NCBI GenBank assembly: GCA_030533265.1
Contig: JAUNJM010000010.1
Span: 1 to 43,796 of the forward strand
Length of the DNA stretch: 43,796 bases
Source of the DNA: Ruminococcus sp.
GTDB taxonomy: Bacteria > Bacillota > Clostridia > Oscillospirales > Ruminococcaceae
Direction of reading: 5' to 3'
This document shows positions 1 to 43,796 of this stretch, in pieces; within the stretch, counting starts at the first letter, position 1; every line of letters starts with the position of its first letter. Below the pieces are notes generated by a model. That model did no database searches. It was not told the origin of the DNA and saw only the letters and a list, made by a program, of their open reading frames with translations. The translations under genes were made by a program, and so were the position numbers.

Positions 1-262
1 CAATGTCATTTGCCTCAGCAAGCACCTGTGATGCTGATTCGACGTTTGCCGAAATGATAGTTTTGTCAGTGTTTATGCTTTCTGCAAGCTGTTCAACCGA
101 TTCCTGAATCCCTCTGACTGCCTCAATAGCCGTTTCAGCATCAAGATCATGCAATATCTCGTCCATCCTGTCCCAATTCTCGGCAGTACCCTCAGTTATA
201 GCCTCCTGAAAAGCATCTGTACTTTCAGGCTTGATAAATCCGAAATTTCTTGTAATCTTCAT
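1..262 (-). CDS. Phage tail/baseplate-region protein, N-terminal part (runs off the left edge)
   Basis: This reading frame starts at ATG 262 after an AGGAGG site and is still open at position 1, so only the first 87 codons are visible. The protein begins MKITRNFGFIKPES and is rich in Asp and Glu, with a helical, coiled-coil-like pattern after residue 20. It is the last visible gene of the late operon and lies downstream of the distal tail genes, where baseplate, fibre or receptor-binding proteins are usual. I do not recognise a family. Its role in the tail tip is inferred from position only. Confidence 0.7.
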   Translation of the reverse strand, partial: MKITRNFGFIKPESTDAFQEAITEGTAENWDRMDEILHDLDAETAIEAVRGIQESVEQLAESINTDKTIISANVESASQVLAEANDI

Positions 263-272
263 CACTATCCTC

Positions 273-635
273 CTACCCTACGACAAAATACTGAATTTTA
301 TAGTTCCCTGACGGCACGGTCTTTATATTCTGATTGTCAGAGGTGTTAGTTGCTACAAGAATATATTCGCATTGTGTCGTACTCACATCAGTAACGATAG
401 GCTGTACAGTGAACTCTGTCGGACTTGTCCTTGCATCTCTCCTGATTTGTAAAAACGGCTGTGGTGCTGAATGTGATTTTGAAAATCTTATCGTAAACGT
501 ACCTGTTTTTCCAATTACCCCACTTGGTACGGATATGTTAAGACAGCCATACTCTATGTTGTGCATAAGCTTCAAAGCAATTCTAATCTCCTCAGCTGTC
601 AATGGTAATTGATAGTCTGTATATTCTTCTGCCAT
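273..635 (-). CDS. Phage tail-region protein, 120 aa, function unknown
   Basis: The gene starts at ATG 635 after AAGGAGG and ends 11 bases before the next phage gene. The N-terminal part (TDYQLPLTAEEIRIALKLM) looks like a short amphipathic helix. The remainder is predicted to be beta-rich, with many Thr, Ser and Val residues, which would suit a small structural protein of the tail tip or an adaptor for a fibre. It follows the 404-aa tail protein by 12 bases in the late operon. No family is recognised, so a structural role is inferred from context. Confidence 0.7.
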   Translation of the reverse strand: MAEEYTDYQLPLTAEEIRIALKLMHNIEYGCLNISVPSGVIGKTGTFTIRFSKSHSAPQPFLQIRRDARTSPTEFTVQPIVTDVSTTQCEYILVATNTSDNQNIKTVPSGNYKIQYFVVG

Positions 636-647
636 AAAAAATCCTCC

Positions 648-1862
648 TTAGTATCTTCCGATTGCTTGCGACTCGGTGTCTGACTCTCCACCAGATGTCA
701 CGTCAAGCATTAATCCACCGTCAAAGGTGTAGTCCATGTTTAGCATCAGCAACTGCCTGTTGCCGTCATATAGCCTGTCCCAGACATCGAAACGTGGATC
801 GGCAAGTTGCTGTTTAAATGTGCATGGATAGTATTCATTTTCATAGTCATGACAGGTCATTGCATACAGCGTCGCCAAACGTTCTCCCGTCATGTAAGGA
901 CACTCAAACTGCATCTTCCTGCCATTGACTTCACCTGTCGACAGCGTGGTGTCCTCATCAACCTTGCAGGTCAGATTGTTGATGATAACAGATGTCTCGG
1001 CAAGCTCAAGCTCATCAATGTGCCTGTCGTTTTCAGGGCTTTCATAATCAAAACTAATGCCCGAACCGTCACTGTACCAGCGTTGTGTCAGCGTTCCTGT
1101 ACGGTCAATGACAGCGAACTTTCCACGCATAGCAGTGATAAATCCTATCATCTGTCGCATGGTGTAGCCGACAGGCTTTTGCAATATCGGGAACTGCCAC
1201 GTTGACGTGATTAGCCTGTGTCCCTCTGAGGACAGCAGGAGCTTACCATCGCTTGACACAAGAAATGACTGTGCAGGCTCTCGTTCAGCCACACAGTCTA
1301 TCATATCGGCTATCTCAGCCACAACCTTATCTGACGTGGTCGGATAGCTTAGGGTTGAAACATATTTCCTGTCTGCAAAATGTAACCTGTCTGTGCAGGT
1401 CAGCGTGTAATAGTCGCTCAGATTTTTGCATTTGAGTACCGTCAGCTTTGCAATTGGTATCTCCTCATAACGTATGCTCGGAATATCGAGCATTGATACA
1501 TCTGCCACAGTGCGACCATCTCCTGCAAGCTCTGAGAGTGTGTACTCGGCAAGGTCACCAAATGTATTTCCATGCCTATCGTCTGCAATGTCAGAAAGCA
1601 GGTCAACAAGGTAATAGCTCAGCTGAAATTCCTTGCCTTCAAGCTTAACGTTCTCAGGCTTTTGAAGTATCTTCACCTCGCACTGCGTTGACACAACGTC
1701 ACCAATACAGGGAGTCTGATTCTGCACACTGCCAAACTGCAATTTGATATTACCCACATCTTCATCTCGTATCTGAAAATCACCAAAGTCGAGTATCGCA
1801 CGAAAGCAACGACTGTTTGACTCGATAGCCTGTGCAACCGAGTTGTATGTAACCTGATACAT
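648..1862 (-). CDS. Phage tail tip / baseplate hub-like protein, 404 aa
   Basis: The start is ATG 1862 behind AAGGAGG. The protein is predominantly beta with no membrane segment. Its N-terminal third (residues about 1-110, with FRAILDFGDFQIRDEDVGNI) looks like the substrate-binding or hub segment of siphophage tail-tip proteins. It lies directly after the Dit-like gene, where Tal or hub proteins are encoded in TP901-like and A118-like phages. It is shorter than many Tal proteins and I see no peptidase motif, so a hub or adaptor is more likely than a lytic tail protein. The assignment rests mainly on position and overall composition. Confidence 0.6.
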   Translation of the reverse strand: MYQVTYNSVAQAIESNSRCFRAILDFGDFQIRDEDVGNIKLQFGSVQNQTPCIGDVVSTQCEVKILQKPENVKLEGKEFQLSYYLVDLLSDIADDRHGNTFGDLAEYTLSELAGDGRTVADVSMLDIPSIRYEEIPIAKLTVLKCKNLSDYYTLTCTDRLHFADRKYVSTLSYPTTSDKVVAEIADMIDCVAEREPAQSFLVSSDGKLLLSSEGHRLITSTWQFPILQKPVGYTMRQMIGFITAMRGKFAVIDRTGTLTQRWYSDGSGISFDYESPENDRHIDELELAETSVIINNLTCKVDEDTTLSTGEVNGRKMQFECPYMTGERLATLYAMTCHDYENEYYPCTFKQQLADPRFDVWDRLYDGNRQLLMLNMDYTFDGGLMLDVTSGGESDTESQAIGRY

Positions 1863-1871
1863 AGTGCCTCC

Positions 1872-2258
1872 TTACTGCTCAATCATCTCAAAGCTGAGAT
1901 TTTCATAGTGCGTTTTACCGTTCTTGCAACGTGATATTGTATACGAAAACGTACCTGAGCCGATATAAAAATTCTTCGTGACATACCCCTGTGACGGACG
2001 TATACACAGCCGTACACTATGTATGCCGACAAGGTTATTGACAAGGCTGTCTATCAGCTCGAACTCCTCCTGCGTTGCATAGCTCTTGCTGTAGGTGATG
2101 TCGTACTTAACAGCCTTGATGTCGCCTGAAAACTTTGCTGTGGTACTGTTTCGACCTGCGTTTTGCGACCATATTGTCTGTGGTGTAACGTGTATGCCTC
2201 CCATATCAGCAGGAGGCAGTTTTACGCCATCAATCCAGATGTCAGTTGATATGAACAT
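1872..2258 (-). CDS. Distal tail (Dit-like) phage tail component, 128 aa
   Basis: The gene starts at ATG 2258 after GGGGGTGA, 11 bases after the tape measure stop codon. The protein is short and beta-rich. It has features seen in small tail components that follow tape measure genes, including the pair WSQNAGRNSTTAKFSG and VKYDITYSKSYATQEEF. Such proteins form the ring at the distal end of the siphophage tail tube and connect it to the tail tip. It is only about half the length of a full Dit, so it may represent only the N-terminal ring domain. The family assignment is moderate and the tail location is well supported by gene order. Confidence 0.6.
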   Translation of the reverse strand: MFISTDIWIDGVKLPPADMGGIHVTPQTIWSQNAGRNSTTAKFSGDIKAVKYDITYSKSYATQEEFELIDSLVNNLVGIHSVRLCIRPSQGYVTKNFYIGSGTFSYTISRCKNGKTHYENLSFEMIEQ

Positions 2259-2269
2259 AGCGTCACCCC

Positions 2270-4747
2270 CTAAGTAACAGGAACTAACGGATTGTTACCA
2301 GTCTGTCGTATTCTTGCGTTGTTGAGTCGTACCATTTCGGTATGCAGTTTTCTGCCGTCGATGTCTATCTGTATCTGAGCCGTCAAGTTGCCGTTGCCGA
2401 TTTCACCATTCCTGCTCATTGCATTAGTTACAGCCTGCTCGATAGTGCTCAGTGGTGACACAACCTCAGTTTCACGCTTGTTGTCACCGAGTATCGCAAG
2501 GAATTCACCATAGTTCGCAGGAACGACTGTGCCGGTGGCAAATGCCGGAAATGAATCCTTTAAAACCGCAGCAACAGCTGGGTCAAATATACTTGATGTA
2601 TCAATAGTATTTTTATTTTGTGATGCATCAATATTGTTTACATCTTCTCCAACTTTGTTTTTAACTTGAGAATACAAATCGGCAATATTACGTAGCTTAG
2701 CAGCGAAAGCATTTATCTCATCTTGATGAAATACAGCCCAAAGTGCTGCATATAAGCCTATCAAAACAGTTATAGCAAGAGCCAACATATTTATACCACC
2801 TGTTGATACTGTAGTTACTGCTGCGAACACAGCTTGTATTGCAGTTACTACCCATAATACAGTTTTATATACTAAGAACGCAGTACAAATAGCACCGATT
2901 GCTGTTACTACCTTTTGCATAGCAGGAGACAAATCCTCAAACCACTTTTGAATTTTATCAGCGATTGGTGTAACCAAACCCCAAAAAGTTTGAAATGCTG
3001 ATTTAAAAGCCTCTTTAACTACTTTGAAGAAATTAGTTGCAATTCCCCACCAGTCTATGTTGCACAAGAACACCCCAATTTTCTGACCAATTTTAAACCA
3101 TTCAATTGTATGTAAAAACTCAAGTACAGTGCTGAATAGACCATTTATAGATTCTGTAATAGTTTTTCCAAGCTGTTCCCAATCTATAGAATCAAACCAA
3201 GAATTAACGGCTGTTGCTATTGAATTACCAAATCCAGACCAATCAAATGTTGTCACAAATCCGTAAATAGTACCTATCAGTGCATTAATTTTTTGAGCAA
3301 AATATCCACCAATCATTGACCAGTCAACCGAATCTATAATACCATTTAGCAATCTGGCTAAACTCATACCAAAAGAAACAAAGTCAAACGTTGTAATGAA
3401 CGTATACAGTGCAACCAGCACTGTATTAAAGCCTTCCCCTATTTCTTTTCCAAGCAGTTCCCAGTTTATGTTTCGCACAAGTCCATTCAAGAAATCTGTT
3501 ACTTTTTGCACCTGCTCTTTGACAAAAGTCTGAATTGCTTGCCAGTTGATTCTGCCAAAAAGTGAGTTTATCTTTTCTGCTAATAATGCTCCAATACCTT
3601 CCCAATTTCCGGACGTGAAAAGTTTCTTGATTCGTTCCAACGATTCTGATACTTTCTTTTCGGCACTACTTGTATCCACATCAATCTTTGCTGTAAGCAC
3701 TCCTTGACCTGCAAGCAGTCCACCGGTAACACCGGTACTTACCTTAGCATCATCGTTATCTTCAAGCTTAGTAATCTTATCAAAGCCTGCAAGCTGTTTC
3801 TCGTTAGCTTTTTTGGCTTCTTCTGCACTCTCAGCCATATCGCTGTAATTATCAGCAATTTCGGCAGTGCTGTCAACGATACCGGCAGTGGTATCACTTG
3901 TTCCTATGTCAATACCGAACACCTCAGACAGTGCTTTGACAGCCCTCTGAGCATAAGAGATAAGGCTTGAAAATGCCTTGTTGAGCACCTTGACAGCAGG
4001 GAGCAGTACCCCCATAAGAGCCTGACCGACCGTGCCTGAGAACTCCTTCCACTGCTCGGAAAGTATTCTCGTCTGGTTAGCCCAGCTATCCTGTGTTTTA
4101 GCAAAGTCGCCGTGAGCAAGGCTTGTCTGAGCCATGACATAGTTGTATCTGAGCTGTACCTTTTCAGCCTGAGTCATAGCCGAGAGCGACTTTGTAATGC
4201 CCTGTGAAAGAGCGAATGCTTCGAGGTTTGCTTCTGTCATTACGACACCGAACTTTTTGAGCGTTTCCGTTTCGCCCGTGAAAATCGACTTCAAAGCCGT
4301 TGATGAAACGTCCTGCTCGACGTTGTAGAACGATGCCATATCAGCCGAAAGCCCTGTCAGAGCAACAGCCATATCGCTTGCACTGTCCTGAGCTATGCCC
4401 ATTCCTGACGCCATCGCCATAAACGTTGAACCCGTCTGCTTTGCTGCCAATCTTGAAATTCCGAACTGCGTTATTGATGTTTTCGCAAACTGCTCCATTT
4501 TGTCCGACATTGACCCGAAAGCTGTGTCAACAACGTTTTGAACTTCCTGCAGGTCAGACGCTGTGCTTATAGCCTCTTTGCCGAAGTCGATCATTTTTTT
4601 GACGGAAAACGCAGCAGCGGCAGCGACTGCCACCTTACCAAGCATGGATTTCAAACTTCCAAGTCCGCTTGAAAGCTGTTTAGTGCCTGCATTAAAGCCT
4701 TTGGTATCTATTTTTGTGTCAAAATTAAGCCGTCCGTCTACAGCCAT
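2270..4747 (-). CDS. Phage tail tape measure protein, 825 aa
   Basis: This is the longest phage gene and lies between the Gp15 chaperone gene and the Dit-like gene, as expected for a tape measure. Residues about 30-260 match the TP901-type core, with STASDLQEVQNVVDTAFGSM, GMGIAQDSASDMAVALTGLS and FTGETETLKKFGVVM. Residues 380-570 form tandem W-containing repeats with Trp or Phe at roughly 382, 402, 429, 456, 476, 503, 523, 550 and 566. Hydrophobic segments at about 615-660 may insert into the host membrane during DNA entry. If about 1.5 angstrom per residue applies, the tail would be near 120 nm. The repeat part is visibly more AT-rich than the N-terminal part. Confidence 0.92.
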   Translation of the reverse strand: MAVDGRLNFDTKIDTKGFNAGTKQLSSGLGSLKSMLGKVAVAAAAAFSVKKMIDFGKEAISTASDLQEVQNVVDTAFGSMSDKMEQFAKTSITQFGISRLAAKQTGSTFMAMASGMGIAQDSASDMAVALTGLSADMASFYNVEQDVSSTALKSIFTGETETLKKFGVVMTEANLEAFALSQGITKSLSAMTQAEKVQLRYNYVMAQTSLAHGDFAKTQDSWANQTRILSEQWKEFSGTVGQALMGVLLPAVKVLNKAFSSLISYAQRAVKALSEVFGIDIGTSDTTAGIVDSTAEIADNYSDMAESAEEAKKANEKQLAGFDKITKLEDNDDAKVSTGVTGGLLAGQGVLTAKIDVDTSSAEKKVSESLERIKKLFTSGNWEGIGALLAEKINSLFGRINWQAIQTFVKEQVQKVTDFLNGLVRNINWELLGKEIGEGFNTVLVALYTFITTFDFVSFGMSLARLLNGIIDSVDWSMIGGYFAQKINALIGTIYGFVTTFDWSGFGNSIATAVNSWFDSIDWEQLGKTITESINGLFSTVLEFLHTIEWFKIGQKIGVFLCNIDWWGIATNFFKVVKEAFKSAFQTFWGLVTPIADKIQKWFEDLSPAMQKVVTAIGAICTAFLVYKTVLWVVTAIQAVFAAVTTVSTGGINMLALAITVLIGLYAALWAVFHQDEINAFAAKLRNIADLYSQVKNKVGEDVNNIDASQNKNTIDTSSIFDPAVAAVLKDSFPAFATGTVVPANYGEFLAILGDNKRETEVVSPLSTIEQAVTNAMSRNGEIGNGNLTAQIQIDIDGRKLHTEMVRLNNARIRQTGNNPLVPVT

Positions 4748-4776
4748 TTTATCACACCCCTTTCTGCTTTAATTTT

Positions 4777-5337
4777 TCATTCCCCCAAGATCTCCTTGAG
4801 TGCCTCCTCAGTTTCGGCAATGTCAGCCTTGTCCTGAGCGGTCCTGATGTTTATGAGGTCTTTGTTTTTGTTGTAAAAATCACGCTCCCAAGAGTCCAGC
4901 TTCTTGCCGTTAGCGAGCTTGTTTCTGATGTTCATGACGCTCGAGAACAAGCCCTCTCCGACCTCGTTGAAGTAGCCTAAGAACGTCCACCAGTGCATAT
5001 AGTCGCTTGACCTGACCTCTTTTCCTGCAACCTTGTTTATTGCAGGAAAGTATAGGCTTTCGTCATATTCCCAGTCAAACGTCTGCTTACTGCTCGGCTT
5101 AGACTTCGGCATATCCCCACCGTCCATGAACCACACAGCTCTCTCTATAGCCTCTTTCAGGTGCTCTCTCAGTATCTCGTTGACGTATATACACCTCAGC
5201 ATCACATACGCTTTGTCACGGTCTGATAGCTCAGGGTCATTCAGTGCCTGAAACACGTTCAGCACCACACGAAAATCGGAACGGACAGCATATTGCTGTC
5301 CTCCGACTTCAAGAGATGTGGGCAGTAGACCTATCAT
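4777..5337 (-). CDS. Bacteriophage Gp15-family protein (tail assembly chaperone partner)
   Basis: The protein resembles the Gp15 family first named in Listeria phage A118. It has an N-terminal LPTSLEVGGQQYAVRSDFR segment and a C-terminal WWTFLGYFNEVGEG and RNKLANGKKLDSWERDFY region. In these phages it sits between the tail tube and tape measure genes and is thought to act with the preceding protein as a chaperone that keeps the tape measure soluble. Its ATG overlaps the stop codon of the upstream gene by four bases (ATGA), so translation is probably coupled. No obvious slippery sequence is present, so a frameshift fusion is not supported. Confidence 0.8.
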   Translation of the reverse strand: MIGLLPTSLEVGGQQYAVRSDFRVVLNVFQALNDPELSDRDKAYVMLRCIYVNEILREHLKEAIERAVWFMDGGDMPKSKPSSKQTFDWEYDESLYFPAINKVAGKEVRSSDYMHWWTFLGYFNEVGEGLFSSVMNIRNKLANGKKLDSWERDFYNKNKDLINIRTAQDKADIAETEEALKEILGE

Positions 5338-5870
5338 TTTGACTGCCTCATCAGCTCGATGAGCATAGCGTCCTTCTGCTCCTGAGTGAGATGCGATATA
5401 TCAGGTGCAGGAGCTGTGTTGACCGTTATCGCAGGTGCAACAGGAGCTGTCTGTGCCGACTGTATGTACTTGCTTACCTTGTCCTCAATGTGAATAGCCT
5501 GTGCCTGAGCCATAGACTTCATGTCCTCCTCGACCACAGGCATGAACGCATTGAAGAACTCCACAAAAAGCAACTCACCACTGCCGACAGGAGATATGAC
5601 ATTCATGCTGCCGAACGCAGGTGTGCATATGTCCGTGCCGAAAGCGTAGTTGATCTTCTCACGAACCAGCCTGTCAAGCTCAGTAAGCTCCTCAGCCGTG
5701 AGCTTGTCATCAACGTCCTTGTACTTTTCAGACATCTCATCGAAAAAAGCCTGACACTCCTTGACCCTTGCGGGAATGTTGGCATCGTTGAGGTTTATCC
5801 TGATCTTACAGCTCTCGTCACCGTTGACGATGTATTCTTTGTACCCTGTATTAAAATTAATAGACTTCAT
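5334..5870 (-). CDS. Tail assembly chaperone-like protein, 178 aa
   Basis: The start is ATG 5870 with an AAAGGACG site. The protein has an N-terminal beta segment (INFNTGYKEYIVNGDESCKI), helical middle residues 35-75, and a Pro/Ala-rich linker near residues 140-155 that leads to a short C-terminal helix. It lies directly after the major tail protein and is translationally coupled to Gp15, which is the usual position of the first tail chaperone (the gpG position in lambda). It probably binds the tape measure protein during tail assembly in the cytoplasm. The assignment is from context and overall architecture. Confidence 0.7.
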   Translation of the reverse strand: MKSINFNTGYKEYIVNGDESCKIRINLNDANIPARVKECQAFFDEMSEKYKDVDDKLTAEELTELDRLVREKINYAFGTDICTPAFGSMNVISPVGSGELLFVEFFNAFMPVVEEDMKSMAQAQAIHIEDKVSKYIQSAQTAPVAPAITVNTAPAPDISHLTQEQKDAMLIELMRQSK

Positions 5871-5890
5871 AGTTTTCGTCCTTTCTTGGA

Positions 5891-6397
5891 TTAATCGTCA
5901 CTTGATGGTATTGACCCCGTGCTGAACGTGCCGAGCGTCTTGCCCGAAAGCGATGCGTTGCCCTGCTCACGGTTGCCACAGAATCCGATGTTGAACGGAA
6001 TAGTCACACCGCCCTGAGGTCCGCCGTAAGACTGTGGCTTGACGATAACGTCCTCTCTCCATGCGTCATACGGACCTGTGGTCTTGTCGGCAAGCACCTC
6101 AACTATCTTAGTCATACAGTCATCACCTGTCAGACGGTTAAGTGCAATTTCCTTGAGCCACTCGTATATCCAGCCGTCAGATGGGTTTGCATAGTATGTA
6201 TCGACATCATATTCAGGCTCATAGCCCTTGTCGTTGATTGAAACCTCATCAAGGATATTCTTTGTCTTATCCATATCAGGATTCAGCGAAACAGAGCCGT
6301 CCTCTATATCCCTTCCGAGTAGAAAATACTGATCAGCGTCACCCTGATTCGGGTTCTGCAAATAGTGCAATAATGCACTTCTTTTAAGTTTTGCCAT
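5891..6397 (-). CDS. Major tail (tube) protein, 168 aa
   Basis: The gene starts at ATG 6397 behind GAGAGGAA. The protein is of the size usual for a siphophage tail tube subunit. Residues 20-70 (DQYFLLGRDIEDGSVSLNPD and the following acidic stretch) and the glycine-rich beta segment GGPQGGVTIPFNIGFCGN are typical of the tube proteins in A118-like phages. Copies would form stacked hexameric rings around the tape measure. It lies between the tail-completion genes and the tail chaperones, as expected. No extra Ig-like domain is present at the C terminus. Confidence 0.75.
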   Translation of the reverse strand: MAKLKRSALLHYLQNPNQGDADQYFLLGRDIEDGSVSLNPDMDKTKNILDEVSINDKGYEPEYDVDTYYANPSDGWIYEWLKEIALNRLTGDDCMTKIVEVLADKTTGPYDAWREDVIVKPQSYGGPQGGVTIPFNIGFCGNREQGNASLSGKTLGTFSTGSIPSSDD

Positions 6398-6418
6398 TGT
6401 TTATTCCTCTCTTTCTTA

Positions 6419-6886
6419 TCACAGCAGATCTGATATTCGTACTGGCTGTGTATCACTTGTTTCTCTTTCAAAAATTAAATGTATCTGTATCTGATATATC
6501 CCTCTGTCACCATTTTCGTCAAGTGACAAGATTATACCATTATCAGCATATATCTTGTATGCTGTACAGCGTTCCGGAAGATCCGGAAATTCTCCATTGT
6601 TGTTCAAATCCTGTAACCAGAATATGAAGCTTTCTGTAAACTCTGCGTTGTCAAGCCGAGTAATATCATCATGTGTGTACTCACGGCTTTGCAATATCGC
6701 ATTGTATTGCCATTTCTGATTGCCCAATATATCTTCCGATAAAAATATCTGTCCGGATGTACTTATGCTGTAGTTGACCGGATCAGATTCGGTCTGATCG
6801 ACATGAAGCTCAAGATCTTTAAGAAATGGACATTTGCTTATGTATTCCTTTAACCCAGACAAGATTGACTTACCTGATTCCTGCAA
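6419..6886 (-). CDS. Minor capsid protein 3-like / tail terminator candidate, 155 aa
   Basis: This protein is the third of a trio of small connector genes that match the minor capsid 1-2-3 order of A118-type phages. It has the form of a tail-terminator or head-tail joining protein: an N-terminal helix (LSGLKEYISKCPFLKDLEL) followed by beta strands, ending with DRGIYQIQIHLIFERET. The start is uncertain. TTG 6886 gives 155 residues and a short overlap with the preceding gene, while TTG 6862 follows an AGGTAAG sequence and would shorten it by eight residues. Base composition is more AT-rich than in the neighbouring capsid genes. Confidence 0.72.
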   Translation of the reverse strand: MQESGKSILSGLKEYISKCPFLKDLELHVDQTESDPVNYSISTSGQIFLSEDILGNQKWQYNAILQSREYTHDDITRLDNAEFTESFIFWLQDLNNNGEFPDLPERCTAYKIYADNGIILSLDENGDRGIYQIQIHLIFERETSDTQPVRISDLL

Positions 6887-7229
6887 TTTCTTTTGCCCCC
6901 TTTAAAATATCCTTCTTGTGGTCTGCTTTCATTCGTTCAAACCATAGCCGACCACGCAATCCACCGTTGTTTCTTCCTTCTTCGCCATTTCCTTTGTTTT
7001 CATAATACTGTTTCCGTGCATACGGTGTATTATATGTAACCAAACCACTACCCACTATAGTTGCAGGTTTATGGGATTTTTTCAAAATACCATTTAACAT
7101 CGGAACATATGGCTCACAATATCTTGTTACCTCAGAATCTATATACTTTTGAATTCTGCCACCTTGTTGCAAGCCATGTCGTGCAATGATTTCGTTCGTA
7201 GGTCTGGTTTTGAAAGTTAACTTGATCAT
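6870..7229 (-). CDS. Minor capsid protein 2-like (HK97 gp10-type connector), 119 aa
   Basis: I place the start at ATG 7229 because GGAGGTG lies eight bases upstream and the ATGA overlap with the preceding stop is typical of coupled phage genes. A longer frame back to 7274 has no comparable site. The basic protein contains RYCEPYVPMLNGILKKS and a glycine/asparagine-rich loop (GNGEEGRNNGGLRGR), as in HK97 gp10-like tail-completion proteins that sit between connector and tail. Its role is to join the tail to the filled head. Confidence in the general family is good, and less so for the exact place in the connector. Confidence 0.78.
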   Translation of the reverse strand: MIKLTFKTRPTNEIIARHGLQQGGRIQKYIDSEVTRYCEPYVPMLNGILKKSHKPATIVGSGLVTYNTPYARKQYYENKGNGEEGRNNGGLRGRLWFERMKADHKKDILKGAKEIAGIR

Positions 7230-7552
7230 CTTGCAGTCACCTCCGTGTGATGCATTAAAGCACTTCCATAACATTTTGAAGATACCGTACTTACCTTTAG
7301 TGGCTTATAGGTTTTAAGCAGCTCCGTCACAGAACCTGATATAACATAATCAATACAGCCTTTGGCTATATAATCAGATTTTGAAACGGTTGCATCAGGA
7401 GGCAAGTGTACCATTGCCGTGTCAACATCTGTCTTACCTGTCTTGGATATATTCTCAGCCTCAGTGTCCTGCCACCAGCAGCTATAGTGCAGTGTAACAA
7501 AATTACCGTCCGGCTTTTTATGCCAGACGGTACATTCGTTGTTATATCTCAT
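7226..7552 (-). CDS. Minor capsid protein 1-like head-tail connector, 108 aa
   Basis: The protein starts at ATG 7552 after a GGATGG site and has the small beta-barrel pattern of head-closure or stopper proteins. The segments NECTVWHKKPDGNFVTLHYS and DYIAKGCIDYVISGSV are visible, and the CWWQDT sequence in between is typical of this family. It lies between the gp6-like connector and the gp10-like protein, which is the usual order of head-completion genes. It would close the portal after packaging. A Cys-rich composition (four Cys) is noted, without a clear metal-binding arrangement. Confidence 0.75.
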   Translation of the reverse strand: MRYNNECTVWHKKPDGNFVTLHYSCWWQDTEAENISKTGKTDVDTAMVHLPPDATVSKSDYIAKGCIDYVISGSVTELLKTYKPLKVSTVSSKCYGSALMHHTEVTAR

Positions 7553-7555
7553 ATA

Positions 7556-7873
7556 TCAACACCATCCTATGGGATTGATATATAGTTTTAGGACATCTGC
7601 AAGCCTGTCTTCAAGTGTAGATTGATTCTCAGACTTATACGTCACGGAATAATCTCCAACCTTTTCGGATGATATGTTAGTGCTTTTATCTTCATATTTG
7701 AATATAGCTTCGGACAAAGCACAGCAGGCTTGCGCTGCAGTTTCTGCATCAATATCTTTAACGTGTGACTTTATATATGCCGTTGCTCTTTTGGCATAGT
7801 AGGAAAAATCAGATGCACTTATCATGCTACCGTTATAGCAGTCGAGATAATAGCTATAGTTAGCGTAAGGCAT
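7556..7873 (-). CDS. gp6-like head-tail connector (adaptor) protein, 105 aa
   Basis: The start is ATG 7873 after a GAGGTG site. The protein is mostly helical: residues 18-60 (SASDFSYYAKRATAYIKSHV and the AAQACCALSEAIFKYE helix) followed by a short beta pair and a C-terminal helix (LEDRLADVLKLYINPIGWC). This is the pattern of adaptor proteins that form a ring under the portal, such as HK97 gp6 and SPP1 gp15. Its position just after the capsid gene and before the stopper supports the call. Confidence 0.78.
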   Translation of the reverse strand: MPYANYSYYLDCYNGSMISASDFSYYAKRATAYIKSHVKDIDAETAAQACCALSEAIFKYEDKSTNISSEKVGDYSVTYKSENQSTLEDRLADVLKLYINPIGWC

Positions 7874-7876
7874 ATC

Positions 7877-8065
7877 CTACACCTCACTTTCGGTATCTCC
7901 TGCAGCAATAATGGCATCAATAATGTCAGATTTCTTAGATGCAGAACCAATATCAATGCCATTATATTTTGCGAACTCTTTGAGCTGAGTCACCGTCATA
8001 TCCTCAATGCAAATGTCGGGCGTATATGTGTCTTCGGCAAAGTTAAGTCCTACTACCTTTCCCAT
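7877..8065 (-). CDS. Small HeH/LEM or Rho-N-like phage protein, 62 aa
   Basis: The gene starts at ATG 8065 after AGGAGG, between the capsid and adaptor genes. Residues 20-58 (MTVTQLKEFAKYNGIDIG followed by SKKSDIIDAIIAAG) match the helix-extended-helix fold shared by HeH, LEM and Rho N-terminal domains. Such short proteins often occur at this place in siphophage head operons, where they may decorate the capsid or bind nucleic acid. The fold is recognisable, but the function in the particle is not known. Confidence 0.75.
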   Translation of the reverse strand: MGKVVGLNFAEDTYTPDICIEDMTVTQLKEFAKYNGIDIGSASKKSDIIDAIIAAGDTESEV

Positions 8066-8076
8066 TGCAGTACCTC

Positions 8077-8952
8077 CTATGCCTTGTGGTGCAGATAGAT
8101 GCCTGCTGCCTTATTTTCGTACACATCAGCAAGACCATAAGCACGGAAAAAGAACATCCAGCTATCATCTGTCTGATTATCTTCGGGAGAAATGACCTTG
8201 TTGACTGTGTGCTTTGGATACTGAATAACAGCAGATTTCTGAATCACCATAAAGTTAATATCCTTACCGGCTGTTGCCTTAGCAAATCCACCTGCTGTTT
8301 CTCCCTCTGTAGTACCGTCATTCATTTTTATTGCAGTGTAAAAACGGCTCTGAGGTACTTTAACGATCTTCGCAAAACTGTCAAGCACAGCTCTTGATTT
8401 TGTTGTGTCAACATTGTTTACAAGATTGAACAAGGTCGGTGTGATGTAAAGGATTCTGTTTTCAGGTGACACCTCATCTTCATCCATTTTGTTCTGTGCT
8501 GCTATCAAAGCAGTAAGAATGTCATTGCCGGTGGACAATGTTGCACCTGCCGAAACCTTTGATATTCCTTCTGTTCCTGCATATGTAGCAAACCTGAATG
8601 CATCAAGCTCAGGGGTTGTCTTAGTTCTGATGAATTCTGAGGAGAGCTTGCCGAAAGCAAGACCTGCTGTTTCTTCATTGTCCATGTTGTCAACGCTGAA
8701 CTTTCTGCCACGGTCATAGTTGAACTTGACTGTTTCGTTTGTCAAGGTCACGTCACCTTTCACATAGCCACTGTTTCTGCTGTAGTCAGCAAGACCGTCC
8801 ATTGAGATCTTAGGAATAATTATTTCATTTGCATTTTTACCTGCCTGTACAAGAGCCGAGTCCCCATCGAGATCAGCAGTGCATGAAGACTGCTTATACA
8901 CCTCGTCCAACAGATCAATAAACTTCTGAAATTTTGTGATTGCATTTGCCAT
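8077..8952 (-). CDS. Major capsid protein (HK97-fold type), 291 aa
   Basis: I choose ATG 8952, which lies eight bases after GGAGGT; the frame can be extended two codons to a TTG. The protein begins MANAITKFQKFIDLLDEVYK and contains the motifs of A118/SPP1-like coat proteins, including NANEIIIPKISMDGLADYSR, RGRKFSVDNMDNEET and the C-terminal KHTVNKVISPEDN. It follows the GP20 scaffold gene, as expected for a coat protein that assembles on a separate scaffold. It carries no N-terminal delta domain or protease. About 400 copies would be needed per head, which fits its very strong ribosome site. Confidence 0.9.
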   Translation of the reverse strand: MANAITKFQKFIDLLDEVYKQSSCTADLDGDSALVQAGKNANEIIIPKISMDGLADYSRNSGYVKGDVTLTNETVKFNYDRGRKFSVDNMDNEETAGLAFGKLSSEFIRTKTTPELDAFRFATYAGTEGISKVSAGATLSTGNDILTALIAAQNKMDEDEVSPENRILYITPTLFNLVNNVDTTKSRAVLDSFAKIVKVPQSRFYTAIKMNDGTTEGETAGGFAKATAGKDINFMVIQKSAVIQYPKHTVNKVISPEDNQTDDSWMFFFRAYGLADVYENKAAGIYLHHKA

Positions 8953-8967
8953 AATCAATTACCTCCG

Positions 8968-9510
8968 TTATTTATTTTCTACTGATAAGCCCATAACAGC
9001 TCTTGCCTGTGCGTCTGAAACCGACTCCGTTCCACTGCCGTGCTGGAGTCCTGTGTCGATCCTGATACCTTCGCCTGATTCTTCAACGTCAAACAAAAAT
9101 GCTTTGTCTGCCTTAAGCTTTTCAAGCTGTTCATCTAAGCCGATCAACTTACCATTATCGTCCAACTTGACAATGCCTGTATCGATGCGAGATTTAACAA
9201 TGTCAACATCACGGGCTTTAGCACCAATGAGAGCCATCTCAATAGCTTTATCCACCTTAAGTGCTGCAATGTCGTTGTTGTACTTTGTTTCCCAGTCCTT
9301 TGCAGACTGCTTAAGTCCCTCAACATCCACTCCGTCAAAGGTTTTGACCTTATCGGTAAGCTCTGTGATGCTGGCTTTGGCAGTATCAAGCTCTGCAGTC
9401 AGATCTGTGTTCTTCTGCTGTTCTGCGGTCAGCTCCGCTGTGTGCTTTTCAAGCACCTTGTTCGCTTGATCCTCTGCAAGACCAAGTTCCATCAGTTCTT
9501 CTTTTGTCAT
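8968..9510 (-). CDS. Phage scaffold protein, GP20 family, 180 aa
   Basis: The start is ATG 9510 behind CAGGAGG. The protein is strongly acidic and helical, with a coiled-coil from about residue 10 to 85 (LEKHTAELTAEQQKNTDL, then TELTDKVKTFDGVDVEGLKQ) and a C-terminal helical tail. This is the pattern of the minor structural protein GP20 family, which are scaffolds that guide coat assembly and leave the head before DNA fills it. It lies directly upstream of the capsid gene. Intrinsic terminators lie just upstream of it in the direction of transcription, so its expression may depend on read-through. Confidence 0.88.
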   Translation of the reverse strand: MTKEELMELGLAEDQANKVLEKHTAELTAEQQKNTDLTAELDTAKASITELTDKVKTFDGVDVEGLKQSAKDWETKYNNDIAALKVDKAIEMALIGAKARDVDIVKSRIDTGIVKLDDNGKLIGLDEQLEKLKADKAFLFDVEESGEGIRIDTGLQHGSGTESVSDAQARAVMGLSVENK

Positions 9511-9544
9511 ACAAATTCCTCCTGTTTTGATTTTATGTATAATA

Positions 9545-9568
9545 AAAACGCCCTAAAAAGAGCGTTTT
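9545..9568 (-). terminator. Intrinsic terminator inside the late operon
   Basis: AAAACGC and GCGTTTT form a seven-base-pair stem around a ten-base loop. On the minus strand it is followed by TTTTTATT. It lies after the 52-aa gene and before the scaffold gene, so transcripts to scaffold, capsid and tail must pass it or start anew. No good promoter is visible between it and the scaffold start. Confidence 0.72.
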
Positions 9569-9583
9569 ATTACCGTTAAAATG

Positions 9584-9742
9584 TTATTTATCAGATTCGT
9601 TTTCTTCGAGATCTGTAAGAAACCTTGCTGTAGACACCATAGCTACTGTAATAGATTCAAGATATTCATCCATACAGTCTTCTGCCGTGTCTGAGAGCAT
9701 TTTTAAATGCTCAAACATAATATCCTTCACTTCGTCTGTCAT
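9584..9742 (-). CDS. Small acidic phage protein, 52 aa, unknown
   Basis: This short gene starts at ATG 9742, six bases after AGAGGAG, and ends with TAA at 9584. The product begins MTDEVKDIMFEHLKMLSDTA and ends DLEENESDK. It is acidic and predicted to be one or two helices with no signal or membrane segment. It is bracketed by two intrinsic terminators and follows the immunity-like gene, so it belongs to the accessory cassette rather than to the standard head genes. A second immunity component or an unrelated passenger gene are both possible. Confidence 0.65.
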   Translation of the reverse strand: MTDEVKDIMFEHLKMLSDTAEDCMDEYLESITVAMVSTARFLTDLEENESDK

Positions 9743-9768
9743 GTTATCACTCCTCTTAAGGCAAAATT

Positions 9769-9793
9769 AAAAGCCCCCTAAAAGGGAGCTTTT
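9769..9793 (-). terminator. Intrinsic terminator after the immunity-like gene
   Basis: On the minus strand AAAAGC-CCC and GGG-GCTTTT arms form a stem that closes on a short T-rich loop and is followed by TTTTAATTTT. It begins one base after the stop codon of the 83-aa gene. With the terminator at 9,545 it encloses the 52-aa gene. Both stand in the middle of the late operon. Confidence 0.72.
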
Positions 9794-9794
9794 A

Positions 9795-10046
9795 TCAATT
9801 GCAAAATGTGACATTTACCTCATCTATGAGTTCGCCCAACGGAATACCGTGCACTTTAAAATTTGCAACTAAATCTTCAGCGGAGTTAAAATACTCACTA
9901 ATTTCTTCCTTCTGTGTTTCAGTGATTTGTTCACCAATAAATATGCCATCATCAGTCCATGTAAGTATTGTATAATGTTTATCCAAACAATCAAACATTA
10001 TGTCACCACCGTTTTCAATCAAATCAATAAATTCACTTTTCGTCAA
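9795..10046 (-). CDS. Putative immunity protein for the toxin-like head protein tail, 83 aa
   Basis: The start is TTG 10046 with GAGGCG upstream, overlapping the toxin-like gene by 14 bases, so the two are probably co-translated. The small acidic protein (beginning MTKSEFIDLIENGGDIMFDC and containing AEDLVANFKVHGIPLGELID) has the form of small clostridial proteins that follow toxin-tailed phage head or polymorphic toxin genes. The pattern is an N-terminal helix, a beta hairpin carrying Asp residues, and a closing helix. It would bind and block the C-terminal domain of its neighbour. This pairing is inferred from position, size and composition, and no direct family assignment is possible here. 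Confidence 0.65.
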   Translation of the reverse strand: MTKSEFIDLIENGGDIMFDCLDKHYTILTWTDDGIFIGEQITETQKEEISEYFNSAEDLVANFKVHGIPLGELIDEVNVTFCN

Positions 10047-11586
10047 AATAATTCACGCCTCTCTGTATAATATCACTATTATTGACTAATTCCTGTTCCG
10101 TAAACCCAATAGGTTTTCCATGTGGATTTTTCTTATTATAGTTAAAAATGTGCTTGTGGGCTCCTGTTGGATGTATCTTAGGCGTATTATGATTGTGTGT
10201 ATCAATATCAATCAATGCCTTACCGTCATAGCCATAAATACGTCTTTGAGATACCTTATCATCAACATATAAATCAATGATCGTATGTTTATTACCCTTG
10301 ATTGGGAGCCCATTCTTTAAATCATTACGGTTGATGATTGTTCGTTTGTTAAGCATTTCTAAATACTTCTTATTATCTATTGTACCATCAATAATTGATT
10401 TGTCAAGTTGTTTCGCAGAATATAATTTGCTTCCATGCACTGCCTTTTGAGATACACTCTTATTAAATCCAACGACACGCACACGGTCATTTTGTTTCTG
10501 CATCCCGAACTTGTTGCAAAAATCGTTAAGTCGTTTTTCCTTTGCTTTAAGGATAGCCGAGTGACGTTCAAAGCTGTTTTGAAATTTGCGTTTAAGCAGC
10601 TCATCATCGGTAGATTGGATCGCAGAATCAAGTGCAGCACAGGTGCGTTTAGATTTTCTGATTGAACGTTCCATAGCTCTCTGTTGCTGTGACAGCTCGT
10701 ATTCTTCCTGATTTTCATCAAGATCAATCGGCATACTTGCCCTTTTTGATATTCCCTCAAAAAAGGGGTAAAAATCATGTCTGCAATTCCAGCCTTTAAG
10801 ACCTTCTCCTGTGCCGTATCCTGTTGCTTCACGCAGTGACGGATATTTTTTTGACTCTCCTGAGATGCTGTAAACTTTGCCTTGCCATAGTGCGTGGGAA
10901 GGTCTTGCACCCATGTGGGATGTCACTTCAACCAGATCACAGCCCATTTCCTCGGCAAGGTCAAGCTGCATCTGACCTGCAGTCTGACTAATGCCTGTCA
11001 TTACTGCACGTCTTACAGCAACATCAACCTGTGCAACAGTTCCGGAAGGGTATTTAACATAGTTTATACCCTCTCTGGCTAACTCTGATACAGCATTATA
11101 GATCGCATCTTGGTAGCTGAACGCACCCGAAGCAACCTGTATGTAAGCCTTGTCCATAAGACGGGTAACCGTCTCTCTTGACGTTTGCACCATAGACTTA
11201 GTCAAGTTTCGTGTCATTCCATTAGCATTTTTAATTCCTGCTCTCAGAGCATTTGACAACGCAACGGATCTCAGGGCAGAGGAGCAGTCCCTACCGTAAG
11301 CACGGTATATTTTAGCGTCCTCGTTTATAGCTTTCTTGCAAGCATCGGTATATAGCTGTTTTATCTGACGTTTGCTTTTTTCGGTAAACTTAGCTATCAA
11401 AGCATTTACTTCGTCAGTGGACATCATGAGCTGACTCGCCTTGTATAGCTGCCACTCAGCTGACGGAGTAAGATAATCAGCCTTTACCAGCTTTTTGGAT
11501 ATGGATTTGATTATGTCGATCTGAAGCTCGTTAACAAGCTCCGTTATATCATCGGGTAAATGTTGTAACGTCTGTGGTGTAAGCAT
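10033..11586 (-). CDS. Phage minor head protein (Phage_min_cap2 type) with a toxin-like C-terminal domain, 517 aa
   Basis: Residues 1 to about 365 are a minor head protein. The conserved core around 215-280 reads HMGARPSHALWQGKVYS and, further on, GWNCRHDFYPFFEG, the signature of the Phage_min_cap2/SPP1 gp7-like group; such proteins are packaged and may be injected. From about residue 375 the protein changes character: it is AT-rich in codon use, basic and His-rich, with DIDTHNHNTPKIHPTGAHKHI at 460-480 (written here in part: DID, HNH, GAHKH). This resembles catalytic cores of polymorphic toxin domains that follow an RxYGxDGK segment. The last 14 bases overlap an immunity-like gene. The ATG overlaps the portal stop codon (TAATG). 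Confidence 0.85.
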   Translation of the reverse strand: MLTPQTLQHLPDDITELVNELQIDIIKSISKKLVKADYLTPSAEWQLYKASQLMMSTDEVNALIAKFTEKSKRQIKQLYTDACKKAINEDAKIYRAYGRDCSSALRSVALSNALRAGIKNANGMTRNLTKSMVQTSRETVTRLMDKAYIQVASGAFSYQDAIYNAVSELAREGINYVKYPSGTVAQVDVAVRRAVMTGISQTAGQMQLDLAEEMGCDLVEVTSHMGARPSHALWQGKVYSISGESKKYPSLREATGYGTGEGLKGWNCRHDFYPFFEGISKRASMPIDLDENQEEYELSQQQRAMERSIRKSKRTCAALDSAIQSTDDELLKRKFQNSFERHSAILKAKEKRLNDFCNKFGMQKQNDRVRVVGFNKSVSQKAVHGSKLYSAKQLDKSIIDGTIDNKKYLEMLNKRTIINRNDLKNGLPIKGNKHTIIDLYVDDKVSQRRIYGYDGKALIDIDTHNHNTPKIHPTGAHKHIFNYNKKNPHGKPIGFTEQELVNNSDIIQRGVNYFDEK

Positions 11587-13070
11587 TATACATCACCGCC
11601 TGATTCGTCATCCTCCTCATCAAAGCCCATAAGCTCATCATCGTCAGGCTCACCGTCAGCCAGTATTTTTTTAGCTTGTTTTTCGGTTTCACCGTACCAT
11701 TTGACACGATATTCCCACTTCTGCATAAGACCTGCCGAAACATCGTCCTTATCACGCTGACGTTCAGCGTTCTCATCTACAAGTGGTGACTGGTCGAATA
11801 TGACGTTTATTTTGCAATCGTCTTTAATGCTTGTGTCGATATAGTTGTGTCCGATCCACAAAATTGTCTTTACGAGACGATATAAAAAGCTCTCAACTTT
11901 TATAAAGTGCTTGTGTGCATTCTGGATCAGATCCTGCTTATCGCCTGTATACTGCGTTGCCGTAACTATTGATCCTGAATTGAACTGGTAGTGTTTTGTG
12001 CCGAATCCTACCTTAAAGCTAAGATAATCAAGCTGAGCCTGTATTCCTGCTGTGTTATCTGTAACACGCAAATCAGGATTATGCTCATGCACCAATTGTT
12101 TACCACTGCCATCGTCCATAGTTTCGCCTATGTAATAGAAAAGCTGTTGATTCACTTCATCAGGTGTTACTTTCTTGCCACCTGCCATATCAGCAAGCAG
12201 ATTTCTGTTTAAAAACACTTTTTTCTGACCAAGCCAAAAGTCCGAATTAAGATTGTTATATGCCAAATCAACGCCCTTCAGGTTGTCGATAGCGTTTGCA
12301 AAAACAGCACAGCCCATACCATGATTGCTGTCAAATGGATTAACGATAGCGGGCTTGCATATCGAAAACCACGGTCTGTCGGATCCTGTATGTATCACTG
12401 ACGGATAGCCTTCAGGCAGGTCTATTTCTTTTAAAAGATCTTTATTCTTCTCATCAACGGTAAACATATGATTTTCAATGACATATTCATTGTTTTTAAT
12501 CAGATGCATTTCTAAGTATGTCCTGTTTTTGCCCTTGATACAAACATCTGAGCAAAAAGCAGCTTCGGTAATATCACCGTTTTCGATAGTCAAAGGGATT
12601 ATCTTGTCAGCCGACAGATAACTAAGATCAATGACCGTATCAGCAGCAGGCTTTAGTTTTCCATTATCTTTTATCAAGGCATTTTTAAGTTTAATAACAA
12701 TGGCAGCAGTACCTGAGTACATCATTTTTTCCATCAGATCATTAGCCTGATCCCAGAAGTTATTGCTGCCAAAAACACCACCATTCTGAGTATCCCCGAT
12801 CAAGAAACGTTCACTCACTTTATCATCCAGTTTTATAAAAGTCTTGTCATTGATCAGTATGCTTGCCCAGTCTTCGCTTATTTTTTTAGCCATTTTCATG
12901 GTGTACATATCACGAGAACGTTTCTTTTCACCGTTCTCGTATTTTATATGGTGGAAAGGTTCATGGTAGCCTTTCCACCAATCAGTCCACTCTTCTATCT
13001 TACTGTAATAATCATTTGTCAGATCATATCCATATTTTCTGTTGAGATAGTTTATTATCTCAGTATTCAC
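11586..13070 (-). CDS. Portal protein (SPP1 gp6-like), 494 aa
   Basis: The start is GTG 13070 after GGAGGTG, inside the end of the terminase gene. Size and layout match SPP1 gp6-type portals: an N-terminal helical region with WTDWWKGYHEPFHHIKYE, a central clip and stem region with NHGMGCAVFANAIDNLKGVD, and a long acidic C terminus ending with many Asp and Glu. Twelve copies form the ring through which DNA enters and leaves the head. It follows the large terminase, as usual. An alternative as a Mu gp29-type portal is possible, but the sequence pattern and neighbours favour the SPP1 type. Confidence 0.88.
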   Translation of the reverse strand: MNTEIINYLNRKYGYDLTNDYYSKIEEWTDWWKGYHEPFHHIKYENGEKKRSRDMYTMKMAKKISEDWASILINDKTFIKLDDKVSERFLIGDTQNGGVFGSNNFWDQANDLMEKMMYSGTAAIVIKLKNALIKDNGKLKPAADTVIDLSYLSADKIIPLTIENGDITEAAFCSDVCIKGKNRTYLEMHLIKNNEYVIENHMFTVDEKNKDLLKEIDLPEGYPSVIHTGSDRPWFSICKPAIVNPFDSNHGMGCAVFANAIDNLKGVDLAYNNLNSDFWLGQKKVFLNRNLLADMAGGKKVTPDEVNQQLFYYIGETMDDGSGKQLVHEHNPDLRVTDNTAGIQAQLDYLSFKVGFGTKHYQFNSGSIVTATQYTGDKQDLIQNAHKHFIKVESFLYRLVKTILWIGHNYIDTSIKDDCKINVIFDQSPLVDENAERQRDKDDVSAGLMQKWEYRVKWYGETEKQAKKILADGEPDDDELMGFDEEDDESGGDV

Positions 13071-14442
13071 CGTTTACACCTCCCACAGCAACGATTGCTT
13101 TGATAAATTTACTAAACGAATATTCCAACGCATCGGCAGTATCTATATCACAAGTGCCATCATCAAGACGTACATCCTCAGTTTCGTGTCTTGGATCCCA
13201 TATCTGTTCCGACAAGCTGCCGATCACATTTTTGCACTGTCGCAAAACGCTGAACCTGCCTTGTGCCATAAGCAGTGCAAGAGTAGATATTCTGTCATTA
13301 ACAGGGGCTTTGTAGCAGTCCATGATGTTAATAAACAGCTTTGCTCTTCGACAAGCGTTTCTAAGTCCGTTTATCAATGTCTGAGCTTCGTTATCTGCCC
13401 ACGCATACTTTATTAAAAGTGGATTATAACGGTTATACAACCGTCTTATAAATGATATAAAACGCTTGTATATCACTACAGGATCTACTTCGCCTTTAGT
13501 TCCTTCGATTTTTTCATCATCAAGCACCACAAGATTTTTAAATCCCTGTACAAATCCCACTGCAACAAAGGTAGTTTTTGATTTGTTTCCGCCAAAATCT
13601 ATACCGACCTGTATACTTGTGATTTCAGATTCGTTAATGCTGTCAATGATATATTTATCGGTGTTATTTGCGAAATCCTGAAATATAATTCCTTCAGCTC
13701 GTATTCTCAGCCCTAAAATATCACGCTTATACCAAATGGACGTTGGATCGTATTGCGATTTAACCTCCGCCTTACGCTCATCGGTGATGTTGATATTGTC
13801 ATCAATAGTAAAATGCTCATAGTTATAGCCTCCGAGAAACTTTCCGGAGGCTGTGTCCTGTTGGTACTTATCAATATATTCCGTATATATCCACGATTTT
13901 GGATTGTCAGGGTTTAAGTCCCACCAGATCTTACGCTTAACGGCAGCGATAGATCTGTTGAATGCTTCCTGAACAAAAGACTTGTGATGCAGATTGATCT
14001 CTGTCGCTATCCACATACCGTACGAATTACCTCGAATGGATTTGTAACTACTTGCAAGCATTGCACCTGAGAAAATGACGATACGTTCCTTGTAACCTGT
14101 ATCCGGACCTCTTATAATAAGTGCATCATTGCCTTTGTACTTTCCCCATCGGCACTGACCTCGGAAATAATGTTCTATTCCGAAACCGTTGCAATCGCCA
14201 AGAATTATCTTTGCATTTCCAAGCGTGGAAGCTGATGCAAGGTGGATCTTATCCTTGGTACTTTTAAGCTCATGACAAAAAGCCAACACATTGTCAACTG
14301 TTTTACCGGCACGAACTGCACCCTCAGCAACATTTATCATACAGTCAGCAGATCTTTTTATGTAATTTTTGTGTTTGTCACCGAAATTGTAAGGTATAGT
14401 TTTTTTGCGTTTTAACAGCTTAGTTTTTCTGTTACTCGCCAT
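13060..14442 (-). CDS. Terminase large subunit, 460 aa
   Basis: I use ATG 14442, six bases after GAAGGTG, rather than the upstream GTG 14451. The ATPase domain carries the Walker A variant GAVRAGKT at residues 41-48, and the coupling region TSSYK-like segment MLASSYKSIRGNSYGMW near 130. The nuclease domain starts with the acidic strand GIDFGGNK at 280-287, with further conserved acidic residues in AWADNEAQ and near the C terminus. The enzyme cuts and pumps phage DNA into the head. The sequence is of the PBSX/SPP1 terminase type. Mu-like phages package by headful, starting at the end that is visible here. Confidence 0.93.
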   Translation of the reverse strand: MASNRKTKLLKRKKTIPYNFGDKHKNYIKRSADCMINVAEGAVRAGKTVDNVLAFCHELKSTKDKIHLASASTLGNAKIILGDCNGFGIEHYFRGQCRWGKYKGNDALIIRGPDTGYKERIVIFSGAMLASSYKSIRGNSYGMWIATEINLHHKSFVQEAFNRSIAAVKRKIWWDLNPDNPKSWIYTEYIDKYQQDTASGKFLGGYNYEHFTIDDNINITDERKAEVKSQYDPTSIWYKRDILGLRIRAEGIIFQDFANNTDKYIIDSINESEITSIQVGIDFGGNKSKTTFVAVGFVQGFKNLVVLDDEKIEGTKGEVDPVVIYKRFISFIRRLYNRYNPLLIKYAWADNEAQTLINGLRNACRRAKLFINIMDCYKAPVNDRISTLALLMAQGRFSVLRQCKNVIGSLSEQIWDPRHETEDVRLDDGTCDIDTADALEYSFSKFIKAIVAVGGVNGEY

Positions 14443-14893
14443 AAACATCACCTTCTATCTCGGATGTATCTTCCAGCTCAGGATCAGCTTTAGGATTTGG
14501 TGACCAGTTTTCCTTATCTTTATTCTGCAAATAGCTAAGTGCTGCAGAAGCATTTGGAGCTATCTGCTTCTTGGTACGTCTATATGATCTTCGTCCGTTG
14601 GATGCGATCCGTATTTCCTCGTCTACATATTCTCCACCTAATGCAGCAGAAAGCAAAGCACGTTCGACTTCTGCAGTAACCAACTCAGGATTATCGTTAA
14701 GAAATTCATGCAGCTCCTCATGCTGTCTTTTAAAATCGGCAGCAAGCTGTTTGCGTTTTTCAGGATCTTTCTCATTTAAAAAAGCCTCGGACAATTGTTC
14801 GAGACTCATCACATCACTTTTAACCTTAACATCATCTATGCTGTCGATCACATCTGCAAGCAGATGCACAGCCTGTTTTCTTTTTTGGTTCAT
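14432..14893 (-). CDS. Terminase small subunit-like protein, 153 aa
   Basis: The start is ATG 14893 after AGGGGTGAA, and the end overlaps the large subunit gene by 11 bases. The C-terminal part has a pattern frequent in small terminases: ERALLSAALGGEYVDEEIR, a Lys/Arg-rich segment (RRSYRRTKKQIAPNASAAL) and a closing helix ending NKDKENW. The N-terminal half is a charged helical region (DPEKRKQLAADFKRQHEELH). It probably recognises the packaging start. A second candidate for this role, the gp27-like protein, lies 700 bases upstream, so the division of labour is unclear. Confidence 0.72.
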   Translation of the reverse strand: MNQKRKQAVHLLADVIDSIDDVKVKSDVMSLEQLSEAFLNEKDPEKRKQLAADFKRQHEELHEFLNDNPELVTAEVERALLSAALGGEYVDEEIRIASNGRRSYRRTKKQIAPNASAALSYLQNKDKENWSPNPKADPELEDTSEIEGDVYGE

Positions 14894-15139
14894 GTACTTT
14901 CACCCCTTTGCCGAAAAACGAATTAAAAGCCGTTTTCAGCGACTTTGTTTTAATTTTAGATAAGTTTTACCTGTAATCGTATTAAAACGATTTAAACGGC
15001 ATTTAAATGGCTGTCAAACGGCATTTGCGTGGGTACGCTCCGCCATTCAGCACATTTTCTTTCAAATGCCCGTTTTTATCATGTATCATATACAGTTACG
15101 ACCTGAGGACGTATCAACTCAGGTGTTTGCTGTATAATC
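14894..15139 (-). promoter_or_regulatory. Structured leader between the LoaP-like gene and the terminase/structural genes
   Basis: This 246-base stretch has no plausible gene. On the minus strand it begins with a hairpin with seven-base arms ACCTGAG and CTCAGGT (15,101-15,124). A larger element follows, with arms GGCATTTG and CAAATGCC (15,020-15,070) enclosing a small GCGT/ACGC hairpin. Two copies of AAACGGCATTT (14,994 and 15,016) lie 22 bases apart. None of the stems has a good T-run, so they are not simple terminators. Because LoaP-type proteins act through an RNA hairpin in the leader of their target operon, this is the likely target site; that is inference. Confidence 0.5.
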
Positions 15140-15613
15140 TTATCTTGTGTCTATTGTAACGCTGAAACTGTGGTCTTCACCATTGATCTGCGTATGTATC
15201 CACCCTCGCATTATGCGTGGATTGTAGTCAGTAATCAAGTGTTCCTGTCCGACCAATGTACCGTCTGTGATCATCAATCTGCCGTTTTCTAAAATACCTT
15301 TTGAAATGTCTATATTCTGCATTTCAAATATCCATTTCAGGTGATTGGCTTCACTTTGCTTTATAGCTTCAGGTGGGCTTCCTAAGAATCTTAGGACTCC
15401 GTCAGTCTTTTTAACAGTGTAGTATATCTCGACCGTAAGATCAGTGTCAATAAACACATACGATGGATATATGACTCTTACGACCTGTTTCCAACGTCCC
15501 TTGTGACGTTCAAGGATCGTCCTTGTCGGTGCATACGCTGATATATTCATATTATTCAGTTTGGTACAAACCTCTGTTTCCGATTGGGGTTTAACGTATA
15601 TGACATAAATCAT
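15140..15613 (-). CDS. LoaP/RfaH-like NusG paralog, predicted processive antiterminator of late genes
   Basis: The protein is 157 residues long. Residues 1-85 form an NGN domain: the first strand reads MIYVIYVKPQSETEVCTKL, followed by APTRTILERHKGRW and the family signature VIYPSYVFID near 48-57. Residues 100-157 contain a KOW-like segment, with LMITDGTLVGQEHLI and then basic residues. The overall form matches LoaP of Firmicutes rather than housekeeping NusG, which lies in a ribosomal gene cluster. LoaP-type proteins load on RNA polymerase at an RNA hairpin and let it pass terminators. The gene overlaps the gp27-like gene by four bases and stands directly before the structural gene block. Confidence 0.85.
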   Translation of the reverse strand: MIYVIYVKPQSETEVCTKLNNMNISAYAPTRTILERHKGRWKQVVRVIYPSYVFIDTDLTVEIYYTVKKTDGVLRFLGSPPEAIKQSEANHLKWIFEMQNIDISKGILENGRLMITDGTLVGQEHLITDYNPRIMRGWIHTQINGEDHSFSVTIDTR

Positions 15614-16161
15614 TGATCTTCGCTCCGTTTCTCGTTCAGGAACATTGCAACTTCTTTGTACAGATCTGGACGTTCTCTTGCCATAGCCTCGAACACCATA
15701 GTTTTAACCTGCTCAAATCCTGCTGAAAGAATATCCTCATTCTTAACATCAAGGTTCTTTTTGTATGATGCAGCCTTAACAAGTGCAGTAGCCTGTTTTA
15801 AAAGTGCTTCTGGATCAAGCTGTCGCCATCGCTCCTCAGGAGTATTCTGTATCGACTCAAGGACGTTGTGTGACAAAAGTCTTATGATGCCTTCGCTGGT
15901 ATCAAGTGCAGGATACTTATTGATCTCCTCCATGATGACACGAAAGTTTTCTTGTGCCATCCTTAGTGTTTCGACTGATTCGTTAAGGCTCGAAGCATAT
16001 CGCCATACGGATGTTATGGATATATCCTTATCCGTCTGTGCCTTGATGTAATCGGCAATTTCCTGATATGTGAAATCCGACTTCATCATTTCTTCAACGG
16101 TAGCCTTTAGCTCAGGAGGAAGCTTGTCAATTATACTATGCTTTCTGCGTTTTCGTGGCAT
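15610..16161 (-). CDS. Mu gp27-like protein (DUF3486 type; possible terminase small subunit), 183 aa
   Basis: The start is ATG 16161 after GGAGGG. The N-terminal 60 residues contain a helix-turn-helix with the typical DUF3486 sequence LPPELKATVEEMMKSDFTYQ and ISITSVWRYASSL. The rest is helical, as in Mu gp27, which acts with gp28 in packaging. It follows gp25- and gp26-like genes in Mu order. The same HTH sequence pattern occurs at the end of the BRO-N protein encoded at 24,465-25,127, which is unusual. The DNA-binding role is well supported; the site it binds is not known. Confidence 0.82.
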   Translation of the reverse strand: MPRKRRKHSIIDKLPPELKATVEEMMKSDFTYQEIADYIKAQTDKDISITSVWRYASSLNESVETLRMAQENFRVIMEEINKYPALDTSEGIIRLLSHNVLESIQNTPEERWRQLDPEALLKQATALVKAASYKKNLDVKNEDILSAGFEQVKTMVFEAMARERPDLYKEVAMFLNEKRSEDQ

Positions 16162-16172
16162 ATGTATCCCTC

Positions 16173-16499
16173 CTAAAGTTTAATACAAGAATCCTGAATA
16201 CCTCCTGCAAGAAAACTGATACCTTTAGCCGTAAGCTTTGCCTCAAGTTCATCAAATTCATAATCGGCTAATGTAGCAGGTTCTTTTGTAATAACTACTC
16301 TCAAATGGATATATCCTGCTTCATACAGATAGTTAACGCTGTCGGTAATATCGCCCTTGGGTATATCCGGCAGTGCATATTCTACACTTTTAAGCTTGTG
16401 GAACTGATGTCTTAGCATATTGATCGTTCTCATCACAGAACCGTTATTTTCTTTAAAGCTTTCAGCACTTATAAGCTGCATTCTCTTTTTCATGTCCAT
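16173..16499 (-). CDS. Mu gp26-like winged-helix phage protein, 108 aa
   Basis: The start is ATG 16499 after GGGAGG. The protein has a winged-helix appearance, with a recognition region NMLRHQFHKLKS, a wing-like LYEAGYIHLRVVI strand pair and a C-terminal helix pair ending LTAKGISFLAGG. It lies between gp25-like and gp27-like genes, as gp26 does in Mu, and its size is similar. Its function is not established in the family; a DNA-binding role in packaging or late regulation is possible. Confidence 0.68.
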   Translation of the reverse strand: MDMKKRMQLISAESFKENNGSVMRTINMLRHQFHKLKSVEYALPDIPKGDITDSVNYLYEAGYIHLRVVITKEPATLADYEFDELEAKLTAKGISFLAGGIQDSCIKL

Positions 16500-16501
16500 A
16501 G

Positions 16502-16738
16502 TTATTTTCCTCCCTTTATCTCCAGAAGAATATCCATGATCCTGTCGAGCTTTCTATCTGTTTTACCCTGCTCACGAAAAAAATCTTCCTTTGTTATATA
16601 GTCCTCTTTGATTTTTGATATATCAGATTCACACTTATCTATCCTGTCCATTGTACGCTTAAGAAAATATGATATAACTCCCAAGCCTCCTGTAAGCACT
16701 ATATTGATGATCGCCGTAATAATGTCTGTATTGCTCAT
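16502..16738 (-). CDS. Mu gp25-like small membrane protein (DUF2730/holin-like), 78 aa
   Basis: I choose ATG 16738, eight bases after GGAG; a GTG six bases upstream is too close to that site. Residues 6-28 (IITAIINIVLTGGLGVISYF) form one membrane segment, followed by a charged coiled coil (residues 30-75). This layout is seen in Mu gp25-like proteins and in small holin-like or spanin-like phage proteins. Since it heads the late block, next to gp26 and gp27 homologues, the gp25 reading is preferred. A role in lysis cannot be excluded. Confidence 0.68.
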   Translation of the reverse strand: MSNTDIITAIINIVLTGGLGVISYFLKRTMDRIDKCESDISKIKEDYITKEDFFREQGKTDRKLDRIMDILLEIKGGK

Positions 16739-16752
16739 GTCCACACCTCCAT

Positions 16753-16789
16753 AAAAAAATAGTACCGTAATCTCTATAATTACGATACT
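16753..16789 (-). terminator. Intrinsic terminator before the late block
   Basis: On the minus strand AGTA-CGTAAT and ATTACG-TACT form an eleven-base stem with one mismatch, followed by A and seven T. It would stop transcripts coming from the early and middle genes just before the gp25-like gene. Its 5' arm overlaps a candidate late/middle promoter. Confidence 0.7.
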
Positions 16790-16820
16790 ATATTTATTGC
16801 GATTAGTACAATGATGTACT
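16780..16820 (-). promoter_or_regulatory. Candidate Mor-activated promoter with AGTACA-ATGA-TGTACT dyad
   Basis: A perfect dyad, AGTACA and TGTACT separated by four bases (16,805-16,820), lies 12 bases upstream of a minus-strand TATAGT (16,792-16,787). No -35 box is present. Mor/C-type activators bind dyads upstream of promoters that lack a -35 box, and a Mor-family gene lies 400 bases upstream. A start near 16,780 would lie within the 5' arm of the terminator and so escape it. The link with Mor is inference. Confidence 0.4.
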
Positions 16821-16902
16821 TCACTGTTTTATTTCATTTTTAACAGCACCACATAAATCTGTTATCTGCTTGAAACCAGAAGCACGCTATCAACTGTGCT
16901 AT

Positions 16903-17160
16903 TTATTTGTCTACAACTAAATTTCCGTTATTATCGTATCTTGGTGCCATTGAATTTCCGGTAGTATTGCCAGTACACCAATAATGCACACCATCAGGAC
17001 TAATCCATTCAACAATATAAACGGTTTCCATTCCCATATCAATTAGATATACTTCGTATTCAGTATCATCAAATATATAGCTATGATTATCTTCTGATAA
17101 TTCGCATCCACACAATATCATCGTCATCAATGCTGAAATAGCTAAAATTATTTTTTTCAC
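16903..17160 (-). CDS. Small phage-encoded lipoprotein, 85 aa
   Basis: The start is GTG 17160 after GGGGGAA. Residues 1-19 are a lipoprotein signal peptide with Lys-Lys at the start, a hydrophobic stretch and the lipobox LCGC, so Cys19 would be lipidated and the mature protein of about 67 residues held on the outer face of the membrane. The mature part is acidic and beta-rich with many aromatic residues and ends DNNGNLVVDK. It is AT-rich and sits between the Mor gene and the late block, a place for accessory genes. Surface lipoproteins in prophages often exclude superinfecting phages; that role is a suggestion. Confidence 0.72.
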   Translation of the reverse strand: MKKIILAISALMTMILCGCELSEDNHSYIFDDTEYEVYLIDMGMETVYIVEWISPDGVHYWCTGNTTGNSMAPRYDNNGNLVVDK

Positions 17161-17229
17161 TTCTTATTCCCCCTAAGCAAAAATTTACGCATTTTGGTTT
17201 CCCTTTATCCTCAATCGTTTTGTGTCACA

Positions 17230-17589
17230 TTAAATCTCATCAAATGTTAACTGTCCTTCAATTGGAGCGTTTTTCTTTTCCTGCAAAATGTCAGATGTTA
17301 TCATTCGTATAGTTCGCTCGGACAGGTTGTATTTTAATGCAAGGAACTTGTAGTTGTAGCCATTAAAATCCGATCGGATCTTTTCGTCCCTTGAAGATCT
17401 CAGTACCGATTCCAGCTTAGGGATATACAACGACTGTCCACTGTATCGTGTAACTATCTTGCCGTATGCCTCCATGCCTATACAGTCGCATAGTTCTTGC
17501 TGATCAGGGGACAAGTCCTCATAGATTATATCAAACTCCGGCAATTGTATCACCCTGCCTTTTGACTCTGCGTTCTGCCGTGTTAACAT
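17230..17589 (-). CDS. mor: Mor-family middle/late transcription activator
   Basis: Residues 20-119 match the Mor/C activator family: a dimerisation region with QELCDCIGMEAYGKIVTRY, the family motif SGQSLYIPKLESVLRSSRDE, and a helix-turn-helix reading NGYNYKFLALKYNLSERTIR. In Mu, Mor turns on the middle promoter after replication begins. The start is uncertain. ATG 17589 overlaps gemA by 59 bases and lacks a good ribosome site, while GTG 17553 or TTG 17544, the latter six bases after AGGGTG, would give 107 or 104 residues without losing the domain. It lies directly after gemA, as mor does in Mu. Confidence 0.87.
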   Translation of the reverse strand: MLTRQNAESKGRVIQLPEFDIIYEDLSPDQQELCDCIGMEAYGKIVTRYSGQSLYIPKLESVLRSSRDEKIRSDFNGYNYKFLALKYNLSERTIRMITSDILQEKKNAPIEGQLTFDEI

Positions 17590-18034
17590 ATCTCTTTAAA
17601 TTTTCTATCAGCTTAGCACATTGTTCTTGATTTACCCATCTGAATGGCTGCTTTTTTGTAGCAGTGATACCAAGAACCTTGGATATAGCACCTACGAGGC
17701 GATCACCAACATCTGCAGATTGCTGATTAGGATCAAGCTCTTTGAGTCTATAGCAAAATCTCCAACACAAAGCCTGTTGCTCCTTCGTTGCCATGCCGTT
17801 ATTTCCATCAGATTTCTTATTCTCATGTTTCGGATGGTTAGGATGAGAATATCGCATACGAGTAATAAGCTCCCCTTGAACTCTGCGAAAATCAGCATCA
17901 TCCAAGTCCTTGACGGAATCCTTGCCTGTACAAGCAAAAACAAGTTCATGAAGCATATCATCACGATTTTTACCCACGATTCCCAAGCCTGCACCAAGTC
18001 CATAGATTCGTTTAATTTGTTCCTTCGTAGCCAT
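17531..18034 (-). CDS. gemA: GemA-like regulatory protein (Mu gp16, DUF1018), 167 aa
   Basis: The start is ATG 18034 after GAGGAGG. The protein opens MATKEQIKRIYGLGAGLGIV and has the two-part form of DUF1018 proteins. The second half repeats the opening, MATKEQQALCWRFCYRLKEL, and ends with FRWVNQEQCAKLIENLKRYV. In Mu this gene (gemA) lies just before mor and modulates host gene expression and DNA supercoiling; the mechanism is poorly known. The similar openings of both halves (MATKEQ) suggest an internal duplication or domain repeat. Confidence 0.85.
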   Translation of the reverse strand: MATKEQIKRIYGLGAGLGIVGKNRDDMLHELVFACTGKDSVKDLDDADFRRVQGELITRMRYSHPNHPKHENKKSDGNNGMATKEQQALCWRFCYRLKELDPNQQSADVGDRLVGAISKVLGITATKKQPFRWVNQEQCAKLIENLKRYVNTAERRVKRQGDTIAGV

Positions 18035-18051
18035 ATTCTCATCCTCCTCTT

Positions 18052-18702
18052 TTACTTAGCTGCTATAAACGTTATTTTCGGGATTTGCTCCACGATAACG
18101 GCACTGTCGATTGTTTCGGTAATACCTTCAACTACATCATCATCAATACACCTGTTGTTAAGTGTGAGTAAGTGTTTTAAATTCTGCCATGCAACAGCCT
18201 CAGCAACAAGGTACGCATTTTCTTTTGCTTCAATCTCATCAAGGTCAGCAAACTTCATAAGGTTTTTAACATCTGTATTATAGTTCGCTCCTTTTAGCTT
18301 TTTCTTGAGCGTATTAAAGCTCTCATCATCAAGATTCAAAGCCTTAAGAATATCCTCAATACTGCCGTCTTTTATGTACTCTCCGTTGTACACTGCTGCC
18401 AGAAGTCGCTTAGCTGAAGCCGATAGCTTGTATGTAACGTCCTCTTTTACGGCATCAGCGTACGCTTTGCCGAAGATCACTTTAAGCATGGTAGGATATA
18501 TGATTTTTACATTATCAGAATTTGTTGCAGTTATGACGTTACCATGGTTATCAGAATAGGATATTGTCTTAAACTTGGTATCCTTCAGATCCGCTTCGGC
18601 AGCTTTCAGTATATCCGCTTCAATATTGTCCCGCTCGGATTTTAATGCATCCATCTCCATCTTGATCTGTGCATATCGCTCTACTTTATCAGCAAGATTC
18701 AT
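18052..18702 (-). CDS. Unknown early/middle phage protein with N-terminal coiled coil, 216 aa
   Basis: The start is ATG 18702 after AGGAGGT, overlapping the AbrB-like gene by 14 bases. Residues 1-40 are a charged coiled coil (KVERYAQIKMEMDALKSERD), followed by a beta region (residues 43-70) and helical remainder. This layout is superficially like Mu Gam and other host-nuclease inhibitors, which also lie after the B gene, but I see no firm sequence match. It could also be a single-strand DNA or nucleotide metabolism accessory. Residues 100-150 are rich in Asp and Leu. Confidence 0.7.
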   Translation of the reverse strand: MNLADKVERYAQIKMEMDALKSERDNIEADILKAAEADLKDTKFKTISYSDNHGNVITATNSDNVKIIYPTMLKVIFGKAYADAVKEDVTYKLSASAKRLLAAVYNGEYIKDGSIEDILKALNLDDESFNTLKKKLKGANYNTDVKNLMKFADLDEIEAKENAYLVAEAVAWQNLKHLLTLNNRCIDDDVVEGITETIDSAVIVEQIPKITFIAAK

Positions 18703-18949
18703 AGCTGTTACTTACCTCCTCAACGATCTGATCAGCACACTTACGGCAAGTATCACGACCTTTAATGCTTTTAACATCTACCTCAGATCCACAGTAACAG
18801 CAAGTCGGTCGATGCTTACTTATCAAGATACCCTCTGCTGTTTCTGTCAGATCTACTGCCATACCCTCCGTCAAACCGGAAGACAGCCTCATATCCTTGG
18901 GAATAGTGATTCCGGCTTTGGAAGTCAGCTTTTTGTGTTTTACAATCAT
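18689..18949 (-). CDS. AbrB/SpoVT-like DNA-binding protein with C-terminal zinc ribbon, 86 aa
   Basis: The start is ATG 18949 after AAGGAGG. Residues 1-46 are a swapped-hairpin AbrB/MazE-type domain (KLTSKAGITIPKDMRLSSGL, then VDLTETAEGILISKH). Residues 50-71 hold two CxxC pairs (Cys50/Cys53 and Cys68/Cys71), which would bind zinc. AbrB-type proteins are dimeric or tetrameric transcription factors. It probably regulates phage middle or host genes. It is encoded between the Cys-rich 50-aa protein and the coiled-coil protein. Confidence 0.82.
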   Translation of the reverse strand: MIVKHKKLTSKAGITIPKDMRLSSGLTEGMAVDLTETAEGILISKHRPTCCYCGSEVDVKSIKGRDTCRKCADQIVEEVSNSYESC

Positions 18950-19026
18950 AGTTTTGCCTCCTTACATTATTTCTGCACTCTGCTTTTCTCATGTGGACTT
19001 GTGACCACCAATGGTAGCATTACAGT

Positions 19027-19046
19027 GTGGGAGATTACTCTCCCAC
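19027..19046 (-). repeat. Perfect inverted repeat at the stop codon of the Cys-rich gene
   Basis: GTGGGAGA and TCTCCCAC form an eight-base stem with a four-base loop that contains the TAA stop codon of the 50-aa gene. No T-run follows, so it is not a typical terminator. It may stabilise the mRNA end or limit read-through into the AbrB-like gene. Confidence 0.5.
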
Positions 19047-19187
19047 AAGCCTTATGTATTGACCACATATTTTGTGTTTGTTAAAACAGCGATTTTTACA
19101 CTGCATACGATAATTACAAAAATTACAACACTGATTTTTGTGTTTCTTATCACAATTGAATATTTTACACTTGTTTTCCTTAGCCAT
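19035..19187 (-). CDS. Cysteine-rich small phage protein, 50 aa
   Basis: The start is ATG 19187, six bases after AGAGGG, and the frame ends with TAA at 19035. The product begins MAKENKCKIFNCDKKHKNQC. It has nine Cys in 50 residues, with CCNFC and the later CKNRC and KHKIC spacing, and many Lys and Asn. The arrangement suggests binding of one or two zinc ions and possibly nucleic acid. It is too short for most automated gene sets. It lies in the early operon, three bases after the 52-aa gene. Confidence 0.7.
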   Translation of the reverse strand: MAKENKCKIFNCDKKHKNQCCNFCNYRMQCKNRCFNKHKICGQYIRLVGE

Positions 19188-19189
19188 AG

Positions 19190-19348
19190 TTATCCCTCTT
19201 TCTTTAAAATACGAAGGCTGTCTGTATGTCTGTGAACAACGTGCATTTCTTCATCCGTGTTCTTTACAACAAGCCAGTTATCAGGATTTAGATGATAATA
19301 TCTTAAAAGGATCTTCTGCTGACGTGTTGGTTTTTTACCGTGTTTCAT
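19190..19348 (-). CDS. Small basic phage protein, 52 aa (DUF6906-like)
   Basis: The start is ATG 19348, preceded by AAGGGA at a rather long distance of about 12 bases. The product begins MKHGKKPTRQQKILLRYYHL and contains NPDNWLVVKNTDEEMHVVHR. This matches the pattern of small clostridial phage proteins beginning MKxGKKPTxxQK, in which a short helix is followed by a beta hairpin. It lies three bases before the Cys-rich gene and four bases after the preceding one, so it is part of the early operon. Its function is unknown. Confidence 0.72.
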   Translation of the reverse strand: MKHGKKPTRQQKILLRYYHLNPDNWLVVKNTDEEMHVVHRHTDSLRILKKEG

Positions 19349-19351
19349 TTT

Positions 19352-19546
19352 TTAAATCAATCCCTTCTTACTTGCTAATGATTCCACGCACTTAAATGCG
19401 ATGTATTGCGTTTTTGCGTACTGTTCTCCTTCTTGTGATGGTGTTTTCCCAGTCCTTTCAAGCTCGTTAAGCACATCATTCCACGTTTCACTTCTTGACT
19501 TCAGCGTCAAATACGCTTGCAATATGTCTTCATCCGTTATATTCAC
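19352..19546 (-). CDS. Small helical phage protein, 64 aa, unknown
   Basis: The start is GTG 19546, five bases after AGGGAGGG. The product is MNITDEDILQAYLTLKSRSE followed by a helix with WNDVLNELERTGKTPSQEGE. It looks like a three-helix soluble protein and shows no membrane segment. It belongs to the run of small accessory genes between the MuB-like gene and gemA. I do not recognise the family. Confidence 0.65.
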   Translation of the reverse strand: MNITDEDILQAYLTLKSRSETWNDVLNELERTGKTPSQEGEQYAKTQYIAFKCVESLASKKGLI

Positions 19547-19579
19547 TTTTAACCCTCCCTTGAATGGTATTGATGCTAT

Positions 19580-19855
19580 TTATACGTAAAATAAGCTGCA
19601 AAACCACTCCGAAAAAACTTGTGGGACTAAGCATATATAGTAAACCAGAAATTGTAACGGTTCAATGATCAAAAGCAATGTAATCATGCTAAAAATTAAA
19701 ATAGCTTCGTGTGTTTTAGGCTTTTTCTTTTTGCATTTCTCCGAGTAGTATTTAATTATTTCACCGTTAAAAAGACAACGATAACAACCGAAGAATGATG
19801 ATGGCTTTCTTAATTCACATCTCCATGACCAGCGATAATAACTAATTTTAATCAC
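19580..19855 (-). CDS. Possible small membrane protein, 91 aa, unknown
   Basis: A frame from GTG 19855 to 19580 would encode a basic N-terminal half with several Cys (GCYRCLFNGEIIKYYSEKCK) and a hydrophobic C-terminal half (residues 50-80, AILIFSMITLLLIIEPLQFL). The ribosome site GGAAGGG lies too close to the GTG, so the start is doubtful and the gene itself is less certain. It is AT-rich like the next gene upstream. If real, it has one or two membrane segments and a possible zinc-binding N terminus. Confidence 0.42.
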   Translation of the reverse strand: MIKISYYRWSWRCELRKPSSFFGCYRCLFNGEIIKYYSEKCKKKKPKTHEAILIFSMITLLLIIEPLQFLVYYICLVPQVFSEWFCSLFYV

Positions 19856-19891
19856 CCTTCCAAGAATTTAATTCTGCAGTGTATTCAATTA

Positions 19892-20077
19892 TTATTTTAA
19901 TAATTGTGATCGAAAAAAAATGCTTTCAATTATTATTTTCCCATATCGCACTTCATACTTTGCAAAAAAAATATTTCGTTTTCTGTTTCTGATACACTTT
20001 TCTTTGTATGCGGCATAATAACTAATCATTAAATGGATAATCACCACACACAAATAAATCATTATGAACGTCTTCAT
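19892..20077 (-). CDS. Small basic membrane protein, 61 aa
   Basis: The start is ATG 20077, one base after the MuB-like stop, with GGAGG seven bases upstream inside the previous gene. Residues 2-22 form a membrane segment (FIMIYLCVVIIHLMISYYAA), followed by a strongly basic tail with RNRKRNIFFAKYEVRYGK. The ribosome site is good, so the gene is probably real despite its short length. Its function is unknown; small basic membrane proteins in phage early operons often alter the host envelope or block other phages. Confidence 0.6.
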   Translation of the reverse strand: MKTFIMIYLCVVIIHLMISYYAAYKEKCIRNRKRNIFFAKYEVRYGKIIIESIFFRSQLLK

Positions 20078-20078
20078 T

Positions 20079-20999
20079 TTAAACCTCCAGATCCATGAAC
20101 TTAGCCATAGCCACTAAACCATGATAGGTTGTGTTGCCGTTATCAAACGCATTTGAATACAGGTTCGTTGCACCACGGACAGCCTGAGAACTGTGTGCGA
20201 TTTTAAGTAAAAATTCAAGTTCTGTATCTTTTCCGATAAGTGCAGGAAAGAGCAGTTGCATATCGTTTTTTGTAATCTGTTTAGTCGTGTAAACCTTAGT
20301 CTGCTTTGTCCTGTTACGGATCTGAGCAAACTCAGCCTTCTGTTTACCACCAAGTCGAGAAACCGTTTCTTGATTCCCTATGAAACACACACCCAACGTC
20401 TGACCCTTGCTGTCGAAGTAATCCGCAAAGCTCCTGAGCGTTTCTATAGTCTTGATTCCCAAATGTTGAGCTTCATCGACTATGATCACCATACCGTCCG
20501 TCAGCTTGGTGGCAATGCCAAGCCACATTTCATCAAGGGATATAGCAGACACGTTCAGACTGTTGCCTATAAGCTTCATGACTGCCTTTGCCGATTTTAT
20601 GCACGGATTAACCGATATGTAAATGCAGTTATTAGGATGTTCTTTAGCGTACTGTTTAGCCGCCTGAGTCTTGCCTATACCTGCATCACCACAAGCAATG
20701 GCAAGTCCACCCTTAAGCTGGCAGTTACGGATTATTTCATAAACGTTACTTGATATTGATGTTTTTACATACTGCTCCGACTTATATGTGTCAGCTGCAG
20801 CTTCTTTTGTATCAAAATAGTCTATCAGTCTTTTAAGCTGATTACTTACATTCCCTTTGTAATTGCCGTTTTTTATCGCTGACATAGTCGCTGCAGATAC
20901 ACCGGTCTGACTTCCGGCTTTGTTTGCACTGCCTAAGTTTTCTGCCAATTCATAAAACTTGTTGATAGCCCATTGTTCTTTATCACTGAATTCAAACAT
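20079..20999 (-). CDS. MuB-like AAA+ ATPase, target-DNA activator of transposition, 306 aa
   Basis: The protein has an N-terminal Cro-like HTH (residues 10-60, with QTGVSAATMSAIKNGNYKGN) and an AAA+ domain with Walker A GDAGIGKT at 104-111 and Walker B VIIVDEAQ at 171-178. This is the arrangement of Mu B and TnsC-like proteins. In Mu, B polymerises on DNA in an ATP-dependent way, selects the target and stimulates the transposase. It overlaps the transposase gene's end by nearly zero bases and follows it as B follows A in Mu. Length is about that of Mu B (312). Confidence 0.93.
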   Translation of the reverse strand: MFEFSDKEQWAINKFYELAENLGSANKAGSQTGVSAATMSAIKNGNYKGNVSNQLKRLIDYFDTKEAAADTYKSEQYVKTSISSNVYEIIRNCQLKGGLAIACGDAGIGKTQAAKQYAKEHPNNCIYISVNPCIKSAKAVMKLIGNSLNVSAISLDEMWLGIATKLTDGMVIIVDEAQHLGIKTIETLRSFADYFDSKGQTLGVCFIGNQETVSRLGGKQKAEFAQIRNRTKQTKVYTTKQITKNDMQLLFPALIGKDTELEFLLKIAHSSQAVRGATNLYSNAFDNGNTTYHGLVAMAKFMDLEV

Positions 21000-22982
21000 T
21001 TAATCACTCCTTTTTCTACGTTCGATATTCTTATTCATCTTGTTGATGTCGATATCTACCTCATATCCTACTGCAGCAGGCAGCTCCTGAGCTTCAGGCT
21101 CGTCAGCCTTTATCATAATAACGTTGCTTGGCATTATGATCTTAAATTTATCTTTACCCTTTGACGATTTAAGGGCGGCAGCAGCATATAGATCAATTTT
21201 TCTGCTATTAGACATTCCATCAGTGATAGCCTTAGCTTCAGCCTTGATAAATTTTTGTGTTTTTCTCTGCATCGACATAGCATCTGATATTTCATCCGTA
21301 TTATCTGTGATATAGTCAACCAGTAGTTTATCAGCACATTCCCATGTCCATAGATAGCGATCGTCCTTATCATAGATTCTTACGCTTCGCAGATCAGCCG
21401 GATCGTAACGTACATAGACTTCTTCACCTAAGTGCTTATACGTCATGTTTTCGTCCATAAACCACAGTTTTTCACCGACAATATCAACAAACACACCATT
21501 TCTTTTGACTTTCTGTATTCTTGTGGATCGCATAAGCATGAGGTTAAGCTCTGATTCAGGTGCACGTCTGACACCGATAGTCTTAATATCCCTGTTCCAA
21601 ACATCAATACGGCTCATGCCTTTGAATGTACTCTCGCTGCCACCATACTTTTGGACGTTAAAATCACCGTCTATCCATTCATCAATGAATTCCCTGATCT
21701 CAAAATCACATGGTATTTTACCGTCTTTGATTCGTCGTTTCAGGCTTTCAGGTCTTTGCATTATCGTTCCACCACAATATCCCTCGAACATTCTTGCAAA
21801 CTGCATTGTAAGCGTGCTAAATGTACGTTCAATAGGCTTTGCTTTAGCGTTACGAACGATAGCATTGTGCATTTCAATGCCCAGTCGCTTAAGGATAGTC
21901 GGTGGCTCGATATCGTCATTGTCCGTCTTCCTTCGTCTGTGACCTTTACCACCAACGTCATGCGTCAAGAATTCTCGACCGTTATCGAAATATACAGCTT
22001 TCGGTATTCCAAATCGCTTGATTCCATGCCTTAAAGCCAGTATCGTTGACTGTGAATTAGGAGATTGACATACATTCCACCCTACCAAAACACCACTCTT
22101 AGCATCTAAAAATGCTGTTAAATACAATCTATGTATCGTACCCTCAACTTCGTCAAACGACTGAATATCAAACGTGTGGTTGTCAGCGATCCAAACATCA
22201 TTGGCATGAAGTTTGTCATACATTCTGCTGATATATGGCAAACACTTATCTTTCATTGCCTTATCTCCGTCACGGAGATATGTAAGCACTGCCTGTGGTA
22301 TTTCCGATTTAATATGACGTCTAAACGAACGTTCACAAGGTATTTCCGAAACAAGATCAGGATAATATTCCATCGTCCACGTCCTTGTCAGCTCATAGCA
22401 GCGTGAAACTGTTGGCTTGTTTTCTGATAAATACAGATAACAGAATTGCTCCCAGACCTCTTTGGGGATCTGACTCTGTCCCTTGTTCCAGCCTCCACGG
22501 TTTTCACACAAGCCTTGCAGATCTCCTTTCCTGTACGCTGACAGCTTCCTGTACAGCGTATCAATTGATATCTGAATATCAGGATATTCTAATTGCAACT
22601 TGCTCACATACAACTGATCAACTTCCGTTTTCTTGTTAGGGTAACTATCACGATAGCTTTGCCAATCGTCAAGGATCGTTTTCCAAAGGACGATCTGACT
22701 TCTTTCACTGCCCGAATAGTCCTCAAACGACTTTAAAACACGGTTTTTATCATGTTTTACAGCCGTTTTAACAGGCACAACACCTGCTTCTATACGCTTC
22801 TGAGCGTAATATTTCTTTTGCAAGTCCTCAGAAAGTGCCGATATTGGAATCATATATTTGGGACGGTTTTTATCATTGATCTCAATACTGCAATTTAATT
22901 TACCGTCTTTACATATCTTTTTTATATATCTTTCACTGCACCCTTTAAGCTCTGCAGTTTCCTGTACCGATAAATAGTCCAA
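21000..22982 (-). CDS. MuA-like DDE transposase, 660 aa
   Basis: I choose TTG 22982, six bases after GGAGGT; the frame extends only through the ribosome site beyond this. The N terminus is a MerR/excisionase-like HTH (LSVQETAELKGCSERYIKKI). The catalytic core shows Asp267 in VWIADNHTFD, Asp333 in AVYFDNGREF and Glu385 in KPIERTFSTL, with spacings of 66 and 52 residues, close to Mu A (D269, D336, E392). The C-terminal Mu-type beta barrel follows. It joins phage ends to target DNA for integration and replication. It is intact, so the element may be mobile. Confidence 0.95.
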   Translation of the reverse strand: MDYLSVQETAELKGCSERYIKKICKDGKLNCSIEINDKNRPKYMIPISALSEDLQKKYYAQKRIEAGVVPVKTAVKHDKNRVLKSFEDYSGSERSQIVLWKTILDDWQSYRDSYPNKKTEVDQLYVSKLQLEYPDIQISIDTLYRKLSAYRKGDLQGLCENRGGWNKGQSQIPKEVWEQFCYLYLSENKPTVSRCYELTRTWTMEYYPDLVSEIPCERSFRRHIKSEIPQAVLTYLRDGDKAMKDKCLPYISRMYDKLHANDVWIADNHTFDIQSFDEVEGTIHRLYLTAFLDAKSGVLVGWNVCQSPNSQSTILALRHGIKRFGIPKAVYFDNGREFLTHDVGGKGHRRRKTDNDDIEPPTILKRLGIEMHNAIVRNAKAKPIERTFSTLTMQFARMFEGYCGGTIMQRPESLKRRIKDGKIPCDFEIREFIDEWIDGDFNVQKYGGSESTFKGMSRIDVWNRDIKTIGVRRAPESELNLMLMRSTRIQKVKRNGVFVDIVGEKLWFMDENMTYKHLGEEVYVRYDPADLRSVRIYDKDDRYLWTWECADKLLVDYITDNTDEISDAMSMQRKTQKFIKAEAKAITDGMSNSRKIDLYAAAALKSSKGKDKFKIIMPSNVIMIKADEPEAQELPAAVGYEVDIDINKMNKNIERRKRSD

Positions 22983-23034
22983 TATGACACCTCCTCGCAA
23001 AAAAGACTTGACAAAACGATTGTTCTCTGATATA

Positions 23035-23238
23035 CTATTTATCAGAGTTGGAACGCTCGTTCGCTATTTCATTGAGAAACTCTTCAGTTTCTTTGAGAAC
23101 CGACAGAATGGTTGCGACATTCTTTCTGAGCTGTTCCGGCTCTATTTTTTTGTCCTCAAGACAGCTCATCTCAGCAAGAAGTACTGCCTGTCCAACTGCT
23201 TGGCTCAACACCTTTGCTTCAAATTCTGTATATTTCAT
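23035..23238 (-). CDS. Small helical phage protein, 67 aa, unknown
   Basis: I choose ATG 23238, nine bases after AAAGGA. The product starts MKYTEFEAKVLSQAVGQAVL and is entirely helical, with a likely coiled coil at residues 35-60 and an acidic/polar C terminus. It lies between the Cro/Ner-like regulator and the transposase, where Mu has ner and A. I see no HTH in it. A role as a partner of the transposase or repressor is possible but not supported by sequence. Confidence 0.65.
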   Translation of the reverse strand: MKYTEFEAKVLSQAVGQAVLLAEMSCLEDKKIEPEQLRKNVATILSVLKETEEFLNEIANERSNSDK

Positions 23239-23273
23239 GATTTTCACTTCCTTTCAGGTCTGCCATCATCAGT

Positions 23274-23314
23274 GTCGGGAGACCGTCCCCGACAGACCGA
23301 GCATAACGCTCGGT
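23274..23314 (-). repeat. Tandem GC-rich hairpins upstream of the transposase segment
   Basis: Two inverted repeats lie back to back. The first has arms GTCGGG and CCCGAC (23,274-23,293). The second has arms ACCGAGC and GCTCGGT around a five-base loop (23,296-23,314). They are far more GC-rich than the surroundings and are not followed by T-runs on either strand. They could be an mRNA processing or stability element, or an attenuator between the regulator and the transposase. Confidence 0.55.
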
Positions 23315-23322
23315 TTCGGCAT

Positions 23323-23526
23323 TTATCCGGCTTTATCATTGCATATATAGTCCATGGAACATCTGAGTACCTTGGCTATACGTTTGAGCTTATCAGATGT
23401 TGGTACTCTCAGATCCTTTTCGAGATAACAGATCATACTTTTTGACACCCCTGACAGCTGTGCAAGCTCACCTTGTGTAAGGTCACGCTCAAGACGTTTA
23501 TTCCGTATCTTCTGTCCCATCGTCAT
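23323..23526 (-). CDS. Cro/Ner-like XRE-family regulator, 67 aa
   Basis: The start is probably ATG 23526, seven bases after GGAGGT; another ATG lies one codon upstream. The product is almost entirely a helix-turn-helix domain: MTMGQKIRNKRLERDLTQGE, then LSGVSKSMICYLEKDLRVPT. It has no second domain, which fits a Cro-type dimer. In Mu, Ner sits between the repressor and A and shuts down early transcription. Here the gene overlaps the upstream coiled-coil gene by 29 bases and is part of the early operon, so it probably acts as the second regulator of the early promoter. Confidence 0.85.
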   Translation of the reverse strand: MTMGQKIRNKRLERDLTQGELAQLSGVSKSMICYLEKDLRVPTSDKLKRIAKVLRCSMDYICNDKAG

Positions 23527-23734
23527 CATAACCACCTCCAAGTGTAGTGATTTTAAATATCGGATGTGCGACCTGCCATCGCAGCTGCTTGTTCTCTTTC
23601 GTAAGCTGTTCTATTCGGGATTCGTACTTATCCCTCATCTCACTGCGTACAGTATCTTTTATTCCGGGATACATTCCTGCTACGCCTATCAAAACTAAGG
23701 CAAAGACGGTTAACGTTCCTAAAATGACGTTCAT
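23498..23734 (-). CDS. Small membrane-anchored coiled-coil protein, 78 aa
   Basis: The start is ATG 23734 after AGGAGGG. Residues 2-24 form a membrane segment (VILGTLTVFALVLIGVAGMY), followed by a coiled coil (RSEMRDKYESRIEQLTKENK) and a short acidic tail. This resembles spanin-like or superinfection-exclusion small proteins, but in an early operon a role in host takeover or exclusion is more likely than lysis. No family is recognised. Confidence 0.68.
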   Translation of the reverse strand: MNVILGTLTVFALVLIGVAGMYPGIKDTVRSEMRDKYESRIEQLTKENKQLRWQVAHPIFKITTLGGGYDDDGTEDTE

Positions 23735-23748
23735 ATTTTTCCCTCCTA

Positions 23749-23949
23749 TTATTCTTCGACATTGACGTTAAAACCACATTCCGACATGACGGCGAGTATC
23801 TCTGAAGTATATCCGATAAGACCTTCGCCTTTCATCCAGCAGTCAAATACATCTATCATGCCATATTCTTCGACAGCTTCTTCAACGCTATCATAGTGTA
23901 TACCGTGTTCCCACTCAACATATTTGAGTATTTCCTTTTTCTTGTCCAT
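23749..23949 (-). CDS. Small acidic phage protein, 66 aa, unknown
   Basis: The start is ATG 23949 after AGGAGG. The product opens MDKKKEILKYVEWEHGIHYD and is acidic, with VEEAVEEYGMIDVFDCWMKG in the middle. It is probably a soluble alpha/beta protein with no membrane or signal segment. It is part of the early operon of small proteins between the antirepressor-like gene and the Cro-like gene. Small acidic early proteins often act as inhibitors or DNA mimics; nothing in the sequence proves that here. Confidence 0.66.
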   Translation of the reverse strand: MDKKKEILKYVEWEHGIHYDSVEEAVEEYGMIDVFDCWMKGEGLIGYTSEILAVMSECGFNVNVEE

Positions 23950-23969
23950 CAGTCAACCTCCTGTGTTGA

Positions 23970-24356
23970 TCACTTGTAAATCAAGTATCGGCAAACGTCA
24001 GAAACAATAGTCATCAAGCCATCACCTGTTATGTCAATGTTGTATGTATATCCGTTTATCATTTCAATGCTTACCACCTCGACACAATCCTGCTTGGAAT
24101 AACAACAGCATTCTATACGGTCATTTGCAGACTTCAACAGGTTGCAAAGCTCGTTATTAACAAAACTGCTTTTTCGACTTTCTTCCGGTGATAACTGTTC
24201 AGGCTCTTTTTCTTGCAAATAGTTCAAGGCTGCTCGATTCATTTCACCGTCACAATCGTCAATGTCTTTTAACGGACAACGACTGCACTCACACTCTATA
24301 CTGTTGGTTCGGCAGCACTCTAATGCTTTAATCACTGTTTCTCTCGTCAGTTCCAT
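23970..24356 (-). CDS. Cys-rich early phage protein, 128 aa, unknown
   Basis: I choose ATG 24356, eight bases after GGAGGG. The N-terminal part has a Cys cluster (ALECCRTNSIECECSRCPLK, then a further Cys) similar to those of small clostridial phage proteins containing a CxxCPL segment, suggesting metal binding. The middle is polar with a second CCC run near residue 90, and the C terminus is beta-rich. It overlaps the small membrane protein gene by 29 bases in another frame. Its function is not known. Confidence 0.7.
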   Translation of the reverse strand: MELTRETVIKALECCRTNSIECECSRCPLKDIDDCDGEMNRAALNYLQEKEPEQLSPEESRKSSFVNNELCNLLKSANDRIECCCYSKQDCVEVVSIEMINGYTYNIDITGDGLMTIVSDVCRYLIYK

Positions 24357-24468
24357 TTTCCTTTCCCTCCTCATCATATTTAACTGATAAATCCAAAAAT
24401 CCCATGATTAAAAGTCCTAAAATATATATCGTGACGATTACGGCTATTTTTGCTATTATATCAATCAC
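24328..24468 (-). CDS. Small single-pass membrane protein, 46 aa
   Basis: This very short gene starts at GTG 24468, eight bases after AAAGGAG, and overlaps the stop of the BRO-N gene by four bases (GTGA). It ends with TAA at 24328. Residues 2-24 are hydrophobic (VIDIIAKIAVIVTIYILGLL) and the tail is charged, ending ENGTDERNSD. The spacing of the ribosome site, the coupling to the previous gene and the clear membrane segment support it as a real gene. It may act on the host membrane. Confidence 0.62.
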   Translation of the reverse strand: MIDIIAKIAVIVTIYILGLLIMGFLDLSVKYDEEGKENGTDERNSD

Positions 24469-25127
24469 AAATTTGACTCCTTTTCATTAATAACAGGACA
24501 ATGCAATTTTTTGTTATATCTCCATACAGATGTTATTGATAACGAAATTCCATACTCAGAAAGGAACTGACAGATTTCCTTGAATGTAAACTTTTCCGAA
24601 AGGAGCATTTCATCCACTGTTTTTTGCAGCTCGTTATCAAGCTTTGCAATTATACCTGTTGCTCTCCTTGCTTTTTTATACTTAGGAATGACTTCCTTAG
24701 GGGGTGTCTTTTCAACTATCAATGGAACTATATGTTTCAAAACTTCGCTTACAACTGCAGTAGCTGTTTTCGTGATTATTTCCTCTATATTAATAGATCC
24801 ATAGCTGCCGTTGCGTCTTATCTGGGGAAGAACTTCATCAAATACCCAACGTTCAAATTTTTCTGCTGAAGGCAGCTTGCTCGATACTATCAGGCGATAC
24901 AAATTACCCTCGTTAATAAAATTCATATGTTGTGTTCTGCCAAGGCTATCTATGACGTCGCGTTTTGCGACCCCATCTTCCTTGCATCTTTTTTGAATTG
25001 CATCTCTGGGGTTTGTATATCCCAAAATCTTAGCACACTGAGTTGCAGGGAAATATTCTTTACCATTAATAAGCATTATTCCAAGCTCTCCAAACTCGCT
25101 GTTTTTAAAAACTTTTAAATCGTTCAT
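24465..25127 (-). CDS. BRO-N antirepressor-like protein with gp27-type HTH tail, 220 aa
   Basis: I choose ATG 25127, eight bases after AAGGAG. Residues 1 to about 105 are a BRO-N domain: FGELGIMLINGKEYFPATQC, YTNPRDAIQKRC and FERWVFDEVLPQIRRNGSYG. The C-terminal part (residues 160-215) is a helix-turn-helix reading LQKTVDEMLLSEKFTFKEIC and then ISLSITSVWRYNKKL. This is nearly the same pattern as the HTH of the gp27-like protein at 15,610-16,161. BRO-N proteins with other C-terminal domains often counteract CI-like repressors. It is the first gene under the early promoter, opposite the repressor. Confidence 0.82.
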   Translation of the reverse strand: MNDLKVFKNSEFGELGIMLINGKEYFPATQCAKILGYTNPRDAIQKRCKEDGVAKRDVIDSLGRTQHMNFINEGNLYRLIVSSKLPSAEKFERWVFDEVLPQIRRNGSYGSINIEEIITKTATAVVSEVLKHIVPLIVEKTPPKEVIPKYKKARRATGIIAKLDNELQKTVDEMLLSEKFTFKEICQFLSEYGISLSITSVWRYNKKLHCPVINEKESNL

Positions 25128-25203
25128 AAATTTCACTCCTTTTCATTGACTAAATCATTTATTTTTGATACAATGTTATTGTGAACAATGGGATCACTCT
25201 GCC

Positions 25204-25232
25204 TTGGCTGTTCACTATATTAGTATTATAAT
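25204..25232 (+). promoter_or_regulatory. Candidate repressor promoter
   Basis: TTGGCT, 17 bases and TATAAT point rightward toward the repressor gene, whose GTG lies 80 bases downstream. Its -10 box shares the ATTATAAT octamer with the early promoter on the other strand, so both promoters cannot be used by polymerase together. Its start would fall within the first operator palindrome, giving autoregulation. Confidence 0.6.
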
Positions 25233-25253
25233 TCGCATATACGAATATGTCAA
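25225..25253 (-). promoter_or_regulatory. Early operon promoter with consensus boxes
   Basis: On the minus strand TTGACA (25,253-25,248) and TATAAT (25,230-25,225) match the sigma-A consensus perfectly with a 17-base spacer. The spacer is filled by a 16-base operator palindrome. It would drive the BRO-N gene and the rest of the early operon with a leader of about 90 bases, which contains a GTGAACA/TGTTCAC inverted repeat. Confidence 0.85.
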
Positions 25254-25276
25254 GCGTTTTATCCGTATTTACGAAT
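25231..25276. promoter_or_regulatory. Two repressor operator palindromes
   Basis: ATTCG-N6-CGAAT occurs at 25,231-25,246, and a one-mismatch copy, ATCCG-N6-CGAAT, at 25,261-25,276, with centres 30 bases apart (about three helical turns). The first fills the spacer of the early promoter and covers the likely start of the repressor promoter. The second lies upstream of the early -35 box. The arrangement fits cooperative binding by a dimeric CI-like repressor, which is inferred. Confidence 0.65.
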
Positions 25277-25311
25277 TTTCGTCTATTTGCACAAGAAAGG
25301 TGGTTGGTTTT

Positions 25312-26016
25312 GTGACTATTTCACAACGAATTTTCCATATATTAAAGGAAAAACGTTTGACACAAAAAGATTTTTCATTAAGTTCAGGAATCTCTGAATC
25401 TACCATTTCGGATTGGAAAAAGAAAGGAACAAATCCTGCTGCAGATAAATTATCCGTCATTGCGGATTCAATAGGGGTTTCGTTAGAATTTCTAATAACA
25501 GGTAAAGAAAAAAGCTCATCAACAGAGCTGACTGTTGATGAGCAAGAGTTGCTTACATATTATAAGGAACTGAGTGATATTCACAAGGGTATTGTAATCG
25601 GTGAGGCAAAGACGCTTTCCGAACAGTATAAAACACAATTAAAAGAGCCTAAAAACACTATTTTTATTGAGTTTTATGACCTTCCTGCGAGTGCCGGAAC
25701 AGGTGTTTATTTGGATAACTGCAATAAAGATATGATCGAAGTTGAGGATACTCCTCTGAATGCTGCTGCTAATTTTGCACTAAGGGTATCAGGTGATAGC
25801 ATGAAACCAAGATTTCACGATGGTGATATGGTTTTAGTTGAATCACGCCCGACCGTTGACCTTGGAGAAGTAGGTATTTTTATAGTGAACGGTGAAGGCT
25901 TCATAAAAGAATTTGGTGGAGACAGGCTTATTTCACTTAATTCCGACTATGATGATATTATTCTATGCGAGGACGATTCGATCTATTGCAAGGGAAAGGT
26001 TATTGGGGTGTTGTAA
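25312..26016 (+). CDS. CI/LexA-like self-cleaving prophage repressor, 234 aa
   Basis: I choose GTG 25312, preceded by AAAGGTGG; the open frame reaches 25165 but passes through the promoter. The N-terminal XRE helix-turn-helix reads KRLTQKDFSLSSGISESTIS (residues 15-34). The C-terminal domain is an S24-type protease with a cleavage site Ala128-Gly129 in PASAGTG, nucleophile Ser163 in SGDSMKP and general base Lys199 in GFIKEF. RecA-stimulated self-cleavage would induce the prophage after DNA damage, unlike Mu, whose repressor is degraded by Clp protease. All catalytic residues are present, so the prophage is probably inducible. It is the only plus-strand prophage gene. Confidence 0.92.
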   Translation: MTISQRIFHILKEKRLTQKDFSLSSGISESTISDWKKKGTNPAADKLSVIADSIGVSLEFLITGKEKSSSTELTVDEQELLTYYKELSDIHKGIVIGEAKTLSEQYKTQLKEPKNTIFIEFYDLPASAGTGVYLDNCNKDMIEVEDTPLNAAANFALRVSGDSMKPRFHDGDMVLVESRPTVDLGEVGIFIVNGEGFIKEFGGDRLISLNSDYDDIILCEDDSIYCKGKVIGVL

Positions 26017-26017
26017 T

Positions 26018-26074
26018 ATTTAATGGGAACTGGTTCCTATTAGATTTAATTTTAGTTCCCATATTCCCATTAAA
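26018..26074. repeat. Overlapping inverted repeats after the repressor gene
   Basis: One left arm (TTTAATGGGAACT) can pair with either of two right arms, AGTTCCCAT at 26,054 or TTCCCATTAAA at 26,064. No T-run follows. The pairing choice could give alternative structures in repressor mRNA, or the arms may be protein-binding sites in DNA. Confidence 0.45.
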
Positions 26075-26130
26075 ATTTTGAGTTGTTTCCTTGACAATTT
26101 ACAAAGTGATATAGCATTACTATTTTAACT

Positions 26131-26202
26131 ATTAAAACGCATAAAATGCGTAAAATAGGCATTTTACAAGCCATTAAAACACTTTTTAAAACATTAAAAC
26201 GC
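26131..26202. repeat. ATTAAAAC-type repeats near the prophage end
   Basis: Copies of ATTAAAAC(G/A)C lie at 26,131, 26,173 and 26,193, and the palindrome ACGCAT-AAA-ATGCGT is at 26,137-26,151. A further ATTAAAACG copy is in the leader at 14,981. Mu-type ends carry several transposase-binding sites over the outer 200 bases, so these are candidates for such sites or for a transpositional enhancer. Confidence 0.45.
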
Positions 26203-26222
26203 TTTAAAACAGACAAAATTTA

Positions 26223-26269
26223 ATCGGAACGATTTTTCTGATTTTTCAGAATTTTCGCTCCGATTTTTT
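26223..26269 (+). terminator. Intrinsic terminator between the repressor gene and the prophage end
   Basis: Outer arms ATCGGA-CGA and TCG-TCCGAT and inner arms TCTGA and TCAGA form a long nested hairpin followed by TTTTTT on the plus strand. It would stop repressor transcripts before they leave the prophage and run antisense through hflX. Confidence 0.75.
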
Positions 26270-26307
26270 GACACCATATATTTACATCAAAATTGAATTC
26301 GCATTTA

Positions 26308-26414
26308 TTCACGTTTGATTTTTGCCTATTTTGCGTGGTTTTTGAGGGATTTGTTCAGTGTTTCCGTGCATTCACGGGTTTTCACGTTTTTCGGGTTTTG
26401 CTTGTCAGATAACA
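26308..26414. other. Prophage terminus with TTCACG repeats (candidate transposase-binding sites)
   Basis: TTCACG occurs at 26,308, 26,371 and 26,381, twice as part of GCAT...TTCACG, and the palindrome CCGTG-CATT-CACGG is at 26,364-26,377. These lie within 110 bases of the inferred end. The end is CA at 26,413-26,414 (TG when read inward), or alternatively CA at 26,406-26,407. No gene is present from 26,017 to the end. Confidence 0.5.
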
Positions 26415-26922
26415 GTGTTCTTATATGTCGCTTATCGGTTTCAAGCTTTGTTTCTCCCGGTCCTCTTGTACCTATTCCTGCACCAAGTCTTGAAAGCTTG
26501 ACTCCCATTCCTGCAAGTCGTGGAAGCCGATAACGATGCTGTGCTATTTCCACCTGCAATCTACCTTCGTGAGTAGTCGCTCTCTGTGCAAAAATATCCA
26601 GAATAAGCATAGTCCTGTCAATAGTATGCACCTTGCAGACGTCTTCAATGTTTCGTATCTGAGTAGCCGTCAGCTCGTGATCAAAAATAATCTGATCTAT
26701 CTCCTCACGTTCACAAATTTCAGCCATTTCTTCAAGCCGTCCTGAGCCGACACAGGTTGCAGAATCAAATGCCGGACGCTTTTGTATTACCCTGACAACA
26801 GTTTCTGCTCCGGCCGTTTCAGCAAGCTCCTCCAGCTCGTCAAGCGACTGCTCGGCATCATAATCGCCTGTATCAACTGTTGCAAGCATAACCCTTGGCT
26901 TTTTTATCTCATTATCTATCAT
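26415..26922 (-). pseudogene. hflX: hflX, 5' part, interrupted by the prophage
   Basis: ATG 26922 follows AAAGGATGAGG. The first 169 codons are a typical HflX N-terminal domain: VGSGRLEEMAEICEREEIDQ, FDHELTATQIRNIEDV, VQVEIAQHRYRLPRL-like RLQVEIAQHRYRLPRLAGMG, and the linker GGPGET-type GTRGPGETKLETDKRHIRT. HflX is a GTPase that splits stalled or heat-damaged ribosomes and can give antibiotic tolerance. The GTPase domain should follow, but the frame continues into phage sequence and stops after 29 foreign residues. The missing part is presumably beyond position 1 on the far side of the prophage, without a start signal. Confidence 0.93.
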
Positions 26923-26962
26923 TAAACCTCATCCTTTGCTAATATTTACAAACAAAACAAAA

Positions 26963-27004
26963 GGCATATACACAGTCCCCTTGAAAAAAGATCATGTATA
27001 TGCC
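26963..27004 (-). terminator. Intrinsic terminator between the membrane protein gene and hflX
   Basis: GGCATATACA and TGTATATGCC form a ten-base stem. On the minus strand it is followed by TTTTGTTTTG. It ends the transcript of the membrane protein gene before hflX, so hflX must have its own promoter or rely on read-through. Confidence 0.8.
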
Positions 27005-27018
27005 GAGTTGTTTAAGTA

Positions 27019-27972
27019 TTACTGTTTCAACTGTTCTTTAAGTTTTTTCTGTTCTTCTTCCATCATTTTCATAAGCTCTTCCAATGAAGCTGATGCAGTC
27101 TGTCTTGTTGAAGAAACAGATTCCTGAACATCTCTTGGCTGAACCTTTGGCTGAACTTCTGCAACATCAGCCTGTTCAACGTTGTCAACGTCCTGTTCAT
27201 CAACACTTTCTACCTGAGTATTTTCTTCAACATACTCTTCCTGTTCGTCATCATACTGAGAGTTGATTACAGGCTCAGTACCGAATTTAATGTCATAATC
27301 ATTTTCATCAGGCTGTGTATTAACACTCTTGCTGTGCTTCTGATTAAGGAATTCTTCAAGAGAATTGTTGTCATCATCGTCCTGATCATCCTCATCGTCA
27401 TCATCTTCCTGCTCATACTTACCTGCTGAGGCGTGTTTTGCAATAGAAATGATAATCTCAATGAATATGAGAAGAAGCAAAGGAAATGCAATACAGATTG
27501 CCATTCCTACATATGAAGTTACAAGCTTGATTATCTTTCCGGCCGTTTCATAATGTGTTGTTGCAACACCGACAACGTCCTTTGCCTTGACTTCATAAAC
27601 ATCATCAAGAGAAGCATCCTGACAAACCTTATAAACTACACCATCAACGTTGTCACCCTTTGAAACAACATCTGAAAGCCAGAACACTGATGTTCCGATA
27701 CCCGGTACATTTTCGCACAATACAGCCTTGCCGATCTTATCCTTGCTAGGAGAACCCTCCTCAGCACGCACCAGTGTATTAAGAGGAATATCCTTACCCA
27801 TTTTTGAAGAATCCATCAGATAAAAGCTCTGACCGGCAATACTTGGTGTAACATCCTTGTTCTTAAATACCTTATTCACACCGAAAATAGCAAGTCCCTC
27901 TATGATAATCAAAACAATAAAAAAGACTGCGATTTTCTTTCCAGCAGATGATTTCTTTTTAACCTTACTCAT
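27019..27972 (-). CDS. Membrane protein with signal-peptidase-like ectodomain and acidic tail, 317 aa
   Basis: I choose ATG 27972 (MSKVKKKSSAGKK), eight bases after AAAGGA. Membrane segments lie at about residues 14-34 and 155-182. Between them is an ectodomain of 120 residues (TLVRAEEGSPSKDKIGKAVL, VYKVCQDASLDDVYEVKAKD, then VVGVATTHYETAGK) whose layout recalls SipW-type signal peptidases, but the Ser and Lys catalytic residues are not evident. The long cytoplasmic tail has a run of Asp/Glu (residues 193-206) and ends in a coiled coil (LEELMKMMEEEQKKLKEQLK). Its role is unknown. A degenerate peptidase or scaffold is possible. Confidence 0.72.
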   Translation of the reverse strand: MSKVKKKSSAGKKIAVFFIVLIIIEGLAIFGVNKVFKNKDVTPSIAGQSFYLMDSSKMGKDIPLNTLVRAEEGSPSKDKIGKAVLCENVPGIGTSVFWLSDVVSKGDNVDGVVYKVCQDASLDDVYEVKAKDVVGVATTHYETAGKIIKLVTSYVGMAICIAFPLLLLIFIEIIISIAKHASAGKYEQEDDDDEDDQDDDDNNSLEEFLNQKHSKSVNTQPDENDYDIKFGTEPVINSQYDDEQEEYVEENTQVESVDEQDVDNVEQADVAEVQPKVQPRDVQESVSSTRQTASASLEELMKMMEEEQKKLKEQLKQ

Positions 27973-28088
27973 AAAAACAATCCTTTCGCTCCAAAATATT
28001 TTACACATTTTTATACAACAATTATAACACAACCTCTCTGAAAATTCAACAGGTTTTAATATATTTTTATTAAATCGTCAAAAACAAA

Positions 28089-28122
28089 AATATCCAACAC
28101 CCAAATCAGGGTATTGGATATT
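28089..28122 (-). terminator. Intrinsic terminator of the spoIIIA operon
   Basis: AATATCCAA-ACCC and GGGT-TTGGATATT form a stem of 13 pairs with one mismatch, followed by TTTTGTTTTTG on the minus strand. It lies 12 bases after the spoIIIAH stop codon. Confidence 0.88.
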
Positions 28123-28133
28123 AATCTCCGGTT

Positions 28134-28667
28134 TTATTGAACATCAAAGATTCTGATATTCTCGTTTGCAACATCGACCTGTGCAAGCAGAATGTCCTTT
28201 ATCTGGGCAGCCTCACTTTCAAGAAGTCCGTCCGATTTAACAACAATGTTCGCATTATTGCCATCAAGATACACAACGCAATCCTCAAAGCCTGCTGCTT
28301 TGATAAGATTCTCAACTGTACTTTCCGTTTCAATCGCACCTGACAACGCTGCAGCGTCCTCTGATGCAACCGATTGCTCTTCCTCCGTTGTATCGCCACC
28401 GTTCATAATATTTTTTAGTGTCTCAACTGCTTCATCACGGGAAGTCATACGGTCTATTCTTGCCTGAGCGAAATAATCCTCAGCATCGTTGCTGACAAGC
28501 TGAGTATCACCATAATTTGCAGCCTGATTATCAAATTTTGATGTCTTCTTAAGCTGATTACCCGTTGCCGAAAACGCATAGTTTACATACACTGCAACAC
28601 CCAGAATAAGTGTCATACCCGCTAAGATTATCTGCTTTTTTCCGATTATAAAACTTGGTTTTTTCAT
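28134..28667 (-). CDS. spoIIIAH: Stage III sporulation protein AH, 177 aa
   Basis: ATG 28667 follows TGGAGGT. The protein begins MKKPSFIIGKKQIILAGMTL, so it has one membrane segment near residues 12-30. The C-terminal half (residues 95-177) is a ring-building domain with VENLIKAAGFEDCVVYLDGN and IVVKSDGLLESEAAQIKDIL. SpoIIIAH sits in the mother-cell membrane and binds forespore SpoIIQ across the intermembrane space to form the feeding-tube channel of engulfment. It closes the spoIIIA operon, before a strong terminator. Confidence 0.93.
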   Translation of the reverse strand: MKKPSFIIGKKQIILAGMTLILGVAVYVNYAFSATGNQLKKTSKFDNQAANYGDTQLVSNDAEDYFAQARIDRMTSRDEAVETLKNIMNGGDTTEEEQSVASEDAAALSGAIETESTVENLIKAAGFEDCVVYLDGNNANIVVKSDGLLESEAAQIKDILLAQVDVANENIRIFDVQ

Positions 28668-28686
28668 ATGATTACCTCCAGTTATA

Positions 28687-29238
28687 TTACTTTCTGCATT
28701 CAACACAGATTTTGCTTGTCGGCAAATCAAGCGCAACAGATGCTGCCCTTAAAACACGTTCATTAAGACTCACATCTCCTCCTCCCTGACAGACTATCAC
28801 CACTCCACTTATCTGAGGCTTGATAATTTTCCTCACAAGTGCATCTTTTCTGCCATTTTGTTCAATCATGACTATCTCGTTCTTATATTGTTCTGAATTT
28901 TTCTCACCGTCCTTGTCAATATCCGTATCAAGCTCCTCGGCATAAACATATTCGGTAGTCCCCTCAATAGTGACCATCACTTCCACTGAGCCGACGCCTC
29001 TTATTTCACCGAGAATCTTACACAGCTCCGATTCTATCTGACGTTTGTATTCAAACGTATCCTCTGTTACAGGATCATTTGATATCGCCTTTGAAGTATC
29101 ATCAGTATCTTCGTCAGGCATCAGCTCCGAAAGCATTATAAGCAAAATCCCACACACACCAAGAATCACAATTAGCTTTGTTCGATTCTGTAATGCAAAT
29201 AACCCTTTGAGCTTGTCAAAATATCCTTTAATCTTCAC
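28687..29238 (-). CDS. spoIIIAG: Stage III sporulation protein AG, 183 aa
   Basis: I choose GTG 29238, after AAGGAGGA; an upstream TTG frame would run through this site. One membrane segment lies at residues 20-42 (TKLIVILGVCGILLIMLSEL). The outside domain is of the ring-building type: IESELCKILGEIRGVGSVEV, a beta insert, then VVIVCQGGGDVSLNERVLRA. SpoIIIAG forms a large ring in the mother-cell membrane that is part of the channel toward the forespore. The gene overlaps spoIIIAF by 11 bases. Confidence 0.93.
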   Translation of the reverse strand: MKIKGYFDKLKGLFALQNRTKLIVILGVCGILLIMLSELMPDEDTDDTSKAISNDPVTEDTFEYKRQIESELCKILGEIRGVGSVEVMVTIEGTTEYVYAEELDTDIDKDGEKNSEQYKNEIVMIEQNGRKDALVRKIIKPQISGVVIVCQGGGDVSLNERVLRAASVALDLPTSKICVECRK

Positions 29239-29719
29239 TGCTGTCCTCCTTGACAAATATTATCTCAGAATCAGGCAGCCTTTCTTTGATTATCTTTTTG
29301 ATTTCTTGTCGTTCCATATCAGTAACACCATTTTCATAAATCATGACTTTTTTTATTTCTAAAGAATTATATTCACCAAGCTCAGATTCTATGACAATTT
29401 TATCAATAGTTATACCACGTTGTTTTATCCGTTCTGAGATTACCTCCTCTACATTTTCCGATGAACGTTCAATATACATCTGCTCAAAATCCTCGTTGAG
29501 CTTTTCATATTCATCACTTTCCATGAGATCTTCCACCGAATTCAAATCAAGCTTGAAGCCCTCACTCACAAACGGAGCAAAAATCCCCAGTATAAGTACA
29601 AGAGCAAGTATCAAAGCGAACTGTTTTTTTAGCTTGCCCTCAGGAGCAGCCATATCTGTAAGACTGCTCACAACTCCTACTACACAAGCTGTCAGAATCG
29701 CAGATTTTAATATGTCCAT
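29228..29719 (-). CDS. spoIIIAF: Stage III sporulation protein AF, 163 aa
   Basis: Two membrane segments are visible near residues 5-22 and 32-52 (FALILALVLILGIFAPFVSE). A C-terminal ring-building-like domain follows, with VEEVISERIKQRGITIDKIV and VTDMERQEIKKIIKERLPDS. SpoIIIAF belongs to the mother-cell membrane complex of the SpoIIIA-SpoIIQ channel. The length is normal for clostridial AF. It is preceded by spoIIIAE with a four-base gap. Confidence 0.9.
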   Translation of the reverse strand: MDILKSAILTACVVGVVSSLTDMAAPEGKLKKQFALILALVLILGIFAPFVSEGFKLDLNSVEDLMESDEYEKLNEDFEQMYIERSSENVEEVISERIKQRGITIDKIVIESELGEYNSLEIKKVMIYENGVTDMERQEIKKIIKERLPDSEIIFVKEDSSED

Positions 29720-29723
29720 GTTT

Positions 29724-30872
29724 TTAAACCCCTATATTCATTGCAGTAAGCATAAGCAGTGCCGTTGCGATCACAAAGACTAAAGAAAAACATATCACAA
29801 CACTCAGTCCGATAGACATTACAGCATTGGTGCTTTTGAGAAATTCACTGCACTCTTTCTGTCCAAACAAGTCACTTATCATCTGAGAAAGAGATATTAT
29901 AAACTTTATCGCAATAATGCTCAGTATCGGTTTGAGAACCATAATACAGATTATGATTATGCCTATCGTTCCGAGTCCTGTTCGTATAACACCAACACTG
30001 CTGTGGATCGTGGAATAAGCCTCCGAAACAGCACCACCTATCACAGGAATAAAGCTCGATGCTGCAAATTTCACTGCCCTTGTCGCAAGAGAATCTGTTG
30101 CCGTACCTGAAAAGCCCTGAATGGTGAGCAATCCAACAAAAATTGTCATCATTCCACCCATTATCCACTGACATGCTTTTTTTATCGACTCTGATGTACC
30201 ACTGAATTGCAGATTCGGATTTATAGCCGATACAAGAGAAGTTGCAAGAACTATGCTCAGAAAGGGCATTATCACATGATTTGAAATATATCCTATCATC
30301 TCACAGATAAACAACGTTGTCGCATAGTAGCTTCCCGAAGCCGTAACGCTTCCTCCAACTGCCACAATGCTCGAAAAAACAGGTATATATGCCATCATAA
30401 ATTCGGATAACCGTTCAAGTGAAGAGCGTATCACCTCAACGCTTGAGTATATTGTATCAAACATAACCGTTATAATAGAAAGAACTGCAATAATATTAAA
30501 AGTCCTTGTTACCGATGATGCCTCCGGCGCTAAGCTCTTTGCAACAACGCATAATATCGTTATAACAATTATCTTGCCAAGCATCACCATAGGCTTTTTC
30601 AGCACGTCCGTAAAAGATGATACTATGCTTTCAATAACAGAGCCAATTGATATTTTTGAAATACTCTCAGGCTTTTCAAGAGATATTTCCTGCTCCTGAA
30701 GTATCCTGTTGACATCATCATCTGTTGCACTTTCTATTTCCTGAGCAATATCATCAGCTATCTGCTGATAATCCTCCTGCTGTGAAACATCCTGCTCATT
30801 TTGTGCGTATGCAGGAATACTACACCAGCCAAACAGCAGTAACACCAAGATCAATAAACCTGTTTTTTTCAT
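29724..30872 (-). CDS. spoIIIAE: Stage III sporulation protein AE, 382 aa
   Basis: The protein begins with a signal peptide (MKKTGLLILVLLLFGWCSIP, with AYA as cleavage region) and carries multiple membrane segments from residue 90 to the end. Conserved features of SpoIIIAE include SFIPVIGGAVSEAYSTIHSS and the loop VGVIRTGLGTIGIIIICI. It is a polytopic membrane component of the channel between mother cell and forespore, and it may act as a permease. The start overlaps spoIIIAD by four bases. Confidence 0.94.
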   Translation of the reverse strand: MKKTGLLILVLLLFGWCSIPAYAQNEQDVSQQEDYQQIADDIAQEIESATDDDVNRILQEQEISLEKPESISKISIGSVIESIVSSFTDVLKKPMVMLGKIIVITILCVVAKSLAPEASSVTRTFNIIAVLSIITVMFDTIYSSVEVIRSSLERLSEFMMAYIPVFSSIVAVGGSVTASGSYYATTLFICEMIGYISNHVIMPFLSIVLATSLVSAINPNLQFSGTSESIKKACQWIMGGMMTIFVGLLTIQGFSGTATDSLATRAVKFAASSFIPVIGGAVSEAYSTIHSSVGVIRTGLGTIGIIIICIMVLKPILSIIAIKFIISLSQMISDLFGQKECSEFLKSTNAVMSIGLSVVICFSLVFVIATALLMLTAMNIGV

Positions 30873-31258
30873 ATTAACAACGCTTCCACAATCCCAATAA
30901 GCACCCTGAACAACGGTAAAGCTGTCACCACCATTGCAATACGTCCTGCCAGCTCAAGCTGTGACGCAACAGCACCCTCTCCACAGTCACGACAACAATC
31001 ACAGCTAAGCTGAGTTATATAGCATATCCCAAGCCCCTTGAAAATGATAGTAATATAATCATCGTCCATATCAGCCAGTAAGAACAGCTCTCTTATAGTA
31101 GATGTCACATCTGTTATCTCACCGATCACTTTCATCACAATTATGCAAACCGTACAAAGCATTACTGCAATTTTTATCTCACCTGCGTCTTTTTCAAGCA
31201 CCTTACAGATTATACAGGCTACCAGACTAAAGCCTGCTATCATAATAATATCCATCAA
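30869..31258 (-). CDS. spoIIIAD: Stage III sporulation protein AD, 129 aa
   Basis: The protein has four predicted membrane segments (residues 3-18, 27-45, 60-78 and 103-128) and the conserved stretch ITIIFKGLGICYITQLSCDCCRDCGEGAVA (seen here as KGLGICYITQL and CRDCGEGAVAS). SpoIIIAD is a small polytopic component of the mother-cell part of the channel and resembles parts of type III secretion export gates. It overlaps spoIIIAC by four bases, so both are probably co-translated. Confidence 0.93.
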   Translation of the reverse strand: MMDIIMIAGFSLVACIICKVLEKDAGEIKIAVMLCTVCIIVMKVIGEITDVTSTIRELFLLADMDDDYITIIFKGLGICYITQLSCDCCRDCGEGAVASQLELAGRIAMVVTALPLFRVLIGIVEALLI

Positions 31259-31452
31259 ACCAAACCAAAAACGGACTTAATCGTATCAAAAAGATCTGCT
31301 ATCTGATTAACTATCATCATAAGCACAACGATGAGTCCTGCAAGTGTTGTCATCATCGCCTGTTCATCACGCTCAGCACGTTTAAGTAACAAGTTCAACA
31401 CGGCTACAATTATACCTATTGCAGCAATTTTAAATACCAGATCAACGTCCAT
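31255..31452 (-). CDS. spoIIIAC: Stage III sporulation protein AC, 65 aa
   Basis: ATG 31452 follows AAAGGACGG. The protein has two membrane segments (residues 4-22 and 33-52) and reads DVDLVFKIAAIGIIVAVLNL then LLKRAERDEQAMMTTLAGLI, which is the highly conserved SpoIIIAC pattern. Its length is normal. It acts with AD in the membrane part of the channel needed for forespore sigma-G activity. Confidence 0.94.
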   Translation of the reverse strand: MDVDLVFKIAAIGIIVAVLNLLLKRAERDEQAMMTTLAGLIVVLMMIVNQIADLFDTIKSVFGLV

Positions 31453-31483
31453 TTTATCTCTACCGTCCTTTCAAAGCCCGTCC

Positions 31484-31978
31484 TCAAACCAGAATAACAG
31501 CCAGAAATGCTCCTCCCAATGCTCCGAGAGAATTATAGAGTCTGCATTTTTGCACACTCTCTGCTCTGAGAGTATTCAGCCTGTCCGAAAAATATGCCAT
31601 ATACTTTTTAGCCATTGCTATTTGCCCGTCAAGATCACAAGTCCCGAACTGCTTAAAAAATCCAAAAAGCTTTTCCGATTCCTGAGTATCAAGACCGTCT
31701 TTATTTGCCCTGACAGCTTCCAATACCTTTTCCCGTATTTCAGGGCTACCGGTATCAATATCAAGAAATTTCAGTCCACCGAAAAGTGTACTTTCCTTTA
31801 AATGCAGGATAAGTTCAGGGTATGTAACTGCACTGAAGTTCATAAGCATTATCGTTTCTGTGAACATATCGTTCAGCAATTCAAGAGTTGCAATATGCCT
31901 TTTGAACTTTGATGACATCGAAAACCCACAGCTTATACCTGCAAGCATTATTAAGATTATACCTGTAAATTTAACCAC
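31484..31978 (-). CDS. spoIIIAB: Stage III sporulation protein AB, 164 aa
   Basis: The N-terminal membrane segment (residues 3-18, FTGIILIMLAGISCGFSM) and the C-terminal one (LYNSLGALGGAFLAVILV) flank a helical cytoplasmic domain similar to type II secretion protein F. The pattern LELLNDMFTETIMLMNFSAV and CRLYNSLGALGG is typical. SpoIIIAB is thought to link the SpoIIIAA ATPase to the channel. It starts 11 bases after spoIIIAA ends. Confidence 0.92.
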   Translation of the reverse strand: MVKFTGIILIMLAGISCGFSMSSKFKRHIATLELLNDMFTETIMLMNFSAVTYPELILHLKESTLFGGLKFLDIDTGSPEIREKVLEAVRANKDGLDTQESEKLFGFFKQFGTCDLDGQIAMAKKYMAYFSDRLNTLRAESVQKCRLYNSLGALGGAFLAVILV

Positions 31979-31988
31979 TCTGTCACCC

Positions 31989-32915
31989 TCATAGCTTGTA
32001 AAAGCTTACAAGCTGACCACAAACCGAGCCTGTCCCTAAAATCCCTGCATAGTCAAAAACCTTTTCTTTCATCAGTTTGGAAATTGCAGGACGTTTTTTC
32101 ATCTCATCAAAGCTTCCTGCATGACAAGTAGCAACCAGCTTCACACCCGAATTCACAGCATATTCCAACGCCGATAAATCTCCCTTTGCACCAATCTCAT
32201 CACACACAAGTATAGTCGGTGACATGACCTTGACTGCAATAGTTATACCGTCATATTTATCGTAACAGTTGAAAATATCGGTCATTTCTCCAACATTATT
32301 CTGTGGAACACCATCCTTTGAAGCCGATAATTCATTACGCTCATCAATAAGTGAAATCCGGTACTTTCCCCCAAGAATCCTGCACAGATCCCTCAGAACA
32401 GTAGTCTTTCCACAAGCAGGAGGTCCACCGATGAGAAGCGATGCAGGACCATCTGAAAAAGCCTTTCTGTAAACATCTTCACCTGCACCGATAATTTCCC
32501 TTGCAATGCGTATGTTCACTGAGGATATATGCTTGACCGAGTCAACGCTGTTATAATCGGAATCTAAAATAGCTGTACCACAAAAGCCTACTCTGTTTCC
32601 TCCATCAATAGTTATGTATCCGTTGGAAATTTCCATATGATAGCTATGCAGCGAGTTCCTGAAAGCACGCTTATAAGCTGTGTCAATGTCCTCAAAAGTC
32701 ACGTTCACTGCATTTTCACAGGTGTTTTGCAGCTTGCCGTCACAGGTGACAAAATACTCCTTACCAAATAGATTTGCCGTCAGCCTTCTGCCAAGTCTGA
32801 GTCTTATTTCCTGAATATGCTCACGTTCAAGCTCAGAAATACTGAAAACTGCACTTCTGATTTTCGGTGTCAGCAGTTCGCAGGCAGAACCGAGCTTGTT
32901 TTTTCCACACAGCAT
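31989..32915 (-). CDS. spoIIIAA: Stage III sporulation protein AA, ATPase, 308 aa
   Basis: ATG 32915 follows GGGAGGT. The ATPase domain has Walker A GGPPACGKTT at 163-172 and Walker B PTILVCDEIG near 232-241. The N-terminal third (EHIQEIRLRLGRRLTANLFG) is family-specific. The protein is related to secretion ATPases of the VirB11/GspE type and hydrolyses ATP on the mother-cell side to support transport into the forespore. It is the first gene of the operon and has a sigma-E-like promoter upstream. Confidence 0.94.
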   Translation of the reverse strand: MLCGKNKLGSACELLTPKIRSAVFSISELEREHIQEIRLRLGRRLTANLFGKEYFVTCDGKLQNTCENAVNVTFEDIDTAYKRAFRNSLHSYHMEISNGYITIDGGNRVGFCGTAILDSDYNSVDSVKHISSVNIRIAREIIGAGEDVYRKAFSDGPASLLIGGPPACGKTTVLRDLCRILGGKYRISLIDERNELSASKDGVPQNNVGEMTDIFNCYDKYDGITIAVKVMSPTILVCDEIGAKGDLSALEYAVNSGVKLVATCHAGSFDEMKKRPAISKLMKEKVFDYAGILGTGSVCGQLVSFYKL

Positions 32916-32946
32916 GTCTACTACCTCCCATCATTTCACCTAACAC

Positions 32947-32975
32947 ATACTATGCTGATTCCGCCTCTCATATTC
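32947..32975 (-). promoter_or_regulatory. Sigma-E-like promoter of spoIIIA
   Basis: On the minus strand GAATATG (32,975-32,969), a 14-base spacer and CATAGTAT (32,954-32,947) resemble the mother-cell sigma-E consensus. The transcript would start about 25 bases before the spoIIIAA ATG. spoIIIA is a known sigma-E operon in sporulating Firmicutes. Confidence 0.6.
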
Positions 32976-32999
32976 CGGACAATCTTTCAGGGCATAAAA

Positions 33000-33030
33000 A
33001 AAGTGACCAAGCGTTAAGCTTAGTCACTTT
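33000..33030 (-). terminator. Intrinsic terminator after the SCIFF maturase gene
   Basis: AAAGTGAC-AAGC and GCTT-GTCACTTT form a 12-13-base stem with one mismatch, followed by a run of T on the minus strand. It lies 11 bases after the maturase stop and isolates spoIIIA from the SCIFF operon. Confidence 0.9.
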
Positions 33031-33040
33031 CAGATTAATT

Positions 33041-34414
33041 TTATTCAGCCGAGTCAAGCATACTTACTGCTTTCATCATGATAGCACATTCAAGACGTTT
33101 TTTCTGTATCTGGCATGAAAGCTTGTGGGCATTGTGAATATCACCTGCATAAATGTAGTTATTTGCATTGCAACCACCACTGCAATAGAATTTTGCCCAG
33201 CACTTTTTACATTCAGGTTTTGAATACACATGAGTTGATGCAAAAGTGTTCTTGATGTCAGTATTGAATGTTCCGTCATGAAGATTACCCATTTTGAAAT
33301 CATCAATTCCAACGAACTGATGACATGGGAAAATATCACCGTCAGGCGTTATCGCAACATACTCATTTCCGCAACCACAGCCTCTTAAACGCTTGATAGC
33401 ACAAGGTCCCTGGTCAAGATCGAGCATAAAATGGAAGAAGTTTATAAACTTGCCTTCACTTTTAATTTTCTGAATCTTTTCAGCAAGCACTTCATACTCT
33501 TTGAAAATCTTAGGCAGATCAGCCTCAGTTATCGCATAAGGCTCACTTGAATCAGCCATAACAGGTTCAACTGAAATCTGGTCAAAGCCCATATCATAAA
33601 GATGCATAACATCCTCAGAAAAATCAAGGTTATATTTAGTATAAGTACCTCTTACATAATAATCCTTGTCCTTGCCACGCTTTTCGACAAGTTTCATATA
33701 ATTTGGAATTATCTTGTCATAACAACCAGTGCCGTCAACACGTTTTCTAAGACGGTCATTAACCTGTTTTCTGCCGTCGATTGAAAGTACCACGTTTGAC
33801 ATTTCCTCATTGATAAAATCAATATTGTCATCATTGAGGAGCATACCATTTGTTGTAATGGTGAATCTGAACTTCTTTGAACATTCCTGCTCTCTTGAAC
33901 GAGCATATTTAACTATCTGCTTTACGACCTCAAAATTCATAAGCGGCTCTCCGCCAAAGAAATCAAGCTCAAGGAACTTTCTGTCGCCTGAATTTTCGAT
34001 AAGAAAATCAATAGCTTTCTTACCCGTTTCAAAGTCCATAAGCTTTCTGCCTACACCAAAATCTCCTGTTGAAGCAAAGCAATATTCACATCTCAGATTA
34101 CAGTCATGTGCAATATGAAGACACATTGCCTTTATAGGAGATGCAACAGATGTGAGTGCAAACTTCTCATAATCGTCCTCACTGAAGAGTATCCTGTCGT
34201 TATAAAGCTCTCTCAGCTCAGCATAACACTCCTCGATCTCCTCAGCAGGATAAGCCTTTGAAAGCTTGTCCATTGCATGTTTCGGACACTTTTCATCAAA
34301 TGGCGGTTCAACATTGTCAAGGAGATCATAAGTCAGATCATCAACGATATGTACTCCACCACTGTTGACATCAAGCAGTACATTAAATCCGGAAAGTTTA
34401 AATTTATGTATCAT
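33041..34414 (-). CDS. scfB: SCIFF ranthipeptide radical SAM maturase, 457 aa
   Basis: The radical SAM cluster motif CNLRCEYC is at residues 105-112. A C-terminal SPASM domain follows, with Cys residues in GCGCGNEYVAITPDGDIFPC and then CKKCWAKFYCSGGCNANNY. The protein matches the six-Cys-in-45 modification enzymes, which form thioether bonds from Cys sulphur to acceptor residues of the SCIFF peptide (ranthipeptides). The N-terminal part holds a peptide-binding domain (residues 1-90). The peptide gene lies 82 bases upstream, separated by a terminator. Confidence 0.95.
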   Translation of the reverse strand: MIHKFKLSGFNVLLDVNSGGVHIVDDLTYDLLDNVEPPFDEKCPKHAMDKLSKAYPAEEIEECYAELRELYNDRILFSEDDYEKFALTSVASPIKAMCLHIAHDCNLRCEYCFASTGDFGVGRKLMDFETGKKAIDFLIENSGDRKFLELDFFGGEPLMNFEVVKQIVKYARSREQECSKKFRFTITTNGMLLNDDNIDFINEEMSNVVLSIDGRKQVNDRLRKRVDGTGCYDKIIPNYMKLVEKRGKDKDYYVRGTYTKYNLDFSEDVMHLYDMGFDQISVEPVMADSSEPYAITEADLPKIFKEYEVLAEKIQKIKSEGKFINFFHFMLDLDQGPCAIKRLRGCGCGNEYVAITPDGDIFPCHQFVGIDDFKMGNLHDGTFNTDIKNTFASTHVYSKPECKKCWAKFYCSGGCNANNYIYAGDIHNAHKLSCQIQKKRLECAIMMKAVSMLDSAE

Positions 34415-34450
34415 AAAAAATCAACCTTTCGATAGTATTGTCACAAAAAA

Positions 34451-34476
34451 TTAAAGGGACATAAATGCCCCTTTAA
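34451..34476 (-). terminator. Terminator/attenuator between SCIFF peptide and maturase genes
   Basis: TTAAAGGG and CCCTTTAA form an eight-base stem with a ten-base loop, followed by TTTTTT on the minus strand. It lies between the two genes of one operon, so most transcripts would end after the peptide gene and a fraction continue to the maturase. That would give excess substrate over enzyme. Confidence 0.85.
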
Positions 34477-34496
34477 CATAAAGCCATGAAAAAATA

Positions 34497-34640
34497 TTAT
34501 GCTTCTCTTTCGCACTTCTGGTTAGCAACAGTGCATGAAGTCTTGCAAGCAGACTGACAAGAAGCCTGACACTTACCACAGCCACCCTTAGTTGCTGTCT
34601 GTTTCAAGTTTGCTTTATTGATAGTCTTAATATGCTTCAT
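34497..34640 (-). CDS. scfA: SCIFF ranthipeptide precursor, 47 aa, six cysteines
   Basis: ATG 34640 follows GGAGG. The peptide has a basic leader (MKHIKTINKANLKQTATKGG) and a core with six Cys at 21, 24, 28, 32, 36 and 43. The spacing is typical of the six-Cys-in-45 (SCIFF) family, which is nearly universal in Clostridia. The maturase crosslinks these Cys to other residues. The function in the cell is not settled; quorum-type signalling has been proposed in clostridia. A longer frame upstream is not credible. Confidence 0.95.
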   Translation of the reverse strand: MKHIKTINKANLKQTATKGGCGKCQASCQSACKTSCTVANQKCEREA

Positions 34641-34673
34641 AACATTTCCTCCATAAAATTTTTTGATAAAATT

Positions 34674-34682
34674 ATTATAGCA
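34674..34682 (-). promoter_or_regulatory. Extended -10 promoter of the SCIFF operon
   Basis: TGCTATAAT on the minus strand is an extended -10 box 34 bases upstream of the peptide start. No convincing -35 box is present, which is common with a TG extension. Confidence 0.5.
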
Positions 34683-34740
34683 CAATAGCCATTTACGTTT
34701 ATGAATTATCGGTGAACGTATAATTAAATTTCCTGCAATT

Positions 34741-35148
34741 CTAAGAAAAACGACTGTTTTTGCTGTTGACACCGACAATTCCACCGACAGCTCCGCAAAC
34801 AATAGTAAGTAAAAGCTTTAATGATGGCGAAAAGCCTGCAATGGTGCGTATAAAAAACATACTGATCATAAGTATCACAAAGAACATGAATAAAGAACAG
34901 ATTACACCCATAAGAAGCCCGTTTTTCCTGCGTTTTTTAGCAGCAAAATATCCTCCTGCATACGCTCCGACACACAGTGCCACGCATGAAAGCACCGTTA
35001 CAATACTATCGTTCACATCAATTTTTGATATTATAAAAGCAAAAACGAGGATGCACAACAGAATCACTGCAAAACCTCCGATTGATGATAACAATATGTT
35101 TGCAACAACAGCTGATTTCCCATTAAAAACCCGTCTTTTTCTCGGCAT
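34741..35148 (-). CDS. TIGR04086-type small membrane protein, 135 aa
   Basis: I choose ATG 35148 (MPRKRRVFNGKSAVVANILL), eight bases after GGGAG. Four membrane segments are visible at about 12-40, 48-68, 78-100 and 108-126. The pattern GAYAGGYFAAKKRRKNGLLM is typical of TIGR04086 proteins, which lie beside SCIFF and YajC genes in Clostridia. The function is unknown. Gene neighbourhood suggests a link with SCIFF export or membrane protein secretion. Confidence 0.85.
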   Translation of the reverse strand: MPRKRRVFNGKSAVVANILLSSIGGFAVILLCILVFAFIISKIDVNDSIVTVLSCVALCVGAYAGGYFAAKKRRKNGLLMGVICSLFMFFVILMISMFFIRTIAGFSPSLKLLLTIVCGAVGGIVGVNSKNSRFS

Positions 35149-35269
35149 ACAACTCACTCCCAAGCAAATTATACAGCAAAACCATTTCATTAAGAAAATG
35201 CATTCTCTCAATAAAACAGTATCACTATATTATTTTATTTGCAAAGCCAAAAAAGTATACCAAAAAATA

Positions 35270-35297
35270 AAGACCTGTCATTTTTCAGACAAGTCTT
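35270..35297 (-). terminator. Intrinsic terminator after yajC
   Basis: AAGACTTGTC and GACAGGTCTT form a ten-base stem with one wobble pair, followed by TATTTTTT on the minus strand. It lies 10 bases after the yajC stop codon. Confidence 0.9.
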
Positions 35298-35307
35298 CGT
35301 GTTTCAA

Positions 35308-35628
35308 TTAATTATCGTGAATAGTTTCAACCTTAGCGATTGCCCACTTTTTAACACGGATCTTACTTCTATCTCCACCTGTTTCGATAACAACAGTATC
35401 ATCCTTGATTGAGAAAACGATACCAACGATTCCACCGTTTGTTATAACCTCGTCACCGATCTCAAGAGCATCTCTCATAGCTGCATCTTTTTTCTCCTGC
35501 TTTTTCTGTGGACGAATGATAAAGAAATAGAAAAAAGCAATGATAAGAACAAGCGGAATGAGTGTTACAAATGTTCCAAGTCCACCTGGATTAGCCTGAG
35601 TTCCGGTCAAAATTGTTGTAATATTCAT
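35308..35628 (-). CDS. yajC: YajC, preprotein translocase accessory subunit, 106 aa
   Basis: I choose ATG 35628 (MNITTILTGTQANPGG), nine bases after GGAGGA. The membrane segment is at residues 20-42 (TLIPLVLIIAFFYFFIIRPQ), followed by the conserved QKKQEKKDAAMRDALEIGDE and the Tudor-like ITNGGIVGIVFSIKDDTVVI. YajC binds SecDF and assists SecYEG-dependent export. In Firmicutes its exact role is less clear. It is transcribed alone, before a terminator. Confidence 0.95.
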   Translation of the reverse strand: MNITTILTGTQANPGGLGTFVTLIPLVLIIAFFYFFIIRPQKKQEKKDAAMRDALEIGDEVITNGGIVGIVFSIKDDTVVIETGGDRSKIRVKKWAIAKVETIHDN

Positions 35629-35726
35629 AAAATTTAGTCCTCCATTTGACAAAAATTAATACACATTTATTATATCATACTAATTTTTGATTTTCAATAG
35701 TTTTCAGAAATTTTTTGCCAAGAAAA

Positions 35727-35752
35727 ATCGGAGTAAAATACATTACTCCGAT
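35727..35752 (-). terminator. Intrinsic terminator of the nfnAB operon
   Basis: ATCGGAGTAA and TTACTCCGAT form a perfect ten-base stem with a six-base loop, followed by TTTTTC on the minus strand. It begins eight bases after the nfnB stop. Confidence 0.92.
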
Positions 35753-35759
35753 AAAAATT

Positions 35760-37145
35760 TCATTTTCCCTGAATATACTTGTCAATAGCTGAAGCTGCAG
35801 TTTTTCCAGCACCCATAGCAAGGATAACCGTTGCTGCACCTGTAACAGCGTCACCACCTGCATAAACACCCTCTTTGGTTGTCGCCATATCGTCCTGATT
35901 AACGATAAGACAACCTCTGCTATTGGCTTCAAGGCCCTCTGTAGTACTTCTGATAAGTGGGTTAGGAGATGTTCCGATAGCCATGATAACAGTATCAACA
36001 TAAAGAACATAGTTAGAACCCTTGACTTCAACAGGACGACGTCTGCCACTTTCGTCAGGCTCACCAAGCTCCATTTTAACACATTCGATACCACTTACGT
36101 TACCATTCTCGTCGCCAAGCACCTTGACAGGATTGTTAAGCACCATGAATTCAATGCCCTCTTCCATTGCGTGATGAACCTCCTCACGTCTGGCAGGCAT
36201 TTCGTCAAGTGAACGTCTGTAAACAATATAAACGTGTTGGGCTCCAAGTCGCATAGCTGACCTTGCAGCATCCATTGCAACGTTACCACCACCGACAACG
36301 GCAACGGATTCCGACTTCTTGATAGGAGTGTCATAATCTTCAAGATAAGCCTTCATAAGATTGATTCTGGTGAGATACTCGTTAGCAGAGTATACACCGA
36401 CAAGACCTTCGCCTTCAATCCCCATGAATCTTGGAAGTCCTGCACCCGAACCGATAAATACCGCTTCATAACCTGCATCTATAAGCTCATCAACAGAAAG
36501 CACCTTACCGATAACCATGTTTGTCATTATCTTGACTCCCATGTCTTTAAGATTATCAATTTCTTTCTGAACAATAGCCTTTGGAAGTCTGAACTCAGGA
36601 ATACCATACATAAGCACACCACCAGCAGTGTGGAACGCCTCATAAATTGTAACATCATAACCAAGCTTAGCAAGATCACCTGCACAAGTAAGGCTTGAAG
36701 GCCCTGCTCCGACAATAGCAACCTTGTGACCGTTTGATACAGGCTTTTCATTCGCAACAGCCTTGTCCATCATGTAATCAGCACAGAATCTTTCAAGACG
36801 TCCGATAGCAACAGGCTCACCCTTGATACCCCTGACGCACTTTGATTCACACTGTCTTTCCTGTGGGCAAACTCTTCCGCTTACTGCAGGAAGGCTGTTT
36901 GTAGACTTAATTATCTTATATGCTTCTTCAAATTCACCTGCTGCAACCTTTGCAATAAATTCAGGTATCCTTACACTTACAGGACAACCACTTACGCAAG
37001 GCATATTTTTGCAGTTAAGACATCTTGTTGCCTCTTCCATAGCCTGCTCTTTAGTATATCCCAGGCTGACTTCTTTAAAATTTCTTGCTCTTACCTTTGG
37101 ATCCTGTTCTGCGACAGGAGTTTTAGTCAAGCTCATGTTTGGCAT
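35760..37145 (-). CDS. nfnB: NfnB-type subunit of NADH-dependent ferredoxin:NADP+ oxidoreductase (GltA-like), 461 aa
   Basis: I choose ATG 37145 after GAGGTG; this overlaps the nfnA stop by one base (TAATG). The N-terminal domain binds two 4Fe-4S clusters (CLNCKNMPCVSGCPVSVRIP and CPQERQCESKCVRG). Two dinucleotide-binding domains follow, with VAIVGAGPSSLTCAGDLAKL for FAD and VAVVGGGNVAMDAARSAMRL for NADPH. Size and pairing with the FAD/2Fe-2S subunit match NfnB, which bifurcates electrons between NADP, NAD and ferredoxin in Clostridia. A role as a glutamate synthase small subunit is less likely because no large subunit is next to it. Confidence 0.9.
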   Translation of the reverse strand: MPNMSLTKTPVAEQDPKVRARNFKEVSLGYTKEQAMEEATRCLNCKNMPCVSGCPVSVRIPEFIAKVAAGEFEEAYKIIKSTNSLPAVSGRVCPQERQCESKCVRGIKGEPVAIGRLERFCADYMMDKAVANEKPVSNGHKVAIVGAGPSSLTCAGDLAKLGYDVTIYEAFHTAGGVLMYGIPEFRLPKAIVQKEIDNLKDMGVKIMTNMVIGKVLSVDELIDAGYEAVFIGSGAGLPRFMGIEGEGLVGVYSANEYLTRINLMKAYLEDYDTPIKKSESVAVVGGGNVAMDAARSAMRLGAQHVYIVYRRSLDEMPARREEVHHAMEEGIEFMVLNNPVKVLGDENGNVSGIECVKMELGEPDESGRRRPVEVKGSNYVLYVDTVIMAIGTSPNPLIRSTTEGLEANSRGCLIVNQDDMATTKEGVYAGGDAVTGAATVILAMGAGKTAASAIDKYIQGK

Positions 37146-37978
37146 TATCTCACACCTCTGGTCAATCTGCAAATATGTTTTGATTCATGTTCTTTATAAG
37201 TAGCGTTTCTTCTCATAAGCTCATCAAAGTCAACCTTGTGTCCGTCAAAATCCGGACCGTCAACGCAAGCATATTTGAGCTGACCGTCAACAGTTACACG
37301 ACAGCCACCACACATACCCGTACCATCAATCATAATAGGGTTAAGAGAAACTGTAGTCTTTATACCATAAGGCTTCGTTGTCATGCAAACGAACTTCATC
37401 ATCGGAAGAGGTCCGATTGCAATGACTTCATCATATTTCACACCGCTTTCGATAAGCTCCTTGAGCTTATCAGTAACAAAACCATGGAAACCATAAGAAC
37501 CGTCATCTGTACAAATATGAAGTTCTGTTGAAACAGCCTTCATCTCGTCCTCAAGAATCATAATATCCTTGTTTCTGAAGCCTGCAATAAGATCAACATG
37601 AACACCCATGCCAAAAAGCTTCTTTGACTGTGGATAAGCGATAGCACAACCTACTCCACCACCAACAACAGCCACTCTCTTGCAACCTTCCTGATATTTT
37701 GTTGCAACTCCCAGAGGGCCTGCAACATCAAGAATATAATCACCCTCATTAAGCTCAGACAAAGCCTTTGTTGAACCACCAATAGTCTGGAAAATGATTG
37801 TTATTGTACCCTTTTCTCTGTCATAATCAGCAATGGTAAGAGGTATTCTCTCACCCTTTTCATCAACTCTGTATATGATAAACTGACCTGCTTCAGCCTT
37901 TTTTGCAATGAACGGAGCGTCAATTTCCATCAGAACGACCTGATCATTCAAAGCTTTTTTTCTTACTATTCTATACAC
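37145..37978 (-). CDS. nfnA: NfnA-type FAD/2Fe-2S subunit (SudB-like ferredoxin-NADP reductase), 277 aa
   Basis: GTG 37978 follows AGAGGGATA. The N-terminal ferredoxin-reductase barrel binds FAD (EAGQFIIYRVDEKGERIPLT), the middle is an NAD-binding domain (VAVVGGGVGCAIAYPQSKKL), and the C-terminal CGGCRVTVDGQLKYACVDGP holds the ligands of a 2Fe-2S cluster. This is the NfnA/SudB pattern. With NfnB it couples NADH and reduced ferredoxin to NADP reduction and supplies NADPH in anaerobic metabolism. The gene is first in its two-gene operon. Confidence 0.92.
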   Translation of the reverse strand: MYRIVRKKALNDQVVLMEIDAPFIAKKAEAGQFIIYRVDEKGERIPLTIADYDREKGTITIIFQTIGGSTKALSELNEGDYILDVAGPLGVATKYQEGCKRVAVVGGGVGCAIAYPQSKKLFGMGVHVDLIAGFRNKDIMILEDEMKAVSTELHICTDDGSYGFHGFVTDKLKELIESGVKYDEVIAIGPLPMMKFVCMTTKPYGIKTTVSLNPIMIDGTGMCGGCRVTVDGQLKYACVDGPDFDGHKVDFDELMRRNATYKEHESKHICRLTRGVR

Positions 37979-38069
37979 TGTTATCCCTCTTGTATTTTAT
38001 TGAAAACGTAAAACGTTTAATTCCTTAGCAAACCGGCATCCCTGCATAGACACAAAGATACTAAGATAC

Positions 38070-38098
38070 ATTATACATCAAAATATTAAAAAAAGCAA
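38070..38098 (-). promoter_or_regulatory. Candidate promoter of nfnAB
   Basis: TTGCTT, a 17-base spacer and TATAAT lie on the minus strand, about 90 bases before the nfnA start. The intervening leader contains no gene. Confidence 0.6.
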
Positions 38099-38181
38099 GC
38101 AATTTATCAAAATAACACATGTTGCACAAATAAAATCTAAAAAATCCCCTTAATGACAATAGTTTCGTGCATAATCCCTTG

Positions 38182-39435
38182 CTAATCTATAATAGCGTCT
38201 TTTATGCACTGTAATTCTGCATTTGTTCTTTCGGCAAGCTCCTGTACGGGTTCAAAAAGATTGATGTAATTATAGAGTGCAAACCCTCCATAGTTTTTGA
38301 TCTGCTGTGATGAGCTTATCTGTTCTGCAATAATTCCCGTGTTCTGTAAAAACTCGTCCTCCTCACCTATCTTATAAACACCAAGTCCGATAACAAGACT
38401 CACGCTATCGCAGGTCACAATACTGCTCCAATCCTCTGCCGTCTGCACAAAGGGTTTGATGCTGTTTTCAAAACCGAAGTAGATCTGTGGAACGATATAA
38501 TCAATATAGTCCTCCTCACTGCACCACTTTTTCACGTCAGCATACATAAACTGATAGTTATTTTCCATGTTGCCCTGTGGTGAAACTCCAAAAAGCACAT
38601 TTGGATTTACATCTTTCACTGCATCATGAATGGCTTTCACCATCTTGTTTACATTGCTTTTTCTCCATTCTGAAAGATTTTCGGTGACACCTGTTTCAAC
38701 ATATATCCCCGAATCAAAATATGCTTCTGTCGTCGGATAAAAATAATCATCAATATGAATACCGTCAACATCGTAATTCTTCACAATTTCTCTCACACCA
38801 TCAGCAATAAGATTTCTCACATCTTCAACCGCAGGGTTAAGCCAATAGTGATTATCTGAATCTACTTTCACAAGATATTCGTCATACTTATCCCTGGCTG
38901 AAAACCACCGTCCGAGTGCAAAACGCTCAGGTATAAGAAGCATATTTTCTTCAGTTTCACATCTCATAGGGTTTACCCATGCATGAAAAGAAAGTCCTGC
39001 CTCATGTGCATTTTCAAGCATTATTTCAAGAGGGTCAAAATCAGCCTCACTGCCCAGCTCTCCTGAAACAGCCTTTGTAAACGGATAAAACTCCGATTTA
39101 TAATAAGCATCACCAAAGCTCCTGACATGAACATAAACCGTATTGCAACCGAGAGATTTTATCTTTTCATAAGCCTGCAGAATGTTTTCCGAAAACTCGT
39201 TTTCAGTCTTGCCAAGTAGCATGTGTTGCAAGTCGATATAAGAAATCCATACTGCTTTCTGCTCCTTAAAATTTATCGGCTCATAGTTATCCGTCTGCTT
39301 TTCCTCATATTGCACCTGATAGCCATAGCCTGACGGTATCGGCGAAACCTGCTGTATCATCGGCTTGCTTTGCCTGCCTGTACATGACGCACAGATAATC
39401 ATCGCAAGTGCTGTCGTAATAATTCTTCTCATCAT
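38182..39435 (-). CDS. GHL10-type glycoside hydrolase-like lipoprotein, 417 aa
   Basis: I choose ATG 39435, five bases after AAAGGACGG. The N terminus is a signal peptide with Arg-Arg and a hydrophobic stretch ending IICASC, a plausible though not ideal lipobox. The remaining protein is a TIM barrel of the family 10-like glycosyl hydrolases (DUF187/GHL10): KAVWISYIDLQHMLLGKTEN, GCNTVYVHVRSFGDAYYKSE, FHAWVNPMRC and the acidic VDGIHIDDYFYPT. Such proteins act outside the cell on polysaccharides or peptidoglycan glycans. The substrate is not known. Confidence 0.88.
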   Translation of the reverse strand: MMRRIITTALAMIICASCTGRQSKPMIQQVSPIPSGYGYQVQYEEKQTDNYEPINFKEQKAVWISYIDLQHMLLGKTENEFSENILQAYEKIKSLGCNTVYVHVRSFGDAYYKSEFYPFTKAVSGELGSEADFDPLEIMLENAHEAGLSFHAWVNPMRCETEENMLLIPERFALGRWFSARDKYDEYLVKVDSDNHYWLNPAVEDVRNLIADGVREIVKNYDVDGIHIDDYFYPTTEAYFDSGIYVETGVTENLSEWRKSNVNKMVKAIHDAVKDVNPNVLFGVSPQGNMENNYQFMYADVKKWCSEEDYIDYIVPQIYFGFENSIKPFVQTAEDWSSIVTCDSVSLVIGLGVYKIGEEDEFLQNTGIIAEQISSSQQIKNYGGFALYNYINLFEPVQELAERTNAELQCIKDAIID

Positions 39436-39526
39436 TATCCGTCCTTTCTGATACAAAATATATTTCATATCAGTCTTTTTTATTCATAAAAGATAATTGA
39501 CGAATAAATGCAATGATATACAAAAA

Positions 39527-39548
39527 GGCATTGCAAAAATGCAATGCC
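39527..39548 (-). terminator. Terminator after the PAP2 gene
   Basis: GGCATTGCA and TGCAATGCC form a nine-base stem. On the minus strand it is followed by TTTTTGT and comes just after the PAP2 gene. It lies between two minus-strand genes. Confidence 0.85.
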
Positions 39549-39557
39549 CAACTAAAA

Positions 39558-40097
39558 TTATTCTTCTTTTACACGTTTTCTTTCGGCCAGATATTTCTCA
39601 ATACGCTTTCCGATAAGATTAACTGCAATCGCTATAAGTATTCCAAAAAGTGATCCGCAAATTACGTCTGTAGGAAAATGCACTGCAAAATATAGCCTTG
39701 AAAAAGCTACGCCTGATGCAATAACCAATGCACCGATTCCCCATTTTTTGTTTTGCAAAAACAGTGCCATTGCCGTAGCAAATGAGGAAGCCGAGTGTCC
39801 TGATGGGAAAGAAAATCCTGATGGACGTGATATAATAGTATCAATCTCAGGTCGCTGTATAAACGGTCGATCCCTTGCAACAAGAGGCTTAATCACACGA
39901 TCATTGAGCAGAAATTCTATTAAAAGTGTCACAGCAAGATATACTCCGATTTTTCTTGTCTTTGGTATGCAAAGCAACACAATGCATAGTCCTATCCACA
40001 GACGCCCATGGTTACTTGCATATGTAAGACACTTCATTATAAACGTAAAAACATCATTATGACACGTCTGAATAAAATCAAGGATTGCAAAATCCAT
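39558..40097 (-). CDS. PAP2-family membrane phosphatase, 179 aa
   Basis: I choose ATG 40097 (MDFAILDFIQTCHND), after CGGAGG. The three phosphatase signatures are present: KPLVARDRP, FSFPSGHSAS and SRLYFAVHFPTDV, with the catalytic His residues in the second and third. Five or six membrane segments surround them. Relatives include BcrC-type undecaprenyl pyrophosphate phosphatases and lipid phosphatases, so a role in cell wall lipid recycling is likely. Confidence 0.92.
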   Translation of the reverse strand: MDFAILDFIQTCHNDVFTFIMKCLTYASNHGRLWIGLCIVLLCIPKTRKIGVYLAVTLLIEFLLNDRVIKPLVARDRPFIQRPEIDTIISRPSGFSFPSGHSASSFATAMALFLQNKKWGIGALVIASGVAFSRLYFAVHFPTDVICGSLFGILIAIAVNLIGKRIEKYLAERKRVKEE

Positions 40098-40164
40098 AAT
40101 GAAAACCTCCGAATAATCATTTTTAGTATTGTACCACATCTATATAAAAAAATCAACGAAAAAG

Positions 40165-40194
40165 TTGCTAAGTCCATAGATTTTGTGCTATAAT
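40165..40194 (+). promoter_or_regulatory. Promoter of the ABC exporter operon
   Basis: TTGCTA, an 18-base spacer and TATAAT on the plus strand, with a TGTG extension just before the -10 box, lie 33 bases upstream of the first ABC gene. The start there has AAAGGAG. It is divergent from the PAP2 gene. Confidence 0.7.
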
Positions 40195-40226
40195 ATTTTT
40201 AAGTATAATAAAAAGGAGTCTTTTAT

Positions 40227-41978
40227 TTGTTCAGACTATTCAAATATCTCAAAAACTATAAACTGCAAACTATAATCGCTCCTCTGTTCAAAATGACAGA
40301 AGCTTGCTTTGAGCTTGCTGTTCCATTGGTAGTAGCAAGCATTATTGATAACGGCATCCAGAATAAAGATACCTCCTATATTTATTTAATGGGAGGCATA
40401 ATGGTACTTCTCGGATTGCTGGGATTAGCCTGTTCTCTGACCGCCCAGTATTTTTCAGCAAAGGCTGCATTCGGCTTCGGAACGGAGCTAAGACGTGATA
40501 TGTTCCACCACATAAACAGCCTTTCCCATACAGAGATCGACAAGCTGGGAAGTTCATCACTCGTAACAAGGATAACAAGTGACATCAATCAGGCCCAGAC
40601 AGGTATCAATATGATTCTGCGACTGTTTCTGCGTTCACCGTTTATCGTCATCGGCTCAATAATAATGTCTTTCACTATATCAGTAAAGCTCACACTGATT
40701 TTCCTGATAGCTTCACCAATACTGGGACTGATAATATATTTTATCATGAGCAAAACTGTTCCGATGTTCAAGAAGATACAGAAAAGACAAGATAAAATTA
40801 CCCTGCTGACAGGTGAAAACCTTATGGGTGCAAGAGTTATCCGTGCATTTTCACGTCAGAAAAACGAGGAACAGGAGTTTGTAGATAATGCAGAACAGCT
40901 TAAAGAGCTACAACTCTCAGCAGGACGCATTTCAGCACTCATGAACCCTGCAACATACGTTGTTGTCTATGCAGCTATAATCGCAATTATCTGGGTGGGT
41001 GGGATAAACGTCAATACAGGTTCTCTCACTCAGGGAGAAGTTGTCGCACTGCTAAGCTATATGAACCAGATACTCCTTGCACTGCTTGCTGTCGCACTGC
41101 TTATAACATCCATCACCAAAGCACAGGCATCAGCAATAAGAATAAACGAAGTTTTTGACGTTAAAACCACTATCAGCGATGAAAATAATATTACCATTAC
41201 CACATCAGATTCAGAAAACGCAGTCGAGTTCAAAAACATCACATTCTCGTATAACGGCTCTGACGAACCTGCCCTTGAGAACATAAGCTTTGCCGTAAAA
41301 AAAGGTGAAACTGTCGGTATAATCGGCGGTACAGGTTCAGGTAAATCAACACTCATAAATCTTATACCGAGATTCTATCAGGCACAACAGGGAGAGCTTC
41401 TGATAAACGGCAACGACATTAAAGCATACCCTCTTGAACAGCTCCGAGGTAAAATCGGTATTGTTCCACAAAAAGCCGTGCTATTCAAAGGCACTGTAAG
41501 AGAAAATATGCAGTGGAGAAACCAAAATGCAACTGATGATGAAATAATCAAGGCTCTTGATATTTCACAGTCACTTGATTTTGTAATGCAAAAGCCTGAC
41601 GGTCTGGATTTCATGATACAAAGAGGCGGAAAGAATCTTTCAGGAGGTCAGCGTCAGCGACTCACTATCGCAAGAGCTTTGATAGGCTCTCCTGAGATAC
41701 TTATTCTTGACGACTCATCCTCTGCTCTTGACCTTGCAACTGAGGCAAGACTCAGAAAAGCTATCCGTGAAAAAACTGTCGGAATGACCGTTTTCATCGC
41801 CTCACAGAGAATATCCTCGATTCGTCACGCAGATAAAATTATACTCCTGGATGACGGTAGAATCGTCGGTATCGGTACTCACGAACAGCTTTGTAATACT
41901 TGCGAGGTTTATCAGGAAATATGCCACTCACAGATGTATAACGACAGTAATACAAAGGAGGGACAGCATAATGCCTAG
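40227..41978 (+). CDS. ABC exporter half-transporter with degenerate ATPase site, 583 aa
   Basis: TTG 40227 follows AAAGGAG. Residues 1-310 form the six-helix exporter domain and residues 330-583 the ATPase domain: Walker A GGTGSGKST (367-375), signature LSGGQ (471-475), Walker B ILILDD (491-496). The catalytic Glu after Walker B is Asp496, and the H-loop His is Gln527 (IASQRIS). This marks it as the subunit with the non-hydrolysing site in heterodimeric exporters like TM287/288, LmrCD and BmrCD. It pairs with the next gene, which it overlaps by eight bases. Substrates may be drugs or lipids. Confidence 0.93.
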   Translation: MFRLFKYLKNYKLQTIIAPLFKMTEACFELAVPLVVASIIDNGIQNKDTSYIYLMGGIMVLLGLLGLACSLTAQYFSAKAAFGFGTELRRDMFHHINSLSHTEIDKLGSSSLVTRITSDINQAQTGINMILRLFLRSPFIVIGSIIMSFTISVKLTLIFLIASPILGLIIYFIMSKTVPMFKKIQKRQDKITLLTGENLMGARVIRAFSRQKNEEQEFVDNAEQLKELQLSAGRISALMNPATYVVVYAAIIAIIWVGGINVNTGSLTQGEVVALLSYMNQILLALLAVALLITSITKAQASAIRINEVFDVKTTISDENNITITTSDSENAVEFKNITFSYNGSDEPALENISFAVKKGETVGIIGGTGSGKSTLINLIPRFYQAQQGELLINGNDIKAYPLEQLRGKIGIVPQKAVLFKGTVRENMQWRNQNATDDEIIKALDISQSLDFVMQKPDGLDFMIQRGGKNLSGGQRQRLTIARALIGSPEILILDDSSSALDLATEARLRKAIREKTVGMTVFIASQRISSIRHADKIILLDDGRIVGIGTHEQLCNTCEVYQEICHSQMYNDSNTKEGQHNA

Positions 41979-43725
41979 TATAAAAACGAAACAGCAATCA
42001 GCAATAAAGCCACTTCTCAGATATATAAAGCCATATTCCTGGATGCTTGTTGTGTCACTCATTTTTGCTGCTATCTCTGTTGCACTGACACTCTATGCAC
42101 CAATACTCATCGGTTATGCGATAGATAAAATCATAGCTGAAGGAAAGGTAGATTTTGAAGGAATTGCACCTATCCTTATAAAGCTCGGCATAGTCGTTGC
42201 CGTAACAAGCCTTGCGCAGTGGATAATGACTCTATGCACCAACAAAATCTCATACCTGACCGTAAGGGACATTCGCACAGAGGCATTTGCAAAGCTTCAA
42301 AAACTCCCTCTGAAATATATCGACTCGCACCCTCACGGTGACATCATAAGCCGTATTATCACTGACATCGAGCAGATTTCAGATGGCTTGTTGATGGGAT
42401 TCACTCAGCTTTTCACAGGGCTTGTAACCATTTTCGGTACTCTCGGATTCATGCTTTCGATAAATGTAAAAATCGCACTTATCGTTGTCATAATAACTCC
42501 ACTATCGTTATTTGTCGCAAGATTTATCGCTAAAAACACCTTCAAGCTTTTCAGAATGCAGTCAGAAGCAAGGGGCGAAATGACATCACTTGTTGAAGAA
42601 ATGGTCGGCAATCAGAAAATCGTCAAAGCCTTTGCATATGAAACTGAGGCAGAACAAAAATTTGAGCAGACAAATCTTCACTTGCAGAAGGTCGGAGTCA
42701 AGGCTGTATTTTTCTCATCTCTTACAAATCCTTGTACAAGATTCGTAAACGGTCTTGTATATTCGGCGGTTACAATACTTGGTGCATTTTCAGTTATAAA
42801 CGGCAACTTCTCAGTTGGTCAGCTCAACTGTTTTCTCACCTATGCAAACCAGTACACCAAACCGTTCAACGAAATTTCAGGTGTCATAACAGAACTTCAG
42901 AGTGCTTTTGCATCAGCAAGACGTGTTTTTGATATAATTGACGAACCTGCCGAGCCTTCAAACAAACCTGATGCTATCGTAATGACAAGCGTTGATGGTA
43001 CTTTGCAAGCTAAAAACGTTGATTTTTCATACACACCTGACATATCGCTTATTGAAAATCTCAACCTTGACGTAAAATCAGGAGAACGAATTGCAATAGT
43101 CGGTCCGACAGGTTGCGGAAAAACAACCATTATAAATCTGCTCATGCGTTTTTATGACGTAAATAAAGGCGAAATTATTATGAGTGGCGTTCCGATAAAG
43201 GACTGCACAAGGGATTCAATGAGGTCAATGTATGGAATGGTCTTGCAGGAAACGTGGCTGAAAACAGGTACAATCGCTCAAAACATTGCCTATGCAAATC
43301 CCGACGCTACAATGCAGGAAATAATCTCTGCAGCAAAATCAGCATACTGTCATAGCTTTATCGAGCGTCTGCCAAATGGATATGATACTATCATATCTGA
43401 TGAAGGTGGCTCGCTCTCACAGGGACAAAAGCAGCTCCTTTGCATAGCAAGAGTCATGCTCTCGCTTCCACCTATGCTCATTCTTGATGAGGCAACCTCT
43501 TCGATCGACACTCGTACCGAAATACTGATCCAGCGTACCTTCAACAAAATGATGCAGGGCAGAACGAGCTTCATTATTGCTCACAGACTTTCGACGATAC
43601 AAAATGCCGATTGTATTCTCGTTATGAACGCAGGAAAGATAATCGAACAGGGTACTCATGACGAGCTTATGAAGAAAAACGGCTTTTATACAAATCTTTA
43701 TAATTCACAGTTTTCTGTAAGCTGA
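41971..43725 (+). CDS. ABC exporter half-transporter with active ATPase motifs, 584 aa
   Basis: I choose ATG 41971 (MPSIKTKQQSAIKPLLRY), after AAAGGAGGG; a longer frame upstream overlaps the previous gene without reason. It has a six-helix exporter domain and an ATPase domain with Walker A GPTGCGKTT, Walker B MLILDEATSS with the catalytic Glu, and IIAHRLST with the H-loop His. Its signature LSQGQ deviates from LSGGQ. In the heterodimer this signature faces the degenerate site of its partner, which matches known heterodimeric exporters. It is the consensus partner of the operon. Confidence 0.93.
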   Translation: MPSIKTKQQSAIKPLLRYIKPYSWMLVVSLIFAAISVALTLYAPILIGYAIDKIIAEGKVDFEGIAPILIKLGIVVAVTSLAQWIMTLCTNKISYLTVRDIRTEAFAKLQKLPLKYIDSHPHGDIISRIITDIEQISDGLLMGFTQLFTGLVTIFGTLGFMLSINVKIALIVVIITPLSLFVARFIAKNTFKLFRMQSEARGEMTSLVEEMVGNQKIVKAFAYETEAEQKFEQTNLHLQKVGVKAVFFSSLTNPCTRFVNGLVYSAVTILGAFSVINGNFSVGQLNCFLTYANQYTKPFNEISGVITELQSAFASARRVFDIIDEPAEPSNKPDAIVMTSVDGTLQAKNVDFSYTPDISLIENLNLDVKSGERIAIVGPTGCGKTTIINLLMRFYDVNKGEIIMSGVPIKDCTRDSMRSMYGMVLQETWLKTGTIAQNIAYANPDATMQEIISAAKSAYCHSFIERLPNGYDTIISDEGGSLSQGQKQLLCIARVMLSLPPMLILDEATSSIDTRTEILIQRTFNKMMQGRTSFIIAHRLSTIQNADCILVMNAGKIIEQGTHDELMKKNGFYTNLYNSQFSVS

Positions 43726-43755
43726 AAAAAAGACGGTTTAAAATGAAATGATATA

Positions 43756-43789
43756 ATGATGGTAGACACAAAAAAGTGTCTGCCATCAT
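43756..43789 (+). terminator. Strong intrinsic terminator of the ABC exporter operon
   Basis: ATGATGG-AGACAC and GTGTCT-CCATCAT form a 14-base stem with one wobble pair around AAAAAA, followed by TTTTTT. It lies 30 bases after the last ABC gene. Confidence 0.95.
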
Positions 43790-43796
43790 TTTTTGT

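Follow-up and report, generated by a model that had tools for sequence, protein, structure and literature searches.

The closest described relative of the system analysed here is the NusG paralog LoaP of Bacillus velezensis. As set out in a report on its dfn and mln leaders, the leader of a LoaP target carries a UNCG hairpin that LoaP binds and requires in vivo as well as in vitro; the protein works against NusA and passes further terminators of the operon, with a pause lying between hairpin and terminator (PMC12691694). Processive antitermination by an RNA that starts a long operon with internal terminators is also described for conAn of pLS20, EAR and put; conAn combines a protein with an RNA, ConAn1 being a processivity factor for conAn2 (PMC8955417). 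Most RAGATH RNAs are described as unexplained in a paper from 2024, whose pairing of RAGATH-18 with IS607 TnpB offers a precedent for a RAGATH orphan explained through the adjoining gene (PMC11061315). In the literature searched, which did not include the primary RAGATH description, we found no stated function for RAGATH-28 and no phage-borne LoaP; the primary RAGATH and LoaP papers may already note the link. The late switch of phage Mu runs through Mor and then C.

We analysed a stretch of 43,796 nt (hereafter the window) that makes up a single contig, C24, in the 1.41-Mb draft genome of a Ruminococcus sp. and carries a transposable phage. The phage shares several features with the B. velezensis dfn and mln systems as these are reported: a protein with an NGN domain and a β-strand C-terminal domain, here predicted; a leader hairpin of the UNCG type ahead of a long operon, the likeness being one of hairpin type; and intrinsic terminators both in the leader and inside the operon, with the parts in equal order and with TTTAA repeats where the dfn leader has its pause (PMC12691694). 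Unlike in B. velezensis, the operon is a phage late operon and not an antibiotic operon, loaP lies just upstream of the RNA and co-directional with it, a second half of the RNA is conserved as well, and the protein falls in a separate clade and below the LoaP cut-off. The phage protein also differs from conAn, EAR and put in being a NusG paralog, and Rfam scans listed none of these RNAs. RAGATH-18 RNA is described as guiding a nuclease, whereas the phage RNA is proposed to work with an antiterminator (PMC11061315). The RNA of the window matches RAGATH-28 (RF03052) in sequence and structure; what is new here is the proposed partner protein.

A LoaP-like gene within a Mu-like phage

All features of the window given below lie on the minus strand. 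The phage genes follow the order MuA-MuB-Mor-gp27-LoaP-late genes, with homologues of MuA and MuB, Mor and gp27 present in the order of a Mu-like phage. An earlier note on this DNA had named a Mor-type activator, and the family was confirmed at 17230..17589 (58.6 bits). As in Mu, this Mor-family activator lies upstream in a transposable phage; unlike in Mu, we found no second Mor/C-family match in the window's assembly, and the late operon is preceded by a LoaP-like gene. One Mor-family match lies close to each of the 10 LoaP-RNA loci in the nine genomes searched. With one such match per locus, against Mor and C in Mu, we therefore read the switch as Mor first and then LoaP. The end of a gp27-like gene (15610..16161; profile match to Phage_Mu_Gp27) overlaps the start of the LoaP-like gene. 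Past the LoaP-like ORF and a gap of 246 nt come the head, packaging and tail genes, the first of which is terminase-small-subunit-like (14432..14893; match to PHROG 309).

Two further features were noted in passing. An 85-aa ORF between Mor and the gp27 gene set (16903-17160) has a lipoprotein-like start by eye and no PHROGs match. A type II hammerhead ribozyme (23254-23321, 57.7 bits) lies upstream of the MuA-type gene; at least one hammerhead ribozyme was present in each of the seven related phage loci scanned, and one of them, L042, has six.

The LoaP-like gene (15140..15613) starts with ATG and encodes 157 aa. Its product scored 60.6 bits against the Pfam NusG profile (cut-off 22.2). Among NCBIfam NusG-type profiles, LoaP (NF033641) was the best match at 108.9 bits, followed by UpxY (52.5), RfaH (47) and NusG (39.6). 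The score falls short of the curated LoaP cut-off of 125 bits, which no match exceeded in any of the 396 genomes of the window's family. The scores against housekeeping NusG (TIGR00922, cut-off 135.7) and RfaH (TIGR01955, cut-off 144.5) likewise stay below their thresholds, and the C-terminal domain is predicted as strands. The AlphaFold2 model, with a mean pLDDT of 94.9, has an NGN domain and a β-strand C-terminal domain, in line with the NGN domain and KOW-like part recognised earlier, and the best solved fold for it was that of LoaP in its RNA-bound member, with both domains alike (VIA-align). Top profile and solved fold thus both point to LoaP when set against housekeeping NusG, and of the earlier assignment to the LoaP type the kinship stands, while the score remains under the curated threshold. 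The housekeeping NusG of the same genome is encoded on a separate contig (C59).

Protein relatives were drawn from whole genomes and phage records, a close-relative protein search in viral contigs having returned none. Of the 11 phage-record matches, H1-H3 alone were used as phage LoaPs; H5 and H7 were rejected as looking, by eye, like housekeeping nusG. In a tree made to see whether they group with host LoaPs, the phage proteins formed a separate clade (34 of 34 rows, 100/100). Residue R36 of the window's protein lies within an aligned E-R pair and, by its numbering, may correspond to the RNA-contact residue R41 (PMC12691694). The aligned position holds arginine in 62/67 phage proteins, in 17/31 host LoaPs (10 more have lysine) and in at most 1/27 NusG proteins. 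Judged by sequence and predicted fold, the product of 15140-15613 is a NusG paralog nearest to LoaP.

The leader RNA and the terminators of the late operon

The earlier note had described a structured leader of 246 bases adjoining the gene. The leader (14894-15139) folds at -64.9 kcal/mol (z -3.27), with 1 of 200 shuffles equally good, and the ACCUGAG/CUCAGGU hairpin seen then is present in both its MFE and centroid structures. We found that the element has two parts, of which this hairpin makes up one. Our own model R1, which was trained on phage elements only and gives rough E-values, matched 15025..15131 at 62.6 bits. Rfam RAGATH-28 matched 15037-15123 over the full model length (43.9 bits, E 1.9e-6), 1.4 bits short of the gathering score of 45.3; that score was passed by 5/7 related phage loci scanned, the other two (L034 and L040) being absent from the Rfam matches. 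The 5' half is the P1 hairpin ACCUGAG-[UU]-GA-UACG-UC-CUCAGGU (15101..15124), whose bulged stem and UNCG loop, supported by sequence, fold and covariation, form the proposed LoaP site. The 3' module contains GGCGGAGC (15037..15044), the window's form of a GGCGAAGC core.

We collected 94 elements, 66 of them unique, and aligned 57 after near-copies were thinned and L058 and L060 were excluded for long inserts. Ruminococcus sp. Marseille-P6503 is one example of a bacterium with a related prophage (L155 and L157). P1 has the general form X-GG-[UU]-GA-UNCG-UC-CC-X', and the covariation test proposed in the earlier note came out in favour of the hairpin, 8/9 pairs varying on both sides. For the inner pairs, 47 rows show GA/UC and 2 show GG/CC, a form present in L035 and L064. 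The other 8 rows have UU, CU or GU on the 3' side, which by eye is compatible with a single additional base following the loop. Loop letters are UUCG in 40 rows, UACG in 8, UGCG in 7 and UCCG in 2. A pattern requiring UNCG had gathered 32 of the 57 rows, and all 25 rows gathered otherwise have UNCG too. In the Rfam drawing of RAGATH-28 this region is a 10-nt loop, whereas the covariation favours a UNCG loop preceded by two inner pairs. For the whole structure, the covariation score was 0.430, compared with 0.191 (sd 0.013) for shuffled and at most 0.174 for slid alignments. P3 has changes on both sides at 6/6 pairs, yet pairs in only 69.9% of cells, and we found no convincing covariation that would pair the GG-CAUA strand with NUACC.

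Downstream of the RNA and ahead of the first late gene lies a terminator-like hairpin (14926..14946, sequence scan). Strict terminators were found within 230 nt after the RNA in 22/57 leaders, where shuffles gave an expectation of 1.8 and two sets of control stretches gave 4/53 and 2/54. The window's leader terminator is weak, weaker than that of the L038 leader, and lies outside these 22, and the 35/57 leaders without a strict terminator count against the antitermination reading. Between RNA and terminator lie TTTAA-type repeats (14982..15010). Two or more TTTAA follow within 110 nt of the element in 41/57 leaders (9.9 expected from shuffles), and in relatives they are phased at about 10.5 bp, the commonest spacings being 21, 11 and 10 bp, with others near 31 bp. 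They are perhaps a DNA-binding or pause array; by analogy, one may speculate that they serve as a pause or loading site.

Inside the late operon, the terminator scan found intrinsic terminators at 9794-9768 and 9567-9546, the two that had been placed at 9,769 and 9,545 among the morphogenesis genes, and a third sense terminator at 7532-7504. We compared late-side DNA from eight phages (the window, L033, L034 and L038-L042). All eight have sense terminators, and paired terminators recur at the same place, two lying between the minor-head and the scaffold/major-head gene in 7/8 phages and one in L041. These operons hold 21 sense and 16 antisense terminators. That they are not restricted to the sense strand counts against the antitermination reading, and the argument lies in the recurring position, not in strand bias by itself.

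Association of the RNA with loaP in phages and hosts

We searched 396 genomes of the window's family, among them the one that holds the window, with RF03052 and obtained 26 matches, spread over 24 genomes. Co-occurrence of hairpin and gene, raised in the earlier note as a check, was complete: a LoaP-like ORF lies upstream on the same strand at 26/26 matches, overlapping or ending at most about 260 nt away. By our own reading of the table, 25/396 genomes have at least two NF033641 matches and 23 of these have RF03052, as against 1/371 of the remainder (G325, where loaP is cut at a contig end). The two genomes with at least two LoaP matches but no RF03052, G042 and G226, carry LoaP-like genes beside polysaccharide genes (by eye); both have the GGCGAAGC core near LoaP-like genes, and R1 matched weakly in G042 (E 0.027) and not in G226. 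These counts are not independent of one another, as many paired loci are near-copies of a single phage. Only 3 genomes of a phylum-wide draw of 398 were matched by RF03052, the window's among them, which places the concentration of the element near the window's family.

Pattern scans found LoaP upstream in 39/51 stretches of viral contigs and 26/28 of genomes. The LoaP-less matches (12/51 and 2/28) were taken as chance, having been separated after the data were seen. Their P1 stem has one pair in 13 and two in L105; since six LoaP-positive loci also have just two unbroken pairs, the call rests on stem, tail and context together.

A gp27 homologue precedes LoaP in 67/77 loci. In 6 of the other 10 the available DNA starts inside loaP or no more than about 160 nt from it, and the remaining 4 differ in context. 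The order in L176 is N6-methylase, LoaP, RNA, terminase large subunit and SPP1-type portal, and L178 opens alike. Both are Peptostreptococcaceae MAG phage without Mu-like genes in the available DNA. L199 and L200 belong to a different mobile element, in which LoaP comes after replication-type genes and is followed by two RNA copies in L199 (7980-8083 and 8146-8250) and one in L200; downstream of the L199 copies, SAF, T2SSE and T2SSF proteins mark a Tad-like pilus operon. The pair is therefore not merely a matter of Mu-phage gene order.

The 3' module is the part common to phage and host leaders. At 31 distinct host loaP loci, 29 of which exceed the LoaP cut-off and among which L209/L221 and L217/L222 are same-genome pairs, R1 matched 13 at E 0.01 or better, 10 upstream and 3 downstream of loaP (L217, L222 and, more than 1 kb away, L219); L186 matched just downstream at E 0.011. 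Housekeeping nusG loci gave 0/27 (best E 3.3). Similarly, an exact GGCGAAGC lies within 300 nt of loaP at 16/33 host loci (13 upstream, 3 downstream), compared with 1/33 for its antisense and 0/29 at nusG loci. Leader RNAs with the RAGATH-28 3' module precede host loaP at L206-L211, L213, L214, L221 and L189, where they possibly mediate autoregulation of loaP. The 5' hairpin of many host leaders differs, often near AAAUCGUCGCNUUGCCGCGUUU, and by eye most are not UNCG; by eye again, the L186 hairpin has a UUCG loop and a bulged CA. Rfam RAGATH-28 gave no match at E 1 or better at the 18 host loci scanned, so kinship rests on R1 and the shared core. At 18/31 host loaP loci R1 had no match at E 0.01 or better, and at least 17 had nothing convincing. 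One of the 18 is L183, whose protein is by eye close to the 8f5g protein, for which an RNA complex has been solved; these R1-negative loci count against the antitermination reading. Searches for dfn-like hairpins beside host loaP genes yielded isolated candidates only. By eye, a promoter-like sequence precedes the RNA in L206, L210 and L220, and a terminator-like hairpin separates the RNA from loaP. A RAGATH-18 RNA lies near the host loaP gene of L216 (2622-2694, minus strand, 79 bits).

A proposed late switch and its alternatives

We think it probable that the gene encodes a LoaP-like processive antiterminator and that its loading site is the RAGATH-28-type RNA that follows immediately on the stop codon. 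Comparative sequence evidence, from protein kinship to the recurring terminators, supports LoaP-driven antitermination of the late operon in this phage. Mor-dependent transcription would produce a message for gp27 and LoaP that initially mostly ends in the leader. The bulged UNCG hairpin would be bound by LoaP while leaving RNA polymerase, and LoaP would then enter the elongation complex, aided by the constant 3' module (CAUA, the P3 hairpin, GGCGAAGC and NUACC) and presumably opposing NusA. The modified complex would pass the leader terminator and the terminators within the roughly 14-kb morphogenesis operon. The late switch would thus consist of Mor and then RNA-directed antitermination, where Mu instead uses Mor and then C.

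A terminator-like palindrome with a T run (16759-16791) lies ahead of 16502-16744, directly before the start of the loaP-containing gene set, and by eye a palindrome stands at the matching position in L033, L038 and L039. The polymerase would have to pass it before loaP is made, a point that the antitermination reading leaves unexplained and that counts against it. The scores of the protein and of the window's RNA, both short of the curated cut-offs, the weak leader terminator and the scarcity of UNCG loops among host hairpins also weigh against this reading.

That phage and host leaders agree in the 3' module and differ in the 5' hairpin would also fit a module acting directly on polymerase, and both RNA-only and RNA-plus-protein antitermination systems are described (PMC8955417). 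The RNA might then antiterminate alone, like put of HK022 or EAR, or chiefly, with LoaP as a processivity factor and P1 unrecognised by it. We regard this as unlikely: P1 shows covariation and retains a loop of the UNCG type, to which Bacillus LoaP binds, LoaP is nearby throughout the RF03052 set, and Rfam scans of the window, relatives and host loci listed no other antitermination RNA. The frequency of TTTAA and its spacings, such as are expected of DNA sites, raise a different possibility, namely that the leader is mainly a late promoter or operator at the DNA level, with TTTAA as activator sites, a secondary role for the fold and LoaP acting elsewhere. Compensatory changes conserve RNA pairs, however, a consensus scan for sigma-70-type promoters found no such site on the minus strand within 14894-15139, and internal late-operon terminators would still require read-through, so that we give this explanation little credence. 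Mere co-inheritance, in which the RNA serves processing, packaging or translation of the first late gene and adjoins loaP through kept gene order, draws on the prevalence of gp27 upstream of LoaP and on the many near-copies of one phage; it appears very improbable, as the LoaP-RNA pair occurs without Mu-like genes in L176, L178, L199 and L200 and the 3' module lies beside host loaP genes.

Beyond LoaP-dependent antitermination in this phage, we lean towards a broader view in which RAGATH-28 would represent among phages a general type of antitermination RNA dependent on LoaP, with an exchangeable specificity hairpin and a constant 3' module acting on RNA polymerase/NusA. Such an RNA may serve bacterial polysaccharide operons, a Tad-like pilus operon of another mobile element and the late operons of a large lineage of Mu-like gut phages, the last having exchanged C for RNA-directed antitermination and encoding LoaP just upstream of the loading site.

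A leader-reporter assay with inducible LoaP in B. subtilis is described (PMC12691694), and the parts are small. The proposal gives the orphan Rfam RNA RAGATH-28 a testable job. Under it, LoaP would act on phage late genes as well as on host biosynthetic operons, and a conserved RNA module is indicated in addition to the small hairpin that earlier work has studied. For the Mu-like phages of Clostridia, it bears on how late genes may turn on without a C-type activator.
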